The translations under genes and the position numbers were made by a program. The notes below the pieces were generated by a model that was given only the letters and a program-made list of their open reading frames with translations, was not told the origin of the DNA and searched no databases. From assembly GCA_030530285.1 (NCBI GenBank), contig JAUMVD010000003.1, positions 1 to 64,000 on the forward strand: a stretch of DNA of 64,000 bases. The letters are read 5' to 3'. This document shows positions 1 through 64,000 of this stretch, piece after piece (position 1 is the stretch's first letter; the number at the start of each line of letters is the position of its first letter). This DNA comes from Bacillota bacterium. Lineage in GTDB: Bacteria > Bacillota > Clostridia > Peptostreptococcales > Anaerovoracaceae.

Positions 1-83
1 CAGGTAGTGTCGGAGTATTTCTCAGAGTGTAACATATGTCTTGACAATTAAGACTCTGTCATCAACAGCAAACGATAAATCTG

Positions 84-113
84 TTGAGTATATATAGGCA
101 TATATGGTATAAT
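84..113 (+). promoter_or_regulatory. Predicted sigma-A promoter of pyrH
   Basis: A TTGAGT -35 box (84-89) and a perfect TATAAT -10 box (108-113) are separated by 18 bases, and the pyrH start lies 46 bases beyond the -10. pyrH therefore seems to have its own promoter rather than relying only on an upstream rpsB-tsf operon. A separate TTGACA at 41-46 has no -10 box at the right distance. Bases 1-83 hold no gene that I can identify. Confidence 0.6.
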
Positions 114-159
114 TTCATGGATAAAGACATGAACTGACACAATAAAAAAGGAGTCGTAA

Positions 160-864
<705 letters not shown>

Positions 865-891
865 GGATCAATACATCTGGAGGTAATAAAA

Positions 892-1449
892 ATGAGCGAA
901 TTCAGTATTGAAACATTAGAGGAGAAAATCTCGAAGAGCGAGAATCTCCTGAGAGAAGAGCTGGCAACAGTAAGAGCCGGCAGAGCCAATGCAGCTCTGG
1001 TGGATAAAGTAATGGTTGAGTATTACGGTACACCAACTCCGCTCAAGGCGCTGGCCAACATCAGCGTGCCGGAACCGAGAACACTGATGATCACGCCGTT
1101 CGATCCTAAGAGCATCCCTGAGATCGAGAAGGCCATCAACATCGCCAATATCGGCATCAACCCGATCAATGACGGCAAGGTCGTAAGGCTTCAGATTCCT
1201 CAGGTCACAGAGGAAAGAAGAAAAGAACTCACCAAGACCGTAAAGAAGATGGGTGAGGATACTAAGGTAGCCGTGAGAAACCTCAGAAGAGACGCCAACG
1301 ATAAGGTCAAGAAAATGGAAAAGGCCGGCGACTACACAGAGGATGACGTGAAGGAAACTCTCGATGAGATCCAGAAGCTTACTGACAAATCGATAAAGGA
1401 GATCGATGAGATCGTAGCCGACAAAGAAAAGGAAATCATGGAAGTATAA
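892..1449 (+). CDS. frr: Ribosome recycling factor
   Basis: The ribosome recycling factor acts with EF-G to split the post-termination ribosome complex after release of the finished protein. The 185-residue length is exactly typical. The sequence carries the family hallmarks: an N-terminal helix with [11 protein letters not shown] (about residues 23-33), then the small domain with [14 protein letters not shown] (about 44-57) and ITPFDP (about 66-71), then a long charged C-terminal helical region with [11 protein letters not shown] (about 104-114). A GGAGG ribosome binding site precedes the ATG. A strong hairpin follows the gene, so much of the pyrH-frr transcript probably ends there. Confidence 0.97.
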
Positions 1450-1460
1450 AAGCAAAAGCC

Positions 1461-1500
1461 AAAGTGTGTCAATAGGAGCCATCCCTATTGACACATTTTT
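1461..1500 (+). terminator. Intrinsic terminator or attenuator between frr and uppS
   Basis: A near-perfect inverted repeat has arms 1461-1476 and 1484-1499. The core is GTGTCAATAGG pairing with CCTATTGACAC around a 7-base loop, flanked by A and T runs so that it could work in both directions. No convincing promoter lies between it and uppS, so partial read-through (attenuation) into the uppS-polC genes is likely. Confidence 0.7.
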
Positions 1501-1515
1501 AAACGGACAGAGGAA

Positions 1516-2244
1516 ATGGTTGAATTAAACAGAGAGAGAATGCCCAGGCATGTAGCCATCATCATGGATGGCAACGGCAGGTGGGCCAAGCAGCATGGCG
1601 TCCCGAGGCTGGCAGGTCACAGAGCCGGCATGGAAGCCATGAAGAAAATCGTTGATCACTCGGATAAGCTGGGGATCAAATATTTGACAGTATACGCTTT
1701 TTCCACGGAGAACTGGAAACGCTCCATGGAGGAGGTATCGGGCATATTCAAACTGCTGGTGGTGTTCGTCAACCGGGACCTGAAGGAACTGGTGGACAAC
1801 AACGTTCGGGTAGAGGTTCTCGGTGACTACAGCATGATACCGGAAGATTCCAAGGAAGCTCTGGAACGGACGCTGGCCAGGACCAAGGATGACACGGGAC
1901 TTCAGTTTAATATTGCCCTGAATTATGGCGGCAGAGATGAGATCAGAAGAAGCGTGGAACAGATCGCCCGCCGGGCAGCTAACGGCGAGATCAAGCCCGA
2001 AGACGTGACCGAAGATATGATCGGACAGGGGCTTTGGACGGGATCCGAACATGCCTATTCTCCTGATCCCGAGCTGATCATCAGAACCAGCGGAGAGGAG
2101 CGGCTCTCTAATTTTATGCTCTGGCAGGGAGCATACAGCGAATTCGTGTTTTCTGATGTACTGTGGCCGGATTTTACGCCAGATGAATTTGAGAAATGCA
2201 TCGCCGAATATCAATCGAGGGACAGAAGGTTCGGCGGCAGATAG
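1516..2244 (+). CDS. uppS: Isoprenyl transferase (undecaprenyl diphosphate synthase)
   Basis: UppS condenses eight isopentenyl diphosphates onto farnesyl diphosphate to make C55 undecaprenyl diphosphate, the lipid carrier for peptidoglycan. The 242-residue product has the cis-prenyltransferase signatures: IIMDGNGRWAK (about residues 15-25, with the catalytic Asp and the diphosphate-binding Arg), TVYAFSTENWKR (about 58-69) and the C-terminal RTSGEERLSNFMLWQ region (about 195-209), which is the family signature. The ATG follows an AGAGGAA ribosome binding site. It opens the uppS-cdsA-dxr-rseP-ispG-polC run; cdsA follows after 9 bases. This is the standard order in Bacillota, linking cell-wall lipid carrier and isoprenoid precursor synthesis. 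Confidence 0.96.
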   Translation: MVELNRERMPRHVAIIMDGNGRWAKQHGVPRLAGHRAGMEAMKKIVDHSDKLGIKYLTVYAFSTENWKRSMEEVSGIFKLLVVFVNRDLKELVDNNVRVEVLGDYSMIPEDSKEALERTLARTKDDTGLQFNIALNYGGRDEIRRSVEQIARRAANGEIKPEDVTEDMIGQGLWTGSEHAYSPDPELIIRTSGEERLSNFMLWQGAYSEFVFSDVLWPDFTPDEFEKCIAEYQSRDRRFGGR

Positions 2245-2253
2245 GAGATATAG

Positions 2254-3060
2254 ATGAAAACCAGGATATTATCGGGACTGATCATGCTCCCGTTAGTCAT
2301 ATTGCTCGTCATCGGCGGATATGTGCTGTACGCGGGCTGTTTTGCCATCGGCGTGATGGCGGTATATGAATTCTACAGGGGATTCAAGGCAATGGATGTG
2401 CATCCCAGCTTTCCCATCGCCGTGGTTGCGGCGGTATGCCTTTATGTGATCGGAATCGTAGATCATCTGGGGCTTGCGGACGCCAAAACGCTGATGATGC
2501 TGTGGTTCTTCGGCGTGACAGTGGCGGGGCTTTTGTACCTGTTCAAAATCGAAGAGCGAAAACTGTCTGACGGGATGGCCACCATCGTGGGCATATTCTA
2601 CGCGGTATTTTTTTCCTATCATATCGGACTGATCGGCATGATGCCGGATGTGAAAATACTGGTATGGCTCGTGGTGATCACCGCCTTTGGAACCGATATT
2701 TGCGCGTACTTCGCGGGAGTATTTCTGGGCAAGCACAAGCTGTGTCCGGTCATCAGCCCGAAGAAAACCTGGGAAGGGGCTATCGGCGGCGTATTGGGCA
2801 GTGTGATCCTGTGCGGCGTGTTCGGCATCATATTCGTCAAACCTCTCATGATCCACTGTCTCATCATCGGCCTTGCCGGCAGCGTGATCTCCATGTTCGG
2901 AGACCTGACGGCATCCGTCTTCAAGAGAAAAATGGGAATCAAAGACTACGGTAACCTTATCCCGGGACATGGCGGCATTCTGGACAGATTTGACAGCGTG
3001 CTGTTCACGGGACCTGTGGTCTATTACTATATCGCAATCGTTTTGGGAATGGGCATATGA
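2254..3060 (+). CDS. cdsA: Phosphatidate cytidylyltransferase
   Basis: CdsA makes CDP-diacylglycerol from phosphatidic acid and CTP at the membrane, the branch point to all phospholipids. The 268-residue protein is almost wholly hydrophobic, with about seven or eight membrane segments. It ends with the CDP-diglyceride synthetase signature: SMFGDLTASVFKRKMGIKD (about residues 213-231) followed by LIPGHGGILDRFDS (about 235-248). An inner ISPKKTWEGAIGG segment (about 168-180) is also conserved. The last codons overlap dxr by four bases (ATGA), so translation is probably coupled. Confidence 0.95.
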   Translation: MKTRILSGLIMLPLVILLVIGGYVLYAGCFAIGVMAVYEFYRGFKAMDVHPSFPIAVVAAVCLYVIGIVDHLGLADAKTLMMLWFFGVTVAGLLYLFKIEERKLSDGMATIVGIFYAVFFSYHIGLIGMMPDVKILVWLVVITAFGTDICAYFAGVFLGKHKLCPVISPKKTWEGAIGGVLGSVILCGVFGIIFVKPLMIHCLIIGLAGSVISMFGDLTASVFKRKMGIKDYGNLIPGHGGILDRFDSVLFTGPVVYYYIAIVLGMGI

Positions 3061-4217
3061 AACACATTTCGATTCTTGGAAGTACCGGTTCCATCGGAAC
3101 GCAGGCTTTGGATATCATCGCAAAGTACAGAGACAGATTCAGCGTCACGGCCCTCAGCTGCGCCAGGAGCCTGGATCTTCTCATGGAGCAGGTAGAGGTG
3201 TTTGAGCCGGCTGCCGTGTGTCTGGCGGATGAGGCCGGAGCGAGGGAATTCGCAAAGGCTCTGCAGGGCAAAAGCGGCATCCGCAGGCCGGAAGTCCTTT
3301 ATGGCGTCGACGGTCTGAAAACCATCGCGACCATGGGAGAGGCCGACCTGGTCCTCAACTCCCTCATGGGCATGCGGGGGCTGGAGCCGACACTGGCCGC
3401 CATTGAAGCCGGCAAAGACATCGCCTTTGCCAATAAAGAAACGCTGGTGGTAGGCGGTGAGCTGGTCATGTCCGCCGTCAAGAGAAAGGGCATCAGGCTG
3501 CTCCCGGTAGACAGTGAGCACAGCGCCATATTCCAGTCGCTGCAGGGCAGCGCGGGAAATCCTGTGAAGCGTATCATCCTCACAGCCTCAGGCGGGCCAT
3601 TCAGAGGGTATTCCAGAAAACAGCTGGAAGAGGTCACGCTGGAGCAGGCGTTGAAACATCCGAACTGGTCCATGGGAAGCAAGATCACCATAGACTCCGC
3701 GTCGATGATGAACAAAGGCCTTGAGGTCATCGAAGCCAGATGGCTGTTTGATGTGCCCCTGGATCAGATCCAGATTGTGGTGCATCCACAGAGCGTGCTG
3801 CATTCGGCAGTAGAATTTGCAGATGGTTCCGTGATCGGACAGATGGGAACGCCGGACATGAGAGTGCCGATCGGATACGCCTTCTCGTATCCGGAGAGAC
3901 TGGATCTGGCGGAGACCACGGTAAAGAGTCTGGATTTCTTCGGACTGCCATCCGGAATGGACTTCTATCCGGCTGACAGAGACGTATTCCGGACGATCGA
4001 TCTGGCTTACGAAGCCAGCAGGACAGGCGGAAGCTGTCCGGTAGTTCTGAACGGGGCAAACGAGGTATTGGTAGATAAATTCCTGAAAGGGCAGATCAGA
4101 TTCGTGGACATTCAGGACACGCTGGTCAGGGTCATGGACAAGCACGTTCCGAAATTCGGCCTGAGCCTGGAGGAAATATTAGAAGAAGATAAAAGAATAA
4201 GGGAAATATTGAGATGA
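3057..4217 (+). CDS. dxr: 1-deoxy-D-xylulose 5-phosphate reductoisomerase
   Basis: Dxr converts 1-deoxy-D-xylulose 5-phosphate to 2-C-methylerythritol 4-phosphate using NADPH, the committed step of the non-mevalonate isoprenoid pathway. The 386-residue protein has the N-terminal NADPH-binding GSTGSIGTQALDII (about residues 8-21), the metal-binding PVDSEHSAIFQSL (about 150-162), the ASGGPFR loop (about 177-183), and the SMMNKGLEVIEA segment (about 216-227). The start codon overlaps the cdsA stop (ATGA), and the end overlaps rseP in the same way. Finding dxr and ispG in one run shows that this organism uses the MEP pathway. Confidence 0.97.
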   Translation: MKHISILGSTGSIGTQALDIIAKYRDRFSVTALSCARSLDLLMEQVEVFEPAAVCLADEAGAREFAKALQGKSGIRRPEVLYGVDGLKTIATMGEADLVLNSLMGMRGLEPTLAAIEAGKDIAFANKETLVVGGELVMSAVKRKGIRLLPVDSEHSAIFQSLQGSAGNPVKRIILTASGGPFRGYSRKQLEEVTLEQALKHPNWSMGSKITIDSASMMNKGLEVIEARWLFDVPLDQIQIVVHPQSVLHSAVEFADGSVIGQMGTPDMRVPIGYAFSYPERLDLAETTVKSLDFFGLPSGMDFYPADRDVFRTIDLAYEASRTGGSCPVVLNGANEVLVDKFLKGQIRFVDIQDTLVRVMDKHVPKFGLSLEEILEEDKRIREILR

Positions 4218-5224
4218 CGATCGTATACGCTATATTGATATTCTGCTTTTTGATTTTTGTCCATGAGCTGGGGCACTTCATTGTGGCCAAAGCCTGCGGC
4301 GTCAAGGTCAATGAGTTCGCCATAGGCATGGGACCGGCCATATACAAAAAACAAAAAGGTGAGACACTGTACGCTATAAGAATCCTGCCCATAGGCGGCT
4401 ACTGCGCCATGGAGGGGGAGGACGAGGATTCCGATGAGCCCGGCGCCTTTAACAACAAGCCGGCCTGGCAGAGGGCCTGCGTACTGGCTGCCGGTTCCTT
4501 TATGAACCTGCTGACCTGCGTGGTGCTGCTCATTGTCATAGCCTTTTGCGTGGGACAGACGACCACTACCATCGATCAGGTGGCGAAGGATTCCCCTGCG
4601 CTGAGAGCCGGCATCGAGAGCGGAGATAAGATCATCGCCGTTGACGGCGAAGCAATCGATAAATGGGACGATCTCATACAGTCTGTGGGATACAGCAAGG
4701 AAGAAACCGCAGAGATCACCGTGCTCAGAGACGGGAAGGAAGTCACCCTTACCGCGCAGCTGGAATACGATAAGGACGCGGGAAGGAACATGATCGGCAT
4801 CACGCCTGTGATGCAGAGAAATCCTGTGAGAGCCGTCGGTGACGGCATCAAAAACACCGGCAGAATGACGGTGATGATGTACGATACGCTGCGGCAGCTC
4901 TTTACCGGTGACGTTTCCGTATCGGAACTGAGCGGTCCTGTGGGGATCGTCTACGCCACCAACCAGGCGGCCAAGTCCGGCGTGCTCTACGTGGTCTATC
5001 TGGCAGCGCTCCTCAGCTTGAATCTGGCCATCATCAACATGCTGCCGTTTCCGGCGCTGGACGGAGGCAGGCTGCTGTTTCTGGTCATCAGGCTGTTCAC
5101 GGGAAAGAGAGTGTCGGATGAGACAGAGGGAAAGATCCATTTCATAGGAATATGCCTGTTATTTGCCCTGATGATCTACGTCACATTCAATGACGTACTC
5201 AGGTTCATCATCCCGATATTCTAA
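4214..5224 (+). CDS. rseP: Site-2 protease family zinc metalloprotease RseP/RasP
   Basis: This intramembrane protease cleaves membrane-spanning substrates, typically anti-sigma factors and leftover signal peptides. The zinc site HELGH lies in the first membrane segment (residues 17-21), a PDZ domain spans about residues 110-190, and the second metal-ligand motif, NMLPFPALDGGRL, is at about 276-288. There are about four membrane segments in 336 residues, slightly shorter than E. coli RseP because there is one PDZ domain, as in Bacillota RasP. It overlaps dxr by four bases. No anti-sigma factor gene is visible in the window. Confidence 0.93.
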   Translation: MTIVYAILIFCFLIFVHELGHFIVAKACGVKVNEFAIGMGPAIYKKQKGETLYAIRILPIGGYCAMEGEDEDSDEPGAFNNKPAWQRACVLAAGSFMNLLTCVVLLIVIAFCVGQTTTTIDQVAKDSPALRAGIESGDKIIAVDGEAIDKWDDLIQSVGYSKEETAEITVLRDGKEVTLTAQLEYDKDAGRNMIGITPVMQRNPVRAVGDGIKNTGRMTVMMYDTLRQLFTGDVSVSELSGPVGIVYATNQAAKSGVLYVVYLAALLSLNLAIINMLPFPALDGGRLLFLVIRLFTGKRVSDETEGKIHFIGICLLFALMIYVTFNDVLRFIIPIF

Positions 5225-5239
5225 AGAGGTTTTAGCAGC

Positions 5240-6277
5240 ATGAAAAAAAGCGTTAAAGTAGGAAATGTGACCATAGGCGGCGGAGCTCCGGTGAGCATCC
5301 AGTCTATGTGCAATACAAAAACAGCCGATGTTGATGCGAGTCTGGAGCAGATCAGGCGTCTTGAGGAGGCCGGCTGCGAGATCGTGAGGCTTACCGTGCC
5401 CGACCTGGAGTCAGCCGAAGCCCTTGGCAGGATCAAGCAAAAGGCGCATATCCCGGTGGTGGCGGATATACACTTCAACTATCGTCTCGCGATCGCGGCG
5501 ATCGATGCGGGCGCGGACAAGATCAGAATCAATCCGGGAAATATCGGATCGAGAGATAAGGTCAAGGCAGTAGCGGATAAAGCCAGAGCCTGCGGGGTCC
5601 CGATCCGGGTAGGCGTCAACTCCGGATCCCTGGAAAAGGATATATTAGCTAAATATGGAGCGGTTACGGCGGAGGGCCTTGCGGAAAGCGCCCTGAGAAA
5701 CGTCAGGATCCTGGAGGAACTGGACTTCGATGATATCGTGATCTCACTGAAATCATCTGATGTGCAGATGAATTACGATGCGTACCGCATCGTGGATAAA
5801 GCAACCGATCATCCGCTGCACATTGGCGTTACCGAGGCGGGTACGCCTTCTATGGGCAAGATCAAATCCGCAGCGGGCATCGGAGCGCTTTTGCTGGCGG
5901 GAATCGGCGACACCATGAGAGTTTCCCTGACCGCGGATCCCGTGGAGGAAGTGCTGTTCGCCAGAAAGCTCCTGGAGGCCGTGGGAATCAGAAAGAGCAG
6001 CGTCGAGATCGTATCCTGTCCGACATGCGGCAGGACGGAAGTGGATCTGGAGAAAATCGCGGAGAGTGTAGAGAGGCGCGCCGCAGAACTGACAGGTCCC
6101 ATCAAGATCGCGGTGATGGGATGCGCGGTGAACGGGCCGGGAGAGGCCAGAGGCGCCGATATAGGCGTTGCCTGCGGCAAAGGCGAAGGCGTGCTGTTTG
6201 CCCGCGGCGAGATCATCGGTAAGGTGAAAGAAGAAGACATAGCAGAGGAACTGATCAAACTGGCAAGGACAATATGA
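5240..6277 (+). CDS. ispG: 4-hydroxy-3-methylbut-2-en-1-yl diphosphate synthase
   Basis: IspG is the [4Fe-4S] enzyme that reduces methylerythritol cyclodiphosphate to HMBPP in the MEP isoprenoid pathway. The 345-residue, two-domain form is the usual bacterial one. It starts with VKVGNVTIGGGAPVSIQSM, and has VVADIHFNYRLA (about residues 73-84) and the three cluster cysteines: CPTCGR (about 260-265) and MGCAVNGPGEARGADIG (about 293-309). The gene starts 15 bases after rseP behind an AAGAGGTTT-type site and overlaps polC by four bases. Confidence 0.97.
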   Translation: MKKSVKVGNVTIGGGAPVSIQSMCNTKTADVDASLEQIRRLEEAGCEIVRLTVPDLESAEALGRIKQKAHIPVVADIHFNYRLAIAAIDAGADKIRINPGNIGSRDKVKAVADKARACGVPIRVGVNSGSLEKDILAKYGAVTAEGLAESALRNVRILEELDFDDIVISLKSSDVQMNYDAYRIVDKATDHPLHIGVTEAGTPSMGKIKSAAGIGALLLAGIGDTMRVSLTADPVEEVLFARKLLEAVGIRKSSVEIVSCPTCGRTEVDLEKIAESVERRAAELTGPIKIAVMGCAVNGPGEARGADIGVACGKGEGVLFARGEIIGKVKEEDIAEELIKLARTI

Positions 6278-9200
6278 GAACTATCCTGGAAAAATATATC
6301 GATTTTTCACGACTTGAAAATTTTAATAAAGACGACCTGAAGGTTGAAATGACTAAAGCTTCACTAGACAGAGACAGCCTGACGCTTTCTGTCGAAATGG
6401 AGCTTAATGTTGTATTGTCGGCGAGAACAGCGGAGAAGATCAAGGACGATCTGAAGAAGAATATCGATGGAGTCAGACTCGTCGATTTGGATATCAGGTA
6501 TAAGGACATCAAGGCCAGCGAACGGCCGCAGCCAAAAGCCGCGAAGGAAAAACCTGCAGCAAACGGAAACGGCGGGTTTAACGGCAATAACGGAGGCGGC
6601 GGAGGCGGCTGGAAAGGCTCCAGAAAGCGGAAATACATACCGGTTAAAGGCAATGTGGTCATGGGTCGTGAAGTCACCGGAGAACTGACTCCTATCGATA
6701 AAATCACATCGGAATCCGGCAGCGTGGCATTCGAGGGCGAAGTGTTTAAGCTGGAGGCCAAGACGACCAAGAACGACAGCAAGCTGGTCACGATGCTGGT
6801 GACCAATAAAAAGACCAGCATCTGCGTGAAAGCCTTTGTATCTGAAGAAAAGTGGGCGGATATCGAGGAACATCTCCCGCCGAAGACGGCGGTCAAAGTC
6901 CAGGGCAAGGCCCAGTGGGACAGTTTTGACATGTGCGTTTCCGTCATGGCGGACAGCCTGGAAAAAACCAAGAAACAGGAAAGAACCGATACGTATCCGA
7001 GAAAACGTGTCGAACTGCATGCCCATACGAAGATGAGCGCCATGGACGGCCTGAACGACGCCAAAAAAATGGTCAAGACTGCCGAAAGCTGGGGGCATCC
7101 GGCCATCGCCATCACCGACCACGGCGTGGTGCAGGCGTTTCCTGAGGCCGCGGGCGCGGCCAAGGACATCAAAGTGCTCTATGGCTGCGAGGGATACCTG
7201 CTGGATGACGAGGGCCTGATCTCAGAAGACGGGACGATAGATTACAAAGCCAGAGGGACGTATCACATCATACTGATCGCGAAAAACCAGCAGGGACTTT
7301 TGAATCTGTACAAGCTGGTCTCCTTTGCTCATCTGAATTATTTCTACAAGAGACCAAGGATCCCGCGCTCCGTGCTGCAGAAATACAGAGAAGGGCTGAT
7401 TCTGGGATCCGCTTGTGAGGCGGGTGAATTATACAGAGCCGTCCGAAACGGCGCATCTGATGAAACAATCGAGAAGATCGTAAACTTCTACGATTATCTG
7501 GAGATCCAGCCGCTGGTCAACAACAGGTTTATGGTTAGAGAGAACATCGTCTCGGGGGAAGACGATCTTAAGGATATCAACAGGAAGATCGTGGAGCTGG
7601 GAGAAACCTACGGCAAGCCCGTGTGCGCCACGTGCGATTCCCACTATTTTGACCCGGAGGACGCCGTATACCGAAAGATCCTCATGGCCGGACAGGGCTA
7701 TAAGGACGCCGAAAGCGGCGAGGGGCTGTATTTCAGAACCACGGATGAGATGATAGAGGAGTTCTCCTACCTGGGAGAAGAAACGGCCGAGAAAGTCGTC
7801 ATCGACAATACGAATCTCATCGCCGACATGGTGGAAAGGATCAAGCCGGTCCCGGATGACAAGTTCCCGCCGCACATCGACGGGGCGGAGGAATACCTGC
7901 GCAAAGTATGCGAAGAGAGGACTACGGCGATCTACGGAGATCCGCTGCCGGAGCCTATCAGGCAAAGGCTGGACAAGGAGCTCAACTCCATCATCGATAA
8001 CGGATATGCGGTCATGTACAGGTCCGCGGAGATGCTGGTGCAGAGATCCATCTCGGAAGGGTATCTGGTAGGGTCCAGAGGATCGGTAGGATCCTCATTT
8101 GCCGCTACCGCTTCCGGAATCACGGAGGTAAATCCGCTGCCGGCCCATTATATCTGTCCGAACTGCAAGAACCTGGAGTGGGGTGATTCCACAGAATACG
8201 ACTGCGGCGTGGACATGCCGGACAAAGTGTGTCCTGTCTGCGGCACACCGTACAGGAAAGAAGGATTCACCATTCCGTTTGAAACATTCCTGGGATTTGA
8301 AGGAAACAAAGAGCCGGATATCGACCTGAACTTCGCAGGAGAATATCAGAGCAGGGCGCAGAAATATGTAGAAGAAATCTTCGGCGCAGAGAACGTGTTC
8401 AAGGCCGGCACCATCGGCACCATCAAGGACAATACGGCCTTTGGTTTCGTGTCCAAGTACTTCGAGGAAAAGGGCGTCACCCCGAACAAGTTCGAGGTGG
8501 AGCGTCTGGCTAAGGGATGTGAAGGCGTGAAGAGAACGACCGGACAGCATCCGGGAGGCGTGATCATCGTTCCGAAAGGGCATGAGATCTACGAGTTCTG
8601 TCCTGTACAGCGTCCCGCTAACGACGTGAAATCAGATATCATCACAACGCACTACGAATATCATTCCATCGATAAGAACCTCCTGAAGCTGGATATACTG
8701 GGTCATGATATTCCGTCCATGATCAAGCATCTTTATGACATGACGGGAGTGGATCCTCTCTCGGTACCGATTAAGGATGAAAAGGTGATGACCATATTCC
8801 TGGGCACCGAGGGACTGGATATCAAGGATCCGGACTATAAATTCACTCACGGCAGCTACGCGATACACGAGTTCGGAACGCCGTTTGTCAGGCGCATGCT
8901 GGATGACATCAGGCCGACTTCCATCGAGGAACTGGTGAGGATATCGGGACTCTCTCACGGCACAGACGTATGGGTTGGCAACGCGCAGGATCTGGTGGTT
9001 GGCGGCATCACGACGATGAAGGAAGCCATCGCCACGCGTGATGACATCATGAACTATCTGAGGAAACACGATCTGCCTAACTCCGACGCCTTTACCATCA
9101 TGGAGAAGGTGAGAAAGGGCAAAGGCCTTACGGATGAGCAGGAAACGCTCATGCGGGAACATGATGTTCCGGACTGGTACATCGAATCCTGTAAGAAGAT

Positions 9201-9735
9201 CAAATACATGTTCCCGAGAGCTCACGCGGTGGCCTATGTACTGATGTCCATGCGGGAAGCGTATTATAAGGTCTATTATCCGATAGAATTCTATGCAGCC
9301 TGGTTCACCATGAAAGTGGCGAATTTCGACGCCAAAGTGATTCTGGCGGGACAAAAGGCTGTAGAGGAACGGATGCAGGAAATCCTGGACAAGGGAGATG
9401 AAGCCTCTAAGAAAGAACAGGCGGACGTGAATATACTTGAAGTGGCCTATGAGATGTACGCCAGAGGTTATGAGTTCGCACCCGCCAGGCTGGGCATATC
9501 GGATGCCCTGAAATTTAAGGCATATGAAGGCAGGGTGCTGTTGCCGTTCAACGCCATTGAGGGAATGGGCGAGGGCGCGGCCAAAGCCTTTGCGCGCGCA
9601 TACGAGGAACACCCTTATGAAACGGTGGAGGACGTATGTGACAGAGGCAAGGTCAACAAGACCGTGCTGGAGGAACTGAGAGCTCACGGCGTCCTGGAGG
9701 GACTGCCGGAAACGGCGCAGATAAGCTTTTTCTAG
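6274..9735 (+). CDS. polC: DNA polymerase III PolC-type alpha subunit lacking the exonuclease domain
   Basis: PolC is the main replicative polymerase of low-GC Gram-positives. Visible in order: an N-terminal domain (1-85), a Gly/Asn-rich linker (about 95-112), an OB-like domain (about 120-230), a PHP domain from VELHAHTKMSAMDG (about 247) and AITDHGVVQAF (about 279), a palm with YLVGSRGSVGSS (about 595), a zinc-binding CPNC/CPVC pair (about 628-660), and PDIDLNF with catalytic Asp682 and Asp684. The C-terminal fingers and OB region follow. Family members are usually about 1430 residues; this one is 1153. The inserted DEDDh proofreading exonuclease, normally found between YLLDD and the HIILIAKN segment, is absent: only about 18 residues (roughly 313-330) link the two. 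The reading frame is intact, so this is a clean domain loss, not a frameshift. It overlaps ispG by four bases. Confidence 0.95.
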   Translation: MRTILEKYIDFSRLENFNKDDLKVEMTKASLDRDSLTLSVEMELNVVLSARTAEKIKDDLKKNIDGVRLVDLDIRYKDIKASERPQPKAAKEKPAANGNGGFNGNNGGGGGGWKGSRKRKYIPVKGNVVMGREVTGELTPIDKITSESGSVAFEGEVFKLEAKTTKNDSKLVTMLVTNKKTSICVKAFVSEEKWADIEEHLPPKTAVKVQGKAQWDSFDMCVSVMADSLEKTKKQERTDTYPRKRVELHAHTKMSAMDGLNDAKKMVKTAESWGHPAIAITDHGVVQAFPEAAGAAKDIKVLYGCEGYLLDDEGLISEDGTIDYKARGTYHIILIAKNQQGLLNLYKLVSFAHLNYFYKRPRIPRSVLQKYREGLILGSACEAGELYRAVRNGASDETIEKIVNFYDYLEIQPLVNNRFMVRENIVSGEDDLKDINRKIVELGETYGKPVCATCDSHYFDPEDAVYRKILMAGQGYKDAESGEGLYFRTTDEMIEEFSYLGEETAEKVVIDNTNLIADMVERIKPVPDDKFPPHIDGAEEYLRKVCEERTTAIYGDPLPEPIRQRLDKELNSIIDNGYAVMYRSAEMLVQRSISEGYLVGSRGSVGSSFAATASGITEVNPLPAHYICPNCKNLEWGDSTEYDCGVDMPDKVCPVCGTPYRKEGFTIPFETFLGFEGNKEPDIDLNFAGEYQSRAQKYVEEIFGAENVFKAGTIGTIKDNTAFGFVSKYFEEKGVTPNKFEVERLAKGCEGVKRTTGQHPGGVIIVPKGHEIYEFCPVQRPANDVKSDIITTHYEYHSIDKNLLKLDILGHDIPSMIKHLYDMTGVDPLSVPIKDEKVMTIFLGTEGLDIKDPDYKFTHGSYAIHEFGTPFVRRMLDDIRPTSIEELVRISGLSHGTDVWVGNAQDLVVGGITTMKEAIATRDDIMNYLRKHDLPNSDAFTIMEKVRKGKGLTDEQETLMREHDVPDWYIESCKKIKYMFPRAHAVAYVLMSMREAYYKVYYPIEFYAAWFTMKVANFDAKVILAGQKAVEERMQEILDKGDEASKKEQADVNILEVAYEMYARGYEFAPARLGISDALKFKAYEGRVLLPFNAIEGMGEGAAKAFARAYEEHPYETVEDVCDRGKVNKTVLEELRAHGVLEGLPETAQISFF

Positions 9736-9737
9736 GC

Positions 9738-9766
9738 TTGCAATCACTGGAAGAGTGTGGTATTAT
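9738..9766 (+). promoter_or_regulatory. Promoter of the rimP-nusA-infB operon
   Basis: TTGCAA (9738-9743) and TATTAT (9761-9766) are separated by exactly 17 bases, just after the polC stop codon. The element drives the translation-factor operon that follows. The rpsO promoter at 31160-31188 has the same two hexamers and the same spacing. Confidence 0.8.
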
Positions 9767-9794
9767 AGTCGAGGATCAATAGTAAGTTATCGTA

Positions 9795-9822
9795 GAGTGG
9801 GTGCAGGGCCCACTCTTATTTT
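9795..9822 (+). terminator. Leader hairpin ahead of rimP
   Basis: GAGTGGG (9795-9801) pairs with CCCACTC (9809-9815) and is followed by TTATTTTA. It lies between the promoter and the rimP start, so it would form in the 5' leader of the nusA operon. It could be an attenuator or an RNA-stabilising leader element. In E. coli, NusA autoregulates the equivalent operon through leader terminators, so a NusA-sensitive attenuator is a reasonable inference. The short U tract makes full termination uncertain. Confidence 0.5.
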
Positions 9823-9846
9823 ATGAATTGGGCAGGTGGATTTGGT

Positions 9847-10338
9847 ATGGCAAAGAAAAAGATTATCCAGCTCACCGAAGAGATCCTGGACCAGTTTCTC
9901 AGTGAAAACGGATATGAACTGTATAACAGCGAGTTCATCAAAGAAGGCAGAGACTGGTTTTTAAGAATATATATCGATAAGAACGATGGTGAGGGGTATA
10001 TAGGAACAGAGGATTGCGAGAAGGTCAGCAGATATCTCAGCGAAAAGCTGGATGAGATGGACCCCATCGAACAGAATTATTATCTGGAGGTAAGCTCTCC
10101 GGGAATGGACCGGCCGCTGATCAAACCCGAACATTATGAGCGGTATATCGGAAGTGAAGTTGAGATCAAGCTTTACAAGGGGAAGGACGGCACGAAGAAG
10201 ATAGAAGGCGTGCTGGAAGCCTTTGAGAAAGACCCTGATGGCGAAGATTTCAATGTCAGAGTTACGGACCACAATAGTAAGGAATGGAATCTGCAGCTCG
10301 CTGAAATAGCGAAGGCGAGGCTGGCAGTTATTATATAG
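9847..10338 (+). CDS. rimP: Ribosome maturation factor RimP
   Basis: RimP (YlxS) assists 30S subunit maturation, acting early on the 16S rRNA 5' and S12 region. The product is about 163 residues with the two-domain RimP layout: an N-terminal alpha/beta domain containing the YYLEVSSPGMDRPL signature (about residues 78-91), then an SH3-like C-terminal domain. I chose the ATG at 9847 (MAKKKIIQLTEEI) because GGTGG lies 7 bases upstream; an in-frame ATG at 9823 has no such site. It is the first gene of the rimP-nusA-rnpM-ylxQ-infB-rbfA operon, and nusA follows after 13 bases. Confidence 0.93.
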   Translation: MAKKKIIQLTEEILDQFLSENGYELYNSEFIKEGRDWFLRIYIDKNDGEGYIGTEDCEKVSRYLSEKLDEMDPIEQNYYLEVSSPGMDRPLIKPEHYERYIGSEVEIKLYKGKDGTKKIEGVLEAFEKDPDGEDFNVRVTDHNSKEWNLQLAEIAKARLAVII

Positions 10339-10351
10339 GGAGGAAAGAAAA

Positions 10352-11452
10352 ATGAATAGTGAATTTATGAGTGCTATCAACGATCTCGTTAAAGAAAAAG
10401 GCATTCCTAAGGAAATGCTCCTGGATGCTATTGAATCAGCGTTGGTATCAGCCTACAAAAAGAACTACGGGACTGCTTCCAATGTCAGAGTCGAGATGAA
10501 TGAAGAGTCAGGTGAAGTAGATGTACTCATGCAAAAGAACGTTGTTGAAGAAGTTCAGGATGACCTCACTGAGATATCATTAGAAGAGGCGCTGGAGATC
10601 GATCCGAGATACCAGATCGGGGACATCGTAGAGTATCAGGTCACTCCTAGGAATTTCGGCAGGATCGCTGCGCAGACTGCCAAGCAGGTCGTAGTGCAGA
10701 GAATCAGAGAGGCCGAACGCGGCATGATATTCGAGAACTATGTCAACAGACAGGGTGATCTCATCACCGGCGTAGTGCAGAGAATCAGCAACGACACTAT
10801 TTTCGTCAACATAGGCAATACAGAGGGCATTCTCGTAGCAGGCGAGAGAGCCGCGGGTGAAAGATACAAGGTCAATGACAGGATCAAGGCCTACATCATG
10901 GACGTCAGAAAGAGCACCAAAGGCCCGCAGATTTTCCTCAGCAGGACCCACCCGGGATTCGTGGAAAGGCTGTTTGAACTGGAAGTGCCGGAGATCGAAG
11001 ACGGCATCGTCGAGATCAAGAGCATAGCCAGAGAAGCCGGATCCAGAACGAAGATCGCGGTATATACAGAGGATGAAGATGTTGATCCTGTTGGCGCATG
11101 TGTAGGAACAGGCGGCAGCAGAGTCAGAAACATTGTGGATGAGCTTTGGGGAGAGAAGATCGACATCACCACATGGGATGAGGATCCTCAGGTACTGATC
11201 AAAAATGTGCTCAGCCCGGCTAAGGTCGAGGAAGTGATGATCGATGAGGACGAAAAGGCGGCAACCGTAGTGGTCCCTGATTATCAGCTCTCACTGGCCA
11301 TCGGCAAGGAAGGGCAGAACGTCAGACTGGCGGCCAGACTCTGCGGATGGAAGATCGACATCAAGAGCCATTCACAGTATTTCGGTGATGATGAAGACCT
11401 GGATGAGGATTTCGAAGACGATTACTACGAAGAGGAAGTAAATGAAAACTAG
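10352..11452 (+). CDS. nusA: Transcription termination/antitermination factor NusA
   Basis: NusA binds RNA polymerase and nascent RNA and modulates pausing, intrinsic termination and antitermination. The 366-residue protein has the usual Bacillota layout: an N-terminal polymerase-binding domain (1-125), an S1 domain (about 130-200), and KH1 and KH2 domains (about 200-345) with the GACVGTGGSRVRNIVDEL and SLAIGKEGQNVRLAARL loops. The E. coli-type C-terminal acidic repeats are missing, as is normal in this phylum; instead there is a short, very acidic tail. It overlaps rnpM by 11 bases. Confidence 0.97.
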   Translation: MNSEFMSAINDLVKEKGIPKEMLLDAIESALVSAYKKNYGTASNVRVEMNEESGEVDVLMQKNVVEEVQDDLTEISLEEALEIDPRYQIGDIVEYQVTPRNFGRIAAQTAKQVVVQRIREAERGMIFENYVNRQGDLITGVVQRISNDTIFVNIGNTEGILVAGERAAGERYKVNDRIKAYIMDVRKSTKGPQIFLSRTHPGFVERLFELEVPEIEDGIVEIKSIAREAGSRTKIAVYTEDEDVDPVGACVGTGGSRVRNIVDELWGEKIDITTWDEDPQVLIKNVLSPAKVEEVMIDEDEKAATVVVPDYQLSLAIGKEGQNVRLAARLCGWKIDIKSHSQYFGDDEDLDEDFEDDYYEEEVNEN

Positions 11453-11711
11453 GAAACCGCCTATGCGAAGGTGCATAGGATGTATGGAATCAAAACCAAA
11501 GAATTCTCTCATCAGAATCGCCTGTTTCGATGGGAAGCTCACGGTAGATCCCACCGGCAAGGCTGACGGCCGCGGCGTGTATCTGTGCAAGGACAGCCGC
11601 TGCATGGCTGCCGCCAGAAAGAAAAAGGCGCTTCAGAGGAACTTCCGCATGGAGTTTGGAGAGTCTGAGATCGAGAGGGTATTTACGGAGCTGGAGAGCT
11701 ATGAAGAATAA
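11442..11711 (+). CDS. rnpM: YlxR/RnpM family RNA-binding protein
   Basis: This small protein (89 residues) of the YlxR (DUF448) family is nearly always encoded between nusA and infB. In B. subtilis the homologue has been renamed RnpM and modulates RNase P. The family signature is clear: RRCIGCMESKPKNSLIRI near the N-terminus and GRGVYLCKD around residues 44-52. The start overlaps the nusA stop by 11 bases and the end overlaps ylxQ, which points to tight translational coupling. Confidence 0.9.
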   Translation: MKTRKPPMRRCIGCMESKPKNSLIRIACFDGKLTVDPTGKADGRGVYLCKDSRCMAAARKKKALQRNFRMEFGESEIERVFTELESYEE

Positions 11712-12021
11712 AGTCCTGACATATATGGGATTCGCCAAGCGATCAGGCAATCTGGTCTCGGGTGTCAACACTTGCAGTTTTAATATCTCAAAAGGCAAGG
11801 CCAAGCTGATCATTTTGGCGGAGGACATCTCAGAGAACAGTGAAAAAAAGATCATGAAGGATGTACGCAAACACAGCGTAGATCATATCAAATACGGCAG
11901 CAGCGATGAACTGTCCCACGCAACGGGAACCGTGGGAAGAACCGTGTTCGCTGTGCTGGACAGCCATTTCGCGGAAACGATCAAGAGCGAAATTGAGCGC
12001 GACTTGAAAATAATGCATTAA
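11701..12021 (+). CDS. ylxQ: L7Ae-family RNA-binding protein YlxQ
   Basis: YlxQ is a K-turn-binding L7Ae/L30e-type protein of the nusA-infB operon; its cellular target is not firmly known. The product is 106 residues with the L7Ae features TYMGFAKRSGNLVSG near the N-terminus and KAKLIILAEDISENS (about 33-47). The ATG at 11701 gives the normal family start (MKNKVLTYMGFAKRSG), while the frame stays open 45 bases further upstream inside rnpM. The 11-base overlap with rnpM matches the coupling style of this operon. Confidence 0.88.
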   Translation: MKNKVLTYMGFAKRSGNLVSGVNTCSFNISKGKAKLIILAEDISENSEKKIMKDVRKHSVDHIKYGSSDELSHATGTVGRTVFAVLDSHFAETIKSEIERDLKIMH

Positions 12022-12034
12022 GGAGGATGTGCGG

Positions 12035-14827
12035 ATGAAAATAAAGGATATAGCAACAGAGCTTGGCCTGACCGGCGAGGAGGTGCTGGAAAAGGCTAAG
12101 TCAATGGGCATCGCGGTGTCGGATGTAACAGATGATGTTTCCGATATGGACGCGGTGGCGGTGAAGAACACCATAAGGAGAGGCAGCGCGAAAGCGGAAA
12201 CAAAAGTTGCCAGAAGAAGCAAAACCAAAAAAGCCGAAAGCGAAAAGAAAGAGGGCGAACCAAAGGTAACCGTAAAGGCTGCTAATATTAAGCTGCCTGA
12301 AATCAGAAAGCCGGCAAAGAAGGCGCCTGCAGCTCCAAAACAGCAGCCTGCGGCGAAACCACCGGTGGGCAAGCCTGTCGTTTCAAAGGAAGTAGAAGGC
12401 AGACCGAAAAGACCTGAAGGCAAGCCTGTTGTTTCCACAGCCAAACTCGAAGAGAGAATCGCCAGGGAACAGGCCGCAGAAAAGGAAGCCGCAGCTGCAG
12501 TCGTCAGCGAACCGGTAAAGCAGGAAGCTCCGGAAAAGCCGCCTGTAGAAGCAAAACCGGCAGCAACGGCAGAATCCGTAAAACCGGCAGAACCTGAAGC
12601 TGCTCCGAAGGCAGAACAGCCAGCAGAGCCTGAGAAGAAACCTGAACCGGAAAAGAAGCAGAGAAGCACCCTCAAGGTGATCAAGAGAGCCGAAGACATC
12701 CAGAAGGAAGAAGCGGCAAGAAAGAAGGCCGCAGCCGAAAAGAAGGCTGCCGCAGAAAAGAAATCAGACAAGAAAACCTCCGAAAGAAAGCCTAGAACCT
12801 CCGACAAACCGGCTCGTCCAGCCCGTAAGGATGAGTCAGCAGGCGCACATGCACAGTCTGATAACAAGGCAAAATCCTCCCACAGCAAGAAAAATAAAGA
12901 AAAAGACAGAGATAAAGAACACGATAAATTCTCAAGACTGGAACGAGGCGGCAAGAAAAACGGCAAGCCGGCTCCAAAGTCACTGGAGAAAGTTTCAAGA
13001 CCGAAGAGACACGCGAACAAACCGAAGCAGGTTGAACACGAAGAACCTGAAATGGAACTGCCAACAGGAACGACTCTCATTAACGTTCCGATCACTGTCG
13101 CGGGATTCTGTGAGCAGACGAAGACAACGCTCTCACAGGTCATCATGACACTGATGAAGATGGGCGTTATGGCCAACCAGAACCAGAATTTGGACGAAGA
13201 TGTAGTACAGCTTCTGGCTGATGAACTGGGCATCGACATCATGATCGGCGCAGTTGACGACGAAGAAGAATACCAGGAAGAAGAAGGCATCGAAACCTTT
13301 GAAGACAAAGAAGAAGATCTGAAGCCTAGAGCTCCGATTATCACGGTAATGGGTCACGTTGACCACGGTAAGACATCCCTGCTGGATGCCATCAGAAATA
13401 CCAACGTGACAGCAGGTGAGTCAGGCGGCATCACGCAGCACATCGGTGCGTCAGAAGTCGAGATCAACGGTCAGAAGATCGTATTCCTGGATACTCCGGG
13501 ACACGAAGCGTTTACGGCCATGAGAGCCAGAGGCGCGCACGCTACGGACATAGCGGTACTGGTTGTCGCAGCCGATGACTCGGTTAAGCCGCAGACCATC
13601 GAATCCATCAGCCACGCCAAGGCTGCCGGCGTTCCGATTATCGTTGCCATCAATAAGATGGATAAGCCTGGCGCGAACCCTGATATCGTCAAGAAAGACC
13701 TGGCAGAGCAGGGCGTACTGGTAGAAGACTGGGGCGGCGACGTCATCAGCGTTCCGGTATCCGCCAAGACAGGCGAGGGCATCACCAATCTGCTGGAGAT
13801 GATCCTCCTGCAGGCAGAGGTTCTGGAGCTTAAGGCCAATCCGGACAGACTGGCCATGGGTACCGTACTGGAAGCCAGACTCGATAAGGCAAAGGGCCCT
13901 GTAGCTTCACTTCTGGTACTCAACGGTACACTGAAATCAGATATGAGTATCGTTGCCGGAACCTGCGCGGGCAAAATCAGACTCATGACCAACAGCAAGG
14001 GCGAAAAGCTTAAGAAAGCCGGCCCGGCCACAGCGGTTGAGATTCTGGGACTGTCCGATGTACCTGTAGCCGGCGACGTATTCAACGCCGTGAAGAAGTC
14101 GAGCCAGGCCAAGGAAATCGCTTATCAGAGACAGCAGAAGGTAAGACAGGAGATCATGGCGAGAAATTCCAGCACTACTCTGGAAGAACTCTTCAGCCAG
14201 ATCCAGGAAGGCGAAGTTAAGGAACTGAACCTGATCATCAAGGCCGATGTACAGGGTTCCGTAGGCGCCATCGTCACTTCTCTGGAGAAGCTGTCTAATG
14301 ATGAAGTAAGAGTAAATATCGTACACACAGGCGTAGGCGCCATCAACGAATCTGACGTCATGCTGGCCGGAACATCCGGTTCCATCATCATCGGATTCAA
14401 CGTCAGACCGAGCATAACGGTAAGCTCCATGGCAGAGCGTGACGGCATCCAGATCAGAACCTACAACGTAATCTATAACATTATCGATGACGTTGAAAAC
14501 GCCATGAAGGGTATGCTGGATCCTGAATATAAGGAAGTCGTTCTGGGTACGGTTGAAATCAGAACTACCTTCAAGGTGCCGAATGTCGGCATCATCGGCG
14601 GCGCCTATGTAACAGACGGTAAAGTCGTACGTAACGAAAGCATTCGTCTCGTCAGAGACGGCATCGTCATCCATGAAGGCAAGATCTCATCCCTTAAGAG
14701 ATTCAAGGATGACGCCCGTGAAGTCGCTCAGGGCTATGAATGCGGTATAGGCATCGAGAACTATAACGACATCAAGGAAGGCGACATCATCGAGTGCTTC
14801 ACAATGGAGGAAATCGCACGTGACTAA
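12035..14827 (+). CDS. infB: Translation initiation factor IF-2
   Basis: IF-2 is the GTPase that brings initiator fMet-tRNA to the 30S subunit and promotes subunit joining. The 930-residue protein has an N-terminal IF2N module, then about 300 residues rich in Lys, Ala, Glu and Pro (low complexity, expected to be disordered), a second IF2N module (about 345-400), the G domain from [15 protein letters not shown] (about 440) with DTPGHEAF and NKMD, then domains II to IV. I chose the ATG at 12035 because AGGAGG ends 8 bases upstream; the GTG at 12029 is only 2 bases from that site. The long linker is typical of the family and has no known catalytic role. Confidence 0.97.
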
Positions 14828-15182
14828 AGGATACAGGCAAGGGCGAATAGGAGAAGAGATCCGTAAGATCATCAGCGATCTTTTGCTGCATGGTCTTAAG
14901 GATCCCAGACTCGATTCCCTGATCAGCATTACAGCTGTTGAAGTGACCAATGACAACAGTTACGCCACCGTATATTTCTCCACGCTCGACAGGGACGATG
15001 ATCCCGAGAAAAACAGAGAGCGGCAGGAAGAGATACTGGAGGCCTTCAACAGAGCAAAAGGCTTTATACGAAATGAAATCGGGCGCGATATGAAGCTGAG
15101 ACACGTTCCGGAGCTGGTTTTCAAATACGATCATTCTCTGGAATACAGCAGCCATATCGAGTCCATACTCAACAAATTATGA
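14820..15182 (+). CDS. rbfA: 30S ribosome-binding factor RbfA
   Basis: RbfA binds immature 30S subunits and helps 16S rRNA 5' end maturation and cold adaptation. The 120-residue product is a single KH-like domain with the family features RIGEEIRKIISDLL (about residues 8-21) and the C-terminal LRHVPELVFKYDHS (about 94-107). The start is a GTG with GGAGG 9 bases upstream, inside the end of infB (8-base overlap). It overlaps nrnA by four bases. Confidence 0.94.
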   Translation: MTKGYRQGRIGEEIRKIISDLLLHGLKDPRLDSLISITAVEVTNDNSYATVYFSTLDRDDDPEKNRERQEEILEAFNRAKGFIRNEIGRDMKLRHVPELVFKYDHSLEYSSHIESILNKL

Positions 15183-16147
15183 TCAACAACGCAACCATCA
15201 AAGAAATAGGGAAAACGCTCCTGCATGCCGGGAGCGTGATGCTTTTTCCTCATGAAAGCCCGGACGGCGACGCCATCGGAGCCTGCGTGGCTCTCTGCCG
15301 CATGCTCAGAAACAGCGGGATTGCGTCATGGGTGCTGGTGGACGAGGAACTTCCCGAGTATGTCAGATTTATCGATGACGGATGCTGCACTGCTGATCAG
15401 GAAGTCATCAGCGAGCCGGATATCTGCGCGCTGATCGACTGCAGCGGCGAGGACAGGATACCGGGCAGAAGCGATAAATATCGGGAAGGAAAGGTCCACG
15501 TATGTCTGGACCATCATCTGGCCGCCTATTCGGATGCGGACATGTACTATATCGATGACAAAGAAGCTGCCGCATCGCAGATCATCTATAAGCTGATCCG
15601 GAGCCTGAATGTGACCCCGGACCGGGTCATGGCGAATGCCATATACGCGGGGATCTGCTCAGATACGGGCAATTTCCAGTACTCCAACACCACAGAGGAG
15701 ACCCACAGGATCGCTGCGGAGCTTTTTGCTGCGGGCATCGATCACAATGACATCATGGTGCAGCTCCATCAGAATGTGGATGAAAGGCAGATCAAGCTGG
15801 AAAGCGCGGCGCTGGCGGATATGACCATCTTTGCCGGCGGAAAGGGCGCCATCGCGTGCATCAGACAGAAGACGCTGGCAGACTGCGGCGCTTTGATGGA
15901 GCACGGAGAGCATCTGATCGATGTGCTGAGAGACATGAAGGGCGTGGAGATCGCCGCTGTGCTCAAAGAAAAAGCTCCGGACATGACGAAAGCCAGCTTC
16001 AGAGCCAAGACCTACGCGGATGTCAGCAAAGTTGCGGCTATCTTTGGCGGCGGTGGTCACGTCAAGGCCTCCGGGTGCACGATCCATGAGAATGTGGATA
16101 CGGCCAGAGAAAGCGTCATGAAGGCAATCGAGGAAGCACTGCGATGA
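15179..16147 (+). CDS. nrnA: DHH/DHHA1 phosphoesterase (nanoRNase / pAp phosphatase type)
   Basis: NrnA-type enzymes degrade oligoribonucleotides of a few residues and dephosphorylate 3',5'-pAp; some relatives cleave cyclic di-AMP intermediates. The 322-residue protein has the DHH motifs HESPDGDAIGA (about residues 22-32), CLDHHLAA (about 110-117) and GICSDTGNF (about 157-165), and the DHHA1 substrate loop FGGGGHVKASG (about 288-298). It lies between rbfA and truB with 4-base overlaps on both sides, the usual position. Substrate preference cannot be read from sequence. Confidence 0.92.
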   Translation: MINNATIKEIGKTLLHAGSVMLFPHESPDGDAIGACVALCRMLRNSGIASWVLVDEELPEYVRFIDDGCCTADQEVISEPDICALIDCSGEDRIPGRSDKYREGKVHVCLDHHLAAYSDADMYYIDDKEAAASQIIYKLIRSLNVTPDRVMANAIYAGICSDTGNFQYSNTTEETHRIAAELFAAGIDHNDIMVQLHQNVDERQIKLESAALADMTIFAGGKGAIACIRQKTLADCGALMEHGEHLIDVLRDMKGVEIAAVLKEKAPDMTKASFRAKTYADVSKVAAIFGGGGHVKASGCTIHENVDTARESVMKAIEEALR

Positions 16148-17181
16148 GAGACGGCATACTCATTCTGGACAAACCCCAGGAATGGACATCCAGCGACTGC
16201 GTGGCGATATGCCGCAGGGCTTTCCGGTGCAAAGGCATCAAGAAAGTAGGGCATGGAGGCACACTGGACCCCATGGCTACGGGAGTGCTGCCGATTTTTA
16301 TCGGGCAGGCTACCAGGATCATGGAATATCTGGATCTGGACATGAAGACCTACAGGTGCAGCGCGGCTTTGGGCAAGGTGACAGACACGTTGGATATCTG
16401 GGGACAGACTCTGGATACACAGGATTACAGCCACGTCACAGCAGATGCGCTCAGGCAGTGTCTGGAGAGCTTCAAAGGCTGGATATGGCAGACACCGCCC
16501 AAGTATTCGGCAGTCAGGATCAACGGCAAAAGGCTCTACGAATACGCCTATAAAGGGCAGGAAGTAGATGTTGACATAAAACAGCGAAATGTAAACATTC
16601 AGGATATTCAGCTGATTTCCTGTGATATGGAGGTCGGAGCCTTTGTATTCGATGTGACCTGTTCGAAAGGCACCTATGTCAGGACGATTTGCAGCGATAT
16701 CGGCGATCAACTGGGCTGCGGCTGTGTCATGACGGCCCTGACCAGGACCAAAGTGGGCAACATCAGCCTGGACGGCGCGCCTCACGTTTACAGCCCGCTG
16801 CGGATCAAGGAGCTTTGCAGCAGCGGATCACAGGAAGAAATCGAAAGCTTTGCCGAGGAATTATACGGGCAGCTTTTGCCAGCCGACTATCCGCTCATTC
16901 ATTTCGGAAAGATCCGGCTCAGTGAAGACAGAGTCCGATATTTCAGTCGGGGCAACAGCATCAGATGGAACCAGGTGAATGTCACGGGGGAACCTGACCG
17001 GGACTATATGCATTCCGTACGGAGCGACGGCAGCATGCCGCTGAATGCCAGAGGCAGGAGATACGACAGAATCTACAGGATATATGAAGACGATACCGGG
17101 GCATTTATCGGCACCGGATATTACGACAAAGACGAAAGGCTGCTTAAAGCGGATAAGGTATTTATAGAAAAACGACCATGA
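16144..17181 (+). CDS. truB: tRNA pseudouridine(55) synthase
   Basis: TruB makes the universal pseudouridine at position 55 of the tRNA T-loop. The catalytic block KVGHGGTLDPMATGVLPIFI (about residues 35-54) with the nucleophilic Asp is intact, as are YRCSAALGKVTDTLDIWG (about 75-92) and CSKGTYVRTICSDIG (about 177-191). At 345 residues it is longer than the common 290-310; the C-terminal region (about 245-345) is more divergent and may be an expanded accessory domain. It overlaps nrnA and ribF by four bases each. Confidence 0.95.
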   Translation: MRDGILILDKPQEWTSSDCVAICRRAFRCKGIKKVGHGGTLDPMATGVLPIFIGQATRIMEYLDLDMKTYRCSAALGKVTDTLDIWGQTLDTQDYSHVTADALRQCLESFKGWIWQTPPKYSAVRINGKRLYEYAYKGQEVDVDIKQRNVNIQDIQLISCDMEVGAFVFDVTCSKGTYVRTICSDIGDQLGCGCVMTALTRTKVGNISLDGAPHVYSPLRIKELCSSGSQEEIESFAEELYGQLLPADYPLIHFGKIRLSEDRVRYFSRGNSIRWNQVNVTGEPDRDYMHSVRSDGSMPLNARGRRYDRIYRIYEDDTGAFIGTGYYDKDERLLKADKVFIEKRP

Positions 17182-18113
17182 AGATTTTTAACAGTTTAGA
17201 CGAGATCAACAATATTGAACCGACAGTGGTGGCGCTGGGCAATTTTGACGGCGTCCACAAGGGTCATCAGGCTATCATCAACAGGAGCGTCAAGGAAGCG
17301 GAAGCGGCAGGTCTGAAAAGCGCTGTTTTCACCTTTTCGAATCATACCAGTTCGATCCTTGAGAACGTGCCTGTTGTGAAGAATATTCTCTACCCGGATC
17401 AGAAAATCAGTATCATCGAATCTATGGGCGTGGACTACATGTTCAACATTCCTTTCACGAAGGAGATCCTGTCCATGAGCCCGGAAGCGTTCATCGATGA
17501 GATCCTGGTCAGGAAATTCAACATCAGAGAAGCCTACTGCGGGTTCAATTACAGCTTCGGGTATAAGGCGTCCGGAACGCCGGAGGTTTTGATGCACGAG
17601 GGACTGAAGAGAGGATTCGGCATTCACGTTCAGGAGCCGTTTGAAATTGACGGAATCGTGGTCAGCAGCACGTACATACGCCATCTCATCGAGGAAGGGC
17701 GCATGGAGGAGTGCACGAAGTTCATGGGAAGGATGTATGCCATCGACGGCGAGATCGTAGTGGGCAACAAACTCGGCAGGACCATCGGCTTTCCGACGTG
17801 CAATACGGTGGTGGATGACTCCATGATCACGCCTCCGAACGGCGTGTATATCACCATGTGCACCATAGACGGAGTCAGACGTCCCAGCGTTACGAATGTA
17901 GGCGTCAAGCCGACCATAGGGAAATACGAAAAGAACATCGAGACGCATATATTCAATTTCAACGAGGACGTATACGGGAAGAATATCAGGGTGGATTTCA
18001 TCAAACACACCAGACCTGAGTATAAATTCAACAGCGTGGATGAACTCAAAAACCAGATCGAAAACGACAGCATAGAAGCACGTATTTATCACAGAGATCG
18101 AGGAATGCTGTAA
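17178..18113 (+). CDS. ribF: Bifunctional riboflavin kinase / FAD synthetase
   Basis: RibF converts riboflavin to FMN and then FAD in the cytosol. The 311-residue protein shows the nucleotidyltransferase domain (ALGNFDGVHKGHQAII, about residues 15-30; CGFNYSFGYKASG, about 120-132; STYIRHLIEEG, about 159-169) followed by the kinase domain (GNKLGRTIGFPTCN, about 196-209; GVYITMCTIDG, about 220-230). It is the last gene of the rimP operon here. In many Bacillota rpsO and pnp follow directly; in this window about 13 kb of other genes intervene. Confidence 0.96.
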   Translation: MKIFNSLDEINNIEPTVVALGNFDGVHKGHQAIINRSVKEAEAAGLKSAVFTFSNHTSSILENVPVVKNILYPDQKISIIESMGVDYMFNIPFTKEILSMSPEAFIDEILVRKFNIREAYCGFNYSFGYKASGTPEVLMHEGLKRGFGIHVQEPFEIDGIVVSSTYIRHLIEEGRMEECTKFMGRMYAIDGEIVVGNKLGRTIGFPTCNTVVDDSMITPPNGVYITMCTIDGVRRPSVTNVGVKPTIGKYEKNIETHIFNFNEDVYGKNIRVDFIKHTRPEYKFNSVDELKNQIENDSIEARIYHRDRGML

Positions 18114-18119
18114 AAGCAC

Positions 18120-18148
18120 TTGCATTTTATCCGCTGTGGTAATAAAAT
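18120..18148 (+). promoter_or_regulatory. Promoter of tRNA-Pro
   Basis: TTGCAT (18120-18125) and TAAAAT (18143-18148) are separated by exactly 17 bases, and the mature tRNA begins 16 bases after the -10 box. This gives a short 5' leader for RNase P processing. Confidence 0.75.
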
Positions 18149-18164
18149 ATACAAGGTGCGATTT

Positions 18165-18241
18165 CGGGATGTGGCTCAGTTTGGTAGAGTACTTCGTTCG
18201 GGACGAAGGGGCCGCAGGTTCAAATCCTGTCATCCCGACCA
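18165..18241 (+). tRNA. tRNA-Pro (anticodon CGG)
   Basis: A full cloverleaf can be folded. The acceptor stem is CGGGATG (18165-18171) with CATCCCG (18231-18237), followed by discriminator A and an encoded CCA (18239-18241). The anticodon stem CTTCG/CGAAG encloses the loop TTCGGGA, giving anticodon CGG, which reads CCG (Pro). The T-arm has GGTTCAAATCC. The bacterial tRNA-Pro identity pair C1-G72 and discriminator A73 are present. Confidence 0.95.
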
Positions 18242-18245
18242 ATAT

Positions 18246-18286
18246 AAAGACCGTTCAGATTTAATGATCATGGACGGTCTTTTTTA
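18246..18286 (+). terminator. Intrinsic terminator after tRNA-Pro
   Basis: AAAGACCGT (18246-18254) pairs with ACGGTCTTT (18274-18282) and is followed by a run of T. It is a classic rho-independent terminator for the single-tRNA transcript. Confidence 0.85.
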
Positions 18287-18310
18287 TTGTTTGTGTGTTT
18301 GAAGTGATTG

Positions 18311-18321
18311 TATGATATAAT
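18311..18321 (+). promoter_or_regulatory. Extended -10 promoter of the M28 peptidase gene
   Basis: TATGATATAAT contains a perfect TATAAT (18316-18321) preceded by a TG one base upstream, an extended -10 element. The -35 region is weak. Nearly the same 11-mer precedes the barnase-like gene (about 57674-57684) and, on the minus strand, gpmI (ATTATATCAT at 37631-37640). Confidence 0.5.
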
Positions 18322-18362
18322 GCTTTAAACGAATAAAACAGAGAAGAAAGGAGCGTGATGTG

Positions 18363-20402
18363 ATGATAAAAAAGATAATTGCCTGTGCGATGTCCGTGGC
18401 TTTTGCCTTCGGACTGACAGCATGCGGCGGAAGCGATTACGGCGAGTCCTATGATAATTACGCTGCCAATATCGACACTGCGTACGTGAAGGAAGTCGCT
18501 GAAACACTGGGCAGCTTCGGTGACGATGAAGTGATGGGCATGAGATCTGCCGGCTCACCAGCCGAGAAGCAGGCCTGCGACTATCTGCAGCAGGAGATGA
18601 AGAATATAGGTCTTCAGAATATTGAAGTCGAGGAAGCGACTGTCGATGGCTGGACGTTTAAAGGCGCCAATATCACCTTCACCAATGCCAAGGGCGAAGA
18701 ACAGAAAATCGATCTTGGCGGATATCAGACGACGCTCCAGGCGGATAACGGGGAGTGCGAGCTGGTATATGTGGACAGAGGCACAGCAGACAACTACAAA
18801 GATCTGGATGTAACGGACAAGCTGGTGCTCTTTGACATCAATCAGGAAGAAGACTGGTGGATCAATTATCCGGCTTATCAGGCCAAGGTCAAGGGAGCAA
18901 AGGCTGCAATAGCCATGCGCGAGTTTGTAGAGGAGGCCGATGACAGAGTAGGCGTGCAGGATGTGTGCGGACCTGCCGATGCGCCGGCTCTGGCCATAAG
19001 CAATAAAGATTCGAAGGCTTTGCAAAAGGCAATTGAGGCATCTGGAGGAGATTCCATTAAGGTCACGTTGAATTGTGACTCTCAGGTTACAGAAAACGTG
19101 AAGACGCACAATCTCCACGGAGAGATCCCAGGGAAGACGGATGAAACGATCTTCGTGTTCTCGCATATGGACGGATATTTCCATTCCGATTATGATGATG
19201 CATTCGGATGCGGGGTGTCGCTGGCAATGGCCAAAGCCATCCTCGAGAGCGGATACACTCCTGACAAGACCATTCGATTCTGCATGCACGGTTCAGAGGA
19301 ATGGGGCCGTGAAGGCAGCGAATACGACTGGTCGACAGGAGCTTATGAGGAAATCATGTCGACGCACCCTGAGTGGGTCAAAGAAGGATTTGCCATCGTC
19401 AATAATGACGGCGGTTATGCCGTCGAAGGCGAAGAGTATTCCGGCATTATGACTTCGGTAGAGCTGAAGAAATTCGTCAAGGACAGCGTGGAACAGCTGA
19501 ACGAAGAGCAGAATTACAGCTGGTCATATGATAATCTGAGCACTTATACAGAGGACTTCCAGTGGACGAGAGTCGGAATCCCGGCAATATCAGCCGGCAG
19601 CGGTGAAGGGACGAAATATGATGATATCGGATATCACTCAACCTACGACAGCTTCGATGCGCAGCCTTTGGATGAGAACGGCACGGCGGAAGTGCTCCAG
19701 ACCTACGGTAAACTGGTATTGGATCTTGACGCGTGCAATGTAAGACCGATGAACTTCACGGCCAGAATCAGGAATTACGAGAAGTCGCTGAACGATAAGC
19801 AGAAGGAAGCGATACAGCCGAAGCTGGACGAAGCATATGCCGCCGCAGATGCTCTGCAGGCAAAGATGACAGAGATTGAGGAAGCAGATGATCCTGATGC
19901 AGCCATAGACATGAATCAGAAGACGCAGGAAGTCTATCTGGCGCTGCAGGATTCGCTGCTGGGACTGGACTTTATCAATGTGGACGCTATCGTGAGACAT
20001 GATATGTATGAGGACAACATCGATTATCTGGATCAGACCATCGACGCACTGCAAAAGGGCAGCATACAGGAAGCCTATGACGAGTATCTATGGGCCGTAG
20101 ACTGGTCATGGTATGATATGTACTTTGACGAGGAAACCTGTGACTACATGAAGAATCAGCTTTTCGAAAAGCGGGATGACACGTGGGGCGCCGGACTGAT
20201 CAAATATCCGCATGCGGATACGGGGGATGTGGTAAGGAGCCTCAAGGCCAAATACGATGAAGAAGGAGCTGATGTTTCCGAGGAAATCGCGGCGCTTAAG
20301 GAAATCAAGGCAGAGCAGGAAGAGTATCTGCAAAAGACCTATGACAGTGAGCTCAAAGGCATCGTGAAGGCAACGAAACTCATGAATCAGTACGCGAAGT
20401 AA
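18363..20402 (+). CDS. M28-family metallopeptidase lipoprotein
   Basis: A predicted surface lipoprotein aminopeptidase or carboxypeptidase of the M28 zinc family. The N-terminus is a type II signal peptide ending in a lipobox LTAC-G (Cys at about residue 20). The catalytic domain (about residues 35-460) carries the M28 metal ligands: SHMDGY (His268, Asp270), YDDAFGC (Asp278/279), and GSEEWG (Glu312/313) with further conserved Asp and His downstream (YHSTYDS, about 423-429). The last 220 residues are mostly charged helix, with no similarity that I recognise. The start is either GTG 18360 or ATG 18363, both within reach of GAAAGGAG; I chose the ATG. The gene is single, with its own promoter and terminator. 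It probably trims peptides outside the cell; the substrate is unknown. Confidence 0.85.
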   Translation: MIKKIIACAMSVAFAFGLTACGGSDYGESYDNYAANIDTAYVKEVAETLGSFGDDEVMGMRSAGSPAEKQACDYLQQEMKNIGLQNIEVEEATVDGWTFKGANITFTNAKGEEQKIDLGGYQTTLQADNGECELVYVDRGTADNYKDLDVTDKLVLFDINQEEDWWINYPAYQAKVKGAKAAIAMREFVEEADDRVGVQDVCGPADAPALAISNKDSKALQKAIEASGGDSIKVTLNCDSQVTENVKTHNLHGEIPGKTDETIFVFSHMDGYFHSDYDDAFGCGVSLAMAKAILESGYTPDKTIRFCMHGSEEWGREGSEYDWSTGAYEEIMSTHPEWVKEGFAIVNNDGGYAVEGEEYSGIMTSVELKKFVKDSVEQLNEEQNYSWSYDNLSTYTEDFQWTRVGIPAISAGSGEGTKYDDIGYHSTYDSFDAQPLDENGTAEVLQTYGKLVLDLDACNVRPMNFTARIRNYEKSLNDKQKEAIQPKLDEAYAAADALQAKMTEIEEADDPDAAIDMNQKTQEVYLALQDSLLGLDFINVDAIVRHDMYEDNIDYLDQTIDALQKGSIQEAYDEYLWAVDWSWYDMYFDEETCDYMKNQLFEKRDDTWGAGLIKYPHADTGDVVRSLKAKYDEEGADVSEEIAALKEIKAEQEEYLQKTYDSELKGIVKATKLMNQYAK

Positions 20403-20423
20403 TGCGGCATAAAAGCTGATATA

Positions 20424-20457
20424 GGAGGCCCCGACCGGCGGGGTCTCCTCTTTGCTT
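20424..20457 (+). terminator. Intrinsic terminator after the M28 peptidase gene
   Basis: An 11-bp stem (20424-20434 with 20440-20450, AGGAGGCCCCG against CGGGGTCTCCT with one G-U pair) around a 5-base loop, followed by CTTTGCTTGT. Confidence 0.8.
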
Positions 20458-20496
20458 GTCTGTTCCCCATACAATTTGATGGATGTTTCCTGTGAA

Positions 20497-20532
20497 GAAC
20501 ATATGTTCAAACGGGGACCGGAGTGGTATAAT
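20497..20532 (+). promoter_or_regulatory. LexA (SOS) box overlapping the Y-family polymerase promoter
   Basis: GAACATATGTTC (20497-20508) is a perfect 12-base palindrome that fits the Bacillota LexA/DinR half-sites GAAC-N4-GTTC. It overlaps the predicted -35 hexamer TGTTCA (20504-20509), which is 17 bases from a perfect, extended -10 TGGTATAAT (TATAAT 20527-20532). LexA bound here would block polymerase, so the gene is expected to be DNA-damage inducible. The expected transcription start (about 20539) falls on the ATG itself. Confidence 0.8.
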
Positions 20533-20538
20533 GCCAGT

Positions 20539-21885
20539 ATGAAACAGCAGACCAAAGACGACAAATTCTATATCTGCATTGATCTGAAGTCGTTCTACGC
20601 TTCTGTGGAGTGCGTCGAAAGGGGACTGGACCCCATGACGACCAATCTGGTGGTGGCGGACCCGGAGCGCAGCGACAAGACCATATGTCTGGCGGTTTCA
20701 CCTTCCATGAAGAAACTGGGAGTCTCCAATAGGTGCCGCGTTTTTGAGATACCCAAAAACATCGACTACATCATGGCGACGCCCCGCATGCAGAAGTACA
20801 TCGATTACGCCGCGGAAATCTACGGCATTTATCTGAGCTATTTCTCACAGGACGATATACACGTGTATTCCATCGATGAGGCCTTCATCGATGTGACGGC
20901 GTATCTTCACATGTACAGGAGCGACGCCAGGCAGCTGGCCGTCCGCGTCATGAATGATATTTACGAGCAGATCGGCGTCAGAGCGACCTGCGGAGTTGGG
21001 ACGAATCTCTACTTAACGAAGATCGCTCTGGATATCACGGCCAAACACTCGCCTGATTTCATCGGATTTCTGGATGAAGAAACCTACAGGAAGACTTTGT
21101 GGAATCATCGTCCGCTTACCGATTTCTGGCGCATCGGACCGGGAACTGTCAGGCGCCTCGAGAAGATCGGGATCTATGACATGGAAGGGATCGCAAAAGC
21201 AGATCCGGAGCTTTTGTATAAGATCTTCGGCGTGGACGCGGAGCTTTTGATCGATCACGCCTGGGGGATCGAACCGGTCACGATTCATGACATCAAATCA
21301 TATAGGCCAAAGGCCAATTCTCTGTCCAACGGGCAGGTGCTCATGCGGGACTACACCTTTACGGAGGGCAAGACCATCATCCGGGAAATGACGGATCAGC
21401 TGTGTCTGGAACTGGTCAGCAAAAACCTCGTTACGGACTCCGTGACGATTTCTGTGGGATACGCCCGGTCAGGTCAGGAAAATGGCAACATCAATCTGCG
21501 GGACGGAAGTTACGGCATGCGGGATGGCGGTACGGTCAGATTCGAAGGCGGCAGTTCAGAGGAGTCGGTCATCGTGCCGGAAGTCGTGAAGCTATACGAG
21601 CGGGTCATGGATCACAGCCGTGATATTCGCAGGGTCACGATTTCCTGCAATAACGTGAGACGGGACGAGGGCTACAGGCAGATCAGTCTGTTTGATATTG
21701 CCGAGTCTTCCCACAGCAAGGATAAGCAGGAAGTGCTGGAAAAAGATAAAAAGATCCAGCAGGCGGTGATTGGCATCAAACAGAAATACGGTAAAAACGC
21801 CATGGTCAAAGGCATGAATATGCACGAAGAATCAACCGGTCTGGAGCGAAACAGACAGATAGGAGGACATAAGAGTGGAGAATAA
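20539..21885 (+). CDS. Y-family DNA polymerase (UvrX/UmuC-like), SOS type
   Basis: An error-prone translesion polymerase, about 448 residues. Catalytic motifs are intact: CIDLKSFYASVECV (about residues 13-26) with the first Asp, and VYSIDEAFIDV (about 111-121) with the Asp-Glu pair; the little-finger region follows from about residue 260. It is closest in style to B. subtilis UvrX/YqjW, as judged by DPERSDKTICLAVSPSMKKLGV and the C-terminal KGMNMHEESTGLERNRQIGG. An upstream in-frame ATG (20452) exists, but 20539 puts the start at the family position. No ribosome binding site precedes it, and the -10 box ends 6 bases upstream, so the mRNA may be leaderless. A LexA box overlaps the promoter. 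The downstream YolD-like gene overlaps by 11 bases. Confidence 0.9.
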   Translation: MKQQTKDDKFYICIDLKSFYASVECVERGLDPMTTNLVVADPERSDKTICLAVSPSMKKLGVSNRCRVFEIPKNIDYIMATPRMQKYIDYAAEIYGIYLSYFSQDDIHVYSIDEAFIDVTAYLHMYRSDARQLAVRVMNDIYEQIGVRATCGVGTNLYLTKIALDITAKHSPDFIGFLDEETYRKTLWNHRPLTDFWRIGPGTVRRLEKIGIYDMEGIAKADPELLYKIFGVDAELLIDHAWGIEPVTIHDIKSYRPKANSLSNGQVLMRDYTFTEGKTIIREMTDQLCLELVSKNLVTDSVTISVGYARSGQENGNINLRDGSYGMRDGGTVRFEGGSSEESVIVPEVVKLYERVMDHSRDIRRVTISCNNVRRDEGYRQISLFDIAESSHSKDKQEVLEKDKKIQQAVIGIKQKYGKNAMVKGMNMHEESTGLERNRQIGGHKSGE

Positions 21886-22084
21886 AAACGCGGCTGGAAA
21901 TAACGGCTCGGCCGGAAATAACGAGCATCAAAACCGCTGGCCTGCCAGCAGACCGCATAAATATCCGCCCATGCCCATCGAGCAGCGGGCCAAACAGTTC
22001 ATGCCCTTTGCCGCGGTGACGGGGCTTGACAGAGCCCTTCGGAAGAAGGCTCTCGAGATGGCCGGCCGGGACAATGTTGAATAA
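21875..22084 (+). CDS. YolD-like small protein
   Basis: A 69-residue protein resembling the YolD family that is regularly encoded next to UvrX-type Y-family polymerases in Bacillota. The visible match is PMPIEQRAKQFMPFAAVTGLDRAL (about residues 28-51), comparable with the usual M-x-x-x-x-RAAQFAPFAAL-x-GYDAAI pattern. Its role is unknown; a part in translesion synthesis is inferred from neighbourhood only. The GTG start has AGGAGG 8 bases upstream and overlaps the polymerase by 11 bases. Most YolD-like proteins continue past this point; this one stops early, at a duplicated 16-base sequence (GAATAACCTCTTTGAT then GAATAACCTCTTTAAC), so it may be shortened. Confidence 0.7.
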   Translation: MENKNAAGNNGSAGNNEHQNRWPASRPHKYPPMPIEQRAKQFMPFAAVTGLDRALRKKALEMAGRDNVE

Positions 22085-22236
22085 CCTCTTTGATGAATAA
22101 CCTCTTTAACCAAAAGCGATAATGTGTTATACTCGGAGACGTGGTAAGACAAGCGTTGTTGATGAAATAAACGGATTACACGGGAATCATATGCTGATTG
22201 TACGAAAACCGTATGCAGATTATCCGGTGATCATAT

Positions 22237-22310
22237 GCGGATGTAGTTTAGTGGTAAAATATCAGCTTCCCAAGCTGAGGTTGGGGGTTCGATTCCCCTC
22301 ATCCGCTCCA
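22237..22310 (+). tRNA. tRNA-Gly (anticodon CCC)
   Basis: The acceptor stem GCGGATG/CATCCGC closes the cloverleaf, with discriminator T and an encoded CCA (22308-22310). The anticodon stem TCAGC/GCTGA encloses TTCCCAA, giving anticodon CCC, which reads GGG (Gly). The T-arm is GGGGGTTCGATTCCCCTC with the normal TTCGATT loop. A clean terminator follows. I could not define a strong promoter. Confidence 0.95.
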
Positions 22311-22316
22311 GAAAAC

Positions 22317-22342
22317 AAAGAGGACCGGAAGGTCCTCTTTTT
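22317..22342 (+). terminator. Intrinsic terminator after tRNA-Gly
   Basis: A perfect 10-bp stem AAAGAGGACC (22317-22326) / GGTCCTCTTT (22331-22340) with a GGAA tetraloop and T run. Confidence 0.9.
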
Positions 22343-22801
22343 GCGTTCATATAGCGCAGGGAATCGAACCCTGGTCCATCACGTATTTGGCCGCGAGTTT
22401 ACCACGTATCTGGCCGCGAGGCCTATTATCCATCACGTATTTGACCGCGAGGTTACCACGTATCTGGCCGTGAGGCCTACTATCCATCACGTATTTTGTC
22501 ATGAATATAAGCTGATTCGCGCTGCGGGCCCGTTTTCCACCGATTTCTTGTTTTTTCCTTCTATCCGGTGTAGCGATTTGCTGATTTTACACCGCAGATG
22601 GCGCCATAGGCCTAATCCGGAGGGGTTATTCGATGCTGCGCACGATTCGCATAAAAACAACTCCACCGATAACCTCTGCAGACCGCATGATTAAAATATT
22701 TCGGTGGAAATCGGCAGGAAAACAGTGGTACACTTATAATGGATGACGTAGGATATAGATGACGCACCATATGAAGGGACAAGCAGAGGTGGCTGGAAAT
22801 T
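22343..22801. other. Gene-free stretch with a tRNA fragment and repeats
   Basis: About 460 bases with no convincing gene. It holds a 17-base T-arm-like sequence (22357-22373), a 54-bp tandem repeat (22376-22500), a hairpin CGGTGTA (22566-22572) / TACACCG (22588-22594), three copies of a CCACCGA motif (22537, 22663 and inverted at 22701-22710), and a TATAAT at 22735-22740 that may be the -10 box of the membrane-protein gene. A long open frame crosses tRNA-Gly and the repeats and is not credible as a gene. Confidence 0.6.
22376..22500 (+). repeat. 54-bp tandem repeat, 2.3 copies, each made of two similar halves
   Basis: Unit 1 is 22376-22429, unit 2 is 22430-22483, and a partial unit 3 runs from 22484 to about 22500. 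Each unit starts with CCATCACGTATTTG and has a second half, CACGTATCTGGCCG, so the core CACGTAT-Y/T-TGGCCGCGAG recurs about every 27 bases, five times in all. Units 1 and 2 differ at only a few positions. The spacing and lack of unique spacers rule out a CRISPR array. Confidence 0.85.
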
Positions 22802-23236
22802 ATGAAGCGTTCATATGAAAAATACACAAAGTTCATCTTAGGGAGTGTCGGAGCAGGTTTTCTCATTCTGGCAATCCTTATGATACTTGATATCGGGACG
22901 ATTCCCATCATCATATATGCGGCAGCATTCCTGGCGGCAGTATTTCTCATTAGCAAAAGGGAAAAATCACTGTTCCCTCAGTGGGAGGGGTTGAGGTGGC
23001 GCGTACCCAGCGTGCAGATTGTGTTTTTGATTGGTGTTTTCATAGGCCTGCTGATTGTAGAAAATCTATTGGACACAGATTCGCCGCTTTTGATGTTCGG
23101 TGTCTTCCTTGCAGGGATTCTGGCACCGCTGCAAAACTATCGCAACGCAAAGAAGTATCACATGGATGAGCTTCATTCCATAGAAGAGTTAAAGCAGAAA
23201 TATCCTGAGGCTTCAGAGAATATGGTCATCAGATAA
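22802..23236 (+). CDS. Small integral membrane protein of unknown function
   Basis: A 144-residue protein with four predicted membrane segments arranged as two hairpins: about residues 11-29 and 31-50, then about 70-86 and 95-109 (SPLLMFGVFLAGILAPL). A charged C-terminal tail (about 110-144) should face the cytosol. I recognise no family. A weak GAGGTGG lies 5' of the ATG, and a TATAAT at 22735-22740 may be its -10 box. It is followed 30 bases later by a glyoxalase-fold gene in the same direction. Confidence 0.6.
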   Translation: MKRSYEKYTKFILGSVGAGFLILAILMILDIGTIPIIIYAAAFLAAVFLISKREKSLFPQWEGLRWRVPSVQIVFLIGVFIGLLIVENLLDTDSPLLMFGVFLAGILAPLQNYRNAKKYHMDELHSIEELKQKYPEASENMVIR

Positions 23237-23266
23237 CATAGTATGAAACATAGAGGAGGAAGCGAG

Positions 23267-23614
23267 ATGAAATTTTTACATGTAACGATTCAGACGAATC
23301 AGTTTGAGAAGGAAATCGAATTCTATGAGAAGGAAGTCGGTTTGACTATCCAGAGGGACATGCGTCCAAAAAAAGATCTGGTATTCCTGGCAAATGGCAG
23401 CGGGGAGACCTGTGTTGAGGTGATCCGCGCGGATGAAGCGGACACATCCGGAAATCCGCATTTATCCATTGGGTTTCAGGCAGAAGATGTGACGGCCAAA
23501 CATGAGGAGATGGCCGCGGCAGGATATCAGGTGACACCGATGATTTCACCGATGCCGGGCGTGCAATTTTTCTTTGTGACGGACCCGGCAGGAGTAAACG
23601 TGCAGTTCATATAA
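23267..23614 (+). CDS. VOC-family (glyoxalase/dioxygenase fold) protein
   Basis: A 115-residue single-domain vicinal-oxygen-chelate protein. Signs are the opening MKFLHVTIQTNQFEKEIEFY (a possible metal His at residue 4 or so), the mid-protein ETCVEVIR, PHLSIGFQ (a second possible ligand His) and the closing FFFVTDPAGVNVQFI, where family members have the last Glu ligand but this one shows Gln. The fold call is secure; the activity is not, because the canonical terminal Glu is replaced. The ATG at 23267 follows GAGGAGGA by 6 bases; an in-frame ATG at 23243 has no such site. Confidence 0.8.
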   Translation: MKFLHVTIQTNQFEKEIEFYEKEVGLTIQRDMRPKKDLVFLANGSGETCVEVIRADEADTSGNPHLSIGFQAEDVTAKHEEMAAAGYQVTPMISPMPGVQFFFVTDPAGVNVQFI

Positions 23615-23661
23615 AGCAATCGAGAAAGTGATTGAGAAAGCAATTGAGAAAGCAATTAAGG
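23614..23661 (+). repeat. 12-bp tandem repeat, four copies
   Basis: Four consecutive near-identical 12-mers: AAGCAATCGAGA, AAGTGATTGAGA, AAGCAATTGAGA and AAGCAATTAAGG. The array begins at the stop codon of the VOC gene and ends just before the ribosome binding site of the next small gene. Copy number could vary between strains by slippage and would change that gene's leader. Confidence 0.85.
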
Positions 23662-23676
23662 TAGAAAGGAGTCATT

Positions 23677-23859
23677 ATGGCAGCAAGAGTTACAGCAGCA
23701 GTGCCTGTTTTTAAGAACAGCCCGAACAGAAAAGAAGTCAAGCAGATGGGTGAGGTCGCCGGCGCGATCGTGGGGAATCATGCGTGGAGCGCCGAGCTTA
23801 CACATGTGAAAACGACGCACGGACCTATGGACGTCAGGATTTGGAGAAGGGTAAAGTAA
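23677..23859 (+). CDS. Short hypothetical protein (60 residues)
   Basis: A 60-residue basic protein starting MAARVTAAVPVFKNSPNRKE and ending in MDVRIWRRVK. I recognise no family and no membrane segment. An AAAGGAG site sits at the right distance from the ATG, and the gene ends 5 bases before a DUF2185 (immunity-like) gene, so the two look co-transcribed. The 12-bp tandem repeat lies in its leader. It could be a small partner or a remnant of a longer protein. Confidence 0.5.
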   Translation: MAARVTAAVPVFKNSPNRKEVKQMGEVAGAIVGNHAWSAELTHVKTTHGPMDVRIWRRVK

Positions 23860-23864
23860 CGACG

Positions 23865-24323
23865 ATGATCAACAAAAACGACTATGTCGTAGTATCCCGA
23901 AAAGCCTTAGAACAGGGACATATCGGATTCATATACCGCGACAGAAGCAGTTCCGCTCATGATTCCGGCTGGCGCATGATGTACGATAAGGATGAAAACC
24001 GGCTGGATCTGGCAAACCCGGATAAGGTCTACGCATGCGACATCAAGAAGCTGCTGAAATACTTCACGGATCTGGCAGAAATCATCAAAAGCAGAACCTT
24101 TTCCGTATGGCAAAAGCAGGAGGATCAGTGGCAGCTTTTGGGTCGGGATAAGGAACTGGAACTTGTGCCTCACCGGATGACCGGCAAGACGAAGTATGTA
24201 GCGCTGATGACCAGACAAGGAGGAGGCGCCATCATCACGGCCGATCCAAAGGATTTGAGACATGGCAGAAAGGTCGAAGACTGGGAAATGCTTTTGCCGG
24301 ATGATGTATTCGAGAAATCATGA
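23865..24323 (+). CDS. DUF2185 (Imm33-like) domain protein
   Basis: A 152-residue cytosolic protein. Its N-terminal half (about residues 5-72) matches the DUF2185/Imm33 pattern: YVVVSRKALEQGHIGFIYRD, then DSGWRMMYD, then a run ending in VYACDIKKLLKY. The C-terminal half (about 80-152) is a second small alpha/beta region that I do not recognise. DUF2185 proteins occur as immunity proteins in polymorphic-toxin loci and also as orphans; no toxin gene is visible beside it. The ATG 23865 is chosen because the match begins directly after it. A terminator follows. Confidence 0.65.
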   Translation: MINKNDYVVVSRKALEQGHIGFIYRDRSSSAHDSGWRMMYDKDENRLDLANPDKVYACDIKKLLKYFTDLAEIIKSRTFSVWQKQEDQWQLLGRDKELELVPHRMTGKTKYVALMTRQGGGAIITADPKDLRHGRKVEDWEMLLPDDVFEKS

Positions 24324-24341
24324 AATAGAGTTTGAACAAAG

Positions 24342-24379
24342 ACGATCCGCATGAGGTTAGCGCCGCGGATCGTTTTTTA
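24342..24379 (+). terminator. Intrinsic terminator after the DUF2185 gene
   Basis: ACGATCCGC (24342-24350) pairs with GCGGATCGT (24365-24373), followed by TTTTTTA. Confidence 0.85.
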
Positions 24380-24499
24380 TGCAGACGAAACGGGCTGATG
24401 AAGCTGGTTGAAATCAGAGCGCAAACATGGTATAGTTAGCGGTGGCTAACAGAAATATCTGAAGGATCCGATCAAATCAAACAGATGGGAGAAACATGC

Positions 24500-26116
24500 A
24501 TGCTAAAGAAACGGATTGCAGCCATGCTTTGCGTCATGATGATGTTGACGACACCGGTATTTGCGGAAGGAGAACATGCGGAGATCACACCGGACGTGAC
24601 CGTAACCGCCGAGCTGGAAAAGGTGGCTTTATCGGTTGATGAGCCGGGGTCAGGGCCTTTTGCATATAAGAGAATCATCGTGTTCAGCAGTGACGAGGCG
24701 GCAGGAGAAACGCTGGCGGGTAACGGGTTTGGAGCGGAACAGATCACATACTATGAGCCTGCGGAAGAATATATACTCGACTTTCCATCCGAAGACGATG
24801 CGGCAAAAGCGTACGTCAGACTTTCTGACGCTTTTGGCAGAGAAAACGTAATGCCCGATCTTCCGGTGAAGGCGGAAGCCGAACCGTTTACCGAGACAGA
24901 CGCACTTTCAAATTCCTGGGGCGTTGACCTGATGGGACTGGATGAGGTGAGAGACAAGACAAATGAAGCCTCGGCGGAACTGGCTCCGGTGACCGTGGCG
25001 GTACTCGACTCAGGCATCAACAACAGTCACGAACTGTTCACAGGAAGACTGGACGAGGATGCAGCCAGCTTCGTGGAAGGGGAAGCTTTCTCAAGTGACA
25101 AAGGCGGTCATGGTACACATGTTGTCGGGATCATCGCCGACGGCACTTCCGATCATGTAAATATACTGCCGGTTAAAGTCTTGAATGACGAGGGCAGAGG
25201 CGGGTTCGCGGAAGTGATAAACGGCATCTACTATGCGGTTGAACATGGCGCGAATGTCATCAACATGAGTTTGGCTATCAATCTAAACGACTACGGAAAT
25301 TATTGGTCTGACACGGCGGTTTTGCAGGAAGAAAGAGCGCTTGAAGCAGCGGAAAACGGCGGCATCATTTGTATTGCTGCGGCAGGAAATGATTCCATGA
25401 ATCTGGATGAGCTAAAAGTTTATCCGGCTGTTTCACAACACACGATCACCATCAGCTCCATCACCCAGACCAAACAGCGTGCATCCTCGTCGAATTACGG
25501 CGAGAGTGTAGACTTTACTGCCCCCGGCGATCAGATTATCAGCGCCGGGACAAGGGGAAGGGTTGACTATTGCGTCAAGAGCGGCACATCGATGGCAGCG
25601 CCACACATGTCTGCTGCATGCGCCATGCTGAAACTGTATAACCGGGAGGCTTCTGCGTCACAAGTCAGGCAGAAGCTTCAGGAAATGGCGACAGACATAG
25701 GAACGGAGGGCAAAGATAAGAAATTCGGCCACGGATATGTGACTTTCAGCGGCGGTGCCGTTCCGGAGATAACCGGAAAACCGCAGTCCGAGCCTGAGCC
25801 GCAGATCGTCATTCCCGGAACGAAAATCAGCAAGGTCAGCCGATACAAAAAAGCACTCAAGATCAAATGGAAGAAACAAAGCGCCAGGACTGACGGGATG
25901 CGCGTTACCGGATACCAAATCCAGATCGGCACAGATCCGGAGTTTGCCACAGATGCAAAGGCTGTAACCGTCAAAGGCTGGAATCAAGCATCGAAGAAGA
26001 TCAAGAAGCTCAAGAGACGAACCGGATATTATGTCAGGATCAGGACGTACATGAAACTTGAGGATTCCATGGTATATTCCGAGTGGTCAACAATGAAGTT
26101 AGCAAAAACTAAGTAG
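24500..26116 (+). CDS. Secreted subtilisin-like serine protease (S8) with C-terminal Fn3-like module
   Basis: A secreted 538-residue protease. It has a signal peptide (1-22, ending VFA), an inhibitor-like propeptide (about 50-115), and an S8 domain with the full triad: VAVLDSG (Asp about 170), GGHGTHVVG (His about 207) and SGTSMAAPH (Ser about 364). A proline-rich spacer leads to a basic beta-sandwich module (about 445-538) with YYVRIRTYMK near its end. The same type of module ends the neighbouring 1386-residue protein, which suggests a shared location, perhaps on the cell wall. The ATG 24500 follows GGGAG by 8 bases. It may mature or shed surface proteins, including its neighbour; that is inference. 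Confidence 0.9.
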   Translation: MLKKRIAAMLCVMMMLTTPVFAEGEHAEITPDVTVTAELEKVALSVDEPGSGPFAYKRIIVFSSDEAAGETLAGNGFGAEQITYYEPAEEYILDFPSEDDAAKAYVRLSDAFGRENVMPDLPVKAEAEPFTETDALSNSWGVDLMGLDEVRDKTNEASAELAPVTVAVLDSGINNSHELFTGRLDEDAASFVEGEAFSSDKGGHGTHVVGIIADGTSDHVNILPVKVLNDEGRGGFAEVINGIYYAVEHGANVINMSLAINLNDYGNYWSDTAVLQEERALEAAENGGIICIAAAGNDSMNLDELKVYPAVSQHTITISSITQTKQRASSSNYGESVDFTAPGDQIISAGTRGRVDYCVKSGTSMAAPHMSAACAMLKLYNREASASQVRQKLQEMATDIGTEGKDKKFGHGYVTFSGGAVPEITGKPQSEPEPQIVIPGTKISKVSRYKKALKIKWKKQSARTDGMRVTGYQIQIGTDPEFATDAKAVTVKGWNQASKKIKKLKRRTGYYVRIRTYMKLEDSMVYSEWSTMKLAKTK

Positions 26117-26151
26117 TAAAATGCTGTACATTTAAAGAATTGTTTGATATT

Positions 26152-26196
26152 ATTGTGATATGAGTTAGCATAAACTAACCCATATCACAATTTTTA
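26152..26196 (+). terminator. Intrinsic terminator between protease and surface-protein genes
   Basis: A long interrupted stem: ATTGTGATATG (26152-26162) plus GTTAG (26164-26168), pairing with CTAAC (26175-26179) plus CATATCACAAT (26181-26191), followed by TTTT. It lies 35 bases before the next start and could be an attenuator for that gene as well. Confidence 0.85.
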
Positions 26197-26225
26197 TTTC
26201 CAGCTAGAGAAAGAAAGGAGAGGGG

Positions 26226-29200
26226 ATGAGTAATAAAGCAAAGACCTCAGGTCACGCGCCTCGATGTATTCTGGCTTTCATGCTCGCGCTGATGATGGTC
26301 ATGACGACGATACCGGGGATGGCCTACGCAGAGGAACAGCCTGACGCAAACGAGCCCGCCGCGGCTGAGACCGTCACGAAACCAGCTGAACCTGCAGAAG
26401 TGCCTGATGATCAGAACACAGATGCGAACCAGAACACAGAAAGCGACGCAGAGTCCGATACGGAGTCCGATGGCGCTGCCGGCGGTGAAATCTTAGCAGC
26501 AGGAGCGGACGATGAAGCTTCCGACCTTGCGATTGCTGTTGAAGGTGATGTGACGACTTCATCTAAAACCTTAACCGTTAACGTTACAGGAGATGTACCT
26601 GAAGGCTCCATGATATCCATACGGGGATATAAACCAGACCTGCAGGAAATCAATTATGATGTTATATGGGAAGGCAACGGCACATATAACTGGAATTTAG
26701 GAACAGAGAATATCAGCGCTGCGGGGGAAGTTACTGTAAACATTGAGAACACTGTCGTCCTCACCGAAGGAATGCAGATCGTGGCATATGTTCTGAATGA
26801 TACCAAGCCTTTGACACATTCAGAGATTACTCTGGTGAAGGGAACCGGTTCGATCGCCGACAGGGCCGCTGCCATTATGAACAATTGCACCGTGCAGATC
26901 ATTCATGATGGTGATTTCAAGATCGATGAGAAAACAGCCCATGTGAAGCTGGGAATCGATCCGGGCCTGGAGAATCCAACGCTGTCGCTTTACGCATGTC
27001 CGGGAAACGTCGCGTATGACAGTGAAAACATCACGTATTTCACCAATGTCTATTCCGGACCGGCGACGGATGGCTTCGATAGTGACGTGACCTTTAACAA
27101 GGATCTGCCTGCATATCACAGGCTGGTTGCTGTCATAAGAGGCAAGATCCAGGGCACTGAAGATTATTACGCAACGAAAGAATCCAACTACGTATACATC
27201 CTGGATGAAAACGGCGAACGCTTCAAGGAGTATCAGTATCCTGACATCACCATAGACGAATCCGAGTTGACAGCGGGCGCAACAACGCTTCATATCAGCA
27301 TGACCGGAGACGAGCGGCTGTTCGCTGCAGCCGGGGATCCGGATGTTGATTTCTCAATCCACTATTCCATCGGAATGTACCCGGATGGTGAGAATTTTGA
27401 CTTCGAAGGCGAGAACCAGATCGCGCTGCTCAATTACCAGGAGGTGACAGAAGCCTTCAGCGGCAAAGAAGTGTCGCTTTCGCAGCCTTTGCGTGAAGGG
27501 TACAGAGTCAGAGCGGTAGCTTTTTGGAGCCAGAATACGGACCTGTTCGTACCAAAGAGCAACGACTACGAATTCAATCAGCCTGATGACTCAGTACTCG
27601 TAAAAGCGGAATCGAATGAAGCAAAAGCTTCGATCGCAGAGGTTTTTGCAGGGGACAAGTCCTGCAGTATCACGTTGAGCGGTGATATTCCTGACGGATG
27701 CAACCTCATCGTCAAGAGTTACGACAAAGGCGTGACGGAGTTCCCGCTTTATGAAGGTACCGCTCAAGGGTTTGTTTCGGGTGTCAGTACGGGAACGATC
27801 GAACATACATTCACGAATCCGGATTCCATCACCGAAGACGCTACCGTCGCGGCTTTCATTCTTTCCAATGGTGACATACTGGCATCCGCCACGAAAACAG
27901 TCAAAGCCATTCCTGACCCGGTTGTTTCCATAGAAGGGAAAGTCAGTCCGGAAAGCACGAGCATCCCAGTCAAAGTAGAGGGTAAGGTGGCTGATGGAGC
28001 ATCACTCCTTCTCAGAATGTATGACGCGGATGAAACGGCGTTTGAGAATAGTTTCACCGGGAGTACCATCGTTTCCACGAACTATGCCAGTGGGATCACA
28101 GTTGCTTCAGGCACGAACGAACTCAAAGTAATGGATGGTGTCAGCCTTGAAGAAGGAAAGAAGCTCTGCGTATTCCTGATCAACGGAGATAAGACCATCA
28201 AGTCGGCTCCTGTCACCATCACATCGGCAGAGGAACTGTCGGTTGTTTTGGGTGAGATCCGTACAGATTCAACAGAGGTTTCCGTAGATGTCAACGGCAG
28301 CGTGCCTGACGGATCAATACTTCTGGTCAAGAGCTACAGCGCCGGAACCACAACGTTCGCAACGGATAAGGGTGAGGCTCACGGTGTGACTTCATCGGTT
28401 GCGGAAGGAACGATCAACCATACGCTGACCAATGTGGATAAACTGTCAGCCGGCAGAGTCGTCGTTGCCTTCATTCTTAATGGCGGAGAAGCAATCGCCG
28501 TATCGGAACCTGTAGCAGTCGTACAGGGGGCATACGAGATGCCGACCATTGCGATAACAGACCGTGAAATCACGGCGGGAGATGCCAAAATGAATTTCAG
28601 GGCAACCTTTGACAAGGCGCTCAGCAGCGCGCTCTATACCGTATATCTTTATGAAGGAGAAAGCTTCGATGCAGAATCGGCAACGGTCCTGGCGGAGGGC
28701 TCCATGACGATCAGCGGAGAGAAAGCGGTCTATGTATATAACAGGATCAAAGCCGGAGACAGTCTTATCGTTGTTCTTACAGCGGGCGGTGAAACCGTTC
28801 AGTCGGAGCCGATCGTGGTGCAGCCGTCACCGAACTGGCAGGAGCCTGAAGCGTCCTTTACCGTTGACAAAATCACTGATAACGCCACGGAAATACCGGT
28901 TAAAGTCGACTATGACGATGCATATCTCGATATGGAGGATTTCTACTGCAATATCAGCATTTACATGTTCAATAAGGCCGTTGATGACGATGTCTTCGAA
29001 GAAGATGAATACTGGGAAGATCCGGATAAAGCCAAACTGGTAGCGAGAGCAAATTACAGCAGCGGCGATCAGACCCGCGGCGAATTCAGCATTCCGGTAC
29101 TCCCGAGCGCGGATCTGACAGCAGGCAAGAAGCTGATCATCAAAGTCCGCGTACCGCATCAGGAGTGGGAAGGTGAAGAGGCGGATTACCTCTCGAGCTC

Positions 29201-30386
29201 AGTGGTAATCGAGCCGTCTTCGGCCTTTGCAAAAGGTCCGAGCGCCATTCTCTACAACGTTGACTTCACAACCGAGAGGGGCATGACGATCAAAGAGCTG
29301 CTGGAAGAGAACGGAATCCAGTACAAGGTCGTGACAAATGAAGACCTCGTGCAGACCATCGGATATCTCATTGAGAAAAAGGGCTTTGAAAAGAGCGACG
29401 AGATGTATTCGGGTGAAGGATATAAGACGGAGTTTCTGCTGATGAACGGCCCGGACAAGGAGTCCTATGATGTGTTCATCGCGGATGATACAGGGCTCGT
29501 TGATCTTATGGCGGCAGAGGACGTCAGCATTCCACATAAGGCCATGGTAACGGAAACCAATATGGAATGGACGCTCGAAGACCTGATTGACAGGATCGCT
29601 GATGAACATGCAGTGATGACCGGATGGATGGATCTTTACAGTCTCAGCGAGTTTGCCAAGGATCTTGATGAAGCGGTCTACGGCGGCACAGAGGCATGGG
29701 AACAATTCCAGCAGGCACTGGATGCTGCCGAAGAGCTCTTGAGAGAAGAAGATGAAGACGTACTCACAGAAGAGGCTTTAACAGAGGCGAAGGATAATCT
29801 TCAGGATGCGATCAATCATCTGACGTCCGAAAATGAAGCGGCAGTCAAAGCCCTTAGGGCTGATCTGAGCGATCTCGTTGCCAAACAGAAAGAATACACA
29901 GAATACAAGTTTGGCAAGAATTCAAACTGGCCTGTGTATGTTGAGGCGCTTGCGGATGCCAAAGCGCTCCTCGCCGATGAAAACGCTCCGGCAGGTTCGC
30001 TGGCGCTGGCATACGACAAGCTCAGCAAAGCGATGAAGAAGCTTGACAGAGTTGCCGAAAGGATGGATAAAGAAATCGTTGATCTGCCTGCAGTGAAGAT
30101 CAAAAAGGTTTCAAAGGGCAAAAAGGCGTTTACTGCCAAGTGGAAAAAGCCGACGAAGAAGAATCTGAGGAAGATCTCCAATATCCAGGTAATGTACAGT
30201 ACCACCCGAGACTTCTCATCAGGCGATACGAAATTGCTGACCGTAAGCAAGAAAGCCAAATCAAAGAAGGTCAAGGGCCTTCAGAAGAAAAAGACGTATT
30301 ATGTACGTGTCAGAGCATATAACAAGATTGATGGACAGATCCACGTTTCCAAGTGGTCGGCCGTCAAGAAAGTTCGAACGAAGTAA
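26226..30386 (+). CDS. Large secreted repeat protein with FIVAR-like and Fn3-like C-terminal domains
   Basis: A 1386-residue secreted protein. A signal peptide ends AYA (residue 35), then comes an acidic Pro/Glu/Asp linker (36-98). Roughly eight beta-rich repeats of about 100 residues follow (100-960). Each has a V-x-V-x-G-x-V/I-P-D/E-G core, a middle such as LLVKSY or LLRMYD, and an end such as VAFIL. Repeats 4 and 6 are the closest pair (about 460-563 and 671-770). A mixed domain (about 965-1145), two FIVAR-like helical segments (about 1150-1200 and 1220-1280) and a basic Fn3-like module (about 1295-1386, with YYVRVRAYNK) complete it. There is no LPXTG signal. It is probably a surface adhesin or matrix protein held non-covalently. 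AAAGGAG precedes the ATG. Confidence 0.8.
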   Translation: MSNKAKTSGHAPRCILAFMLALMMVMTTIPGMAYAEEQPDANEPAAAETVTKPAEPAEVPDDQNTDANQNTESDAESDTESDGAAGGEILAAGADDEASDLAIAVEGDVTTSSKTLTVNVTGDVPEGSMISIRGYKPDLQEINYDVIWEGNGTYNWNLGTENISAAGEVTVNIENTVVLTEGMQIVAYVLNDTKPLTHSEITLVKGTGSIADRAAAIMNNCTVQIIHDGDFKIDEKTAHVKLGIDPGLENPTLSLYACPGNVAYDSENITYFTNVYSGPATDGFDSDVTFNKDLPAYHRLVAVIRGKIQGTEDYYATKESNYVYILDENGERFKEYQYPDITIDESELTAGATTLHISMTGDERLFAAAGDPDVDFSIHYSIGMYPDGENFDFEGENQIALLNYQEVTEAFSGKEVSLSQPLREGYRVRAVAFWSQNTDLFVPKSNDYEFNQPDDSVLVKAESNEAKASIAEVFAGDKSCSITLSGDIPDGCNLIVKSYDKGVTEFPLYEGTAQGFVSGVSTGTIEHTFTNPDSITEDATVAAFILSNGDILASATKTVKAIPDPVVSIEGKVSPESTSIPVKVEGKVADGASLLLRMYDADETAFENSFTGSTIVSTNYASGITVASGTNELKVMDGVSLEEGKKLCVFLINGDKTIKSAPVTITSAEELSVVLGEIRTDSTEVSVDVNGSVPDGSILLVKSYSAGTTTFATDKGEAHGVTSSVAEGTINHTLTNVDKLSAGRVVVAFILNGGEAIAVSEPVAVVQGAYEMPTIAITDREITAGDAKMNFRATFDKALSSALYTVYLYEGESFDAESATVLAEGSMTISGEKAVYVYNRIKAGDSLIVVLTAGGETVQSEPIVVQPSPNWQEPEASFTVDKITDNATEIPVKVDYDDAYLDMEDFYCNISIYMFNKAVDDDVFEEDEYWEDPDKAKLVARANYSSGDQTRGEFSIPVLPSADLTAGKKLIIKVRVPHQEWEGEEADYLSSSVVIEPSSAFAKGPSAILYNVDFTTERGMTIKELLEENGIQYKVVTNEDLVQTIGYLIEKKGFEKSDEMYSGEGYKTEFLLMNGPDKESYDVFIADDTGLVDLMAAEDVSIPHKAMVTETNMEWTLEDLIDRIADEHAVMTGWMDLYSLSEFAKDLDEAVYGGTEAWEQFQQALDAAEELLREEDEDVLTEEALTEAKDNLQDAINHLTSENEAAVKALRADLSDLVAKQKEYTEYKFGKNSNWPVYVEALADAKALLADENAPAGSLALAYDKLSKAMKKLDRVAERMDKEIVDLPAVKIKKVSKGKKAFTAKWKKPTKKNLRKISNIQVMYSTTRDFSSGDTKLLTVSKKAKSKKVKGLQKKKTYYVRVRAYNKIDGQIHVSKWSAVKKVRTK

Positions 30387-30416
30387 TCGAACGAAGCCGG
30401 CATAAATTTGATCAGG

Positions 30417-30453
30417 GCCGCTGTGCGAAATCATTCGTGCAGCGGTTCTTTTT
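30417..30453 (+). terminator. Intrinsic terminator after the surface-protein gene
   Basis: CCGCTG (30418-30423) pairs with CAGCGG (30440-30445), with an inner CGAA/TTCG stem, followed by TTCTTTTT. The T run lies directly upstream of the next gene's -10 box. Confidence 0.75.
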
Positions 30454-30456
30454 CCG

Positions 30457-30465
30457 TGGTATAAT
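30457..30465 (+). promoter_or_regulatory. Extended -10 promoter of the small Cys-rich gene
   Basis: TGGTATAAT contains a perfect TATAAT (30460-30465) with TG one base upstream. No good -35 is visible. The ATG of the next gene is only 7 bases away, so the transcript would begin at or next to the start codon. Confidence 0.55.
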
Positions 30466-30472
30466 ACATGCT

Positions 30473-30778
30473 ATGAGCAGAGCATTCGTAACGGATAAAG
30501 AAGATTGGATATACTGCGCCAAGGCGGGCGAACGCTGCATGCATGCCGAAGAAGGTAAACCGTGCCGAAAGACGGATTGCGAGCACTTCGGCAAATCGGT
30601 CAAGAGGCCGTCAGGCGGCAGCGACCGCATCGTAAGCCGCGTGCCGAAGGCCGGGACGGAACCAAAGGCCGGAGCAGACGCAAAGGCCAAGGCCGTAAAT
30701 ACTGCCGGCAGGCCGACGAAGAAATCCAAACTCAAGAAGCCAAGAAGATGGGGCGGAAGGAGCTTACCAAATGGCTGA
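30473..30778 (+). CDS. Small Cys-containing basic protein of unknown function
   Basis: A 101-residue protein. The first 45 residues hold four cysteines in a pattern that could bind zinc (C-x7-C-x7-C-x4-C, from IYCAKAGERC to TDCEHFGK). The rest is Ala/Lys/Pro-rich, basic and probably disordered, ending KSKLKKPRRWGGR. I recognise no family, though the basic tail suggests nucleic acid or membrane contact. The start at 30473 has no ribosome binding site and sits 7 bases after a perfect -10 box, so this is a leaderless candidate. The frame runs further upstream through a terminator, which is not credible. It overlaps the next gene by 8 bases. Confidence 0.55.
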   Translation: MSRAFVTDKEDWIYCAKAGERCMHAEEGKPCRKTDCEHFGKSVKRPSGGSDRIVSRVPKAGTEPKAGADAKAKAVNTAGRPTKKSKLKKPRRWGGRSLPNG

Positions 30779-31151
30779 TACCGAGAAAATAACAATTATA
30801 GATGTCAAACCATTAAACGGCAGGTCCCTGCAGCTTCAGTTCAGCAACGGACAGACCCGTCTGTTTGACGTGAGGAGACTTCGCGGTCCTCAGTACATCC
30901 CGCTGGCTGATTATGATAAATTCGTGGATGTTTGTGTGAGAGACGGTGACCTTTACTGGCCGCAGACGGATCTCAGCGCAGCGGCAGATCTGATTTATAA
31001 CAAAAGCGTTGATTACGATCCGAACTATAAACCGATAGAGTACGTTCCTACGAAGAGAGACATATTAGGGGAAAGGATCGCCATGATCGTATTCCCGCTC
31101 ATGGTGATCGCGGCGGTAATCGGTCTGGTTCATTGGTATATGAACATCTGA
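30771..31151 (+). CDS. DUF2442 domain protein with C-terminal membrane anchor
   Basis: A 126-residue protein. The N-terminal part (about residues 7-70) matches DUF2442: VKPLNGRSLQLQFSNGQTRLFDVRRL, then VRDGDLYWPQTDLS. A single membrane segment follows near the C-terminus (about 105-123). DUF2442 proteins are often beside or inside toxin-antitoxin and mobile loci, but no DUF4160 toxin partner is visible here. The membrane anchor is unusual for the family as I know it. It overlaps the preceding small gene by 8 bases, so the two form one unit. Confidence 0.65.
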   Translation: MADTEKITIIDVKPLNGRSLQLQFSNGQTRLFDVRRLRGPQYIPLADYDKFVDVCVRDGDLYWPQTDLSAAADLIYNKSVDYDPNYKPIEYVPTKRDILGERIAMIVFPLMVIAAVIGLVHWYMNI

Positions 31152-31159
31152 TTTTTAAC

Positions 31160-31188
31160 TTGCAATGCCTTTGCATTAATGGTATTAT
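31160..31188 (+). promoter_or_regulatory. Promoter of rpsO
   Basis: TTGCAA (31160-31165) and TATTAT (31183-31188) with a 17-base spacer, the same hexamers and spacing as the rimP operon promoter at 9738-9766. Confidence 0.8.
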
Positions 31189-31199
31189 AAACGAGCGTG

Positions 31200-31262
31200 A
31201 TTGTACCTGAGACTCAGTCGTCCGACACTCCGGCGGCGACCTGGTCACAGGCGAATGAAGAA
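31200..31262 (+). promoter_or_regulatory. Candidate rpsO leader RNA
   Basis: The leader of about 80 bases between promoter and rpsO can fold into three small hairpins: CTGA/TCAG (31207-31217), GTCGTC (31217-31222) with GGCGAC (31235-31240), and CCTG/CAGG (31240-31251). S15 autoregulates its own mRNA through leader structures in several bacteria, and the structures differ widely between groups. Regulation here is inference from position and fold potential. Confidence 0.4.
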
Positions 31263-31277
31263 TAAGGAGGAAACGAA

Positions 31278-31544
31278 ATGATCACTACAGAAAAGAAAGC
31301 AGAAATCATCAAAGAGTATCAGCTTAAAGAAGGCGACACTGGTTCCCCGGAAGTACAGGTAGCTATCCTGACTTACAGAATCAATGATCTGAACGAACAC
31401 CTGAAGATTCACAAGAAGGACCACCACTCCAGAAGAGGTCTTCTGAAGATGGTTGGACAGAGAAGAAACCTTCTCAACTATCTGAAGGAAAAGGATCTGG
31501 AGAGATACAGAACTCTGATCGCCAGATTAGGACTGAGAAAATAA
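31278..31544 (+). CDS. rpsO: 30S ribosomal protein S15
   Basis: S15 is a primary 16S rRNA-binding protein of the central domain of the 30S subunit. The 88-residue length and the motifs [20 protein letters not shown] (about residues 20-39), [19 protein letters not shown] (about 45-63) and the final LIARLGLRK are exactly typical. A strong AGGAGG site precedes the ATG. A terminator separates it from pnp, the usual partner. Confidence 0.97.
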
Positions 31545-31559
31545 TTTCATCGCAGGATT

Positions 31560-31590
31560 AGGCGGGGTGAACTGAACCCCGCCTGTTTTA
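31560..31590 (+). terminator. Intrinsic terminator between rpsO and pnp
   Basis: AGGCGGGGT (31560-31568) pairs with ACCCCGCCT (31576-31584), followed by GTTTTA. The classic rpsO terminator allows some read-through to pnp in other bacteria. Confidence 0.85.
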
Positions 31591-31652
31591 GTATTTGTTT
31601 ACTATTAATTCAAATAAATCGGAAGTAAATTTACAGGAGGTAGTTGTAAATT

Positions 31653-33752
31653 ATGAAGTATGAAGATTACAAAACTTTCAGAATGGCGTTAGGCGGTAAA
31701 CTGCTTGAGGTCGAGATCGGCAAAGTCTGCGAACTGGCCAACGGACAGGCATGGGTAAAGTACGGCGACACGGTTGTCAACGTTACAGCATGCGCATCCA
31801 AGGAGCCGAGAGCTGACGTGGATTTCTTCCCGCTCTCATGCGACTATGAAGAGAAGATGTACGCAGCGGGCAAGATCCCTGGCGGCTTCATCAAGAGAGA
31901 AGGAAGACCTAGCGAAAGAGCCGTCCTCTGCTCCAGACTTATGGACAGACCGTTAAGACCGCTTTTCCCGAAGGGATTCTACAATGACGTTCAGGTAGTA
32001 GCGACAGTACTGTGCGTTGATAACGACGCGCCGAGCGAGATCGCTGCCATGATCGGTTCATCCATCGCGCTGTCGATTTCAGACATCCCATGGGATGGTC
32101 CTACAGGATCGGTAGTCGTAGGCATGGTCGATGACCAGTTCATCATCAACCCATCCGAAGAACAGAGAGCTCGTTCCGCAATGCATATGACCGTTGCCGG
32201 AACCAAGGAAGCCATCATGATGGTAGAAGCCGGAGCACAGGAAGTTCCTGAAAGCGTCATGCTGGATGCGATCATGTTCGCCCACGAAGAAATCAAAAAA
32301 ATCGTAGAATTCATCGAGCAGATCGTAGCGGAAGTCGGCAAGCCAAAGATGGATATCGAACTCTACAAAGTGCCTGAGGACATCGACAAGGCAGTCAGAG
32401 ATTACGCTGAAGGCAAGATGAGAGAAGCAATCCAGACTTATGACAAGCTGGAAAGACAGGAAAACATGGACGCTGTCGAAGAAGAAACCAAGGCTTACTT
32501 CGAGGAGATCTACCCGGATAACGCCAAGAACATCAACAGCGTACTTTACAATATTACGAAAGAACAGGTCAGAAGGATGATTCTGGATGAGGGCGTCAGA
32601 CCTGACAACCGTAAGCTGGATGAGATCAGACCTCTGTGGATCGATCACGGCGTACTGCCGAGAACACACGGCACCGGCCTTTTCAAGAGAGGACAGACGC
32701 AGGTGCTGTCAGTCTGCACGCTGGGACTTCTCAGCGAGAAACAGACGATCGACGGAATCACAGAACAGACAGAAAAGAGATACATGCATCACTATAACTT
32801 CCCGCCTTATTCCGTCGGTGAAGCCGGCAGAATGAAGAGCCCGGGAAGAAGAGAGATCGGTCACGGCGCTCTGGCAGAGAGAGCCCTGATTCCGGTACTC
32901 CCTAGCGAAGAGGAATTCCCATATGCCATCAGAGTGGTATCGGAAGTACTCTCATCAAACGGATCCACTTCCATGGGTTCAACCTGCGGGAGCTGCCTGG
33001 CACTGATGGATGCCGGTGTTCCGATCAAAGCTCCTGTAGCAGGCATCGCCATGGGCCTCATCGAGAGAGTCGAAGAAGACGGATCATCCAAGATGGCTAT
33101 CCTTTCAGATATCCAGGGCATGGAAGACTTCCTTGGCGACATGGACTTCAAGGTAACGGGAACCGCTAAGGGTGTTACCGCCATCCAGATGGATATCAAG
33201 GTTCACGGACTTTCCAGAGAAATCCTGGAAAAGGCGCTGGCACAAGCCAGAGAAGGCAGAATGCACATCATGGCCGCGATGCTGGAAGACATTCCTGAAC
33301 CGAATAAGGAACTGTCACCGTATGCTCCGAGAATCATCACGATGAAGGTTGAAGTTGACCAGATCAGAACGATCATCGGTAAGGGCGGCGAGACCATCAA
33401 CGGCATCATCGACAGAACAGGCGTCAAGATCGACATCGAAGACGACGGAACAGTATTCATCGCATCACCTGATGGTGAGAGCCTTGATGCAGCCAAGAAG
33501 GAAATCGAGATGCTGGTGAAGGAACCTGAACCGGGTGAAATTTACGAAGGCAAAGTAACGAGAATCATGAACTTTGGCGCTTTTGTTGAGATCCTCCCTG
33601 GCAAGGAAGGCCTCGTACACATCAGCAAGATCGCCAAGGAAAGAATCGACAAGGTAGAAGACGTACTGCATGTCGGCGACGAAGTCAAGGTCAAAGTCAC
33701 CGAAATCGACTCTCAGGGCAGAATCAACCTTTCAAGAAAGGATCTCCTGTAA
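31653..33752 (+). CDS. pnp: Polyribonucleotide nucleotidyltransferase (PNPase)
   Basis: PNPase is the 3'-5' phosphorolytic exoribonuclease that degrades mRNA and can add heteropolymeric tails. The 699-residue protein has both RNase PH-like domains, the all-helical linker, a KH domain with [20 protein letters not shown] (about residues 569-588) and an S1 domain (about 630-699). Catalytic region marks such as [14 protein letters not shown] (about 75-88) and [14 protein letters not shown] (about 433-446) are intact. AGGAGG lies upstream of the ATG. The S1 domain ends directly at the stop, without the acidic tail seen in some relatives. Confidence 0.97.
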
Positions 33753-33773
33753 AGTCAGTCTGATGCAAAAGCC

Positions 33774-34865
33774 ATGAACGTTTTCACAGGTATTATGCTG
33801 GTATTTGCCCTGGTGGGCTTTGCCGATAAAGCATTCTCACTCAAATGGGGACTTTCGGAGTCCTTCGATAAAGGACTTATGACAATGGGAACTATGGTAG
33901 TTCCCATTGTTGGCATATGCTCAGTTGGCGCGGAACTGGTGGAACGGCACGCCGGAGGACTGGTGGAGGCGACACAGAACATGCCCTTCGATCCGTCCAT
34001 GATCGTAGGCGCGATACTGGCACCGGATCTCGGCGGTTATTTTATCGCAAAGGCTATGGCCGCGACGCCGGAGATACTGATAATAAACGGTGTAGTATTG
34101 GGGACGCTTCTTGGTCAGGCAATATGTTTCCAGCTTCCGGTATTTCTGGCGACGGTGGACAGGCTCGACAGGCCGCCGGTGTTAAAGGGATTTCTGGTGG
34201 GGATTACCATGATCCCCGCAGGGATGCTGGCCGCGGAAGCCGTTCTGAGAATGGACTTCATCGTATTCCTGGGGCAGTTTATTCCGATATTGATCATATG
34301 CGCTCTTGTCGCGCTGGGACTTCACAGGATACCGGAGGGCATGATCAAAGGCTTTTCGTTTATAGGAAAGCTCATACAAATAGGTACATACATATTGTTC
34401 GCTCTGGCAATAGCGGGAATATTCGTCCCCGGAATCTCACTTGCCAGTGAAGAATCTGTATACACCGCGCTGACGATTCTCGTCAAATCGGCTATAATAA
34501 TAAGCGGATGTTTAGTGTTGACAGAAATGGTCATGAAGTTTTTCAGACCGCAGCTCCGAAAACTTGCCGCCAAAATAGGAGTCAACGAGATATCCGTTGT
34601 TTGCATGCTGATGAATTGCGCGACGTCTCTGGCCATCCTGCCGCTGTTTTCCCGCATGGATGAAAAGGGCAAAATGCTCAACGCGGCGTTCAGCATCAGC
34701 GGCGCATATATACTGGGTGGATCCATGGCATTTGTATCTGCGGTATCTATAGGCTACGTGGTGGTCATCTTCATGGTGGCCAAAGTCGTCAGTGGATTTT
34801 TGAGTATGTTTATTATGAGTAAGATATATGAGTCACAAAAGAAACGAGTTGGAGGTAAACAATGA
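33774..34865 (+). CDS. eutH: EutH-family ethanolamine permease (orphan)
   Basis: EutH is the ethanolamine transporter associated with ethanolamine utilisation operons. The 363-residue protein has about ten membrane segments and EutH features: an N-terminal KWGLSESFDKGLMTMGTM loop (about residues 24-41), DPSMIVGAILAPDLGGYFIA (about 73-92) and NCATSLAILPLFSRM (about 283-297). No eut enzyme, shell or regulator gene is near, so it is an orphan. The ATG lies 21 bases after the pnp stop without a ribosome binding site; the frame allows no other ATG, so translation may be coupled to pnp termination or the transcript may be separate. It overlaps the next gene by four bases. Confidence 0.85.
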   Translation: MNVFTGIMLVFALVGFADKAFSLKWGLSESFDKGLMTMGTMVVPIVGICSVGAELVERHAGGLVEATQNMPFDPSMIVGAILAPDLGGYFIAKAMAATPEILIINGVVLGTLLGQAICFQLPVFLATVDRLDRPPVLKGFLVGITMIPAGMLAAEAVLRMDFIVFLGQFIPILIICALVALGLHRIPEGMIKGFSFIGKLIQIGTYILFALAIAGIFVPGISLASEESVYTALTILVKSAIIISGCLVLTEMVMKFFRPQLRKLAAKIGVNEISVVCMLMNCATSLAILPLFSRMDEKGKMLNAAFSISGAYILGGSMAFVSAVSIGYVVVIFMVAKVVSGFLSMFIMSKIYESQKKRVGGKQ

Positions 34866-35377
34866 AGATTTTATTATTATCAGGAAGCCCGAGAAAAAAC
34901 GGTAATTCTTCAGCAATGGCCGATGCATTCACTGCCGGCGCTGAGAGCGCAGGTCATGAGGTAGTCAGATTCGAAGTCGGCAGAATGGATATCAAAGGCT
35001 GCATGGGCTGCGAATACTGCCACGTTCAGGGCGAGGGCCAGTGCATCCAGCAGGATGATATGCAGGAAATCTATCCGCATCTCAATGACTGCGACATGAT
35101 CGTCTTCGCTTCAGCTGTATATTACTGGACACTCACGGCGCAGATGCAGGCCGCCCTGCATAGGTTCTACGCTGTCGGCAAGCCGGCAAAGGCAACCAAG
35201 TTCGCAATGCTGCTCAGCTCAGGTTCCCCTGGAGTTTATGACGCTATCGACAGCCAGATGAAGTCAGCATTTGATTTCATGGGCATTGAGACTGTTGGCG
35301 TGATCAAGGCCAACGGCGAAGAGAACAAAAGCCCTGCTAAACTCGAGGAGTGCAGAGCTCTTGGCGCAAGTCTGTAA
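34862..35377 (+). CDS. Flavodoxin-fold NAD(P)H-dependent FMN reductase-like protein
   Basis: A 171-residue FMN-binding oxidoreductase of the iron-sulfur flavoprotein / NADPH-dependent FMN reductase group. The N-terminal LLLSGSPRKNGNSSAMADAF (about residues 4-23) is the FMN phosphate-binding loop, MDIKGCMGCEYCHVQGEGQC (about 42-61) has the cysteine cluster seen in such flavoproteins, and SAVYYWTLTAQMQAALHR (about 83-100) is the second flavin region. The four closely spaced Cys could bind an iron-sulfur cluster. The start overlaps the eutH stop by four bases, so the two are expressed together, though a functional link to ethanolamine is not evident. Confidence 0.8.
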   Translation: MKILLLSGSPRKNGNSSAMADAFTAGAESAGHEVVRFEVGRMDIKGCMGCEYCHVQGEGQCIQQDDMQEIYPHLNDCDMIVFASAVYYWTLTAQMQAALHRFYAVGKPAKATKFAMLLSSGSPGVYDAIDSQMKSAFDFMGIETVGVIKANGEENKSPAKLEECRALGASL

Positions 35378-35385
35378 TAAAAGGT

Positions 35386-36078
35386 TCATTCATGCCGGAT
35401 CTTAATGAGCAGCAGCAGACCATCGCCTGCAGTAACGCAGGCACGCCTTCCCGGCAGCACTTCGTTGCTGGTGGCGTACTGCTCGTCCTGCCTGATCTCG
35501 GCATCCGTCACCTCATATTTAGCACCGGTGATGGTGATGCCGCGTGACGGTCCGAACATACTGAACAGAGAGAAATACTTGAAGGAGTCTTCGATATACG
35601 AAGGCTCCTTTCCTATAATTTCCATTTCCGAATAATCGTCTACAAGACTGGCACTGCAGCCTGCGTTGTACAGCTTCAACAGCAGCGAAACATTGACCAG
35701 CGTATGGTCCATGCGCTTGCCCACGGCGCCGATGATGAGGAAATCCCTGAATCCGCGGCGAAGGGCTTCCGAAGCTGCAAAGGCAGTATCTGTCTCATCC
35801 TTTTCGCAGGGCAGGACAATCGTCTCGATTTCTGCAACGTCAAAATCAGAGTCGCTGGAATCGAGTGGATTCTCATAGGAATCAAAATCCCCCACAATAA
35901 GATCAGGGGCAACATGAAATAGCGGATCCTGACCGATATGAAGATGATCGAGGTGCTTTAGCCCGCAGTCGCAGAAGATGTAGAAATCATCTTCCCGCAG
36001 ATACTTGCATATTCCTTCGTAATTATCTATAGGGGCGCCGCCTACAATAACGCAGCGTCTGCCGGTCGTTGAGTTCAT
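35386..36078 (-). CDS. thiN: Thiamine diphosphokinase
   Basis: ThiN transfers pyrophosphate from ATP to thiamine, giving the cofactor thiamine diphosphate. The 230-residue protein has DLIVGDFDS (about residues 59-67) with the catalytic Asp residues, KDETDTAFAASEAL (about 93-106), and GAVGKRMDHTLVNVSLL (about 117-133), all standard for the family. The start overlaps the gpmI stop by four bases on the minus strand, so it should be co-transcribed with a glycolytic gene. It converges with the flavoprotein gene, leaving only 8 bases between them and no visible terminator. Confidence 0.92.
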   Translation of the reverse strand: MNSTTGRRCVIVGGAPIDNYEGICKYLREDDFYIFCDCGLKHLDHLHIGQDPLFHVAPDLIVGDFDSYENPLDSSDSDFDVAEIETIVLPCEKDETDTAFAASEALRRGFRDFLIIGAVGKRMDHTLVNVSLLLKLYNAGCSASLVDDYSEMEIIGKEPSYIEDSFKYFSLFSMFGPSRGITITGAKYEVTDAEIRQDEQYATSNEVLPGRRACVTAGDGLLLLIKIRHE

Positions 36079-37604
36079 ACCAGCGGCCTCCCGGTCATCT
36101 CTTCAGGGATATCCAGACCCATCAGTGTCAGAAGGGTAGGAGCGATATCGCAAAGTCTGCCGCCGTCTTTCAGAGGCAGGGCACCGTCAGATATATTGAC
36201 CAGCGGCACGTCATTCAGCGAGTGTGCCGTCATGACATTACCATTTTCATCGATCATCTCATCAGCGTTGCCGTGGTCCGCAGTCAGCAGGATCTGCCCG
36301 CCTTTGGCCAGCACCGCCTTCACGATTTGAGGAACGCACTTATCGAGAGTCTCGATCGCCTTGACGGCCGCTTCCATAACACCTGTATGGCCGACCATGT
36401 CGGCGTTGGCGAAATTGAGTATGATAACATCGTACTTGTCTGATGAAATAGCTTCCAGCACCTTCTCAGTCACTTCCGGCGCGCTCATCTCAGGCTGCAT
36501 GTCGTAGGTGGCGACCGAAGGAGAAGGAACCAGTATTCTGTCTTCGCCTTCCTCCGGCTCCTCTACGCCGCCGTTAAAGAAGAACGTCACGTGGGCGTAC
36601 TTTTCGGTTTCAGCGATTCTGAGCTGCTTCATACCCAAACCGCTCAGATAAACGCCCAGCGTATTTGCCGGCGTTTCAGGCGGGTAAGCCAGCGTAACGT
36701 TTGGCATCTCCGCGTCGTACTGAGTCATGCAGATATAGCAGATGTCTTCGACCTTTTTCTTTCGCTCAAAGGCATTTGCGTCGAAATCAGGATCCACGAA
36801 AGCTCTTGTGATTTCTCTGGCTCTGTCGGGTCTGAAGTTGAACATGATCATGGCGTCGCCGTTTTCCACAGGATAAGCTCCGTCAACAACCGTCGGCAGC
36901 ACGAATTCATCATTCTCATCTCTTTCGTACGCCATCTCGATCGCTTTCTGTCCTGTAGGCGCGTGATAGCCTTCGCCGATGGTCATGGCGTCATAAGCCT
37001 TCTCAAGGCGCTCCCAGCGCTTGTCTCTGTCCATGGCATAATACCTGCCGCTGACGACGCCCACACGTCCCAGCCCGATGGAGGACATGTGTTCTGTCAA
37101 CTGATCCATGTATGTTGCCGCGCATCTCGGCGGCACATCACGGCCGTCCAGGAAGCAGTGCACGCAGACCTTCTCGACATCGTTTCTCTTCGCCAGATCG
37201 AGAAGCGCCAGCAGGTGCGTGATGTGACTGTGCACGCCGCCGTCTGAGAGCAGTCCCAGAAGGTGCAGCGTTGAGCCGTTCTTCTTCACGTGGGCGATGG
37301 CCTTGGCAAAAGCCTTATTCTCAAAGAAATCGCCATCTTCTATGGCCTTTGTGATCATGGTCAGATCCTGATATACGATGCGGCCGGCACCGATGTTAAG
37401 GTGTCCGACTTCGGAGTTTCCCATCTGGCCTTCGGGAAGCCCCACGTCCAGCCCGCAGGCCTTGAGAGAAGTGCGGGGATATGTCTCGAAGATCTCGTCC
37501 AGGTGCGGCTTATCCGCAGCGGCGATCGCATTGCCTTCGGTCCTTGGATTGAGACCGAAGCCGTCTAATATCATCAGCATGGTTGGTCGTTTGAATTCTT
37601 TCAT
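36075..37604 (-). CDS. gpmI: 2,3-bisphosphoglycerate-independent phosphoglycerate mutase
   Basis: GpmI interconverts 3- and 2-phosphoglycerate in glycolysis and gluconeogenesis, using two Mn ions and a phosphoserine intermediate. The 509-residue protein has the metal Asp in MLILDGFGLN (about residues 10-19), the catalytic Ser in QMGNSEVGHLNIGAG (about 60-74), and the C-terminal metal site with NFANADMVGHTG (about 401-412) and LTADHGNADEM (about 443-453). On the minus strand an AGGAGA site precedes the ATG and an extended -10 (TATGATATAAT) lies at 37631-37641. It is usually near gap-pgk-tpi; here it stands alone with thiN. Confidence 0.96.
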   Translation of the reverse strand: MKEFKRPTMLMILDGFGLNPRTEGNAIAAADKPHLDEIFETYPRTSLKACGLDVGLPEGQMGNSEVGHLNIGAGRIVYQDLTMITKAIEDGDFFENKAFAKAIAHVKKNGSTLHLLGLLSDGGVHSHITHLLALLDLAKRNDVEKVCVHCFLDGRDVPPRCAATYMDQLTEHMSSIGLGRVGVVSGRYYAMDRDKRWERLEKAYDAMTIGEGYHAPTGQKAIEMAYERDENDEFVLPTVVDGAYPVENGDAMIMFNFRPDRAREITRAFVDPDFDANAFERKKKVEDICYICMTQYDAEMPNVTLAYPPETPANTLGVYLSGLGMKQLRIAETEKYAHVTFFFNGGVEEPEEGEDRILVPSPSVATYDMQPEMSAPEVTEKVLEAISSDKYDVIILNFANADMVGHTGVMEAAVKAIETLDKCVPQIVKAVLAKGGQILLTADHGNADEMIDENGNVMTAHSLNDVPLVNISDGALPLKDGGRLCDIAPTLLTLMGLDIPEEMTGRPLV

Positions 37605-37940
37605 GGCAGTTCTCCTGATTTTTTTTATTCATTATATCATATTTTATCTTCAAACGCGGCTAAGAATCGATCAACCCTTGATTTAGGACAGGACTTAGCC
37701 GCGGGCAAGAGGAGGATATGCCATGCAATGGTGTCCAATGGAGCAGAATCGCGGCTATATGGATCGAATAAAGACGCATGCAAAGCACATTAGCCGCGCA
37801 AAATATGATGGTGATGAAAAAAGCGCGGCTAAGTCGCGCAACTTTCAATGGGTACAGCCAAGCTTAGCCGCAGATGGCAAAAAAAGAGATTTCGAGCTAT
37901 ACGTGAAGATGTTACAATAAATGAAAAGGAGAGAAGCAAC
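37605..37940. other. Divergent intergenic region between gpmI and addA
   Basis: About 335 bases hold the gpmI promoter (minus strand), the three-hairpin repeat, and probably the addA promoter: TTCGAG (37891-37896) and TACAAT (37913-37918), 16 bases apart, is the best candidate but its -35 is weak. A 65-codon open frame starts at 37723 behind AAGAGGAGG, but it runs through the repeats and I do not accept it as a gene without further evidence. Confidence 0.6.
37655..37871 (+). repeat. Three consecutive inverted repeats of GCGGCTA with equal span
   Basis: CGCGGCTAAG (37655-37664) faces CTTAGCCGCG (37694-37703). CGCGGCTA (37750-37757) faces TAGCCGCG (37791-37798). CGCGGCTAAG (37824-37833) faces CTTAGCCGC (37863-37871). 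The outer spans are 49, 49 and 48 bases, and the loop sequences are unrelated. The arms would form three similar hairpins in RNA, or six binding sites in alternating orientation on DNA. Confidence 0.85.
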
Positions 37941-40900
37941 ATGCCACAGTGGACAGAAGCGCAAAAGCAAACGATAGATGTTAGAAATAAAAATATATTG
38001 GTTTCGGCAGCGGCGGGATCAGGTAAGACCGCCGTTTTAGTCGAGCGTATCAAGACCCTGGTCATCGATGAGCAGGCGAACATAGACAGCTTTCTCATCA
38101 CCACATTCACCAAGGCCGCTTCAGAAGAAATGAAGCAAAGGCTCGAAACCGCCATCAGAGAAGAACTCGCCTCAGGCGTAAGCGGCGAAGCCCGGGTGTA
38201 TCTGCTGCGGCAGCTGCAAATACTCCCGTCTGCCGCGATAGGCACATTCCATTCCTTCGCGCTGGATCTGATCAGGCAGTACTTCTATCTGACAGATCTG
38301 GAGCCGGGATTTGGCATTCTGGATGAAGTACAGCAGGTCATCATGAAACGGGATGCCATCGACAGAGTGTTCGAGAACAGATACGAATCAGAGGATGAGA
38401 AGTTCCTCGATTTCCTCAGAAAACACAGCAGCGACCGAAGCGACAACGCGCTGAAAGAAAACATCATTAAGATGTATAACAGCCTCAGGAGCATTCCGCA
38501 CTATATGCAGTGGGCGGAGGAGAAGACCAGGCTGATGAACGGGGAGAAACCGTCAGAAGCCATGGGACTGACGGAACTGATCAGGACGGAGACGATGTAC
38601 GCTCTGACGAAAGCGCTGGAATATTTCGACAAGGCCGCGCGGATACTGGACACCGTGCATACCCATGAGATCTGCGGCAAAGCCAGAGAAGACGTCCAGA
38701 GGATAGAGCTGGCGATCCGCAATGCCGATGATTTCGATAAGACAAAAGAATTCTTTGACGGAAAATTCAATTCCATGCGGGCCAAAAAAGCCGAAAAGAC
38801 AGCCTATGAAGAGGTGAAGGAAAGAGTCAGCGCACTGAGAGATGAAGGAAAAAAACTGCTGGATAGTGTCGCCGGCAAATATTATCAGCGATCCATGGAG
38901 GATTATGACGCCGACATCAGGGCGGTCTATCCGGACACCCAATTCATGGTGGGACTCATCAGGGAATTTGAAGCGGTTTACCAGCAGGCCAAGGCCGAAG
39001 AAAACGTGATCGATATGGATGACGTCATGCATCGGGCCATAGAAGTGCTGGAAGACGAAAAAGCCGCTTCCGAGCAGAGAGCGCGCTTCCGATACATATT
39101 CGTGGATGAATATCAGGACAGCAACATGCTTCAGGAGACCATCGTCCGCAGAATCGCGCGGGCCGATAACCTGTTTATGGTGGGCGATGTGAAGCAGAGT
39201 ATCTATAAATTCAGACTGGCGGAACCCGAACTGTTCATCAGCAAGGCCAAAGCATACAGCGATGAGAAGGATCAAAACAGCATCGTCATCGACCTGAACA
39301 GCAACTTCCGCAGCAAAAAAAGCGTTACCGAAACGGTGAACGCGGTATTCCGAGAAGTCATGGCGGGATACGATGATAAGGCGGAGCTTCACTGCATGAT
39401 GCCGGATGAATATCCGGGGCACAACACGACGATGCACATCATCGACAGGCATGATTTCGGTGATGACGCTCCCGAAAGGGGCGAGGCGGAAGCGGAGGTC
39501 GTGGCTTCGATCATAAGAGACGCTTTGGGAAGCGAGATATACGATTTCAAGAAAGATACGACGAGAACTGTGGATTACAGGGATATCGTCGTGTTAGCGC
39601 GCGCCGGCAGCACTGTGGCGGAGATCGAACGCTATCTCAATAACGAGGGAATCCCTGCCTATGGCGATACGGGAGAAGGATACTTCGAGACAGTGGAGAT
39701 CCAGGTGTTCCTGAATCTGATGCGGGTCATTGACAATATGAGACAGGATGTACCGCTGATATCGGTGATGCGATCGGTAATATTCGGTTTTGGTGTGAAA
39801 GAAATGGCTAAAATCAGGATCAATCAGCGTGCCGGGAGCTTTTGCAGCGCCGTGCGCGCGTATATGAAGAGCGGTCCTGACAGAGAGTTGAGAGAGAAGC
39901 TTCAGACGATGGATGAGCGGATCAGCCGCTGGAAAGAAATCGCCAGAACCGTGCCGCTGGAAGAACTGGTGAGAATGCTGCTTTACGATACGGGATATTA
40001 TGATTACTGCAGCGGACTTCCGGTGGGCAGACAGAGGATCTCCAATCTGCAGCTGATCGTCGAGAAAGCGGTGCGTTTCGAGCAGAGCAGCCATGAGGGT
40101 CTGAATGGATTCCTCAGGTACGTGGAGGCCATGGCAAACAGCAACACTTCGGAAGCCGAGGCCAAGACCATCAGTGAGAATGAGAATGTCGTGCGCGTCA
40201 TGACGGTCCATAAGAGCAAAGGCCTGGAGTTTCCTGTGGTCATTTTCACGGGAGCCGGTAAAAAGGTCAGCGGCGGCGGCAAAAATAACGCGCCTTTGCA
40301 TAAGGATTTCGGCATCGGACTGCCATTGATCAACAGGACGGAACACTGGAAGAAAAAGACGCTGCTGCAGAACGCCATCTCTGCCAGACAGTCCGAGGAG
40401 AATCTGGATGAAGCCATCCGGATCCTTTATGTTGCTCTGACCAGAGCCAAGGACCGGCTGGATATCGTGGGCAGCGTAGAGAATACCGACAAGCTCAGCG
40501 ATGTGGCAGGTACCGGTTCATATATCGATATGATGTACGCACCGCTTTTGCAGCAGCCGGAGACGGATATACGGATCTATGACAAACTGGTGGAAGCCGA
40601 AGAAACGGAATCCGCCCACAGAGGCAAAGCCCGGGAACTGCTGAAACTTTTGGATGAAGACGTGACGGCGGGAGAAGAAGTCGACGCTGAGATCGATAGA
40701 AGGTTGAGTTTCGTATATCCTCACGTTTCAGAAAAACCTGCCAAGCTGAAGTATTCCGTCACGGAGCTGAACAGAGCCCTAAGGGGAGAAGATCATACTG
40801 AGGTCCCGATTCCGATTGCCAGTTTCGAGCCGGACCAGACCCGCCACCGCCTGAGCGCGGCGGAAGTGGGCACGGTGATGCATCTGGTGATGGAGCACAT

Positions 40901-41357
40901 CGACTTCATGAAGGCGGCAGAGCTGGGTGAAGCTCACGTCAACGAAACGGCGGACAGACTCCTGGCAGACGGCGCCATAACCGAAGAGGAGAGAAATGTT
41001 ATCCATTCCGATAAGATCGCGGGATTCTTTGATGATGCGGTGGGCAGGAGAGCGGCTGAAGCTTTTGCGCGGGGAGAACTCTATAGAGAAAAGGAATTCA
41101 TACTCGATCAACAGATCAACGGCGAGGCGGCGGTAGTCCAGGGAATCATCGACTGCTATTTCCGCGAGGGAGAGGATCTGGTTCTGATCGACTACAAGAA
41201 CAGCTATATGGGAGCGGGCCGGACCGTAGAGGATGTCAGGGATACTTACCGCGGTCAGATCGATATCTATCGCCAGGCGCTGCAAGGGGCGACAGGCAGG
41301 AATGTCAGGGAGTCCTATCTGTTTTTGTTTGATCTGGGGAAGTTCATAACCATGTAA
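37941..41357 (+). CDS. addA: ATP-dependent helicase/nuclease subunit A
   Basis: AddA is the motor and nuclease subunit of AddAB, which resects double-strand breaks and loads RecA. The 1138-residue protein has Walker A AAAGSGKTAVL (about residues 19-29), FITTFTKAASEEMKQRLE (about 53-70), the DEAD-box-like VDEYQDSNMLQ (about 389-399), TVHKSKGLEFPVVIF (about 755-769), VALTRAKDRLD (about 832-842) and the C-terminal nuclease motif GIIDCYFREGEDLVLIDYK (about 1070-1088). It is a little shorter than common AddA (1200-1250). I chose the ATG 37941 because AAAGGAGAG precedes it; the frame is open for 31 more codons upstream. addB normally sits directly upstream, but here that place holds only repeats. 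Confidence 0.93.
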   Translation: MPQWTEAQKQTIDVRNKNILVSAAAGSGKTAVLVERIKTLVIDEQANIDSFLITTFTKAASEEMKQRLETAIREELASGVSGEARVYLLRQLQILPSAAIGTFHSFALDLIRQYFYLTDLEPGFGILDEVQQVIMKRDAIDRVFENRYESEDEKFLDFLRKHSSDRSDNALKENIIKMYNSLRSIPHYMQWAEEKTRLMNGEKPSEAMGLTELIRTETMYALTKALEYFDKAARILDTVHTHEICGKAREDVQRIELAIRNADDFDKTKEFFDGKFNSMRAKKAEKTAYEEVKERVSALRDEGKKLLDSVAGKYYQRSMEDYDADIRAVYPDTQFMVGLIREFEAVYQQAKAEENVIDMDDVMHRAIEVLEDEKAASEQRARFRYIFVDEYQDSNMLQETIVRRIARADNLFMVGDVKQSIYKFRLAEPELFISKAKAYSDEKDQNSIVIDLNSNFRSKKSVTETVNAVFREVMAGYDDKAELHCMMPDEYPGHNTTMHIIDRHDFGDDAPERGEAEAEVVASIIRDALGSEIYDFKKDTTRTVDYRDIVVLARAGSTVAEIERYLNNEGIPAYGDTGEGYFETVEIQVFLNLMRVIDNMRQDVPLISVMRSVIFGFGVKEMAKIRINQRAGSFCSAVRAYMKSGPDRELREKLQTMDERISRWKEIARTVPLEELVRMLLYDTGYYDYCSGLPVGRQRISNLQLIVEKAVRFEQSSHEGLNGFLRYVEAMANSNTSEAEAKTISENENVVRVMTVHKSKGLEFPVVIFTGAGKKVSGGGKNNAPLHKDFGIGLPLINRTEHWKKKTLLQNAISARQSEENLDEAIRILYVALTRAKDRLDIVGSVENTDKLSDVAGTGSYIDMMYAPLLQQPETDIRIYDKLVEAEETESAHRGKARELLKLLDEDVTAGEEVDAEIDRRLSFVYPHVSEKPAKLKYSVTELNRALRGEDHTEVPIPIASFEPDQTRHRLSAAEVGTVMHLVMEHIDFMKAAELGEAHVNETADRLLADGAITEEERNVIHSDKIAGFFDDAVGRRAAEAFARGELYREKEFILDQQINGEAAVVQGIIDCYFREGEDLVLIDYKNSYMGAGRTVEDVRDTYRGQIDIYRQALQGATGRNVRESYLFLFDLGKFITM

Positions 41358-41375
41358 TAATTTTACAATAACCTA

Positions 41376-41404
41376 TTGACACAACTTCCGAAAAATGGTA
41401 CCTT
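41376..41404 (+). promoter_or_regulatory. Promoter of the hrcA-grpE-dnaK-dnaJ operon
   Basis: A perfect TTGACA (41376-41381) is followed after 17 bases by TACCTT (41399-41404), a weak -10. The CIRCE element begins 11 bases further on, over the transcription start, where HrcA binding would block initiation. Confidence 0.7.
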
Positions 41405-41415
41405 ATGTGTAGAGG

Positions 41416-41442
41416 TTAGCACTCGCAGACGAAGAGTGCTAA
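41416..41442 (+). promoter_or_regulatory. CIRCE operator (HrcA binding site)
   Basis: TTAGCACTC (41416-41424), a 9-base spacer, then GAGTGCTAA (41434-41442): both arms match the CIRCE consensus exactly. HrcA, encoded directly downstream, is expected to bind here and repress the heat-shock operon. Confidence 0.97.
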
Positions 41443-41461
41443 CAACAAAAGGAGGGGCCTT

Positions 41462-42505
41462 ATGGATTTAACAGAAAGAAAACTAAAAATCTTGCAGGCC
41501 GTCATCGCTGACTTTGTCAGGACAGCGGAACCGGTGGGATCGAGAACGATCTCTAAGAACTACGAACTAGGCAGTCCGGCGACGATCAGAAATGAGATGT
41601 CGGACCTTGAAGAGCTGGGATATCTGACACATCCTCATACATCATCAGGCCGTGTGCCTTCGGAGAAGGCGTACAGACTGTATGTAAACGAGATGATGAA
41701 GAAGAGAGAGCTCACTCAGGAACAGAAGGACGCGATAGCGAGAAACCTGTACGCGAATGTAACAGAACTTGATAATCTCATCGAGAGAGCGGCTCAGGTC
41801 CTGTCAGAAATCACAAATCTGACAGCTTTTGCTATTTCACCGGGCAAGGAGCAGGATACGCTGAAGTATATCAACCTGCTGCCGGTAGATGCCAGAACGG
41901 TCGTATTGATGCTGGTGGCAGACAGCGGTGAAGTGAGCAATACCGCGGTGCGACTGGATAAGCCTGCCTCAGAGGAAACCCTGAGGATACTGGCCATGAA
42001 CATGACGCACATTTACAGCGGCAAGACCCTGAGCGAAGCCTTGAAGGTGGACATCATCAAGACGTTCAAGGCCGACGCCGAAGCCATGGCAATGTTTGAA
42101 CACAACATCGCCCCGAGCTTCATCAAAACACTGGAGGACATGCTCAATGTCAACCTCTATATGGAGGGACTGACGAATATATTCTCGCTTCCTGAATACA
42201 ACGATATCGAGAAGGCCAAAGGCTTCTTCGAACTGGTCAGCAGGAAGCAGGACATCATGCAAAAGCTCAGCAGCAGAGGTGACGGGGTACTGATCACTAT
42301 AGGCGGCGAGAATGAAGATGAAGAACTTTCGGATTGCAGCGTCATCACAGCCACATACCACGTTGATGGGAAGATGGTCGGCAAGCTGGGTGTTATCGGC
42401 CCGACCAGAATGAAGTATGGCGAAGTTACATCCGTTGTTGAATATCTTACAGATAATCTGAGCAAGGCATTTAGACTGACGGAAGGAGACGAAGATGACA
42501 AGTAA
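41462..42505 (+). CDS. hrcA: Heat-inducible transcription repressor HrcA
   Basis: HrcA represses class I heat-shock genes by binding CIRCE, and its activity depends on GroE. The 347-residue protein has the N-terminal winged-helix domain: RKLKILQAVIADFVRTAEPV (about residues 6-25), then GSRTISKNYELGSPATIRNE (about 26-45). The linker HPHTSSGRVPSEKAYRLYVN follows (about 57-76), then a GAF-like dimerisation region ending with LGVIGPTRMKYGEV (about 310-323). AGGAGG precedes the ATG. It overlaps grpE by 11 bases. The CIRCE box upstream shows autoregulation. Confidence 0.96.
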   Translation: MDLTERKLKILQAVIADFVRTAEPVGSRTISKNYELGSPATIRNEMSDLEELGYLTHPHTSSGRVPSEKAYRLYVNEMMKKRELTQEQKDAIARNLYANVTELDNLIERAAQVLSEITNLTAFAISPGKEQDTLKYINLLPVDARTVVLMLVADSGEVSNTAVRLDKPASEETLRILAMNMTHIYSGKTLSEALKVDIIKTFKADAEAMAMFEHNIAPSFIKTLEDMLNVNLYMEGLTNIFSLPEYNDIEKAKGFFELVSRKQDIMQKLSSRGDGVLITIGGENEDEELSDCSVITATYHVDGKMVGKLGVIGPTRMKYGEVTSVVEYLTDNLSKAFRLTEGDEDDK

Positions 42506-43073
42506 TGCGGAAGATATCAAAAGGGAAGATATCGTGGATGAAGAGGTAAAAGAAAAGGAGGTACAGCAGGAAACGGGAGAAGAGCAGGAGGAAAGCACAG
42601 GTGGAAATCCTGAAGAGAAGCCGGAGGAAAAGCCGGAAGAATCCGAGCAGGAAGACGAAGGCGAGAAGAAATATCTCAGACTCATGGCTGATTTTCAGAA
42701 CTACAAAAAGCGCGTAGAAAAAGAGAAAAAAGATCTCTATTCCTACGCCAACGAAAAGATAATGACGGAGCTTTTGGAAGTCATGGATAACTTCGAGAGA
42801 GCTCTGGAGCAGAACGCGGCCGCAGAGGGAAGCGGAGAAGGATTCGCCACGGGCATGGAAATGATCTTCAAGCAGCTGGTGAATGTGCTGGAGAAGGAAG
42901 GCCTGAAGGAAATCGAAGCCCTGGGTGAGGAATTCGATCCGAACTTCCACAACGCGGTCATGACAGAGGAAACTGAAGAATATGAAAGCGGCAAGGTTTC
43001 CGGTGTGATGCAAAAAGGCTATACGCTCAATGGCAAGGTCATAAGGCCGTCCATGGTAAAAGTCGTTAGCTAA
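42495..43073 (+). CDS. grpE: Nucleotide exchange factor GrpE
   Basis: GrpE releases ADP from DnaK and acts as a thermosensor. The 192-residue protein starts with about 55 very acidic, Glu-rich residues (disordered), then the long dimerisation coiled coil with LRLMADFQNYKKRVEKEKKD (about 56-75), and a C-terminal beta domain with the signature GKVSGVMQKGYTLNGKVIRP (about 165-184). GGAAGGAG precedes the ATG. It lies in the standard hrcA-grpE-dnaK-dnaJ order. Confidence 0.95.
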   Translation: MTSNAEDIKREDIVDEEVKEKEVQQETGEEQEESTGGNPEEKPEEKPEESEQEDEGEKKYLRLMADFQNYKKRVEKEKKDLYSYANEKIMTELLEVMDNFERALEQNAAAEGSGEGFATGMEMIFKQLVNVLEKEGLKEIEALGEEFDPNFHNAVMTEETEEYESGKVSGVMQKGYTLNGKVIRPSMVKVVS

Positions 43074-43115
43074 AACAGGAAGCTGCTTTCACTAAAATAC
43101 AAGGAGGAATAAACA

Positions 43116-45029
43116 ATGAGCAAAGTAATAGGAATCGATTTAGGAACTACTAACTCCTGCGTGGCTGTACTGGAAGGCGGAGACCCAACAGTCATCACAA
43201 ACGCAGAGGGTATGAGAACTACACCATCCGTTGTCGGATTCGCTAAAAACGGCGAAAGACTGGTAGGCGAAACAGCCAAGAGACAGGCGATCACCAACCC
43301 TGACAGAACCATCGCATCCATCAAGAGACACATGGGCGAGGTCTATGATGTACAGATCGACGGCAAGAAATACACGCCGCAGGACATCAGCGCCATGATC
43401 CTGTCAAAACTTAAGGCTGACGCAGAGAGCTATCTGGGAACTCCGGTTACGGAAGCGGTCATCACAGTACCTGCATACTTCACAGACAGCCAGAAGCAGG
43501 CAACCAAAGACGCCGGCAAGATCGCTGGTCTGGAAGTAAAGAGAATCATCAACGAGCCTACAGCTGCATCACTGGCTTACGGTATCGATAAGGCCGATGA
43601 ATCCCAGAAGATTCTGGTATACGACCTGGGCGGCGGTACATTCGATGTATCCATCCTGGAACTGGGCGGCGGCGTTGTAGAAGTACTGGCGACCAACGGC
43701 GATACGAAGCTGGGCGGAGACGACTTCGATGACTGCCTGCTGAACTTCATGGCGGACAGCTTCTCACAGGAAAACGGCGTTGATCTGAGAAAAGACAAGA
43801 TGGCGATGCAGAGACTGAAGGAAGCTGCAGAAAAGGCTAAGAAAGAGCTCTCCAGCGCACAGACAACGAACATCAATCTGCCGTTCATCACAGTCAATGA
43901 GAATGGTCCTCTGCACATGAACATGGACATCACCAGAGCCAAGTTCGACCAGCTGACTTCACACCTGGTACAGAGAACCATCGAGCCGATGAAAAAGGCC
44001 ATGGCAGACGCAGGCGTAACCAACAGCGACATCAATAAGGTTATCCTGGTTGGCGGATCCACCAGAATCCCTGCCGTACAGGAAGCGGTTAAGAACGTTA
44101 CCGGCAAAGAGCCGTTCAAGGGCATCAACCCTGATGAATGCGTAGCGATCGGTGCAGCCATCCAGGCAGGAATCCTGTCAGGCGACTCAGAAATGGCGAA
44201 CGACATTCTGCTGCTGGACGTAACTCCGCTGTCACTTTCCATCGAGACTCTGGGCGGCGTAGCCACCAAGCTGATCGAAAGAAATACGACGATCCCTACG
44301 AAGAAGAGCCAGATCTTCTCAACTGCTGCGGACAACCAGCCGGCAGTAGATATTCACGTCATGCAGGGTGAGAGAGACATGGCTGCCGGAAACACCACTC
44401 TGGGCAGGTTCCAGCTCACAGGCATTCCGCCTGCACCACGTGGAGTACCGCAGATCGAAGTTACCTTCGATATCGACGCCAATGGTATCGTAAACGTAAG
44501 CGCAAAGGATCTGGGAACAGGCAAGTCACAGAACATCACTATCACTTCCTCAACCAAGCTCAGTGAAGAAGAGATCAACGCGAAGGTCAAGGAAGCGGAA
44601 CAGTTCGCAGAAGAAGATAAGAAGAGAAAAGAAGAAGTAGAGGTCAAGAACCAGGCAGAAACGCTGATCTATGAGACAGAGAAGAACGTCAAAGAACTGG
44701 ATCAGGCTCTCTCAGAAGAAGAAAAGAACGATATCAACGCAGCCAAGGACGCTCTGCAGAGCGCTCTGAACGCAGGCAATATCGATGATATCAAGGCTAA
44801 GACAGAAGAACTCACAGAGAAATTCCACACTATTTCAGCGAAGATGTACCAGCAGGCACAGCAGGCGCAGGGAGCCGCCGGAGCAGGTCCTGACATGAGC
44901 GGCATGGGCGGACAGAATTTCGCCGGCGGTCAGGCAGGTCCTAACATGGGCGGCCAGGCAGGCGGTCCTGCACAGGACGACAACGTAGTCGACGCTGACT
45001 TCGAAGTAGTGGATGACGACGAGAAATAA
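43116..45029 (+). CDS. dnaK: Chaperone protein DnaK (Hsp70)
   Basis: DnaK is the ATP-dependent Hsp70 chaperone. The 637-residue protein opens with [17 protein letters not shown] (about residues 6-22), has [19 protein letters not shown] (about 169-187) and [17 protein letters not shown] (about 310-326) in the ATPase domain, a substrate-binding domain from about 365, a helical lid, and a Gly/Gln-rich C-terminal tail ending in the EVVDDDEK motif that contacts partner proteins. The shorter nucleotide-binding domain, lacking the segment present in E. coli DnaK, is usual for Gram-positives. AGGAGG precedes the ATG. Confidence 0.98.
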
Positions 45030-45055
45030 AATAAGACGATCAGAGGTTATTAATA

Positions 45056-46213
45056 ATGGCTGATAAACGCGATTATTATGAAGTGTTAGGCCTCCAGAAG
45101 GGCGCGAGTGAGGATGAGATCAAGAAGGCTTTTCGTAAGCTGGCAATGAAATATCATCCGGACAAGAACCCGGGAGATAAAGAGGCCGAAGAAAAATTCA
45201 AGGAAATCAATGAGGCTTATGCGGTGCTTTCGGATCCCGAACAGAAGTCCAAGTATGACCGGTTCGGCCATGCGGGTGTGGATCCGAACAGCTTCGCCGG
45301 CGGATTCGGCGGCGGTGGCTTCGGCGGATTTGAAGATATCTTCGATATGTTCGGAAGCGCTTTCGGCGGCGGTGGTTTCGGCGGCTTTGGTGGCTTCGGC
45401 GGTCAGGGCAGACGCAACAACGGTCCGAGAAAGGGCAACGACATCCAGAAGTCGCTGACCATTGACTTTACGGAAGCGGCTTTTGGGACGAAGAAGCACA
45501 TCAAGCTGACGAAATACGTGAAGTGCAAGACCTGCGGCGGCACGGGAGCAGCTCCCGGCACGTCAAAGAAGTCTTGTCCGAAGTGCGGCGGCACCGGCGA
45601 GATCAGAACGCAGCAGAGAACGCCTCTGGGAACGTTCCAGAGCGTATCACCTTGTCCGGACTGCAACGGCACCGGCGAGATCAACGAGACGCCTTGTTCG
45701 GACTGCGGCGGCACAGGCAGGGTAAGAGATACGGTGAACATCACCGTCAATATCCCGGCAGGTGTGGATACCGATTCCGTCATCCCGATCAGAGGGCAGG
45801 GCGAACCGGGCATCAACGGCGGGCCGGACGGCGATCTGTACATCGTGCTCAATGTAAGGCCTCATAAGCTCTTCGAAAGACGCGGACAGGATCTGTGGCT
45901 TGAGATCCCGATCTCCTTTAACCAGGCAGCTCTGGGAGACGAGATCGTGGTGCCGACCCTCGAAGAGAGAGTATCCTATAAGGTGCCGGCAGGCACCCAG
46001 CCGGGAACGGTGTTCAGGCTCAAGGGCAAAGGCATCAAGAATCTCAGGAACAGCCGCAAGGGTGACCTGTATGTGAAGGTTTCCCTGGAAGTTCCGACGA
46101 AACTCAATAAGAAACAAAAGAAGGCGATCGAAGAGATGGGAGCGACGGTTACAGACGAATGTTACTCCAAGAAGAGCAGTTTCCTGAAGTCGATCAAAGA
46201 GTTCTTCTCATAA
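45056..46213 (+). CDS. dnaJ: Chaperone protein DnaJ (Hsp40)
   Basis: DnaJ delivers substrates to DnaK and stimulates its ATPase. The 385-residue class A protein has the J domain with the HPDKNPGD loop (about residues 34-41), a Gly/Phe-rich region (about 76-125), four zinc-finger repeats [27 protein letters not shown] and CSDCGGTGR (about 155-225), and the two C-terminal beta-barrel domains. It follows dnaK by 26 bases. A terminator follows before prmA. Confidence 0.97.
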
Positions 46214-46224
46214 GCAGATTAACA

Positions 46225-46263
46225 GGGGTTGCTGCATTTCATGGGCAGCCCCTTATTTCTTTA
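46225..46263 (+). terminator. Intrinsic terminator after dnaJ
   Basis: GGGGTTGCT (46225-46233) pairs with GGCAGCCCC (46244-46252), including G-U pairs, and is followed by TTATTTCTTT. It probably limits heat-shock transcription into prmA. Confidence 0.7.
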
Positions 46264-46308
46264 TAACGCGCAAACATAGCAGCAAACATACCAGGAAAGC
46301 GAGATACC

Positions 46309-47283
46309 ATGAAATACATTGAATTAAAAGTACACGCCAGTAGACAGGGCATCGAGATGGTTACCGAACTGTTTCTCAAAAACGGCATCGATCAGGTGTC
46401 CATAGACGACCCTGAGGATCTGCAGGATATACTGAACAAAGAACACGAATACGAATGGGACTATATCGACGATAAGGTCAAGGCCAGACCGGACCGTGAG
46501 CCGACCATCTCCGCGTATTTCGAAGACAGCGAGGAGAACAAAGCCATGATCCAGCATCTGAAGCTGGAGATCATGATGCTCAAAGGCAGAGAGCAGTACG
46601 GCGAGTATGGACCGGATGCTGATTTCGGCAGGCTCTACGCGGAGGATATCCCTGTAGATGATGCGGACTGGAAGGACAAATGGAAGGAAAACTTCAAGCC
46701 GGTGAAGGTGACGGACCGCATCGTCGTGAAGCCAACCTGGGAGGAGTATGAAGCAAAGGCCGGAGAACTGATTCTTCAGATTGATCCGGGCATGGCCTTT
46801 GGCACGGGAACGCATGAGACCACCAGCCTTTGCATGAAGCTTCTGGAAAAGTACATGGGCGAGAATGATGCGGTTCTGGATGTAGGCTGCGGATCGGGAA
46901 TCCTGTCCATCGCGGCAGCGCTTCTGGGAAGCCGCAGCGTCCTGGGCATCGAGATCGATGAAGATGCAGTGAAGGTTGCCGGTGAAAATGTGGATCTTAA
47001 CGGCGTTTCGGATTCCGTCAGGGTGCAGCAGGGCGATCTGACCAAAGGCATCGATTTCAAGGCTGATCTCATCGTCGCCAACCTGATGCATCATCTGGTG
47101 ATGGAACTGGCCCGCGACGCCGCAGATCATCTGGCGGACGGGGGAGTGTTCATCTCCTCGGGGATTTTGCTTGAGAAAAAGGAACAGGTGGAGAACGCGG
47201 TCAGGGAAGCCGGATTCGAGATCCTGGAGATACCGGAAGACGGTGAGTGGTGCGCCATCGCGGCGAGAAAGGCCGAAAAATAG
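46309..47283 (+). CDS. prmA: Ribosomal protein L11 methyltransferase
   Basis: PrmA methylates lysines and the N-terminus of ribosomal protein L11 using SAM. The 324-residue protein has the N-terminal substrate-binding domain (about 1-100), a linker with DWKDKWKENFKPVKV (about 125-139), and the Rossmann methyltransferase domain with PGMAFGTGTHETTSLCM (about 161-177) and DVGCGSGILSIAAALLGS (about 193-210). The motif IV region reads ANLMHHLV where most family members have ANI-L/V-A, a small departure. dnaJ-prmA-rsmE is the standard order. Confidence 0.94.
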   Translation: MKYIELKVHASRQGIEMVTELFLKNGIDQVSIDDPEDLQDILNKEHEYEWDYIDDKVKARPDREPTISAYFEDSEENKAMIQHLKLEIMMLKGREQYGEYGPDADFGRLYAEDIPVDDADWKDKWKENFKPVKVTDRIVVKPTWEEYEAKAGELILQIDPGMAFGTGTHETTSLCMKLLEKYMGENDAVLDVGCGSGILSIAAALLGSRSVLGIEIDEDAVKVAGENVDLNGVSDSVRVQQGDLTKGIDFKADLIVANLMHHLVMELARDAADHLADGGVFISSGILLEKKEQVENAVREAGFEILEIPEDGEWCAIAARKAEK

Positions 47284-47292
47284 GACGGAGAT

Positions 47293-48084
47293 ATGAGTAG
47301 ATTTTTCGTAGGACCCGAGAACATCGGACTCAATACAATCGTGATCGATAATAAGGATGACCTTCATCACATGCGCAGAGTTCTGCGTCTTGGGGAAGGG
47401 GACGAAGTGGATGTGTCCGACTCCGTGGAGTGGGAATACCGGGCCAGAATCGTGTCTTTAGAGGACGATGAGGCTCAGCTTGCGATACTGGACAAACAGG
47501 CTTTCGCAGGGGAGCCTTCCGTTCAGGTGACCCTCTTTCAGGGGATCCCCAAGCAGGGCAAGATGGAAACCATCATTCAGAAGTGCGTGGAACTGGGGGT
47601 CCATGAGATCGTTCCGGTATTCATGGACAGGACGGTGGTGAAAGACAAAGGCAATTTCGGCAAAAAAATAGACCGCTGGAATAAGGTCTCACAAGAGGCG
47701 GTCAAGCAGTGCAGGCGCGGGATCATCCCGCAGGTGCGCGAAGCCGTAAGCATGAAGGAAGTGCTTCGTGACAGTGATCACAGCGGCAGACCGGACCTGT
47801 TCGAGGACTTCGATCTGGTGCTGTTTCCTTATGAAAACGAAAAGGGAACGACCATCAAGGACGCGCTTCTCACCGCGGCGAATCCCATGTATCAGGAAAT
47901 CACCGGAAACGCACTGGAGCGTGTCGCCGTGATCATCGGGCCGGAAGGCGGGTTTTCAGACGCGGAGGCAAAGGCCATCGTCGCAGGCGGCGGTGAATCC
48001 GTCTCCCTGGGGAAGACCATACTCAGAACCGAGACCGCCGGTATGGCAACCCTTGCCATGATCATGTACGAGCTGGAACTCTAA
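47293..48084 (+). CDS. rsmE: 16S rRNA (uracil(1498)-N3)-methyltransferase
   Basis: RsmE methylates U1498 in helix 44 of 16S rRNA near the decoding site. The 263-residue SPOUT protein has an N-terminal PUA-like domain with HHMRRVLRLGEGDEVDV (about residues 24-40) and the trefoil-knot domain with IIGPEGGFSDAEAKAI (about 215-230) and LGKTILRTETA (about 239-249), the SAM-binding knot. It starts 9 bases after prmA. In many Bacillota mtaB follows directly; here about 5 kb of accessory genes intervene. Confidence 0.95.
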   Translation: MSRFFVGPENIGLNTIVIDNKDDLHHMRRVLRLGEGDEVDVSDSVEWEYRARIVSLEDDEAQLAILDKQAFAGEPSVQVTLFQGIPKQGKMETIIQKCVELGVHEIVPVFMDRTVVKDKGNFGKKIDRWNKVSQEAVKQCRRGIIPQVREAVSMKEVLRDSDHSGRPDLFEDFDLVLFPYENEKGTTIKDALLTAANPMYQEITGNALERVAVIIGPEGGFSDAEAKAIVAGGGESVSLGKTILRTETAGMATLAMIMYELEL

Positions 48085-48086
48085 GA

Positions 48087-48103
48087 CGGGGAGCTATCTC
48101 CCG
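48087..48103. terminator. Short hairpin between convergent genes
   Basis: ACGGGGAG faces CTCCCGT with a small loop and one bulge, in the 9-base gap and adjoining stop region between rsmE and the convergent small membrane-protein gene. It has no T run, so its efficiency as a terminator is doubtful. Confidence 0.3.
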
Positions 48104-48279
48104 TGACGTCTCTGGGAAACGAATGCCCAGACGACGATAATGCCGCCCAGAACGAACAGAACCACCGCTTTGTTAGGCGGGACAGTGGCCATCATCCCCA
48201 TGCCGACGATCAGCCCGAAAATAAGAACACATATGCCAAGTACGCCGCATATGATATTAACAACAGTATGAATATTCAT
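48094..48279 (-). CDS. Small membrane protein (61 residues)
   Basis: A 61-residue protein with two predicted membrane segments (about residues 7-30 and 37-54) and a basic tail QRRHGR. On the minus strand an AAAGGAG site lies about 10 bases before the ATG, and a possible promoter (TTGATT, 16 bases, TACACT) lies further upstream. I recognise no family. It converges on rsmE. Its codon-like pattern and site support a real gene, but there is no homology evidence. Confidence 0.55.
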   Translation of the reverse strand: MNIHTVVNIICGVLGICVLIFGLIVGMGMMATVPPNKAVVLFVLGGIIVVWAFVSQRRHGR

Positions 48280-48399
48280 CGCTTATCAACTCCTTTTGAT
48301 GATACATCAAGTGTACCACAAGTATGACTTGAATCAAAACGGAATCCGAACTGTGGTCGATATTCATATTTTTTTATATAAAATAAGGAAGATGATATA

Positions 48400-48428
48400 T
48401 TGAATGCAGGTTTTTCGGGTGATACTAT
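48400..48428 (+). promoter_or_regulatory. Candidate promoter of the permease gene
   Basis: TTGAAT (48400-48405) and TACTAT (48423-48428) are separated by 17 bases, with the permease start 56 bases downstream. The surrounding 100 bases are very A+T rich. Confidence 0.5.
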
Positions 48429-48483
48429 TAAATTGTCAGAAATTATTATCAATTTATATCAGGAAGAAAAAGGAGGAGGAAAG

Positions 48484-49845
48484 ATGAACGAATTGCAAAA
48501 TCAGGGCGAACTGAAAAAAACCTTGAGTTTACCTCTTTTGATCGGTTTCGGACTTGCGTATCTGGCGCCGACAGTCGTATTCAATTACTATGGTATCTGG
48601 TCCGCAGACTCCGGGACCGGCGGTCATTATCCGCTGGCTCTGCTGATCACCACCGTTCTCATGACGTTTACGGCATACAGCTATACGAGAATGGTAAAGG
48701 AATACCCTGCAGCAGGATCGGCTTATGTTTATGTCAATAAATCCGTGCAGCCGCATCTGGGATTTTTGACAGGATGGGTCATGCTTCTGGACTATCTGCT
48801 TCTGCCGATGGTCTGCTACCTGTTGATCGGTATTTATGTCAACGAGTATCTGCCGGCTCTGCCTGTATGGGTGATCGTCGTAGGGTGCGCGGCGCTGGGA
48901 GCCATATTCAATATCATTGGCGTCAAGACTGCGTCTATTGTTGATTCCATCATCATCGCGGCGCAGCTCATATTCACAGCCGTGACCATCGTGCTCTGCG
49001 TCATGTACGTATGCGGGACGGACGGTCTGTCCATACTCAGTGCCAGAGCCATCGTCAATCCGGAAACCTTTGATACGACGGCGGTTCTGAACGCTGCTGC
49101 GATACTGTGCGTTTCCTTCGTCGGATTCGACGCGGTAACCACCATGGCAGAGGAAACCAAAAATCCGGACAAGGTCATGACACCGGCCATCATGGGCGTT
49201 TGCATCGGTGCCGGCATCATGTTCTTTATCACAGCTTACGCGCTGAATATCGCATGGCCTGATGCCCATACGTTGATCCAGGATCCGGACGTCGGTATTT
49301 ATGAATTCTATCCTGCCATCGGTTACGGATGGGCGGCTGACGTATTCTTCGTCGTGGATGAATTCGCTTCATTCGTATGCGCCATGGCCGGTCTGGGCGC
49401 GGTATCGAGAATCCTTCTTGGAATGGGCCGCGACAATATACTGCCGAAGAGCTTCTTTGGATCCGTATCTAAGAAATTCAACACACCGGTCAAGAACATT
49501 CTGCTGGTATCCGTAATCGGATGCACAGGCATCTTCTACGCTGACAACCTCATCGGAGCCGCTGAGCTGGTATCCTTCGGATGCATCCTCGGATTCATCA
49601 TGGTAAACCTCTCAGTTATCCTGCACTTCTACAAGAAGAAGGGACTCAGACAGGGCGCGAAGAACAAGATCATGTACCTGATCGCCCCGGGAATCGGCGC
49701 GGTCGTACTGGCAATCGCATTTATCTTCGTCGGCAAGGGCGCCAAGATTCTGGGATGCATTTGGCTGGCCATCGGGCTCGTATACCTGGCCATCAAGACC
49801 AAAGGCTTCAGAGAACTGCCGCCTGAAATGACGTTTGAAGAATAG
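48484..49845 (+). CDS. APC-family amino acid permease
   Basis: A 453-residue secondary transporter of the amino acid-polyamine-organocation superfamily with about twelve membrane segments. Features are LPLLIGFGLAYLAPTVVFNY at the first helix, FVGFDAVTTMAEETKNPDK (about residues 212-230), the conserved sixth-helix region, and SRILLGMGRDNILPKSFFG (about 314-332). I chose ATG 48484 because AGGAGGAGG precedes it; the frame is open further upstream without such a site. It heads a unit with an AraC regulator, a GyrI-like protein and an amidohydrolase, so its substrate may be an amino acid amide or similar; that is inference. Confidence 0.88.
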   Translation: MNELQNQGELKKTLSLPLLIGFGLAYLAPTVVFNYYGIWSADSGTGGHYPLALLITTVLMTFTAYSYTRMVKEYPAAGSAYVYVNKSVQPHLGFLTGWVMLLDYLLLPMVCYLLIGIYVNEYLPALPVWVIVVGCAALGAIFNIIGVKTASIVDSIIIAAQLIFTAVTIVLCVMYVCGTDGLSILSARAIVNPETFDTTAVLNAAAILCVSFVGFDAVTTMAEETKNPDKVMTPAIMGVCIGAGIMFFITAYALNIAWPDAHTLIQDPDVGIYEFYPAIGYGWAADVFFVVDEFASFVCAMAGLGAVSRILLGMGRDNILPKSFFGSVSKKFNTPVKNILLVSVIGCTGIFYADNLIGAAELVSFGCILGFIMVNLSVILHFYKKKGLRQGAKNKIMYLIAPGIGAVVLAIAFIFVGKGAKILGCIWLAIGLVYLAIKTKGFRELPPEMTFEE

Positions 49846-49856
49846 TAATAAAAATC

Positions 49857-50810
49857 ATGACAGCTGAAACGATCAATTGGATTCCGAACACCCCGCTGGG
49901 CGTGAACCTGCGGCGGATCACCTTCGTCGCGCCTCACGCTCACGAGAATATGATCGAAATCACCATGTGCCTTGAGGGCAGCATAACCTTTGACTACTGT
50001 TTCGAGGAGTTCCGGCTCCGGGAAGGCGAATTTATACTGGTAGACAGGGATACGCACTATATGCACAGCGGTGAGAACGCTTTGTGCGCCTCTTTTTACC
50101 TTGATTTGACGAAAATGCCCAAGCGGTTCGGGAATGCTGCAGACCTTATGTTCGTATGCGAGGGAACAGCCGAGAGCACGGTTCCGTATAATACCAGAGC
50201 GCACAAGCGCCTCAAGGGCATGTTGATCGCGGTGCTGGACTATATGCTCAAAGCCGACGCCGATGATCCGGAATTCGAGGCGGATATTTCCCGGGCGGCG
50301 GTCAGCATTATGGAACAGGTCTATTACCGGTTTGACTACACCAGCTGGAAGAACCCCGGTCGCGAGTTCTCCGAGAAGACTGTGGCCAAAGTCAGGGATG
50401 TTGTCACGTATCTGTTCAGACATTATACGGAGAGGATCACGCTGCAGATGCTGGCTGACCACATCGGGATGTCAAAGGGTTACATGAGCAATTTGTTGTC
50501 CCAGCACGCGATAGGATTTGAACCATGTCTTTCATACATCAGATCGTGGCACGCGGAGAGACTGCTTCTGACAACGGACATGAGTATCGCGGAGATATCG
50601 GAAGACAGCGGCTTTTCTGCTGTCAAGTACATGTACAGTGCATTCAATTACTGGTATCACTGTACACCGGGAGAATATCGTCTCAAGTACCTCAAGGAGA
50701 TGAAAAAGCCGGACGATTTGTCAGAAGTGAGTATCGATGAAGCTGAGGAACAGGTCATAAAACTTACCAACGAACAATTGATTTTGATGTACATCAAAGG
50801 AGACGAATGA
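49857..50810 (+). CDS. AraC-family transcription regulator
   Basis: A 317-residue regulator. The N-terminal half resembles a cupin-like sensor (HAHENMIEITMCLEGSITFD, about residues 27-46, and LREGEFILVDRDTHYMHSGE). The C-terminal double helix-turn-helix lies at about 195-285, with LQMLADHIGMSKGYMSNLL and IAEISEDSGFSAVKYMYSAF. Both recognition regions look intact. There is no strong ribosome binding site; the gene starts 11 bases after the permease and overlaps the next gene by four bases. It probably controls this cluster in response to the transported compound. Confidence 0.88.
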   Translation: MTAETINWIPNTPLGVNLRRITFVAPHAHENMIEITMCLEGSITFDYCFEEFRLREGEFILVDRDTHYMHSGENALCASFYLDLTKMPKRFGNAADLMFVCEGTAESTVPYNTRAHKRLKGMLIAVLDYMLKADADDPEFEADISRAAVSIMEQVYYRFDYTSWKNPGREFSEKTVAKVRDVVTYLFRHYTERITLQMLADHIGMSKGYMSNLLSQHAIGFEPCLSYIRSWHAERLLLTTDMSIAEISEDSGFSAVKYMYSAFNYWYHCTPGEYRLKYLKEMKKPDDLSEVSIDEAEEQVIKLTNEQLILMYIKGDE

Positions 50811-51304
50811 TGAAACTGGAAATACGCGAAATACCCGAGCATTTCGCATACACCGCAGAGTATATCGTGGACAGCTATAACGATTTCTTTGACGTGGAGA
50901 CGGGGGTCAACAGCCTGCAGGATCTGGAAGATCTGATGCATGCGGAGAATCCCGGCGTAGTCGTCCCGGAGATTCCCGATGACTATAACTATTTCGTTCA
51001 CCCTCAGGGCGTGGTGCCGGAGGGTAAAATGCAGCTGTCGTATTACGACATGGTGGATCGCAAAGGCATCGATAATGCCGAGGGCAAATACCGTTTCGTC
51101 ACGGTGCCTGCAGTCAAAGCAGCCGTGATTCCGTGGCAGGGAGCCAATACGACGGTTCCCGAAGGCATCGCGAAAGCCTTTGCAATAATCAAAGACGCAG
51201 GACTTGAGATCGCGGGCGATACGCGCGTCAGCGCCATACACGGCCCGTGGGACAGAGAGGACGAAAACGAATACCTGGTGGAGATCCAGGTGCCGGTAAA
51301 ATAG
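50807..51304 (+). CDS. GyrI-like effector-binding domain protein
   Basis: A 165-residue stand-alone small-molecule-binding domain of the GyrI/BmrR effector type. Signs are the opening LEIREIPEHFAYTAEYIV, KYRFVTVPAVKAAVIPWQGA (about residues 99-118) and the closing EYLVEIQVPV. There is no DNA-binding domain. Some relatives hydrolyse small electrophiles; others bind ligands for partner regulators. Its four-base overlap with the AraC-family gene suggests a joint sensory role, which is inference. Confidence 0.72.
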   Translation: MMKLEIREIPEHFAYTAEYIVDSYNDFFDVETGVNSLQDLEDLMHAENPGVVVPEIPDDYNYFVHPQGVVPEGKMQLSYYDMVDRKGIDNAEGKYRFVTVPAVKAAVIPWQGANTTVPEGIAKAFAIIKDAGLEIAGDTRVSAIHGPWDREDENEYLVEIQVPVK

Positions 51305-51329
51305 AAAGACCATAGGACAGGAGGTGTTT

Positions 51330-53045
51330 ATGGCAATCGATAAAATACTGATCAACGGACGATTTTACACAGAAAACCCGGAAAAGCCGTGGGCGGAAGC
51401 CGTCGCCATCGAGGGCAGAGATTTCGCGTATGTAGGCGATAACGAAGGCGCAAAGGCTTTGGCCGCAGAAGGCACGGAGATCGTCGATCTGAAGGGAAAG
51501 ACGGTTATCCCGGGACTGCTGGACGGGCATACACATCCGGCCACCGTATCCAAGACCTACTGGTTTGTCAGAGGTCCACTGACGCAGGATAAGGATGAAC
51601 TCCTGGCGAATATCAAAAAATACGCTGAAATGTACCCTAAAGAAGTTAAGCCGTATTTCTATTATGAGAGCTATTTCACCGAGACCTTCGGACCGGAGGG
51701 CCCTCGCAAGGAGCTGCTGGATGAGATCATCAGCGACAGACCGGCCCGTATCCAGGACTTCGGAGATCACGCCTGCTGGTATAACTCCGTCGCGCTGGAC
51801 ATGCTGACCGGTGAGGACGGCAAGCCGCACAGCAACAGCCCGATCGGTGAGCCGGAGTTCAAGCAGGATGAAAACGGTGAATATACCGGCTGGTGTTTAG
51901 AGTCTGTCGTCGAAGGGGACAGAGGCATATTCGAGAAGATCGGCTGGGAGCCGGAGACCGTCATGAATGATGAGATGTCGAAGCCTTTGTTCGATTACTT
52001 CAGGCAGTTCGGCATCATGTGCATGATGGACGGGTTCACAGAGGGCGAAGAAAACCTCAAGTATATCTATGACCTGGATCAGGCCGGAAAGCTGGGAATG
52101 TACTATGAGGCCTCATCGATTTTAGGTGAAGTGAAGGATCTGGAAGAGTCCATCGCCACCCTCAGATATTGGCAGGAGAAGTATACGACAGATCACATCA
52201 GATGCAATACCATCAAGTTTTTCATAGACGGCACCAATGAGATGGGCGACTGTCTGAGCACGGAACCGTTCCATAATGATCCGACGGGAACCAACTGCGG
52301 AGCGGCCTACGCCACGATGGAAGAAATCAGAGACGTTCTGGTCAGACTCAATCAGGAGAAGATAGACTTCCACGTTCATACCATATGCGACGGGGCTTTC
52401 AGGCTCATGTGCGACGCGGTAGAGGAAGCCCAAAAGATCTGCGGTGATGACTGGTGCATCAAGGTTTGTCTGGCTCACTGCGAGATCATACATCCTGATG
52501 ATATCCATAGAGTCAGAGAACTGGGCATTTACATCGACTACTCCACCCACTGGGCAGGCGGATACTTCGGCGAAGGCGCCATCCCGTTCCTGGGACAGGA
52601 AAGGTGGAACACCATGCACGCCTTCCACAAGGTGATAGCCGACGGCGGCAAGGTAGGTTTCTCCAGCGATGTCTTCAGCTATCAGGAAGCGGTCAGAGCC
52701 AACCCTATGATCGGCATGCAGGTCGCCATGACCAGAGTTGACCCGTGGGTTCCGCTGGATCCGGAGAAATATCCGGGCAGCGTCAGGCCTCCTGTTGAGG
52801 CGAAGCTGTCGGTTGAGCAATTGATTCACGGATATACGGTAATTAATGCCGAAAGAATGCGACTTGATGATATAATGGGATCGATCGAAACAGGCAAGAG
52901 AGCAAATCTTGTGGTATTCGATGAGGATATATTCGAGTGCGCCCATAAGACTCCGGAGAAGTTCAGCCAGATCGCACCGTACTGCACATACTTCGAAGGC
53001 GAGGAAAGACACATCGTCAGTGAGCTGAAGGCGGACAAAAGATAA
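51330..53045 (+). CDS. YtcJ-like metal-dependent amidohydrolase
   Basis: A 571-residue enzyme of the amidohydrolase 3 (YtcJ) group, which hydrolyses amides such as N-substituted formamides or amino acid derivatives in different relatives. Visible are the N-terminal sandwich domain, the metal motif VIPGLLDGHTHP (about residues 56-67), IDFHVHTICDGAFRLMCDAV (about 347-366), CLAHCEIIHPDD (about 382-393), FSSDVFSYQE (about 443-452) and the closing GKRANLVVFDEDIFE (about 518-532). I chose ATG 51330, as AGGAGG ends 5 bases upstream. It is last in the permease cluster and probably degrades the imported compound. Confidence 0.87.
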   Translation: MAIDKILINGRFYTENPEKPWAEAVAIEGRDFAYVGDNEGAKALAAEGTEIVDLKGKTVIPGLLDGHTHPATVSKTYWFVRGPLTQDKDELLANIKKYAEMYPKEVKPYFYYESYFTETFGPEGPRKELLDEIISDRPARIQDFGDHACWYNSVALDMLTGEDGKPHSNSPIGEPEFKQDENGEYTGWCLESVVEGDRGIFEKIGWEPETVMNDEMSKPLFDYFRQFGIMCMMDGFTEGEENLKYIYDLDQAGKLGMYYEASSILGEVKDLEESIATLRYWQEKYTTDHIRCNTIKFFIDGTNEMGDCLSTEPFHNDPTGTNCGAAYATMEEIRDVLVRLNQEKIDFHVHTICDGAFRLMCDAVEEAQKICGDDWCIKVCLAHCEIIHPDDIHRVRELGIYIDYSTHWAGGYFGEGAIPFLGQERWNTMHAFHKVIADGGKVGFSSDVFSYQEAVRANPMIGMQVAMTRVDPWVPLDPEKYPGSVRPPVEAKLSVEQLIHGYTVINAERMRLDDIMGSIETGKRANLVVFDEDIFECAHKTPEKFSQIAPYCTYFEGEERHIVSELKADKR

Positions 53046-53067
53046 CTACAGATAGGAATGGAATTAG

Positions 53068-54465
53068 ATGAAGATAGCCTTTCATACGCTGGGCTGCAAG
53101 GTCAATCAATATGAGTCCGAAGCCATGGCGCAGATGTTTCGCAGCCGCGGACACGAGATCGTAAGCGAGAAAGATTTTGCCGATGTCTACGTGATCAACA
53201 CCTGCACGGTGACGGCGGTGGCCGACAAGAAGTCGCGCCAGTATATTCGCCGGATGAAAAAAGTCAATCCTGACAGTCTGGTGGCGGTGACGGGATGTTA
53301 CGCCCAGATCAGTCCTGAGGAAGTATCCGGGATCGACGGCGTGGATATCGTAACGGGAACGAATGAGAAGCATACGCTGATCGACTATGTTGAAAAGCGG
53401 TTTGAGGAGAGTTCCGCTTCTTCCGGAGGCGATACGCAGCCGCAGATGCTGGAGATGCACATGCATGCCTATGACGAACTGGGCGCCTTTGAGGACATGG
53501 GCATCGTCTCCAGCCGTGAGACCAGGACCAGAGCGTACATCAAGATACAGGAAGGCTGCAACCGATTCTGTTCGTATTGCGTGATACCTTATGCCAGAGG
53601 ACCTGTCAGGAGCAGGCCTCTGGCTTCTATTGTTTCCGAAGCCAAGGCTTTGCTGGCGGAGGGATGCAAGGAGCTGGTGCTGACCGGCATCAACACCGCG
53701 CAGTACGATATGGAGGGAAGAAATCTCTATGGAGCTTCCGGCTCCGGCGGGGGAGATATATTCGGCGTAGAGAAGGTCATCGCCGCCATCAACGGGCTGG
53801 AAGGCGATTTCAGAATCAGGCTCAGCAGTCTGGAGCCTGCTGTGGTGAACGCGGAATATGTGAAGCGGCTCTTTCAGTACGACAAACTGTGCCATCACCT
53901 GCATATGTCCGCCCAGAGCGGAAGCGACAGGATCCTGAAAGCGATGAACAGGCCGTATGACCTTGATCAGTACTACGAGATGGTCAACACGCTGTTTGCC
54001 TTCGATGAATGCTACGGCGTTTCAACGGATATTATCGTGGGGTTTCCCGGGGAAAAGGAATCGGATTTCGAGGACAGCATGAAGCTGGTCCGGGAGTGCG
54101 GGTTCGTGAAGACCCACATCTTCAAGTACTCCAAGCGTCCGCTCACCAAGGCGGCGGAGATGAAGGATCAGGTATCGCCCCAGGTAAAAAACAGACGGAG
54201 CGATATGCTGGAGAAGGCCGCCGCAAAGGCTGCGGAAGGGTTTTTCGAAACGAATCTGGGGGCTAGCGCAGAAGGCAGGACCGAGAGGGTTTTGCTGGAG
54301 GAAATCGTGGAGAAACCGTCCGGAAGGTACCTCACCGGATTTACCGGAAACTATATTCGGGTATATATTGAAGCCGGGCAGGGGGCGGAGCTTTTGCTTG
54401 ACACCTTCGCAGATGTACGTCTTACCGGAATTGTATATGACGGCATGAGCGCCGATATGGTATAA
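53068..54465 (+). CDS. mtaB: tRNA ms2t6A37 methylthiotransferase MtaB
   Basis: MtaB is a radical SAM methylthiotransferase that converts t6A37 to ms2t6A37 in ANN-decoding tRNAs. The 465-residue protein has the UPF0004 domain (HTLGCKVNQYESEAMAQMF, about residues 6-24; VINTCTVTAVADKKSRQ, about 43-59; GCYAQ), the radical SAM motif CNRFCSYC (Cys164, Cys168, Cys171), and a C-terminal TRAM domain (about 395-460). In the radical SAM core it reads HMSAQSGSDRILKAMNR where most have LQSG. hinT follows. Confidence 0.94.
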   Translation: MKIAFHTLGCKVNQYESEAMAQMFRSRGHEIVSEKDFADVYVINTCTVTAVADKKSRQYIRRMKKVNPDSLVAVTGCYAQISPEEVSGIDGVDIVTGTNEKHTLIDYVEKRFEESSASSGGDTQPQMLEMHMHAYDELGAFEDMGIVSSRETRTRAYIKIQEGCNRFCSYCVIPYARGPVRSRPLASIVSEAKALLAEGCKELVLTGINTAQYDMEGRNLYGASGSGGGDIFGVEKVIAAINGLEGDFRIRLSSLEPAVVNAEYVKRLFQYDKLCHHLHMSAQSGSDRILKAMNRPYDLDQYYEMVNTLFAFDECYGVSTDIIVGFPGEKESDFEDSMKLVRECGFVKTHIFKYSKRPLTKAAEMKDQVSPQVKNRRSDMLEKAAAKAAEGFFETNLGASAEGRTERVLLEEIVEKPSGRYLTGFTGNYIRVYIEAGQGAELLLDTFADVRLTGIVYDGMSADMV

Positions 54466-54466
54466 T
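54458..54466 (+). promoter_or_regulatory. Extended -10 promoter of hinT
   Basis: TGGTATAAT (TATAAT 54461-54466) overlaps the mtaB stop codon. The start codon of hinT is 28 bases further on with a proper ribosome binding site. No good -35 is visible. Confidence 0.5.
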
Positions 54467-54494
54467 AGCTTCAGAAAGAGAAAGGAGCAGATCG

Positions 54495-54836
54495 ATGAGT
54501 GATTGTTTATTCTGTAAGATCGTAGAGGGAGAGATCCCGTCCAATAAAGTATACGAAGACGATAAGATCCTGTGCTTCCACGATGTGGATCCGCAGGCGC
54601 CGGTACACGTGCTGATCATTCCGAAGAAGCACATCGCGTCCATGGATGACCTTGAAGGTGAGGATGCTGAGCTGATCAGCTACATCATGCTGAAGGTCAA
54701 GGATATCGCCGCGGAGCTGGGGCTTGATAACGGCTACAGACTGGTCAATAACTGCGGTGAAGACGGACTGCAGACGGTAAAACACCTGCATTTCCACCTC
54801 CTGGGAGGACGCAAGATGACATGGCCTCCAGGCTGA
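54495..54836 (+). CDS. hinT: HIT-family protein HinT
   Basis: A histidine-triad purine nucleoside phosphoramidase, 113 residues. The opening CLFCKIVEGEIPSNKVYEDD has the usual cysteine pair, and the active site HLHFHLLGG (about residues 98-106) matches the H-x-H-x-H triad. GAAAGGAG precedes the ATG. The place between mtaB and rpsU is common in clostridia. The cellular substrate is not certain in any bacterium. Confidence 0.93.
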   Translation: MSDCLFCKIVEGEIPSNKVYEDDKILCFHDVDPQAPVHVLIIPKKHIASMDDLEGEDAELISYIMLKVKDIAAELGLDNGYRLVNNCGEDGLQTVKHLHFHLLGGRKMTWPPG

Positions 54837-54848
54837 TGTAAAAAACAC

Positions 54849-54877
54849 TTGCGCAAGATGTGATTTGCATATATAAT
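54849..54877 (+). promoter_or_regulatory. Promoter of rpsU
   Basis: TTGCGC (54849-54854) and a perfect TATAAT (54872-54877) with a 17-base spacer. The leader to rpsU is about 80 bases. Confidence 0.8.
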
Positions 54878-54964
54878 AACAACGTTGCAAGATGACCTTT
54901 GTCATAGAGACAAGGACCGTTTTCAAGACGAAATCAATAATAAATGTCAGGAGGTGAAACGGGA

Positions 54965-55144
54965 ATGGCACAGGTAATCGTAAGAGAAAATGAAAGCTTA
55001 GAGAGCGCTCTGAAAAGATTTAAGAGATCATGCGCCAGAGACGGCGTCATGGCAGAAGTCAGAAAAAGAGAGCACTATGAAAAGCCAAGCGTAAAGAGAA
55101 AGAAGAAATCTGAGGCTGCTAGAAAAAAGGCTAAGAAATACTAA
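54965..55144 (+). CDS. rpsU: 30S ribosomal protein S21
   Basis: S21 is a small basic protein of the 30S platform that helps mRNA binding. The 59-residue product is typical: [15 protein letters not shown] (about residues 8-22), [20 protein letters not shown] (about 32-51) and a Lys/Arg-rich tail. I chose ATG 54965 because AGGAGGTG ends 8 bases upstream; the frame is open 7 codons further up. Its own promoter and terminator frame it. Confidence 0.97.
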
Positions 55145-55163
55145 GCGAAAATAAGAAACTAAA

Positions 55164-55195
55164 ACGGCGTCAGTTCTGATGCCGTTTTTTATTAA
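55164..55195 (+). terminator. Intrinsic terminator after rpsU
   Basis: AACGGCGTCAG faces CTGATGCCGTT with one G-U pair, followed by TTTT. It separates rpsU from yqeY. Confidence 0.8.
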
Positions 55196-55218
55196 CCGGT
55201 AGAGGAAGGAGAGACAAC

Positions 55219-55671
55219 ATGTCACTGAAAGAAAGACTGAATAACGATTTCAAAGAAGCGATGAAGGCGAAGGACAAGGTTCGTAAAGATACGATCAGTT
55301 TCGTCAGAGCGGCCATCAAGCAGGTAGAAGTGGACACCAGAGAAGAAGTGGACGATCAGGGCGTTGCCCAGATCCTGGCCAAGCAGGTCAAGATGAGAAA
55401 GGACGCTCTGGACGACTTCAAGGCCGGCGGCAGAGACGATATGGTACAGGAATATCTGGCTGAAATCGACGTGCTGATGGAGTACATGCCGCAGCAGCTG
55501 ACGGACGATGAGATCATGAACATCGTTAAGGAAACAGCGGGAAGTCTCGGCATCGAAGAGGGCTCCGGCAAGGCGTCCATGGGCAAGCTTATGGGACCGG
55601 TCATGGGCAAGGTCAAAGGCCTGGCGGACGGCAACGACGTCAAGAACATCGTTCTGAAGTTCCTGGGATAA
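55219..55671 (+). CDS. yqeY: GatB/YqeY domain-containing protein
   Basis: A 150-residue protein of the YqeY family, related to the tRNA-binding tail domain of GatB. It has LKERLNNDFKEAMKAKDKVR near the start, IDVLMEYMPQQLTDDEI (about residues 83-99) and GKASMGKLMGPVMGKVKGLA (about 118-137). The family is thought to contact tRNA, but no activity is established. It follows rpsU, as in B. subtilis. Confidence 0.93.
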   Translation: MSLKERLNNDFKEAMKAKDKVRKDTISFVRAAIKQVEVDTREEVDDQGVAQILAKQVKMRKDALDDFKAGGRDDMVQEYLAEIDVLMEYMPQQLTDDEIMNIVKETAGSLGIEEGSGKASMGKLMGPVMGKVKGLADGNDVKNIVLKFLG

Positions 55672-55698
55672 AGCGTGATCGATAAGGATGAATATTTG

Positions 55699-55733
55699 AA
55701 GGCATATGCGGCATTTGCTCATATGCCTTTTTT
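55699..55733 (+). terminator. Intrinsic terminator after yqeY
   Basis: A perfect 10-bp stem AAGGCATATG (55699-55708) / CATATGCCTT (55720-55729), followed by TTTT. Confidence 0.85.
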
Positions 55734-55746
55734 GTGTTCAAAGTGA

Positions 55747-55775
55747 TTGCGATGATTATCCAATAGAGATAAAAT
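55747..55775 (+). promoter_or_regulatory. Promoter of the YgiQ-like gene
   Basis: TTGCGA (55747-55752) and TAAAAT (55770-55775) with a 17-base spacer. The first start codon is only 9 bases after the -10 box, so the predicted leader is a few bases at most. Confidence 0.65.
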
Positions 55776-55784
55776 GGATAGAGA

Positions 55785-57626
55785 ATGGAAAACAAAATGA
55801 TGAACGACTTCCTGCCTATAAACAGAAAAGATATGAAGCAGAGAGGATGGGAACAGGTGGACTTCGTGCTGGTCACGGGCGACGCCTACGTGGACCATCC
55901 TTCTTTTGGTACGGCCATCATCAGCCGACTGCTGGAATCCCGCGGATATAAAGTCGCTATCCTGGCCCAGCCGGACTGGAAGAGCCCTGATGATTTCAAA
56001 CGGTTCGGCAGGCCGCGTCTGGGATTTCTCATCAACAGCGGAAACGTGGATTCCATGGTGAACAACTTCTCCGTGTTCAAACACCGAAGGAGACGGGACG
56101 TTTATTCCCCGGGCGGCAGGACGGGCAAGCGGCCGGACCGCGCGCTGATCGTCTACTGCAACCGCGCCCGGGAGGCGTACAGAGACGTTCCCATCATTAT
56201 CGGAGGCCTTGAGGCCAGCCTCAGGCGTCTGGGGCATTACGACTACTGGGCCGATAAGGTGCGCCGGTCGGTGCTTTTGGATGCGAAGGCGGATCTGCTG
56301 ATTTACGGCATGGGCGAAAGGGCAGTGATTGAGATCGCGGAAGCGCTGGATGCCGGCATATCCGCAGGGGACATCACCTGGATCAGGGGGACCTGCTGGC
56401 GCGCGGGCAAAACCGACGGAAGCGGCAGTTTCATCCCGGAAGCGGATGACATCATCCTGCCGGAATATGACGAGATCTGCGGAACCGATATGAAGGCAAA
56501 GGCCGCCTACGGCAAAAGCTTTGCCATGCAATATCGAAGCAATGATTCGGTGAACGGCAGGCGCATCATCGAGAAATACACAGATAGCTGCAGTGTGGTG
56601 CAGAATCCGCCCCAGCCGCCGCTGGAGGAGATGGAGCTGGATGACCTGTACGCGCTGCCATATATGAGGACGTATCATCCTTCCTACGAAAAAGACGGCG
56701 GAGTTCCCGCCATAGAAGAAGTCAAATTCAGCATCACGGCAAACCGCGGCTGCTTCGGGGGCTGCGCGTTTTGTGCCATTACATACCATCAGGGGCGTGA
56801 AGTCCGAAGCAGAAGCAAAAGCTCCGTGGTAGACGAAGCCCGCCTGATGACACGGGATCCCGCGTTCAAAGGCTACATCCATGATGTGGGCGGGCCTACG
56901 GCCAACTTCCATCATCCATCCTGCCAAAAACAACTGCAGCATGGAATGTGCGGCAGTAAAGACTGCCTGTTTCCGAAACCTTGCAGTCAGCTGGATACGG
57001 ACCACAGCGATTACGTCGAGCTGCTGCGCGCAGTCAGGTCCGTCGAGGGAGTCAAGAAAGTGTTCGTGAGATCCGGCGTGCGGTATGACTATCTGCTGGC
57101 CGGATGGAAAGGCGGAGGCCACGGCGGCAGCGGCAAAGCGTTCTTCGAGGAGCTTTGCCGGCATCACGTCAGCGGTGTGCTGAAAGTGGCGCCGGAACAC
57201 GTATCGGATCAGGTGCTGCGGCAGATGCACAAACCGCCGGTCAGCGTCTTCGACCGTTTCAGCAGTGAATACCGGAAGTTCAACCGCGAAGCGGGGCTGA
57301 AACAGTATATGATCCCGTATTTCATTTCGTCACATCCGGGAAGCACGCTGGAGGACGCCATTCAGCTGGCGCTGTACATGAAGGAGACAGGATTCGTTCC
57401 GGATCAGGTGCAGGACTTTTACCCGACCCCGGGCACCCTGGCCACCTGTGTCTACTATACCGAACACGACCCGTTCACGGGGAAGCCCGTTTATGTGGCC
57501 AAAGACATAAAAGAGAAAAAAATGCAGAGGGCGCTTCTGCATTTCCACAAAAAAGAAAACCGGCACCTGGTGGCCGAAGCCCTGCGGGAAGCGGGGCGGC
57601 CCGAGTTGATACCGGTATTACGCTGA
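55785..57626 (+). CDS. YgiQ-family radical SAM protein
   Basis: A 613-residue radical SAM protein of the YgiQ (UPF0313) family; its reaction is unknown. It begins with the family N-terminus, QVDFVLVTGDAYVDHPSFG (about residues 24-42), has GGLEASLRRLGHYDYW, and the cluster motif CFGGCAFC (Cys323, Cys327, Cys330) followed by AITYHQGREVRSRS. The C-terminal third contains a CVYYTEHDPFTGKPVYV region. Starts at 55785, 55797 or 55800 are possible; the most family-like is MNDFLPINRKDM at 55800. There is no ribosome binding site, and the promoter lies directly upstream, so the transcript is nearly leaderless. Confidence 0.88.
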   Translation: MENKMMNDFLPINRKDMKQRGWEQVDFVLVTGDAYVDHPSFGTAIISRLLESRGYKVAILAQPDWKSPDDFKRFGRPRLGFLINSGNVDSMVNNFSVFKHRRRRDVYSPGGRTGKRPDRALIVYCNRAREAYRDVPIIIGGLEASLRRLGHYDYWADKVRRSVLLDAKADLLIYGMGERAVIEIAEALDAGISAGDITWIRGTCWRAGKTDGSGSFIPEADDIILPEYDEICGTDMKAKAAYGKSFAMQYRSNDSVNGRRIIEKYTDSCSVVQNPPQPPLEEMELDDLYALPYMRTYHPSYEKDGGVPAIEEVKFSITANRGCFGGCAFCAITYHQGREVRSRSKSSVVDEARLMTRDPAFKGYIHDVGGPTANFHHPSCQKQLQHGMCGSKDCLFPKPCSQLDTDHSDYVELLRAVRSVEGVKKVFVRSGVRYDYLLAGWKGGGHGGSGKAFFEELCRHHVSGVLKVAPEHVSDQVLRQMHKPPVSVFDRFSSEYRKFNREAGLKQYMIPYFISSHPGSTLEDAIQLALYMKETGFVPDQVQDFYPTPGTLATCVYYTEHDPFTGKPVYVAKDIKEKKMQRALLHFHKKENRHLVAEALREAGRPELIPVLR

Positions 57627-57673
57627 ACTGCTGTAATCAGGAACGCGCCTGACATCTACACCTCGTCGGTTCC

Positions 57674-57684
57674 TATGATATAAT
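57674..57684 (+). promoter_or_regulatory. Extended -10 promoter of the barnase-like gene
   Basis: TATGATATAAT holds a perfect TATAAT (57679-57684) with an upstream TG. The -35 region is weak. The expected transcript would cover the barnase, barstar and methyltransferase genes. Confidence 0.5.
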
Positions 57685-57719
57685 AGCACCAGCGAGATAT
57701 TATGGAGAGGGATATGAAG

Positions 57720-58226
57720 ATGATCGGTAAATTCAGAAATAAAGCAAAGCTTATACTCATCATGGCGCTGGCGGTGCTGATGGCCTTTGCCATGGTTTCC
57801 TGCGGGAAGGACAAGTCATCAGAACAGGATGCAACTGCGGCCGAATCGCAGGCATCAGCGGCTACGACCGAATCGGCTGCGCAGACCGAAACCGCCGCGA
57901 TCGATGAGGACGGCGAATACTGGGACAGCGAAGACGTGGCGCTATACATCAATACCTACTGCCACCTGCCGGATAACTACGTCACGAAACGTGAGGCAGG
58001 CGACATGGGATGGCGGGGCGGAAACCCTGTTGAACAATGCGGCAAATCCATCGGCGGTGACAGGTTTTCAAACAGAGAGGGGCTTTTGCCGGAAGGGGAG
58101 ACCTACTATGAGTGCGATGTGAACTATTCCGACAGCTCCAGAGGACCATGCCGGTTGGTGTTTACCGAGGAGGGCACGGTTTACTACACCGAGGACCACT
58201 ACAGATCATTTGAGCAGTTGTACTAG
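57720..58226 (+). CDS. Barnase-like ribonuclease lipoprotein
   Basis: A predicted secreted ribonuclease of the barnase (N1/T1) family, about 168 residues. A type II signal peptide ends in MVSC-G (lipobox, Cys about residue 28), then comes an Ala/Thr/Ser-rich spacer (about 35-65), then the RNase domain. Compared with B. amyloliquefaciens barnase it keeps LPDNYVTKREA (Lys90), CGKSIGGDRFSNREGLLP, the general base in YECDVNY (Glu131), both arginines (Arg141, Arg145) and the His in EDHYRSF (His160), so it should be active. I chose ATG 57720 from the AGAGG spacing; 57702 and 57714 are also in frame. Lipid anchoring is unusual, since classical barnase is free. The barstar gene follows after 30 bases. 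Confidence 0.88.
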   Translation: MIGKFRNKAKLILIMALAVLMAFAMVSCGKDKSSEQDATAAESQASAATTESAAQTETAAIDEDGEYWDSEDVALYINTYCHLPDNYVTKREAGDMGWRGGNPVEQCGKSIGGDRFSNREGLLPEGETYYECDVNYSDSSRGPCRLVFTEEGTVYYTEDHYRSFEQLY

Positions 58227-58256
58227 CAAGCTGCAGCAGCGCGGAGGACAGATAAA

Positions 58257-58595
58257 ATGTGCGAAGAATTAAAGACCATCGTGATAGATGAGATTGAATA
58301 TGATGATAAAGAGAAACTGCTGGGATTTCTGGCGGAGCAGCTGGACTTCCCCGAGTATTTCGGCATGAATTACGACGCCTTCAGCGATTGCCTGGGAGAT
58401 GTATTCACGCCGCTGAAACTGGTGTTTGTCAGCCATGGCGATGCCATAAGCGCAGAGCCGGTGAGAATCGTCCACGAGATCGCCAGCCAGATCGCGGAGG
58501 ACAAAAGCAGCATGAGTGTTGAGGTTTATCCTGCCGGGACGCTTCAGGCAATCGACACCTGCAACGGGGACGATATGGGAGAATGCTATGAGTAA
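58257..58595 (+). CDS. Barstar-family ribonuclease inhibitor
   Basis: A 112-residue intracellular inhibitor of the barstar family. The match is strongest at LGFLAEQLDFPEYFGMNYDAFSDCL (about residues 22-46), which corresponds to the barstar helix and loop that enter the barnase active site (the Asp in NYDAFSDCL is the equivalent of barstar Asp39). GGAGG precedes the ATG. Acting with the upstream RNase, it would protect the producing cell before secretion. It overlaps the methyltransferase gene by 8 bases, so the three genes look like one unit. Confidence 0.87.
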   Translation: MCEELKTIVIDEIEYDDKEKLLGFLAEQLDFPEYFGMNYDAFSDCLGDVFTPLKLVFVSHGDAISAEPVRIVHEIASQIAEDKSSMSVEVYPAGTLQAIDTCNGDDMGECYE

Positions 58596-59940
58596 AGTAT
58601 ATGATGTTTTGAATGCCATAGAGAACGGCCGCGTGCTCTTCGAAGAAATCATGAACAGAGAGAGCAGCAGTCACTATGAGATCCAGGAGATCTACGGCGC
58701 TGACAGGAGCAAAGGCTTTCACGCAGATGCGGACGGGCCCGCCAATCTGCTGGCCTCCGGCGACAATCTGGAGTTCATGGAATACCTCATCAAAGAAAAA
58801 GGCATGGCGGGTAAGATCCAGCTGATCTACGTGGATCCGCCGTTTTTTACCAACAGCAAATATCAGGCATCGGTACGGCTGGAATCGTCCAAACTCGGCA
58901 AGTCGCCTGTGATCAAGACCGGCGCCTATGATGACAAATGGGAAGACAGCCTCGAACAGTATCTGAGCATGCTGGCGGTCAGATTTCACATGATGCGGGA
59001 GCTGCTCAGCGATACCGGATGTATCTGGGTGCATCTGGACTGGCACGGCTCGCACTACGTGAAGATGCTGCTGGACGAGATCTTTGGCGAAGGCAACTTC
59101 ATCAATGAAATCGCCTGGACGTATAAATCGGGAGGCGCCAGCAAGAGAAGCTTTGCCAGAAAACACGACACGCTGCTGTTTTACAGCAAGACGAACAAAT
59201 ACAAGTTCAATATATTAAAAGAAAAGTCATATAACCGGCAGCTTAAACCATACCGGTTCAAGGGTGTGGAGGAATTTCAGAATGAGATCGGCTGGTTCAC
59301 GCTGGTGAACATGAAGGATGTCTGGAACATCGATATGGTGGGCAGGACCTCCTCGGAGCGCACCGGCTACGCCACACAAAAGCCGGAGAAACTGATCAAG
59401 CGCATCATCAACGCCTGCAGCGATCCTGGAGATATCTGCGCGGACTTTTTCTCGGGTTCAGGAACCCTTGGCGCTGTCTGCAGTAAGGAAGACAGACCGT
59501 GGATCATGTGCGATGAAGGAAACGTGGCCACCGCAAGCCAGATTCTAAGGCTCAGCCGTGAAGCCGAAAACGACAGGGCCGGCAGGGATATGGCTTTTGC
59601 AGTCATGCGAAAAGCAGCGCAGACGGAAGATCCGGCCGGTTCCTATGATGATTCCTCGGTGATTTTCTCGGAGGAGCTGGGATGCCTCAGGGTCATCAAC
59701 TACAAGCCGGATAAATTCCAGCTGAGCGAAAACGACGAGGAAATCGCCGCCAGGTATATCGGCGAAGACGGCACATCCGCCATCGACTTCTGGAGCGTGG
59801 ATTTCGACTATGACGGCCGTGTCCACAGGTCAGATGAAATCGTGAGCAAAAAGGACTTCTGCGCCTTAAGAGAAGGGAACATCCATGTGACCGGATACGA
59901 CGTATTTGGCAATAGATTTCAGTGGCAAAAGAAGGTATAA
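58588..59940 (+). CDS. Orphan DNA adenine methyltransferase (beta class, Mod-like)
   Basis: A 450-residue N6-adenine or N4-cytosine methyltransferase. Motif IV, LIYVDPPFFTNSKYQ (Asp83-Phe86), comes before motif I, CADFFSGSGTLGAV (from Asp286), which is the beta-class order of type III Mod subunits. EIAWTYKSGG and a target-recognition region lie between (about 170-280), and RTGYATQKPEKLIKRII precedes motif I. The C-terminal 130 residues (about 320-450) do not resemble a family that I know. No restriction (Res) gene is near, so it is solitary. ATG 58588 follows GGGAG by 6 bases and overlaps the barstar stop. It may be a regulatory or anti-restriction methylase. Confidence 0.85.
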   Translation: MSKVYDVLNAIENGRVLFEEIMNRESSSHYEIQEIYGADRSKGFHADADGPANLLASGDNLEFMEYLIKEKGMAGKIQLIYVDPPFFTNSKYQASVRLESSKLGKSPVIKTGAYDDKWEDSLEQYLSMLAVRFHMMRELLSDTGCIWVHLDWHGSHYVKMLLDEIFGEGNFINEIAWTYKSGGASKRSFARKHDTLLFYSKTNKYKFNILKEKSYNRQLKPYRFKGVEEFQNEIGWFTLVNMKDVWNIDMVGRTSSERTGYATQKPEKLIKRIINACSDPGDICADFFSGSGTLGAVCSKEDRPWIMCDEGNVATASQILRLSREAENDRAGRDMAFAVMRKAAQTEDPAGSYDDSSVIFSEELGCLRVINYKPDKFQLSENDEEIAARYIGEDGTSAIDFWSVDFDYDGRVHRSDEIVSKKDFCALREGNIHVTGYDVFGNRFQWQKKV

Positions 59941-59947
59941 TCTCAAT

Positions 59948-61078
59948 ATGGAAAAGATCTTATACAAGCAGGAAAATTACAAGACGGGCCAGTGGTCCGG
60001 CGGCACCACCAGGCAGATGGCGATCTACCCGGAAAATGCCGATTATATCAAGCGGGATTTCATCTGGCGTCTTAGCAGCGCGGACTCGAATCTGGAGGAA
60101 TCGTCCTTTACGAAACTTCCGGATTTTGACCGGATCCTCATGGTTCTGGAGGGAAGCGTCGTGCTGGCCCACGGCGAAGAGAGAACGGTAGAATTGGGGC
60201 CGCTGCAGCAGGATGCATTTGATGGCGCCATCAAGACCAAGTGCTTCGGCAATCTGAAGCGCGACTACAACCTGATCATGCGCAAAGGCAGCAAGGGCAG
60301 GATGGAGCTTATAGAAGTCACAGGAGAAGGCCGCAGGGTGACGCTTACAGAGCGCCTGGGAACGGATGGAGACGGCCTGGGAGGAGAGTGCGCATCCCTG
60401 GGAATTTACTGTCTCGACGGATACACGGTGGTCTCCATAGACGGCACCACGGAGATGGTGAGAGAAGATCAGCAGCTTGTGATCAACTGCAAACTGGGTG
60501 AAATGCCGGAGCTTACCGTTATGGGCAGCGGCAAGTGCATCTTCACCGAAGTGATCTTCACCAGGCTGGAGAGCTTCGTTTCCGAGACAAGTACGGATGC
60601 AAAGGCTTCAAAAGGCGATTTTTCTACGGCGCTGAAGCTGTCCCTTGGCAACAACAAATGGAACAAGGTCATGAAACGGGCCAGCCGAAAGGGAGATCTG
60701 TACGATCCAATCCTGGAGAAGAAACTGAGATTTCTGGATAAATTCATGATCACCTTTATCATATGGGCTGTCGGCGTGACACTTTGCGCCTGCACGTTGT
60801 TTCTGGGACTCAGCACCGGAGGAGTGTTCGCTCTGATCGTCGCTTTCACGGCACTGCATTTATTTGTGATCCGGCCTCTCGTCTATATGGCCATACTGCC
60901 GAAGCCGATCAGCGCGCACATTAAGAGCCATACGGAGCTTAACGAATACGAAAAGAAACTGTATGACGAGCAGCTGGATTACGATCCTCATCAGGAGAAA
61001 CTCATGCATAAGTACAGAGACAGATCCGGCGAAGAGTACAGCAGCAGGAGAGACTTCATCAGCAGACTGAACAAGTGA
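59948..61078 (+). CDS. HutD/Ves-family cupin fused to a two-helix membrane domain
   Basis: A 376-residue protein. The N-terminal 190 residues match HutD/Ves (DUF886) cupin proteins: KTGQWSGGTTRQMAIYPENA (about 11-30), DFIWRLSSADS, and FDRILMVLEGSVVLAHGEE (about 61-79). The C-terminal part has two membrane segments (about 262-310) and a charged tail rich in Asp, Glu and Arg. The fusion is not one that I know. There are no other hut genes. The ATG 59948 has no ribosome binding site, and a TATAAT ends 7 bases before it, so the mRNA may be leaderless. It follows the methyltransferase by 7 bases. Confidence 0.72.
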   Translation: MEKILYKQENYKTGQWSGGTTRQMAIYPENADYIKRDFIWRLSSADSNLEESSFTKLPDFDRILMVLEGSVVLAHGEERTVELGPLQQDAFDGAIKTKCFGNLKRDYNLIMRKGSKGRMELIEVTGEGRRVTLTERLGTDGDGLGGECASLGIYCLDGYTVVSIDGTTEMVREDQQLVINCKLGEMPELTVMGSGKCIFTEVIFTRLESFVSETSTDAKASKGDFSTALKLSLGNNKWNKVMKRASRKGDLYDPILEKKLRFLDKFMITFIIWAVGVTLCACTLFLGLSTGGVFALIVAFTALHLFVIRPLVYMAILPKPISAHIKSHTELNEYEKKLYDEQLDYDPHQEKLMHKYRDRSGEEYSSRRDFISRLNK

Positions 61079-61097
61079 CCGGCGGAGAAAAGGCGAT

Positions 61098-62222
61098 ATG
61101 GAACTGATAGCAACAGCGACCTTTGGCTTGGAAGCGGTAGTCCGCAGAGAGGTAGAGGCGCTCGGGTATAACATCATAAAAACAGAAGACGGCAAGGTGA
61201 CATTCGAAGGGGATGAACGAGCCATCGTCAGAAGCAATTTGTGGCTTCGGAGCGCTGACAGGGTGCAGATCAAGATGGCTGAATTTCAGGCGAAGACCTT
61301 TGAAGAACTGTTTCAGCAGACAACCGCCATTTACTGGGAGCGATTCATCCCTCTGGATGGTAGGTTTACCGTAACATGTTCTACTGTCAAGTCGCAGCTT
61401 CACCATCCTCCATCGATACAGAGCATCGCCAAGAAGGCGATCGTGGAGAGAATGAAGCTGGCTTACGGCTTTGAACGGTTCAAGGAAACGGGCGCGGATC
61501 ATACCGTCAAAGTCACGATCCTGAAGGACAGGGTGACGCTGACCATGGATACGACGGGAGCAGGCCTGCATAAGAGGGGCTACCGCGTATCCGATGTGGA
61601 GGCGCCGATTAAAGAGACCCTGGCGGCGGCGCTTGTGGAGCTGAGCTTTTGGAACAGAGACAGGGTGCTGGTGGATCCGTGCTGCGGCAGCGGGACCATA
61701 CCCATCGAAGCGGCGCTCATCGCCGGCAACATCGCCCCGGGATTAAACAGAAAGTTCGTCTCGGAAGACTGGAAATTCATTGACAAAAGCCTTTGGAAGG
61801 AAGAGCGAAAGAACGCCTATGACGCCATCATCTCCGCGGATCAGTGTGAAGGCCGCATCATCGCCAGAGATATCGACAGCCGCGCGGTGAAAGCTGCCCG
61901 GGACAATATCGAGGAGGCGGGAGTAGGCGATTACATCCAGCTTTCGCGAGGCAATATCACGGAATTCAAGCCTTCTGACAGGCGGGGCGTGATCGTGACC
62001 AATCTGCCTTATGGCATGAGAATCGGATCCGAAGAGGAGATCCGAACGATATATAACGCGCTGAAACACATATGCGCCGCGGATCCCAGCTGGTCGGTGT
62101 TCGCCATTACTTCGGATAAGGAAATGGAGAAAGCCATGGGCCGCAGGGCCAACAGGAGAAGGAAACTATACAACGGGAATCTCGAAACCACGTACTACCA
62201 GTTCCACGGAGAAAAGATTTGA
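61098..62222 (+). CDS. THUMP-domain class I SAM-dependent RNA methyltransferase (RlmL/YpsC-like)
   Basis: A 374-residue RNA methyltransferase. An N-terminal ferredoxin-like and THUMP region (about residues 1-155) starts MELIATATFGLEAVVRREVE; the Rossmann domain has VDPCCGSGTIPIEAALIAGN (about 192-211) and the catalytic NLPYG (about 304-308). The length fits YpsC of Bacillota, a relative of the N-terminal half of E. coli RlmL, which makes m2G2445 in 23S rRNA. The exact base is not known here. GCGGAG precedes the ATG, and it overlaps the next gene by four bases. Confidence 0.9.
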   Translation: MELIATATFGLEAVVRREVEALGYNIIKTEDGKVTFEGDERAIVRSNLWLRSADRVQIKMAEFQAKTFEELFQQTTAIYWERFIPLDGRFTVTCSTVKSQLHHPPSIQSIAKKAIVERMKLAYGFERFKETGADHTVKVTILKDRVTLTMDTTGAGLHKRGYRVSDVEAPIKETLAAALVELSFWNRDRVLVDPCCGSGTIPIEAALIAGNIAPGLNRKFVSEDWKFIDKSLWKEERKNAYDAIISADQCEGRIIARDIDSRAVKAARDNIEEAGVGDYIQLSRGNITEFKPSDRRGVIVTNLPYGMRIGSEEEIRTIYNALKHICAADPSWSVFAITSDKEMEKAMGRRANRRRKLYNGNLETTYYQFHGEKI

Positions 62223-63682
62223 AACTATCGATAGATAAAGAAAAAACAGTACCGGTCTATCTGCAGATTTCAGAGCAGATCAAGCGGCAGATCTTCAAAG
62301 GCAGCCTCGGCGACGGATACGCGCTGCCTTCGGAGCGAAATCTGGCTGCTGAACTTGGCGTTCACCGGAATACGGTGACCAAGGCGTATCAGGATCTGAA
62401 GGCGGAGGGGCTGGTTTTTTCGTGTCAGGGCAAAGGCTACAGAGTATCTTACGTGGACAAGGACCAGGAGATATTTCAGAGCAAGCCGGTAAACTGGGAA
62501 GGACTGACCAAGGACGAGTACGCGGTCTTTGAGAATGAATTCGATAAAATCTACAGCAAAAGCTTTGACAGCGGGATCATCTCCTTCGGAGGAGGCGTTG
62601 CCGGCAGAGAAGTGTATCCGCCGGAGGAAGCCGCGGAGATATTTGAAAATATATTCAAGTCCGGCAGGGATAAAGCCTATTTCTATACGCCGTTTCAGGG
62701 AGATCCGGATCTCAGGAAGGAGATCTCCGAATTTCTGAAAACCAAAGGCATCAAAGCCGATCCCGGCTGCATTCAGATCTTCAGCGAAAACAACCAGTCT
62801 TTGGACTTCATTCTGAGCCTTTTGCTTAAACCCGGAGACCGGGTGCTCATGGAAGACAAGACCTCGCCGGACGTGTTCCGGTCATTCGAGCTGGCCGGGG
62901 CGGAGCTCATCGGCGTTCCCATGGATGAGGATGGCATGATATGCGACAATCTGGAAACGGTGATCGAAAAGGAGCGTCCTGCGTTTATCTGCGTGAGCGC
63001 CAGCTTCCACAATCCTACCGGAGCGGTGCTTCCCATCAGCCGCAGGAAAAAGCTTTTGGAACTTTCATATAAATACAGAATCCCCATCATCGAAGAGGAT
63101 GAGGGGTCTGAGCTTTATTACGATGTGGAGCCGGTTCCGTCCATCAAATCCATGGATATCGGCAATAACGTAATCTATATGTATTCCTTCTCGCTGACGA
63201 TGATGCCGGGCACAGGCATATCCTTCGTGGTAGCTGACAGGAATGTGATCCGAAGGTTCGGGGAAATGCTGTCGCTTCGCGTGGCGAGTACGGAATGGAC
63301 GGCGCAGATGGTCACCGTGAATTACATGAGATCGGGGCTGTTCCACAAACACTTAGAGGATTTCCGGAAGAACTACAGACATAAGCGGGATCTGATGTGC
63401 GACGAGATCGACAAATTTGCTGACGAGTACGGACTGGAATACCGGCGGCCTGACGGAGGCGTTTATCTGTGGATCAAACTGCCGGCGGGACTAAGCGCGC
63501 GAAAGCTTTTGCATGAGACGCAGAATCTGGGAATGACCTTCATGCCGGGACATCTGTTCTATACGAAAAAGGCCCGGGGAAACGATCATATCCGGCTCAA
63601 CTATTCCTATCCAACCGATAAAGAGATCGTCGAAGGCGTAAAAATACTGAAAAAAGCACTGGCACACGAAAAAAGCAAGTAA
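62219..63682 (+). CDS. MocR/PdxR-type GntR regulator with a PLP-lysine-less aminotransferase domain
   Basis: A 487-residue protein of the MocR architecture. An N-terminal GntR winged helix (about 8-75: YALPSERNLAAELGVHRNTV) is fused to a fold-type I aminotransferase-like domain (about 110-487) with SASFHNPTGAVLP and HIRLNYSYP. The Schiff-base lysine, normally SFSK, is Leu326 (YSFSLTMMPG), and the Tyr of the EDDYDSEF motif is changed (EEDEGSELYYD). It therefore cannot form the usual internal aldimine. It starts with TTG, GGAG lying about 8 bases upstream, and overlaps the preceding stop by four bases. It may bind a ligand without PLP or have lost sensing; it probably regulates a nearby unit. 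Confidence 0.85.
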   Translation: MKLSIDKEKTVPVYLQISEQIKRQIFKGSLGDGYALPSERNLAAELGVHRNTVTKAYQDLKAEGLVFSCQGKGYRVSYVDKDQEIFQSKPVNWEGLTKDEYAVFENEFDKIYSKSFDSGIISFGGGVAGREVYPPEEAAEIFENIFKSGRDKAYFYTPFQGDPDLRKEISEFLKTKGIKADPGCIQIFSENNQSLDFILSLLLKPGDRVLMEDKTSPDVFRSFELAGAELIGVPMDEDGMICDNLETVIEKERPAFICVSASFHNPTGAVLPISRRKKLLELSYKYRIPIIEEDEGSELYYDVEPVPSIKSMDIGNNVIYMYSFSLTMMPGTGISFVVADRNVIRRFGEMLSLRVASTEWTAQMVTVNYMRSGLFHKHLEDFRKNYRHKRDLMCDEIDKFADEYGLEYRRPDGGVYLWIKLPAGLSARKLLHETQNLGMTFMPGHLFYTKKARGNDHIRLNYSYPTDKEIVEGVKILKKALAHEKSK

Positions 63683-63689
63683 CTGGCAC

Positions 63690-63717
63690 TTGATTGCGTG
63701 TGCCTTTATTGTATAGT
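63690..63717 (+). promoter_or_regulatory. Promoter of the ornithine carbamoyltransferase gene
   Basis: TTGATT (63690-63695) and TATAGT (63712-63717) with a 16-base spacer. A GGCAC/GTGCC hairpin overlaps it and may also terminate the upstream gene. Confidence 0.55.
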
Positions 63718-63769
63718 TTAACCGTATGATAAATCGATCACGATGTTAATTTGAAAGGAGATAAATACT

Positions 63770-64000
63770 ATGGCTGTTAATTTGAAAGGAAGAAGTTTTC
63801 TCACACTGATGGATTTCACACCGGAAGAGATCAGATACATGCTGGATCTGGCTCACGACCTTAAGGCGAAAAAGAGAGCCGGTCTTCTGGGTGACACGAT
63901 GAAGGGCAAGAACGTTGTACTGCTCTTTGAGAAGACTTCAACGAGAACAAGATGCGCATTCGAAACAGGTGCTATGGAAGAAGGCGCTAACGTTACTTTC
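63770..64000 (+). CDS. argF: Ornithine carbamoyltransferase (5' part, cut by window end)
   Basis: The first 77 residues are present. [20 protein letters not shown] opens it, and [13 protein letters not shown] (about residues 54-66) is the carbamoyl-phosphate-binding S-T-R-T-R motif. The text resembles both anabolic ArgF and catabolic ArcB; the choice cannot be made from this part or without its neighbours. The ATG follows GAAAGGAG. The gene runs off the right edge of the window. Confidence 0.93.

Follow-up and report, generated by a model that had tools for sequence, protein, structure and literature searches.

The adjoining genes for a barnase-type RNase, a barstar-type inhibitor and a DNA methyltransferase in the window (the whole 64,000-nucleotide stretch of the Anaerovoracaceae contig JAUMVD010000003.1 analyzed here) most probably represent an independently acquired barnase-barstar cassette that lies beside a long-resident orphan methyltransferase. 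In the mechanism that we propose, the cassette would have inserted between ancestrally adjacent radical-SAM and methyltransferase genes, and would now sit downstream of a promoter-like element that in close relatives stands ahead of the methyltransferase gene with no cassette between them. The direct basis for this proposal is gene anatomy, active-site and inhibitor residues, fold models, synteny and tree position, from which we predict export, lipidation, RNase activity, inhibition, co-transcription and biological role. The striking gene trio would accordingly be the product of the insertion of a common cassette: in this one gut bacterium a common two-gene set now stands beside an unrelated methyltransferase, an unusual neighbor for an otherwise ordinary pair; the three genes are neighbors rather than a new system, and neither half is new in kind.

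The first gene (57702..58226, forward strand) encodes a lipoprotein form of a barnase-type RNase of 174 residues, counted from a start at 57702, with the methionines at residues 5 or 7 being other possible starts. In profile searches it matched PF00545 with E=2e-16 (60.8 bits against a curated cut-off of 24), its best matches in the PDB are barnase (E ~5e-23), and its predicted fold resembles the barnase and binase crystal structures with TM scores of 0.84-0.88 and identities of 42-46%, depending on the target. Alignment and fold model place the catalytic domain at residues 76-174 (57927..58223, forward strand), where K96, R125, E137, R147, R151 and H166 correspond to K27, R59, E73, R83, R87 and H102 of barnase. 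The original prediction of a lipobox-bearing barnase-like RNase followed by a barstar-like inhibitor is upheld by the profile, PDB, fold and residue matches, whose strength also rules out a chance resemblance of either protein. Its catalytic residues (Lys90, Glu131, Arg141, Arg145 and His160) are all present as K96, E137, R147, R151 and H166, its numbers being lower by six because they were counted from the methionine at residue 7. By its profile match and catalytic residues the protein is predicted to be an active guanyl-preferring enzyme of the RNase N1/barnase family. Residue 125, whose barnase counterpart R59 contacts both guanine and barstar, is arginine in the window enzyme; the same position is occupied by tyrosine in seven near lipobox barnases of the genus and in many other family members. 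It is possible that this arginine-tyrosine difference co-varies with the subfamily of the paired barstar.

A fold model computed together with 17 relatives shows a helix at residues 11-30, mostly very low confidence across residues 34-63, and a catalytic domain with pLDDT mostly above 90. The hydrophobic signal helix and the ensuing lipobox AMVSC, recognized by sequence rule and fold model, span 57732..57803 on the forward strand, with the codon of Cys34 at 57801-57803; they are followed by a disordered linker rich in Ser, Thr, Ala and Glu (residues 35-63; 57804..57890, forward strand; pLDDT mostly below 50). The tetrapeptide MVSC fits the PROSITE-type pattern, comes after the hydrophobic helix, and is preceded by Lys or Arg within the first seven residues, so that signal peptide, lipobox and positively charged N-terminus, the marks of a bacterial lipoprotein, are all present; a lipobox arose in 0.8% of shuffled versions of this N-terminus. 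The protein would therefore be a lipoprotein anchored at Cys34, as had been predicted. Textbook barnase is a free, secreted enzyme, and the anchor had accordingly been taken as unusual, a view that the relatives do not bear out. Among related barnases gathered from the genus, order and phylum, a lipobox is present in 49 of 82 loci and in all seven from the genus, as judged by a regular expression and a hydropathy test that may err in single assignments (L117 is doubtful); the remainder have an N-terminal membrane segment lacking the cysteine or are classical secreted forms. Barnases with a predicted lipid anchor are plainly common in Bacillota, unlike the free secreted textbook enzyme, and offer a testable point on the role of barnases in anaerobic gut bacteria. 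Among the papers searched, only a survey of polymorphic toxins (PMC3482391) combined the terms barnase and lipobox, and its lipobox passages treat other proteins.

The second gene (58257..58595, forward strand) encodes a barstar-type inhibitor of 112 residues with no signal peptide, identified by its match to PF01337 (E=8.6e-12, 45.3 bits, cut-off 23.4), by its fold and by two aspartates. The model resembles barstar structures (1b2s, 1brs) with TM scores of 0.75-0.86 depending on the target, and D40 and D44, equivalent to the interface residues D35 and D39 of barstar, are invariant among nine homologs. Beyond residue ~99 the protein continues as a low-confidence tail, which runs into the start of the methyltransferase gene: the methyltransferase ATG, at 58588, comes ahead of the barstar stop codon (58593-58595), confirming the predicted overlap of the two genes at 8 nt. 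Going by what is established for barnase, barstar and the export of lipoproteins, the RNase would cross the membrane by the Sec pathway, receive a lipid at Cys34 and be tethered to the outside by its flexible linker, where it would cut extracellular RNA, while barstar would stay in the cytosol and neutralize barnase that folds before export.

A barstar gene lies just downstream in 74 of the 82 related barnase loci. We also observed variations on this theme. In one genome of the set a lipobox barnase after AddA (L096, G065:C8, ~7183-7686) has no barstar directly downstream, and the sole barstar match of that genome lies ~18 kb off, where a long open frame begins (L098). Barstar domains of the window barstar's subfamily are N-terminal in longer open frames at L098 (5196-7385) and L099 (5766-6704), which by eye resemble a repeat-rich surface protein and a carbonic anhydrase, respectively. 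At L097 (G008:C17) a 654-residue protein with a C-terminal barnase domain (5331-7295) is followed by an unusual fusion, likewise recognized by eye, of a barstar domain and a nitroreductase-like protein in one open frame (7210-8145).

The distribution of the pair is patchy even within the genus, with barnase in 9 of 49 genomes and PF01337 matches in 10, and its sites vary: in four cases it follows AddA, in two a symporter, and the others lie elsewhere. In the window the AddA gene (37848-41357; named from its own sequence and its likeness to the genes of relatives) is followed by an HrcA-type regulator, assigned by sequence, and this usual site is therefore empty of the cassette. A tree built from 85 barnase domains unites the window enzyme with two barnases of g298, another genus in its family (98/92); the group of nine that holds it and eight further family members is split from all other rows, the seven near same-genus barnases included (95/94). 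This placement disfavors a relocation of the pair from the AddA site inside the genus. The simplest reading is that barnase and barstar were gained laterally, the probable source being a different genus within the family, although the donor is uncertain because the tree comprises ~115 columns and leaves many forks open. Direct or inverted repeats flanking the cassette ends and mobility genes were sought and not found, and the GC and GC3 values of the cassette match those of the neighboring genes; as composition, repeats and mobility genes give no sign of it, the move is deduced from synteny and the tree. Carriage by a phage was rejected as there was no phage match and none of 34 pattern matches on viral contigs was a barnase, and carriage by a plasmid as there were only four records in plasmid collections, all below 60% identity and two of them longer than 4 Mb. 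The comparison covers one genome per species, and so bears on the arrangement between species rather than on its fixation among strains. Taken as sequence comparisons, these results indicate that the barnase-barstar pair is a patchy, independently moving cassette. Its patchy distribution and varied sites would also suit a selfish, addiction-like element that is kept since loss of barstar leaves residual barnase, but we regard this as improbable: a barnase predicted to be exported should make the loss of a cytosolic barstar only mildly toxic, and the G065 barnase described above does without a barstar directly downstream.

The third gene (58588..59940, forward strand) has a different history. 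It encodes a beta-class DNA methyltransferase of 450 residues (DPPF first, FxGxG last), recognized by its match to PF01555 (E=6.7e-45, 154 bits) and by conservation, with the DPPF and DFFxGxG motifs retained in all 15 aligned homologs, apart from conservative substitutions at non-core letters. Across families a long stretch in the middle of the protein hardly varies, as would be expected if the enzymes share one target site. Its PDB matches are Mbo45V, RsrI, EcoP15I, CcrM and similar enzymes; none at E<=0.001 is named CamA. Upstream of the cassette lies the gene for a YgiQ-like radical-SAM protein (PF08497 and PF11842; 55785..57626, forward strand), which Pfam matches and synteny identify as the conserved ancestral neighbor of the methyltransferase, and downstream the gene for a HutD/Ves-domain membrane protein (PF05962; 59948..61078, forward strand), its conserved neighbor on that side in most relatives, followed by genes for an RlmL-like methyltransferase and a GntR/aminotransferase regulator. 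Orthologs of the methyltransferase occur in 34 of 37 genomes of the genus, its own included, and the three genomes that lack one are 71-80% complete. Of the 29 genomes examined from the genus, 28 have the radical-SAM gene directly upstream, as do two from another family, mostly with a gap of 2-140 bp, and in none of these 28 and two adjacent cases does a barnase gene intervene; the conserved order is mtaB-HIT-S21-GatB-rSAM-MTase-HutD-RlmL. A scan of the genome collection recovered 54 methyltransferase loci, including Emergencia, Mogibacterium, Anaerosalibacter and Peptoniphilus, some of these loci being from genomes already in the set of 29, and roughly half of the 54 keep the radical-SAM neighbor. 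Other inspected loci adjoin housekeeping genes, such as those for an M20 peptidase, YitT and an RNase H-like exonuclease, and at the inspected loci without the radical-SAM neighbor no restriction enzyme was seen. These relatives (A2, L131-L184) are deeply conserved in Anaerovoracaceae-like and other Clostridia, often directly after the YgiQ-like radical-SAM gene.

The view of this enzyme as a Mod-like methyltransferase without a Res partner stands: the PF01555 enzyme is intact, the neighbors of its gene are those for the radical-SAM, HutD and RlmL proteins, and no Res helicase-nuclease gene, the adjacent partner by which a Type III (Mod/Res) restriction-modification system is recognized, lies beside it. 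Two other candidates for a restriction-modification partner in the window were rejected, a ResIII-type match that is AddA, 17 kb away, and a second PF01555 match that is a PrmA-like gene. Intact motifs, the lack of a restriction partner and conservation in the lineage are all features of an orphan core methyltransferase, and the window enzyme, to judge from its sequence and gene order, is such an enzyme, with its own history outside the barnase cassette. As a long-resident protein it would mark the DNA of its host, probably in a regulatory or housekeeping capacity. More than 93% of prokaryotic species carry orphan methyltransferases, which can act in gene regulation (PMC13395437).

The original prediction had joined all three genes in one unit, possibly a defense or competition module, and had listed the absence of the gene order from relatives first among the signs against it. 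A search for this order in the 29 same-genus genomes, the 54 scan loci and all other barnase loci examined found none, and a methyltransferase homolog adjoins the barnase in 0 of 83 other barnase loci; in one genome (G003) the two genes share a contig but are separated by ~5 kb and four genes. That the methylation state is functionally coupled to the toxin-antitoxin pair in a three-gene module could be argued from the tight spacing, the 8-nt overlap and a single upstream promoter-like site, but both parts live independently, the order is missing from every relative examined, the barnase is predicted to be exported rather than a cytosolic nuclease, and barnase and barstar match no PADLOC model; we consider such a module very unlikely. 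As a transcription unit the trio fares better. A promoter-like site, TCTACA-18-TATAAT with a TG before the -10 hexamer (TGATATAAT; 57655..57684, forward strand), recognized as a consensus match only, lies ahead of the barnase gene, and a search of the forward strand across 57704-59940 gave neither a promoter-like nor a terminator-like site; co-transcription of the three genes is therefore plausible. An extended -10 element also precedes the methyltransferase in three relatives (G031, G032 and G019) in which the gap is at least 70 bp, with a chance expectation of 0.06-0.12 for each; it was not found in the close relative G017 (gap of 69 bp), and in most other members of the genus the gap is too short for a promoter. 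Because the element of these relatives precedes the methyltransferase alone, the cassette would have landed between promoter and methyltransferase. Co-transcription is hence likely but incidental, and the 8-nt overlap could provide translational coupling. It is conceivable, at long odds, that the insertion, by placing RNase and inhibitor under the methyltransferase promoter, made methylation and RNase output co-regulated and jointly selected, as a young epigenetically linked competition unit.

As for the function of the acquired pair, we lean towards scavenging of RNA in the RNA-rich gut, which seems somewhat the likelier role, over antagonism of neighboring cells. This preference follows from the window barnase having no recognizable delivery domain: it consists of a signal helix, linker and RNase domain only, and lacks the long N-terminal delivery or trafficking domains with exchangeable tips that typify polymorphic toxins. 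A lipoprotein barnase that acts as a surface antibacterial effector, killing by contact or shedding, with barstar as its immunity protein, is a less likely, though not negligible, alternative. It draws on the genus relative G008 and others, in which a barnase domain forms the end of far longer proteins, and on passages of the polymorphic-toxin survey (PMC3482391) that interpret barnase-barstar pairs as an incipient toxin-immunity gene order.

According to the same passages, simple barnase-barstar pairs are widely distributed, and the window pair shares with them the toxin-then-inhibitor order and short proteins without polymorphic modules; lipobox barnases are unmentioned in these passages, yet are the common form in the present loci. 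In relation to barnase of Bacillus amyloliquefaciens and to binase (PF00545), the window enzyme is alike in fold, catalytic residues, ~44% domain identity and barstar as inhibitor, but is predicted to be held at the membrane by a lipid anchor and linker whereas barnase is free, and its inhibitor gene is directly linked and from a divergent subfamily. The better lead is the methyltransferase, a conserved orphan of uncultured gut Clostridia that is linked to a radical-SAM gene and has near-invariant central regions. Like CamA of C. difficile (PMC13395437), it is a conserved core-genome methyltransferase without a restriction partner; unlike CamA, it finds its PDB matches among other enzymes, and its gene is linked to that of the radical-SAM protein.
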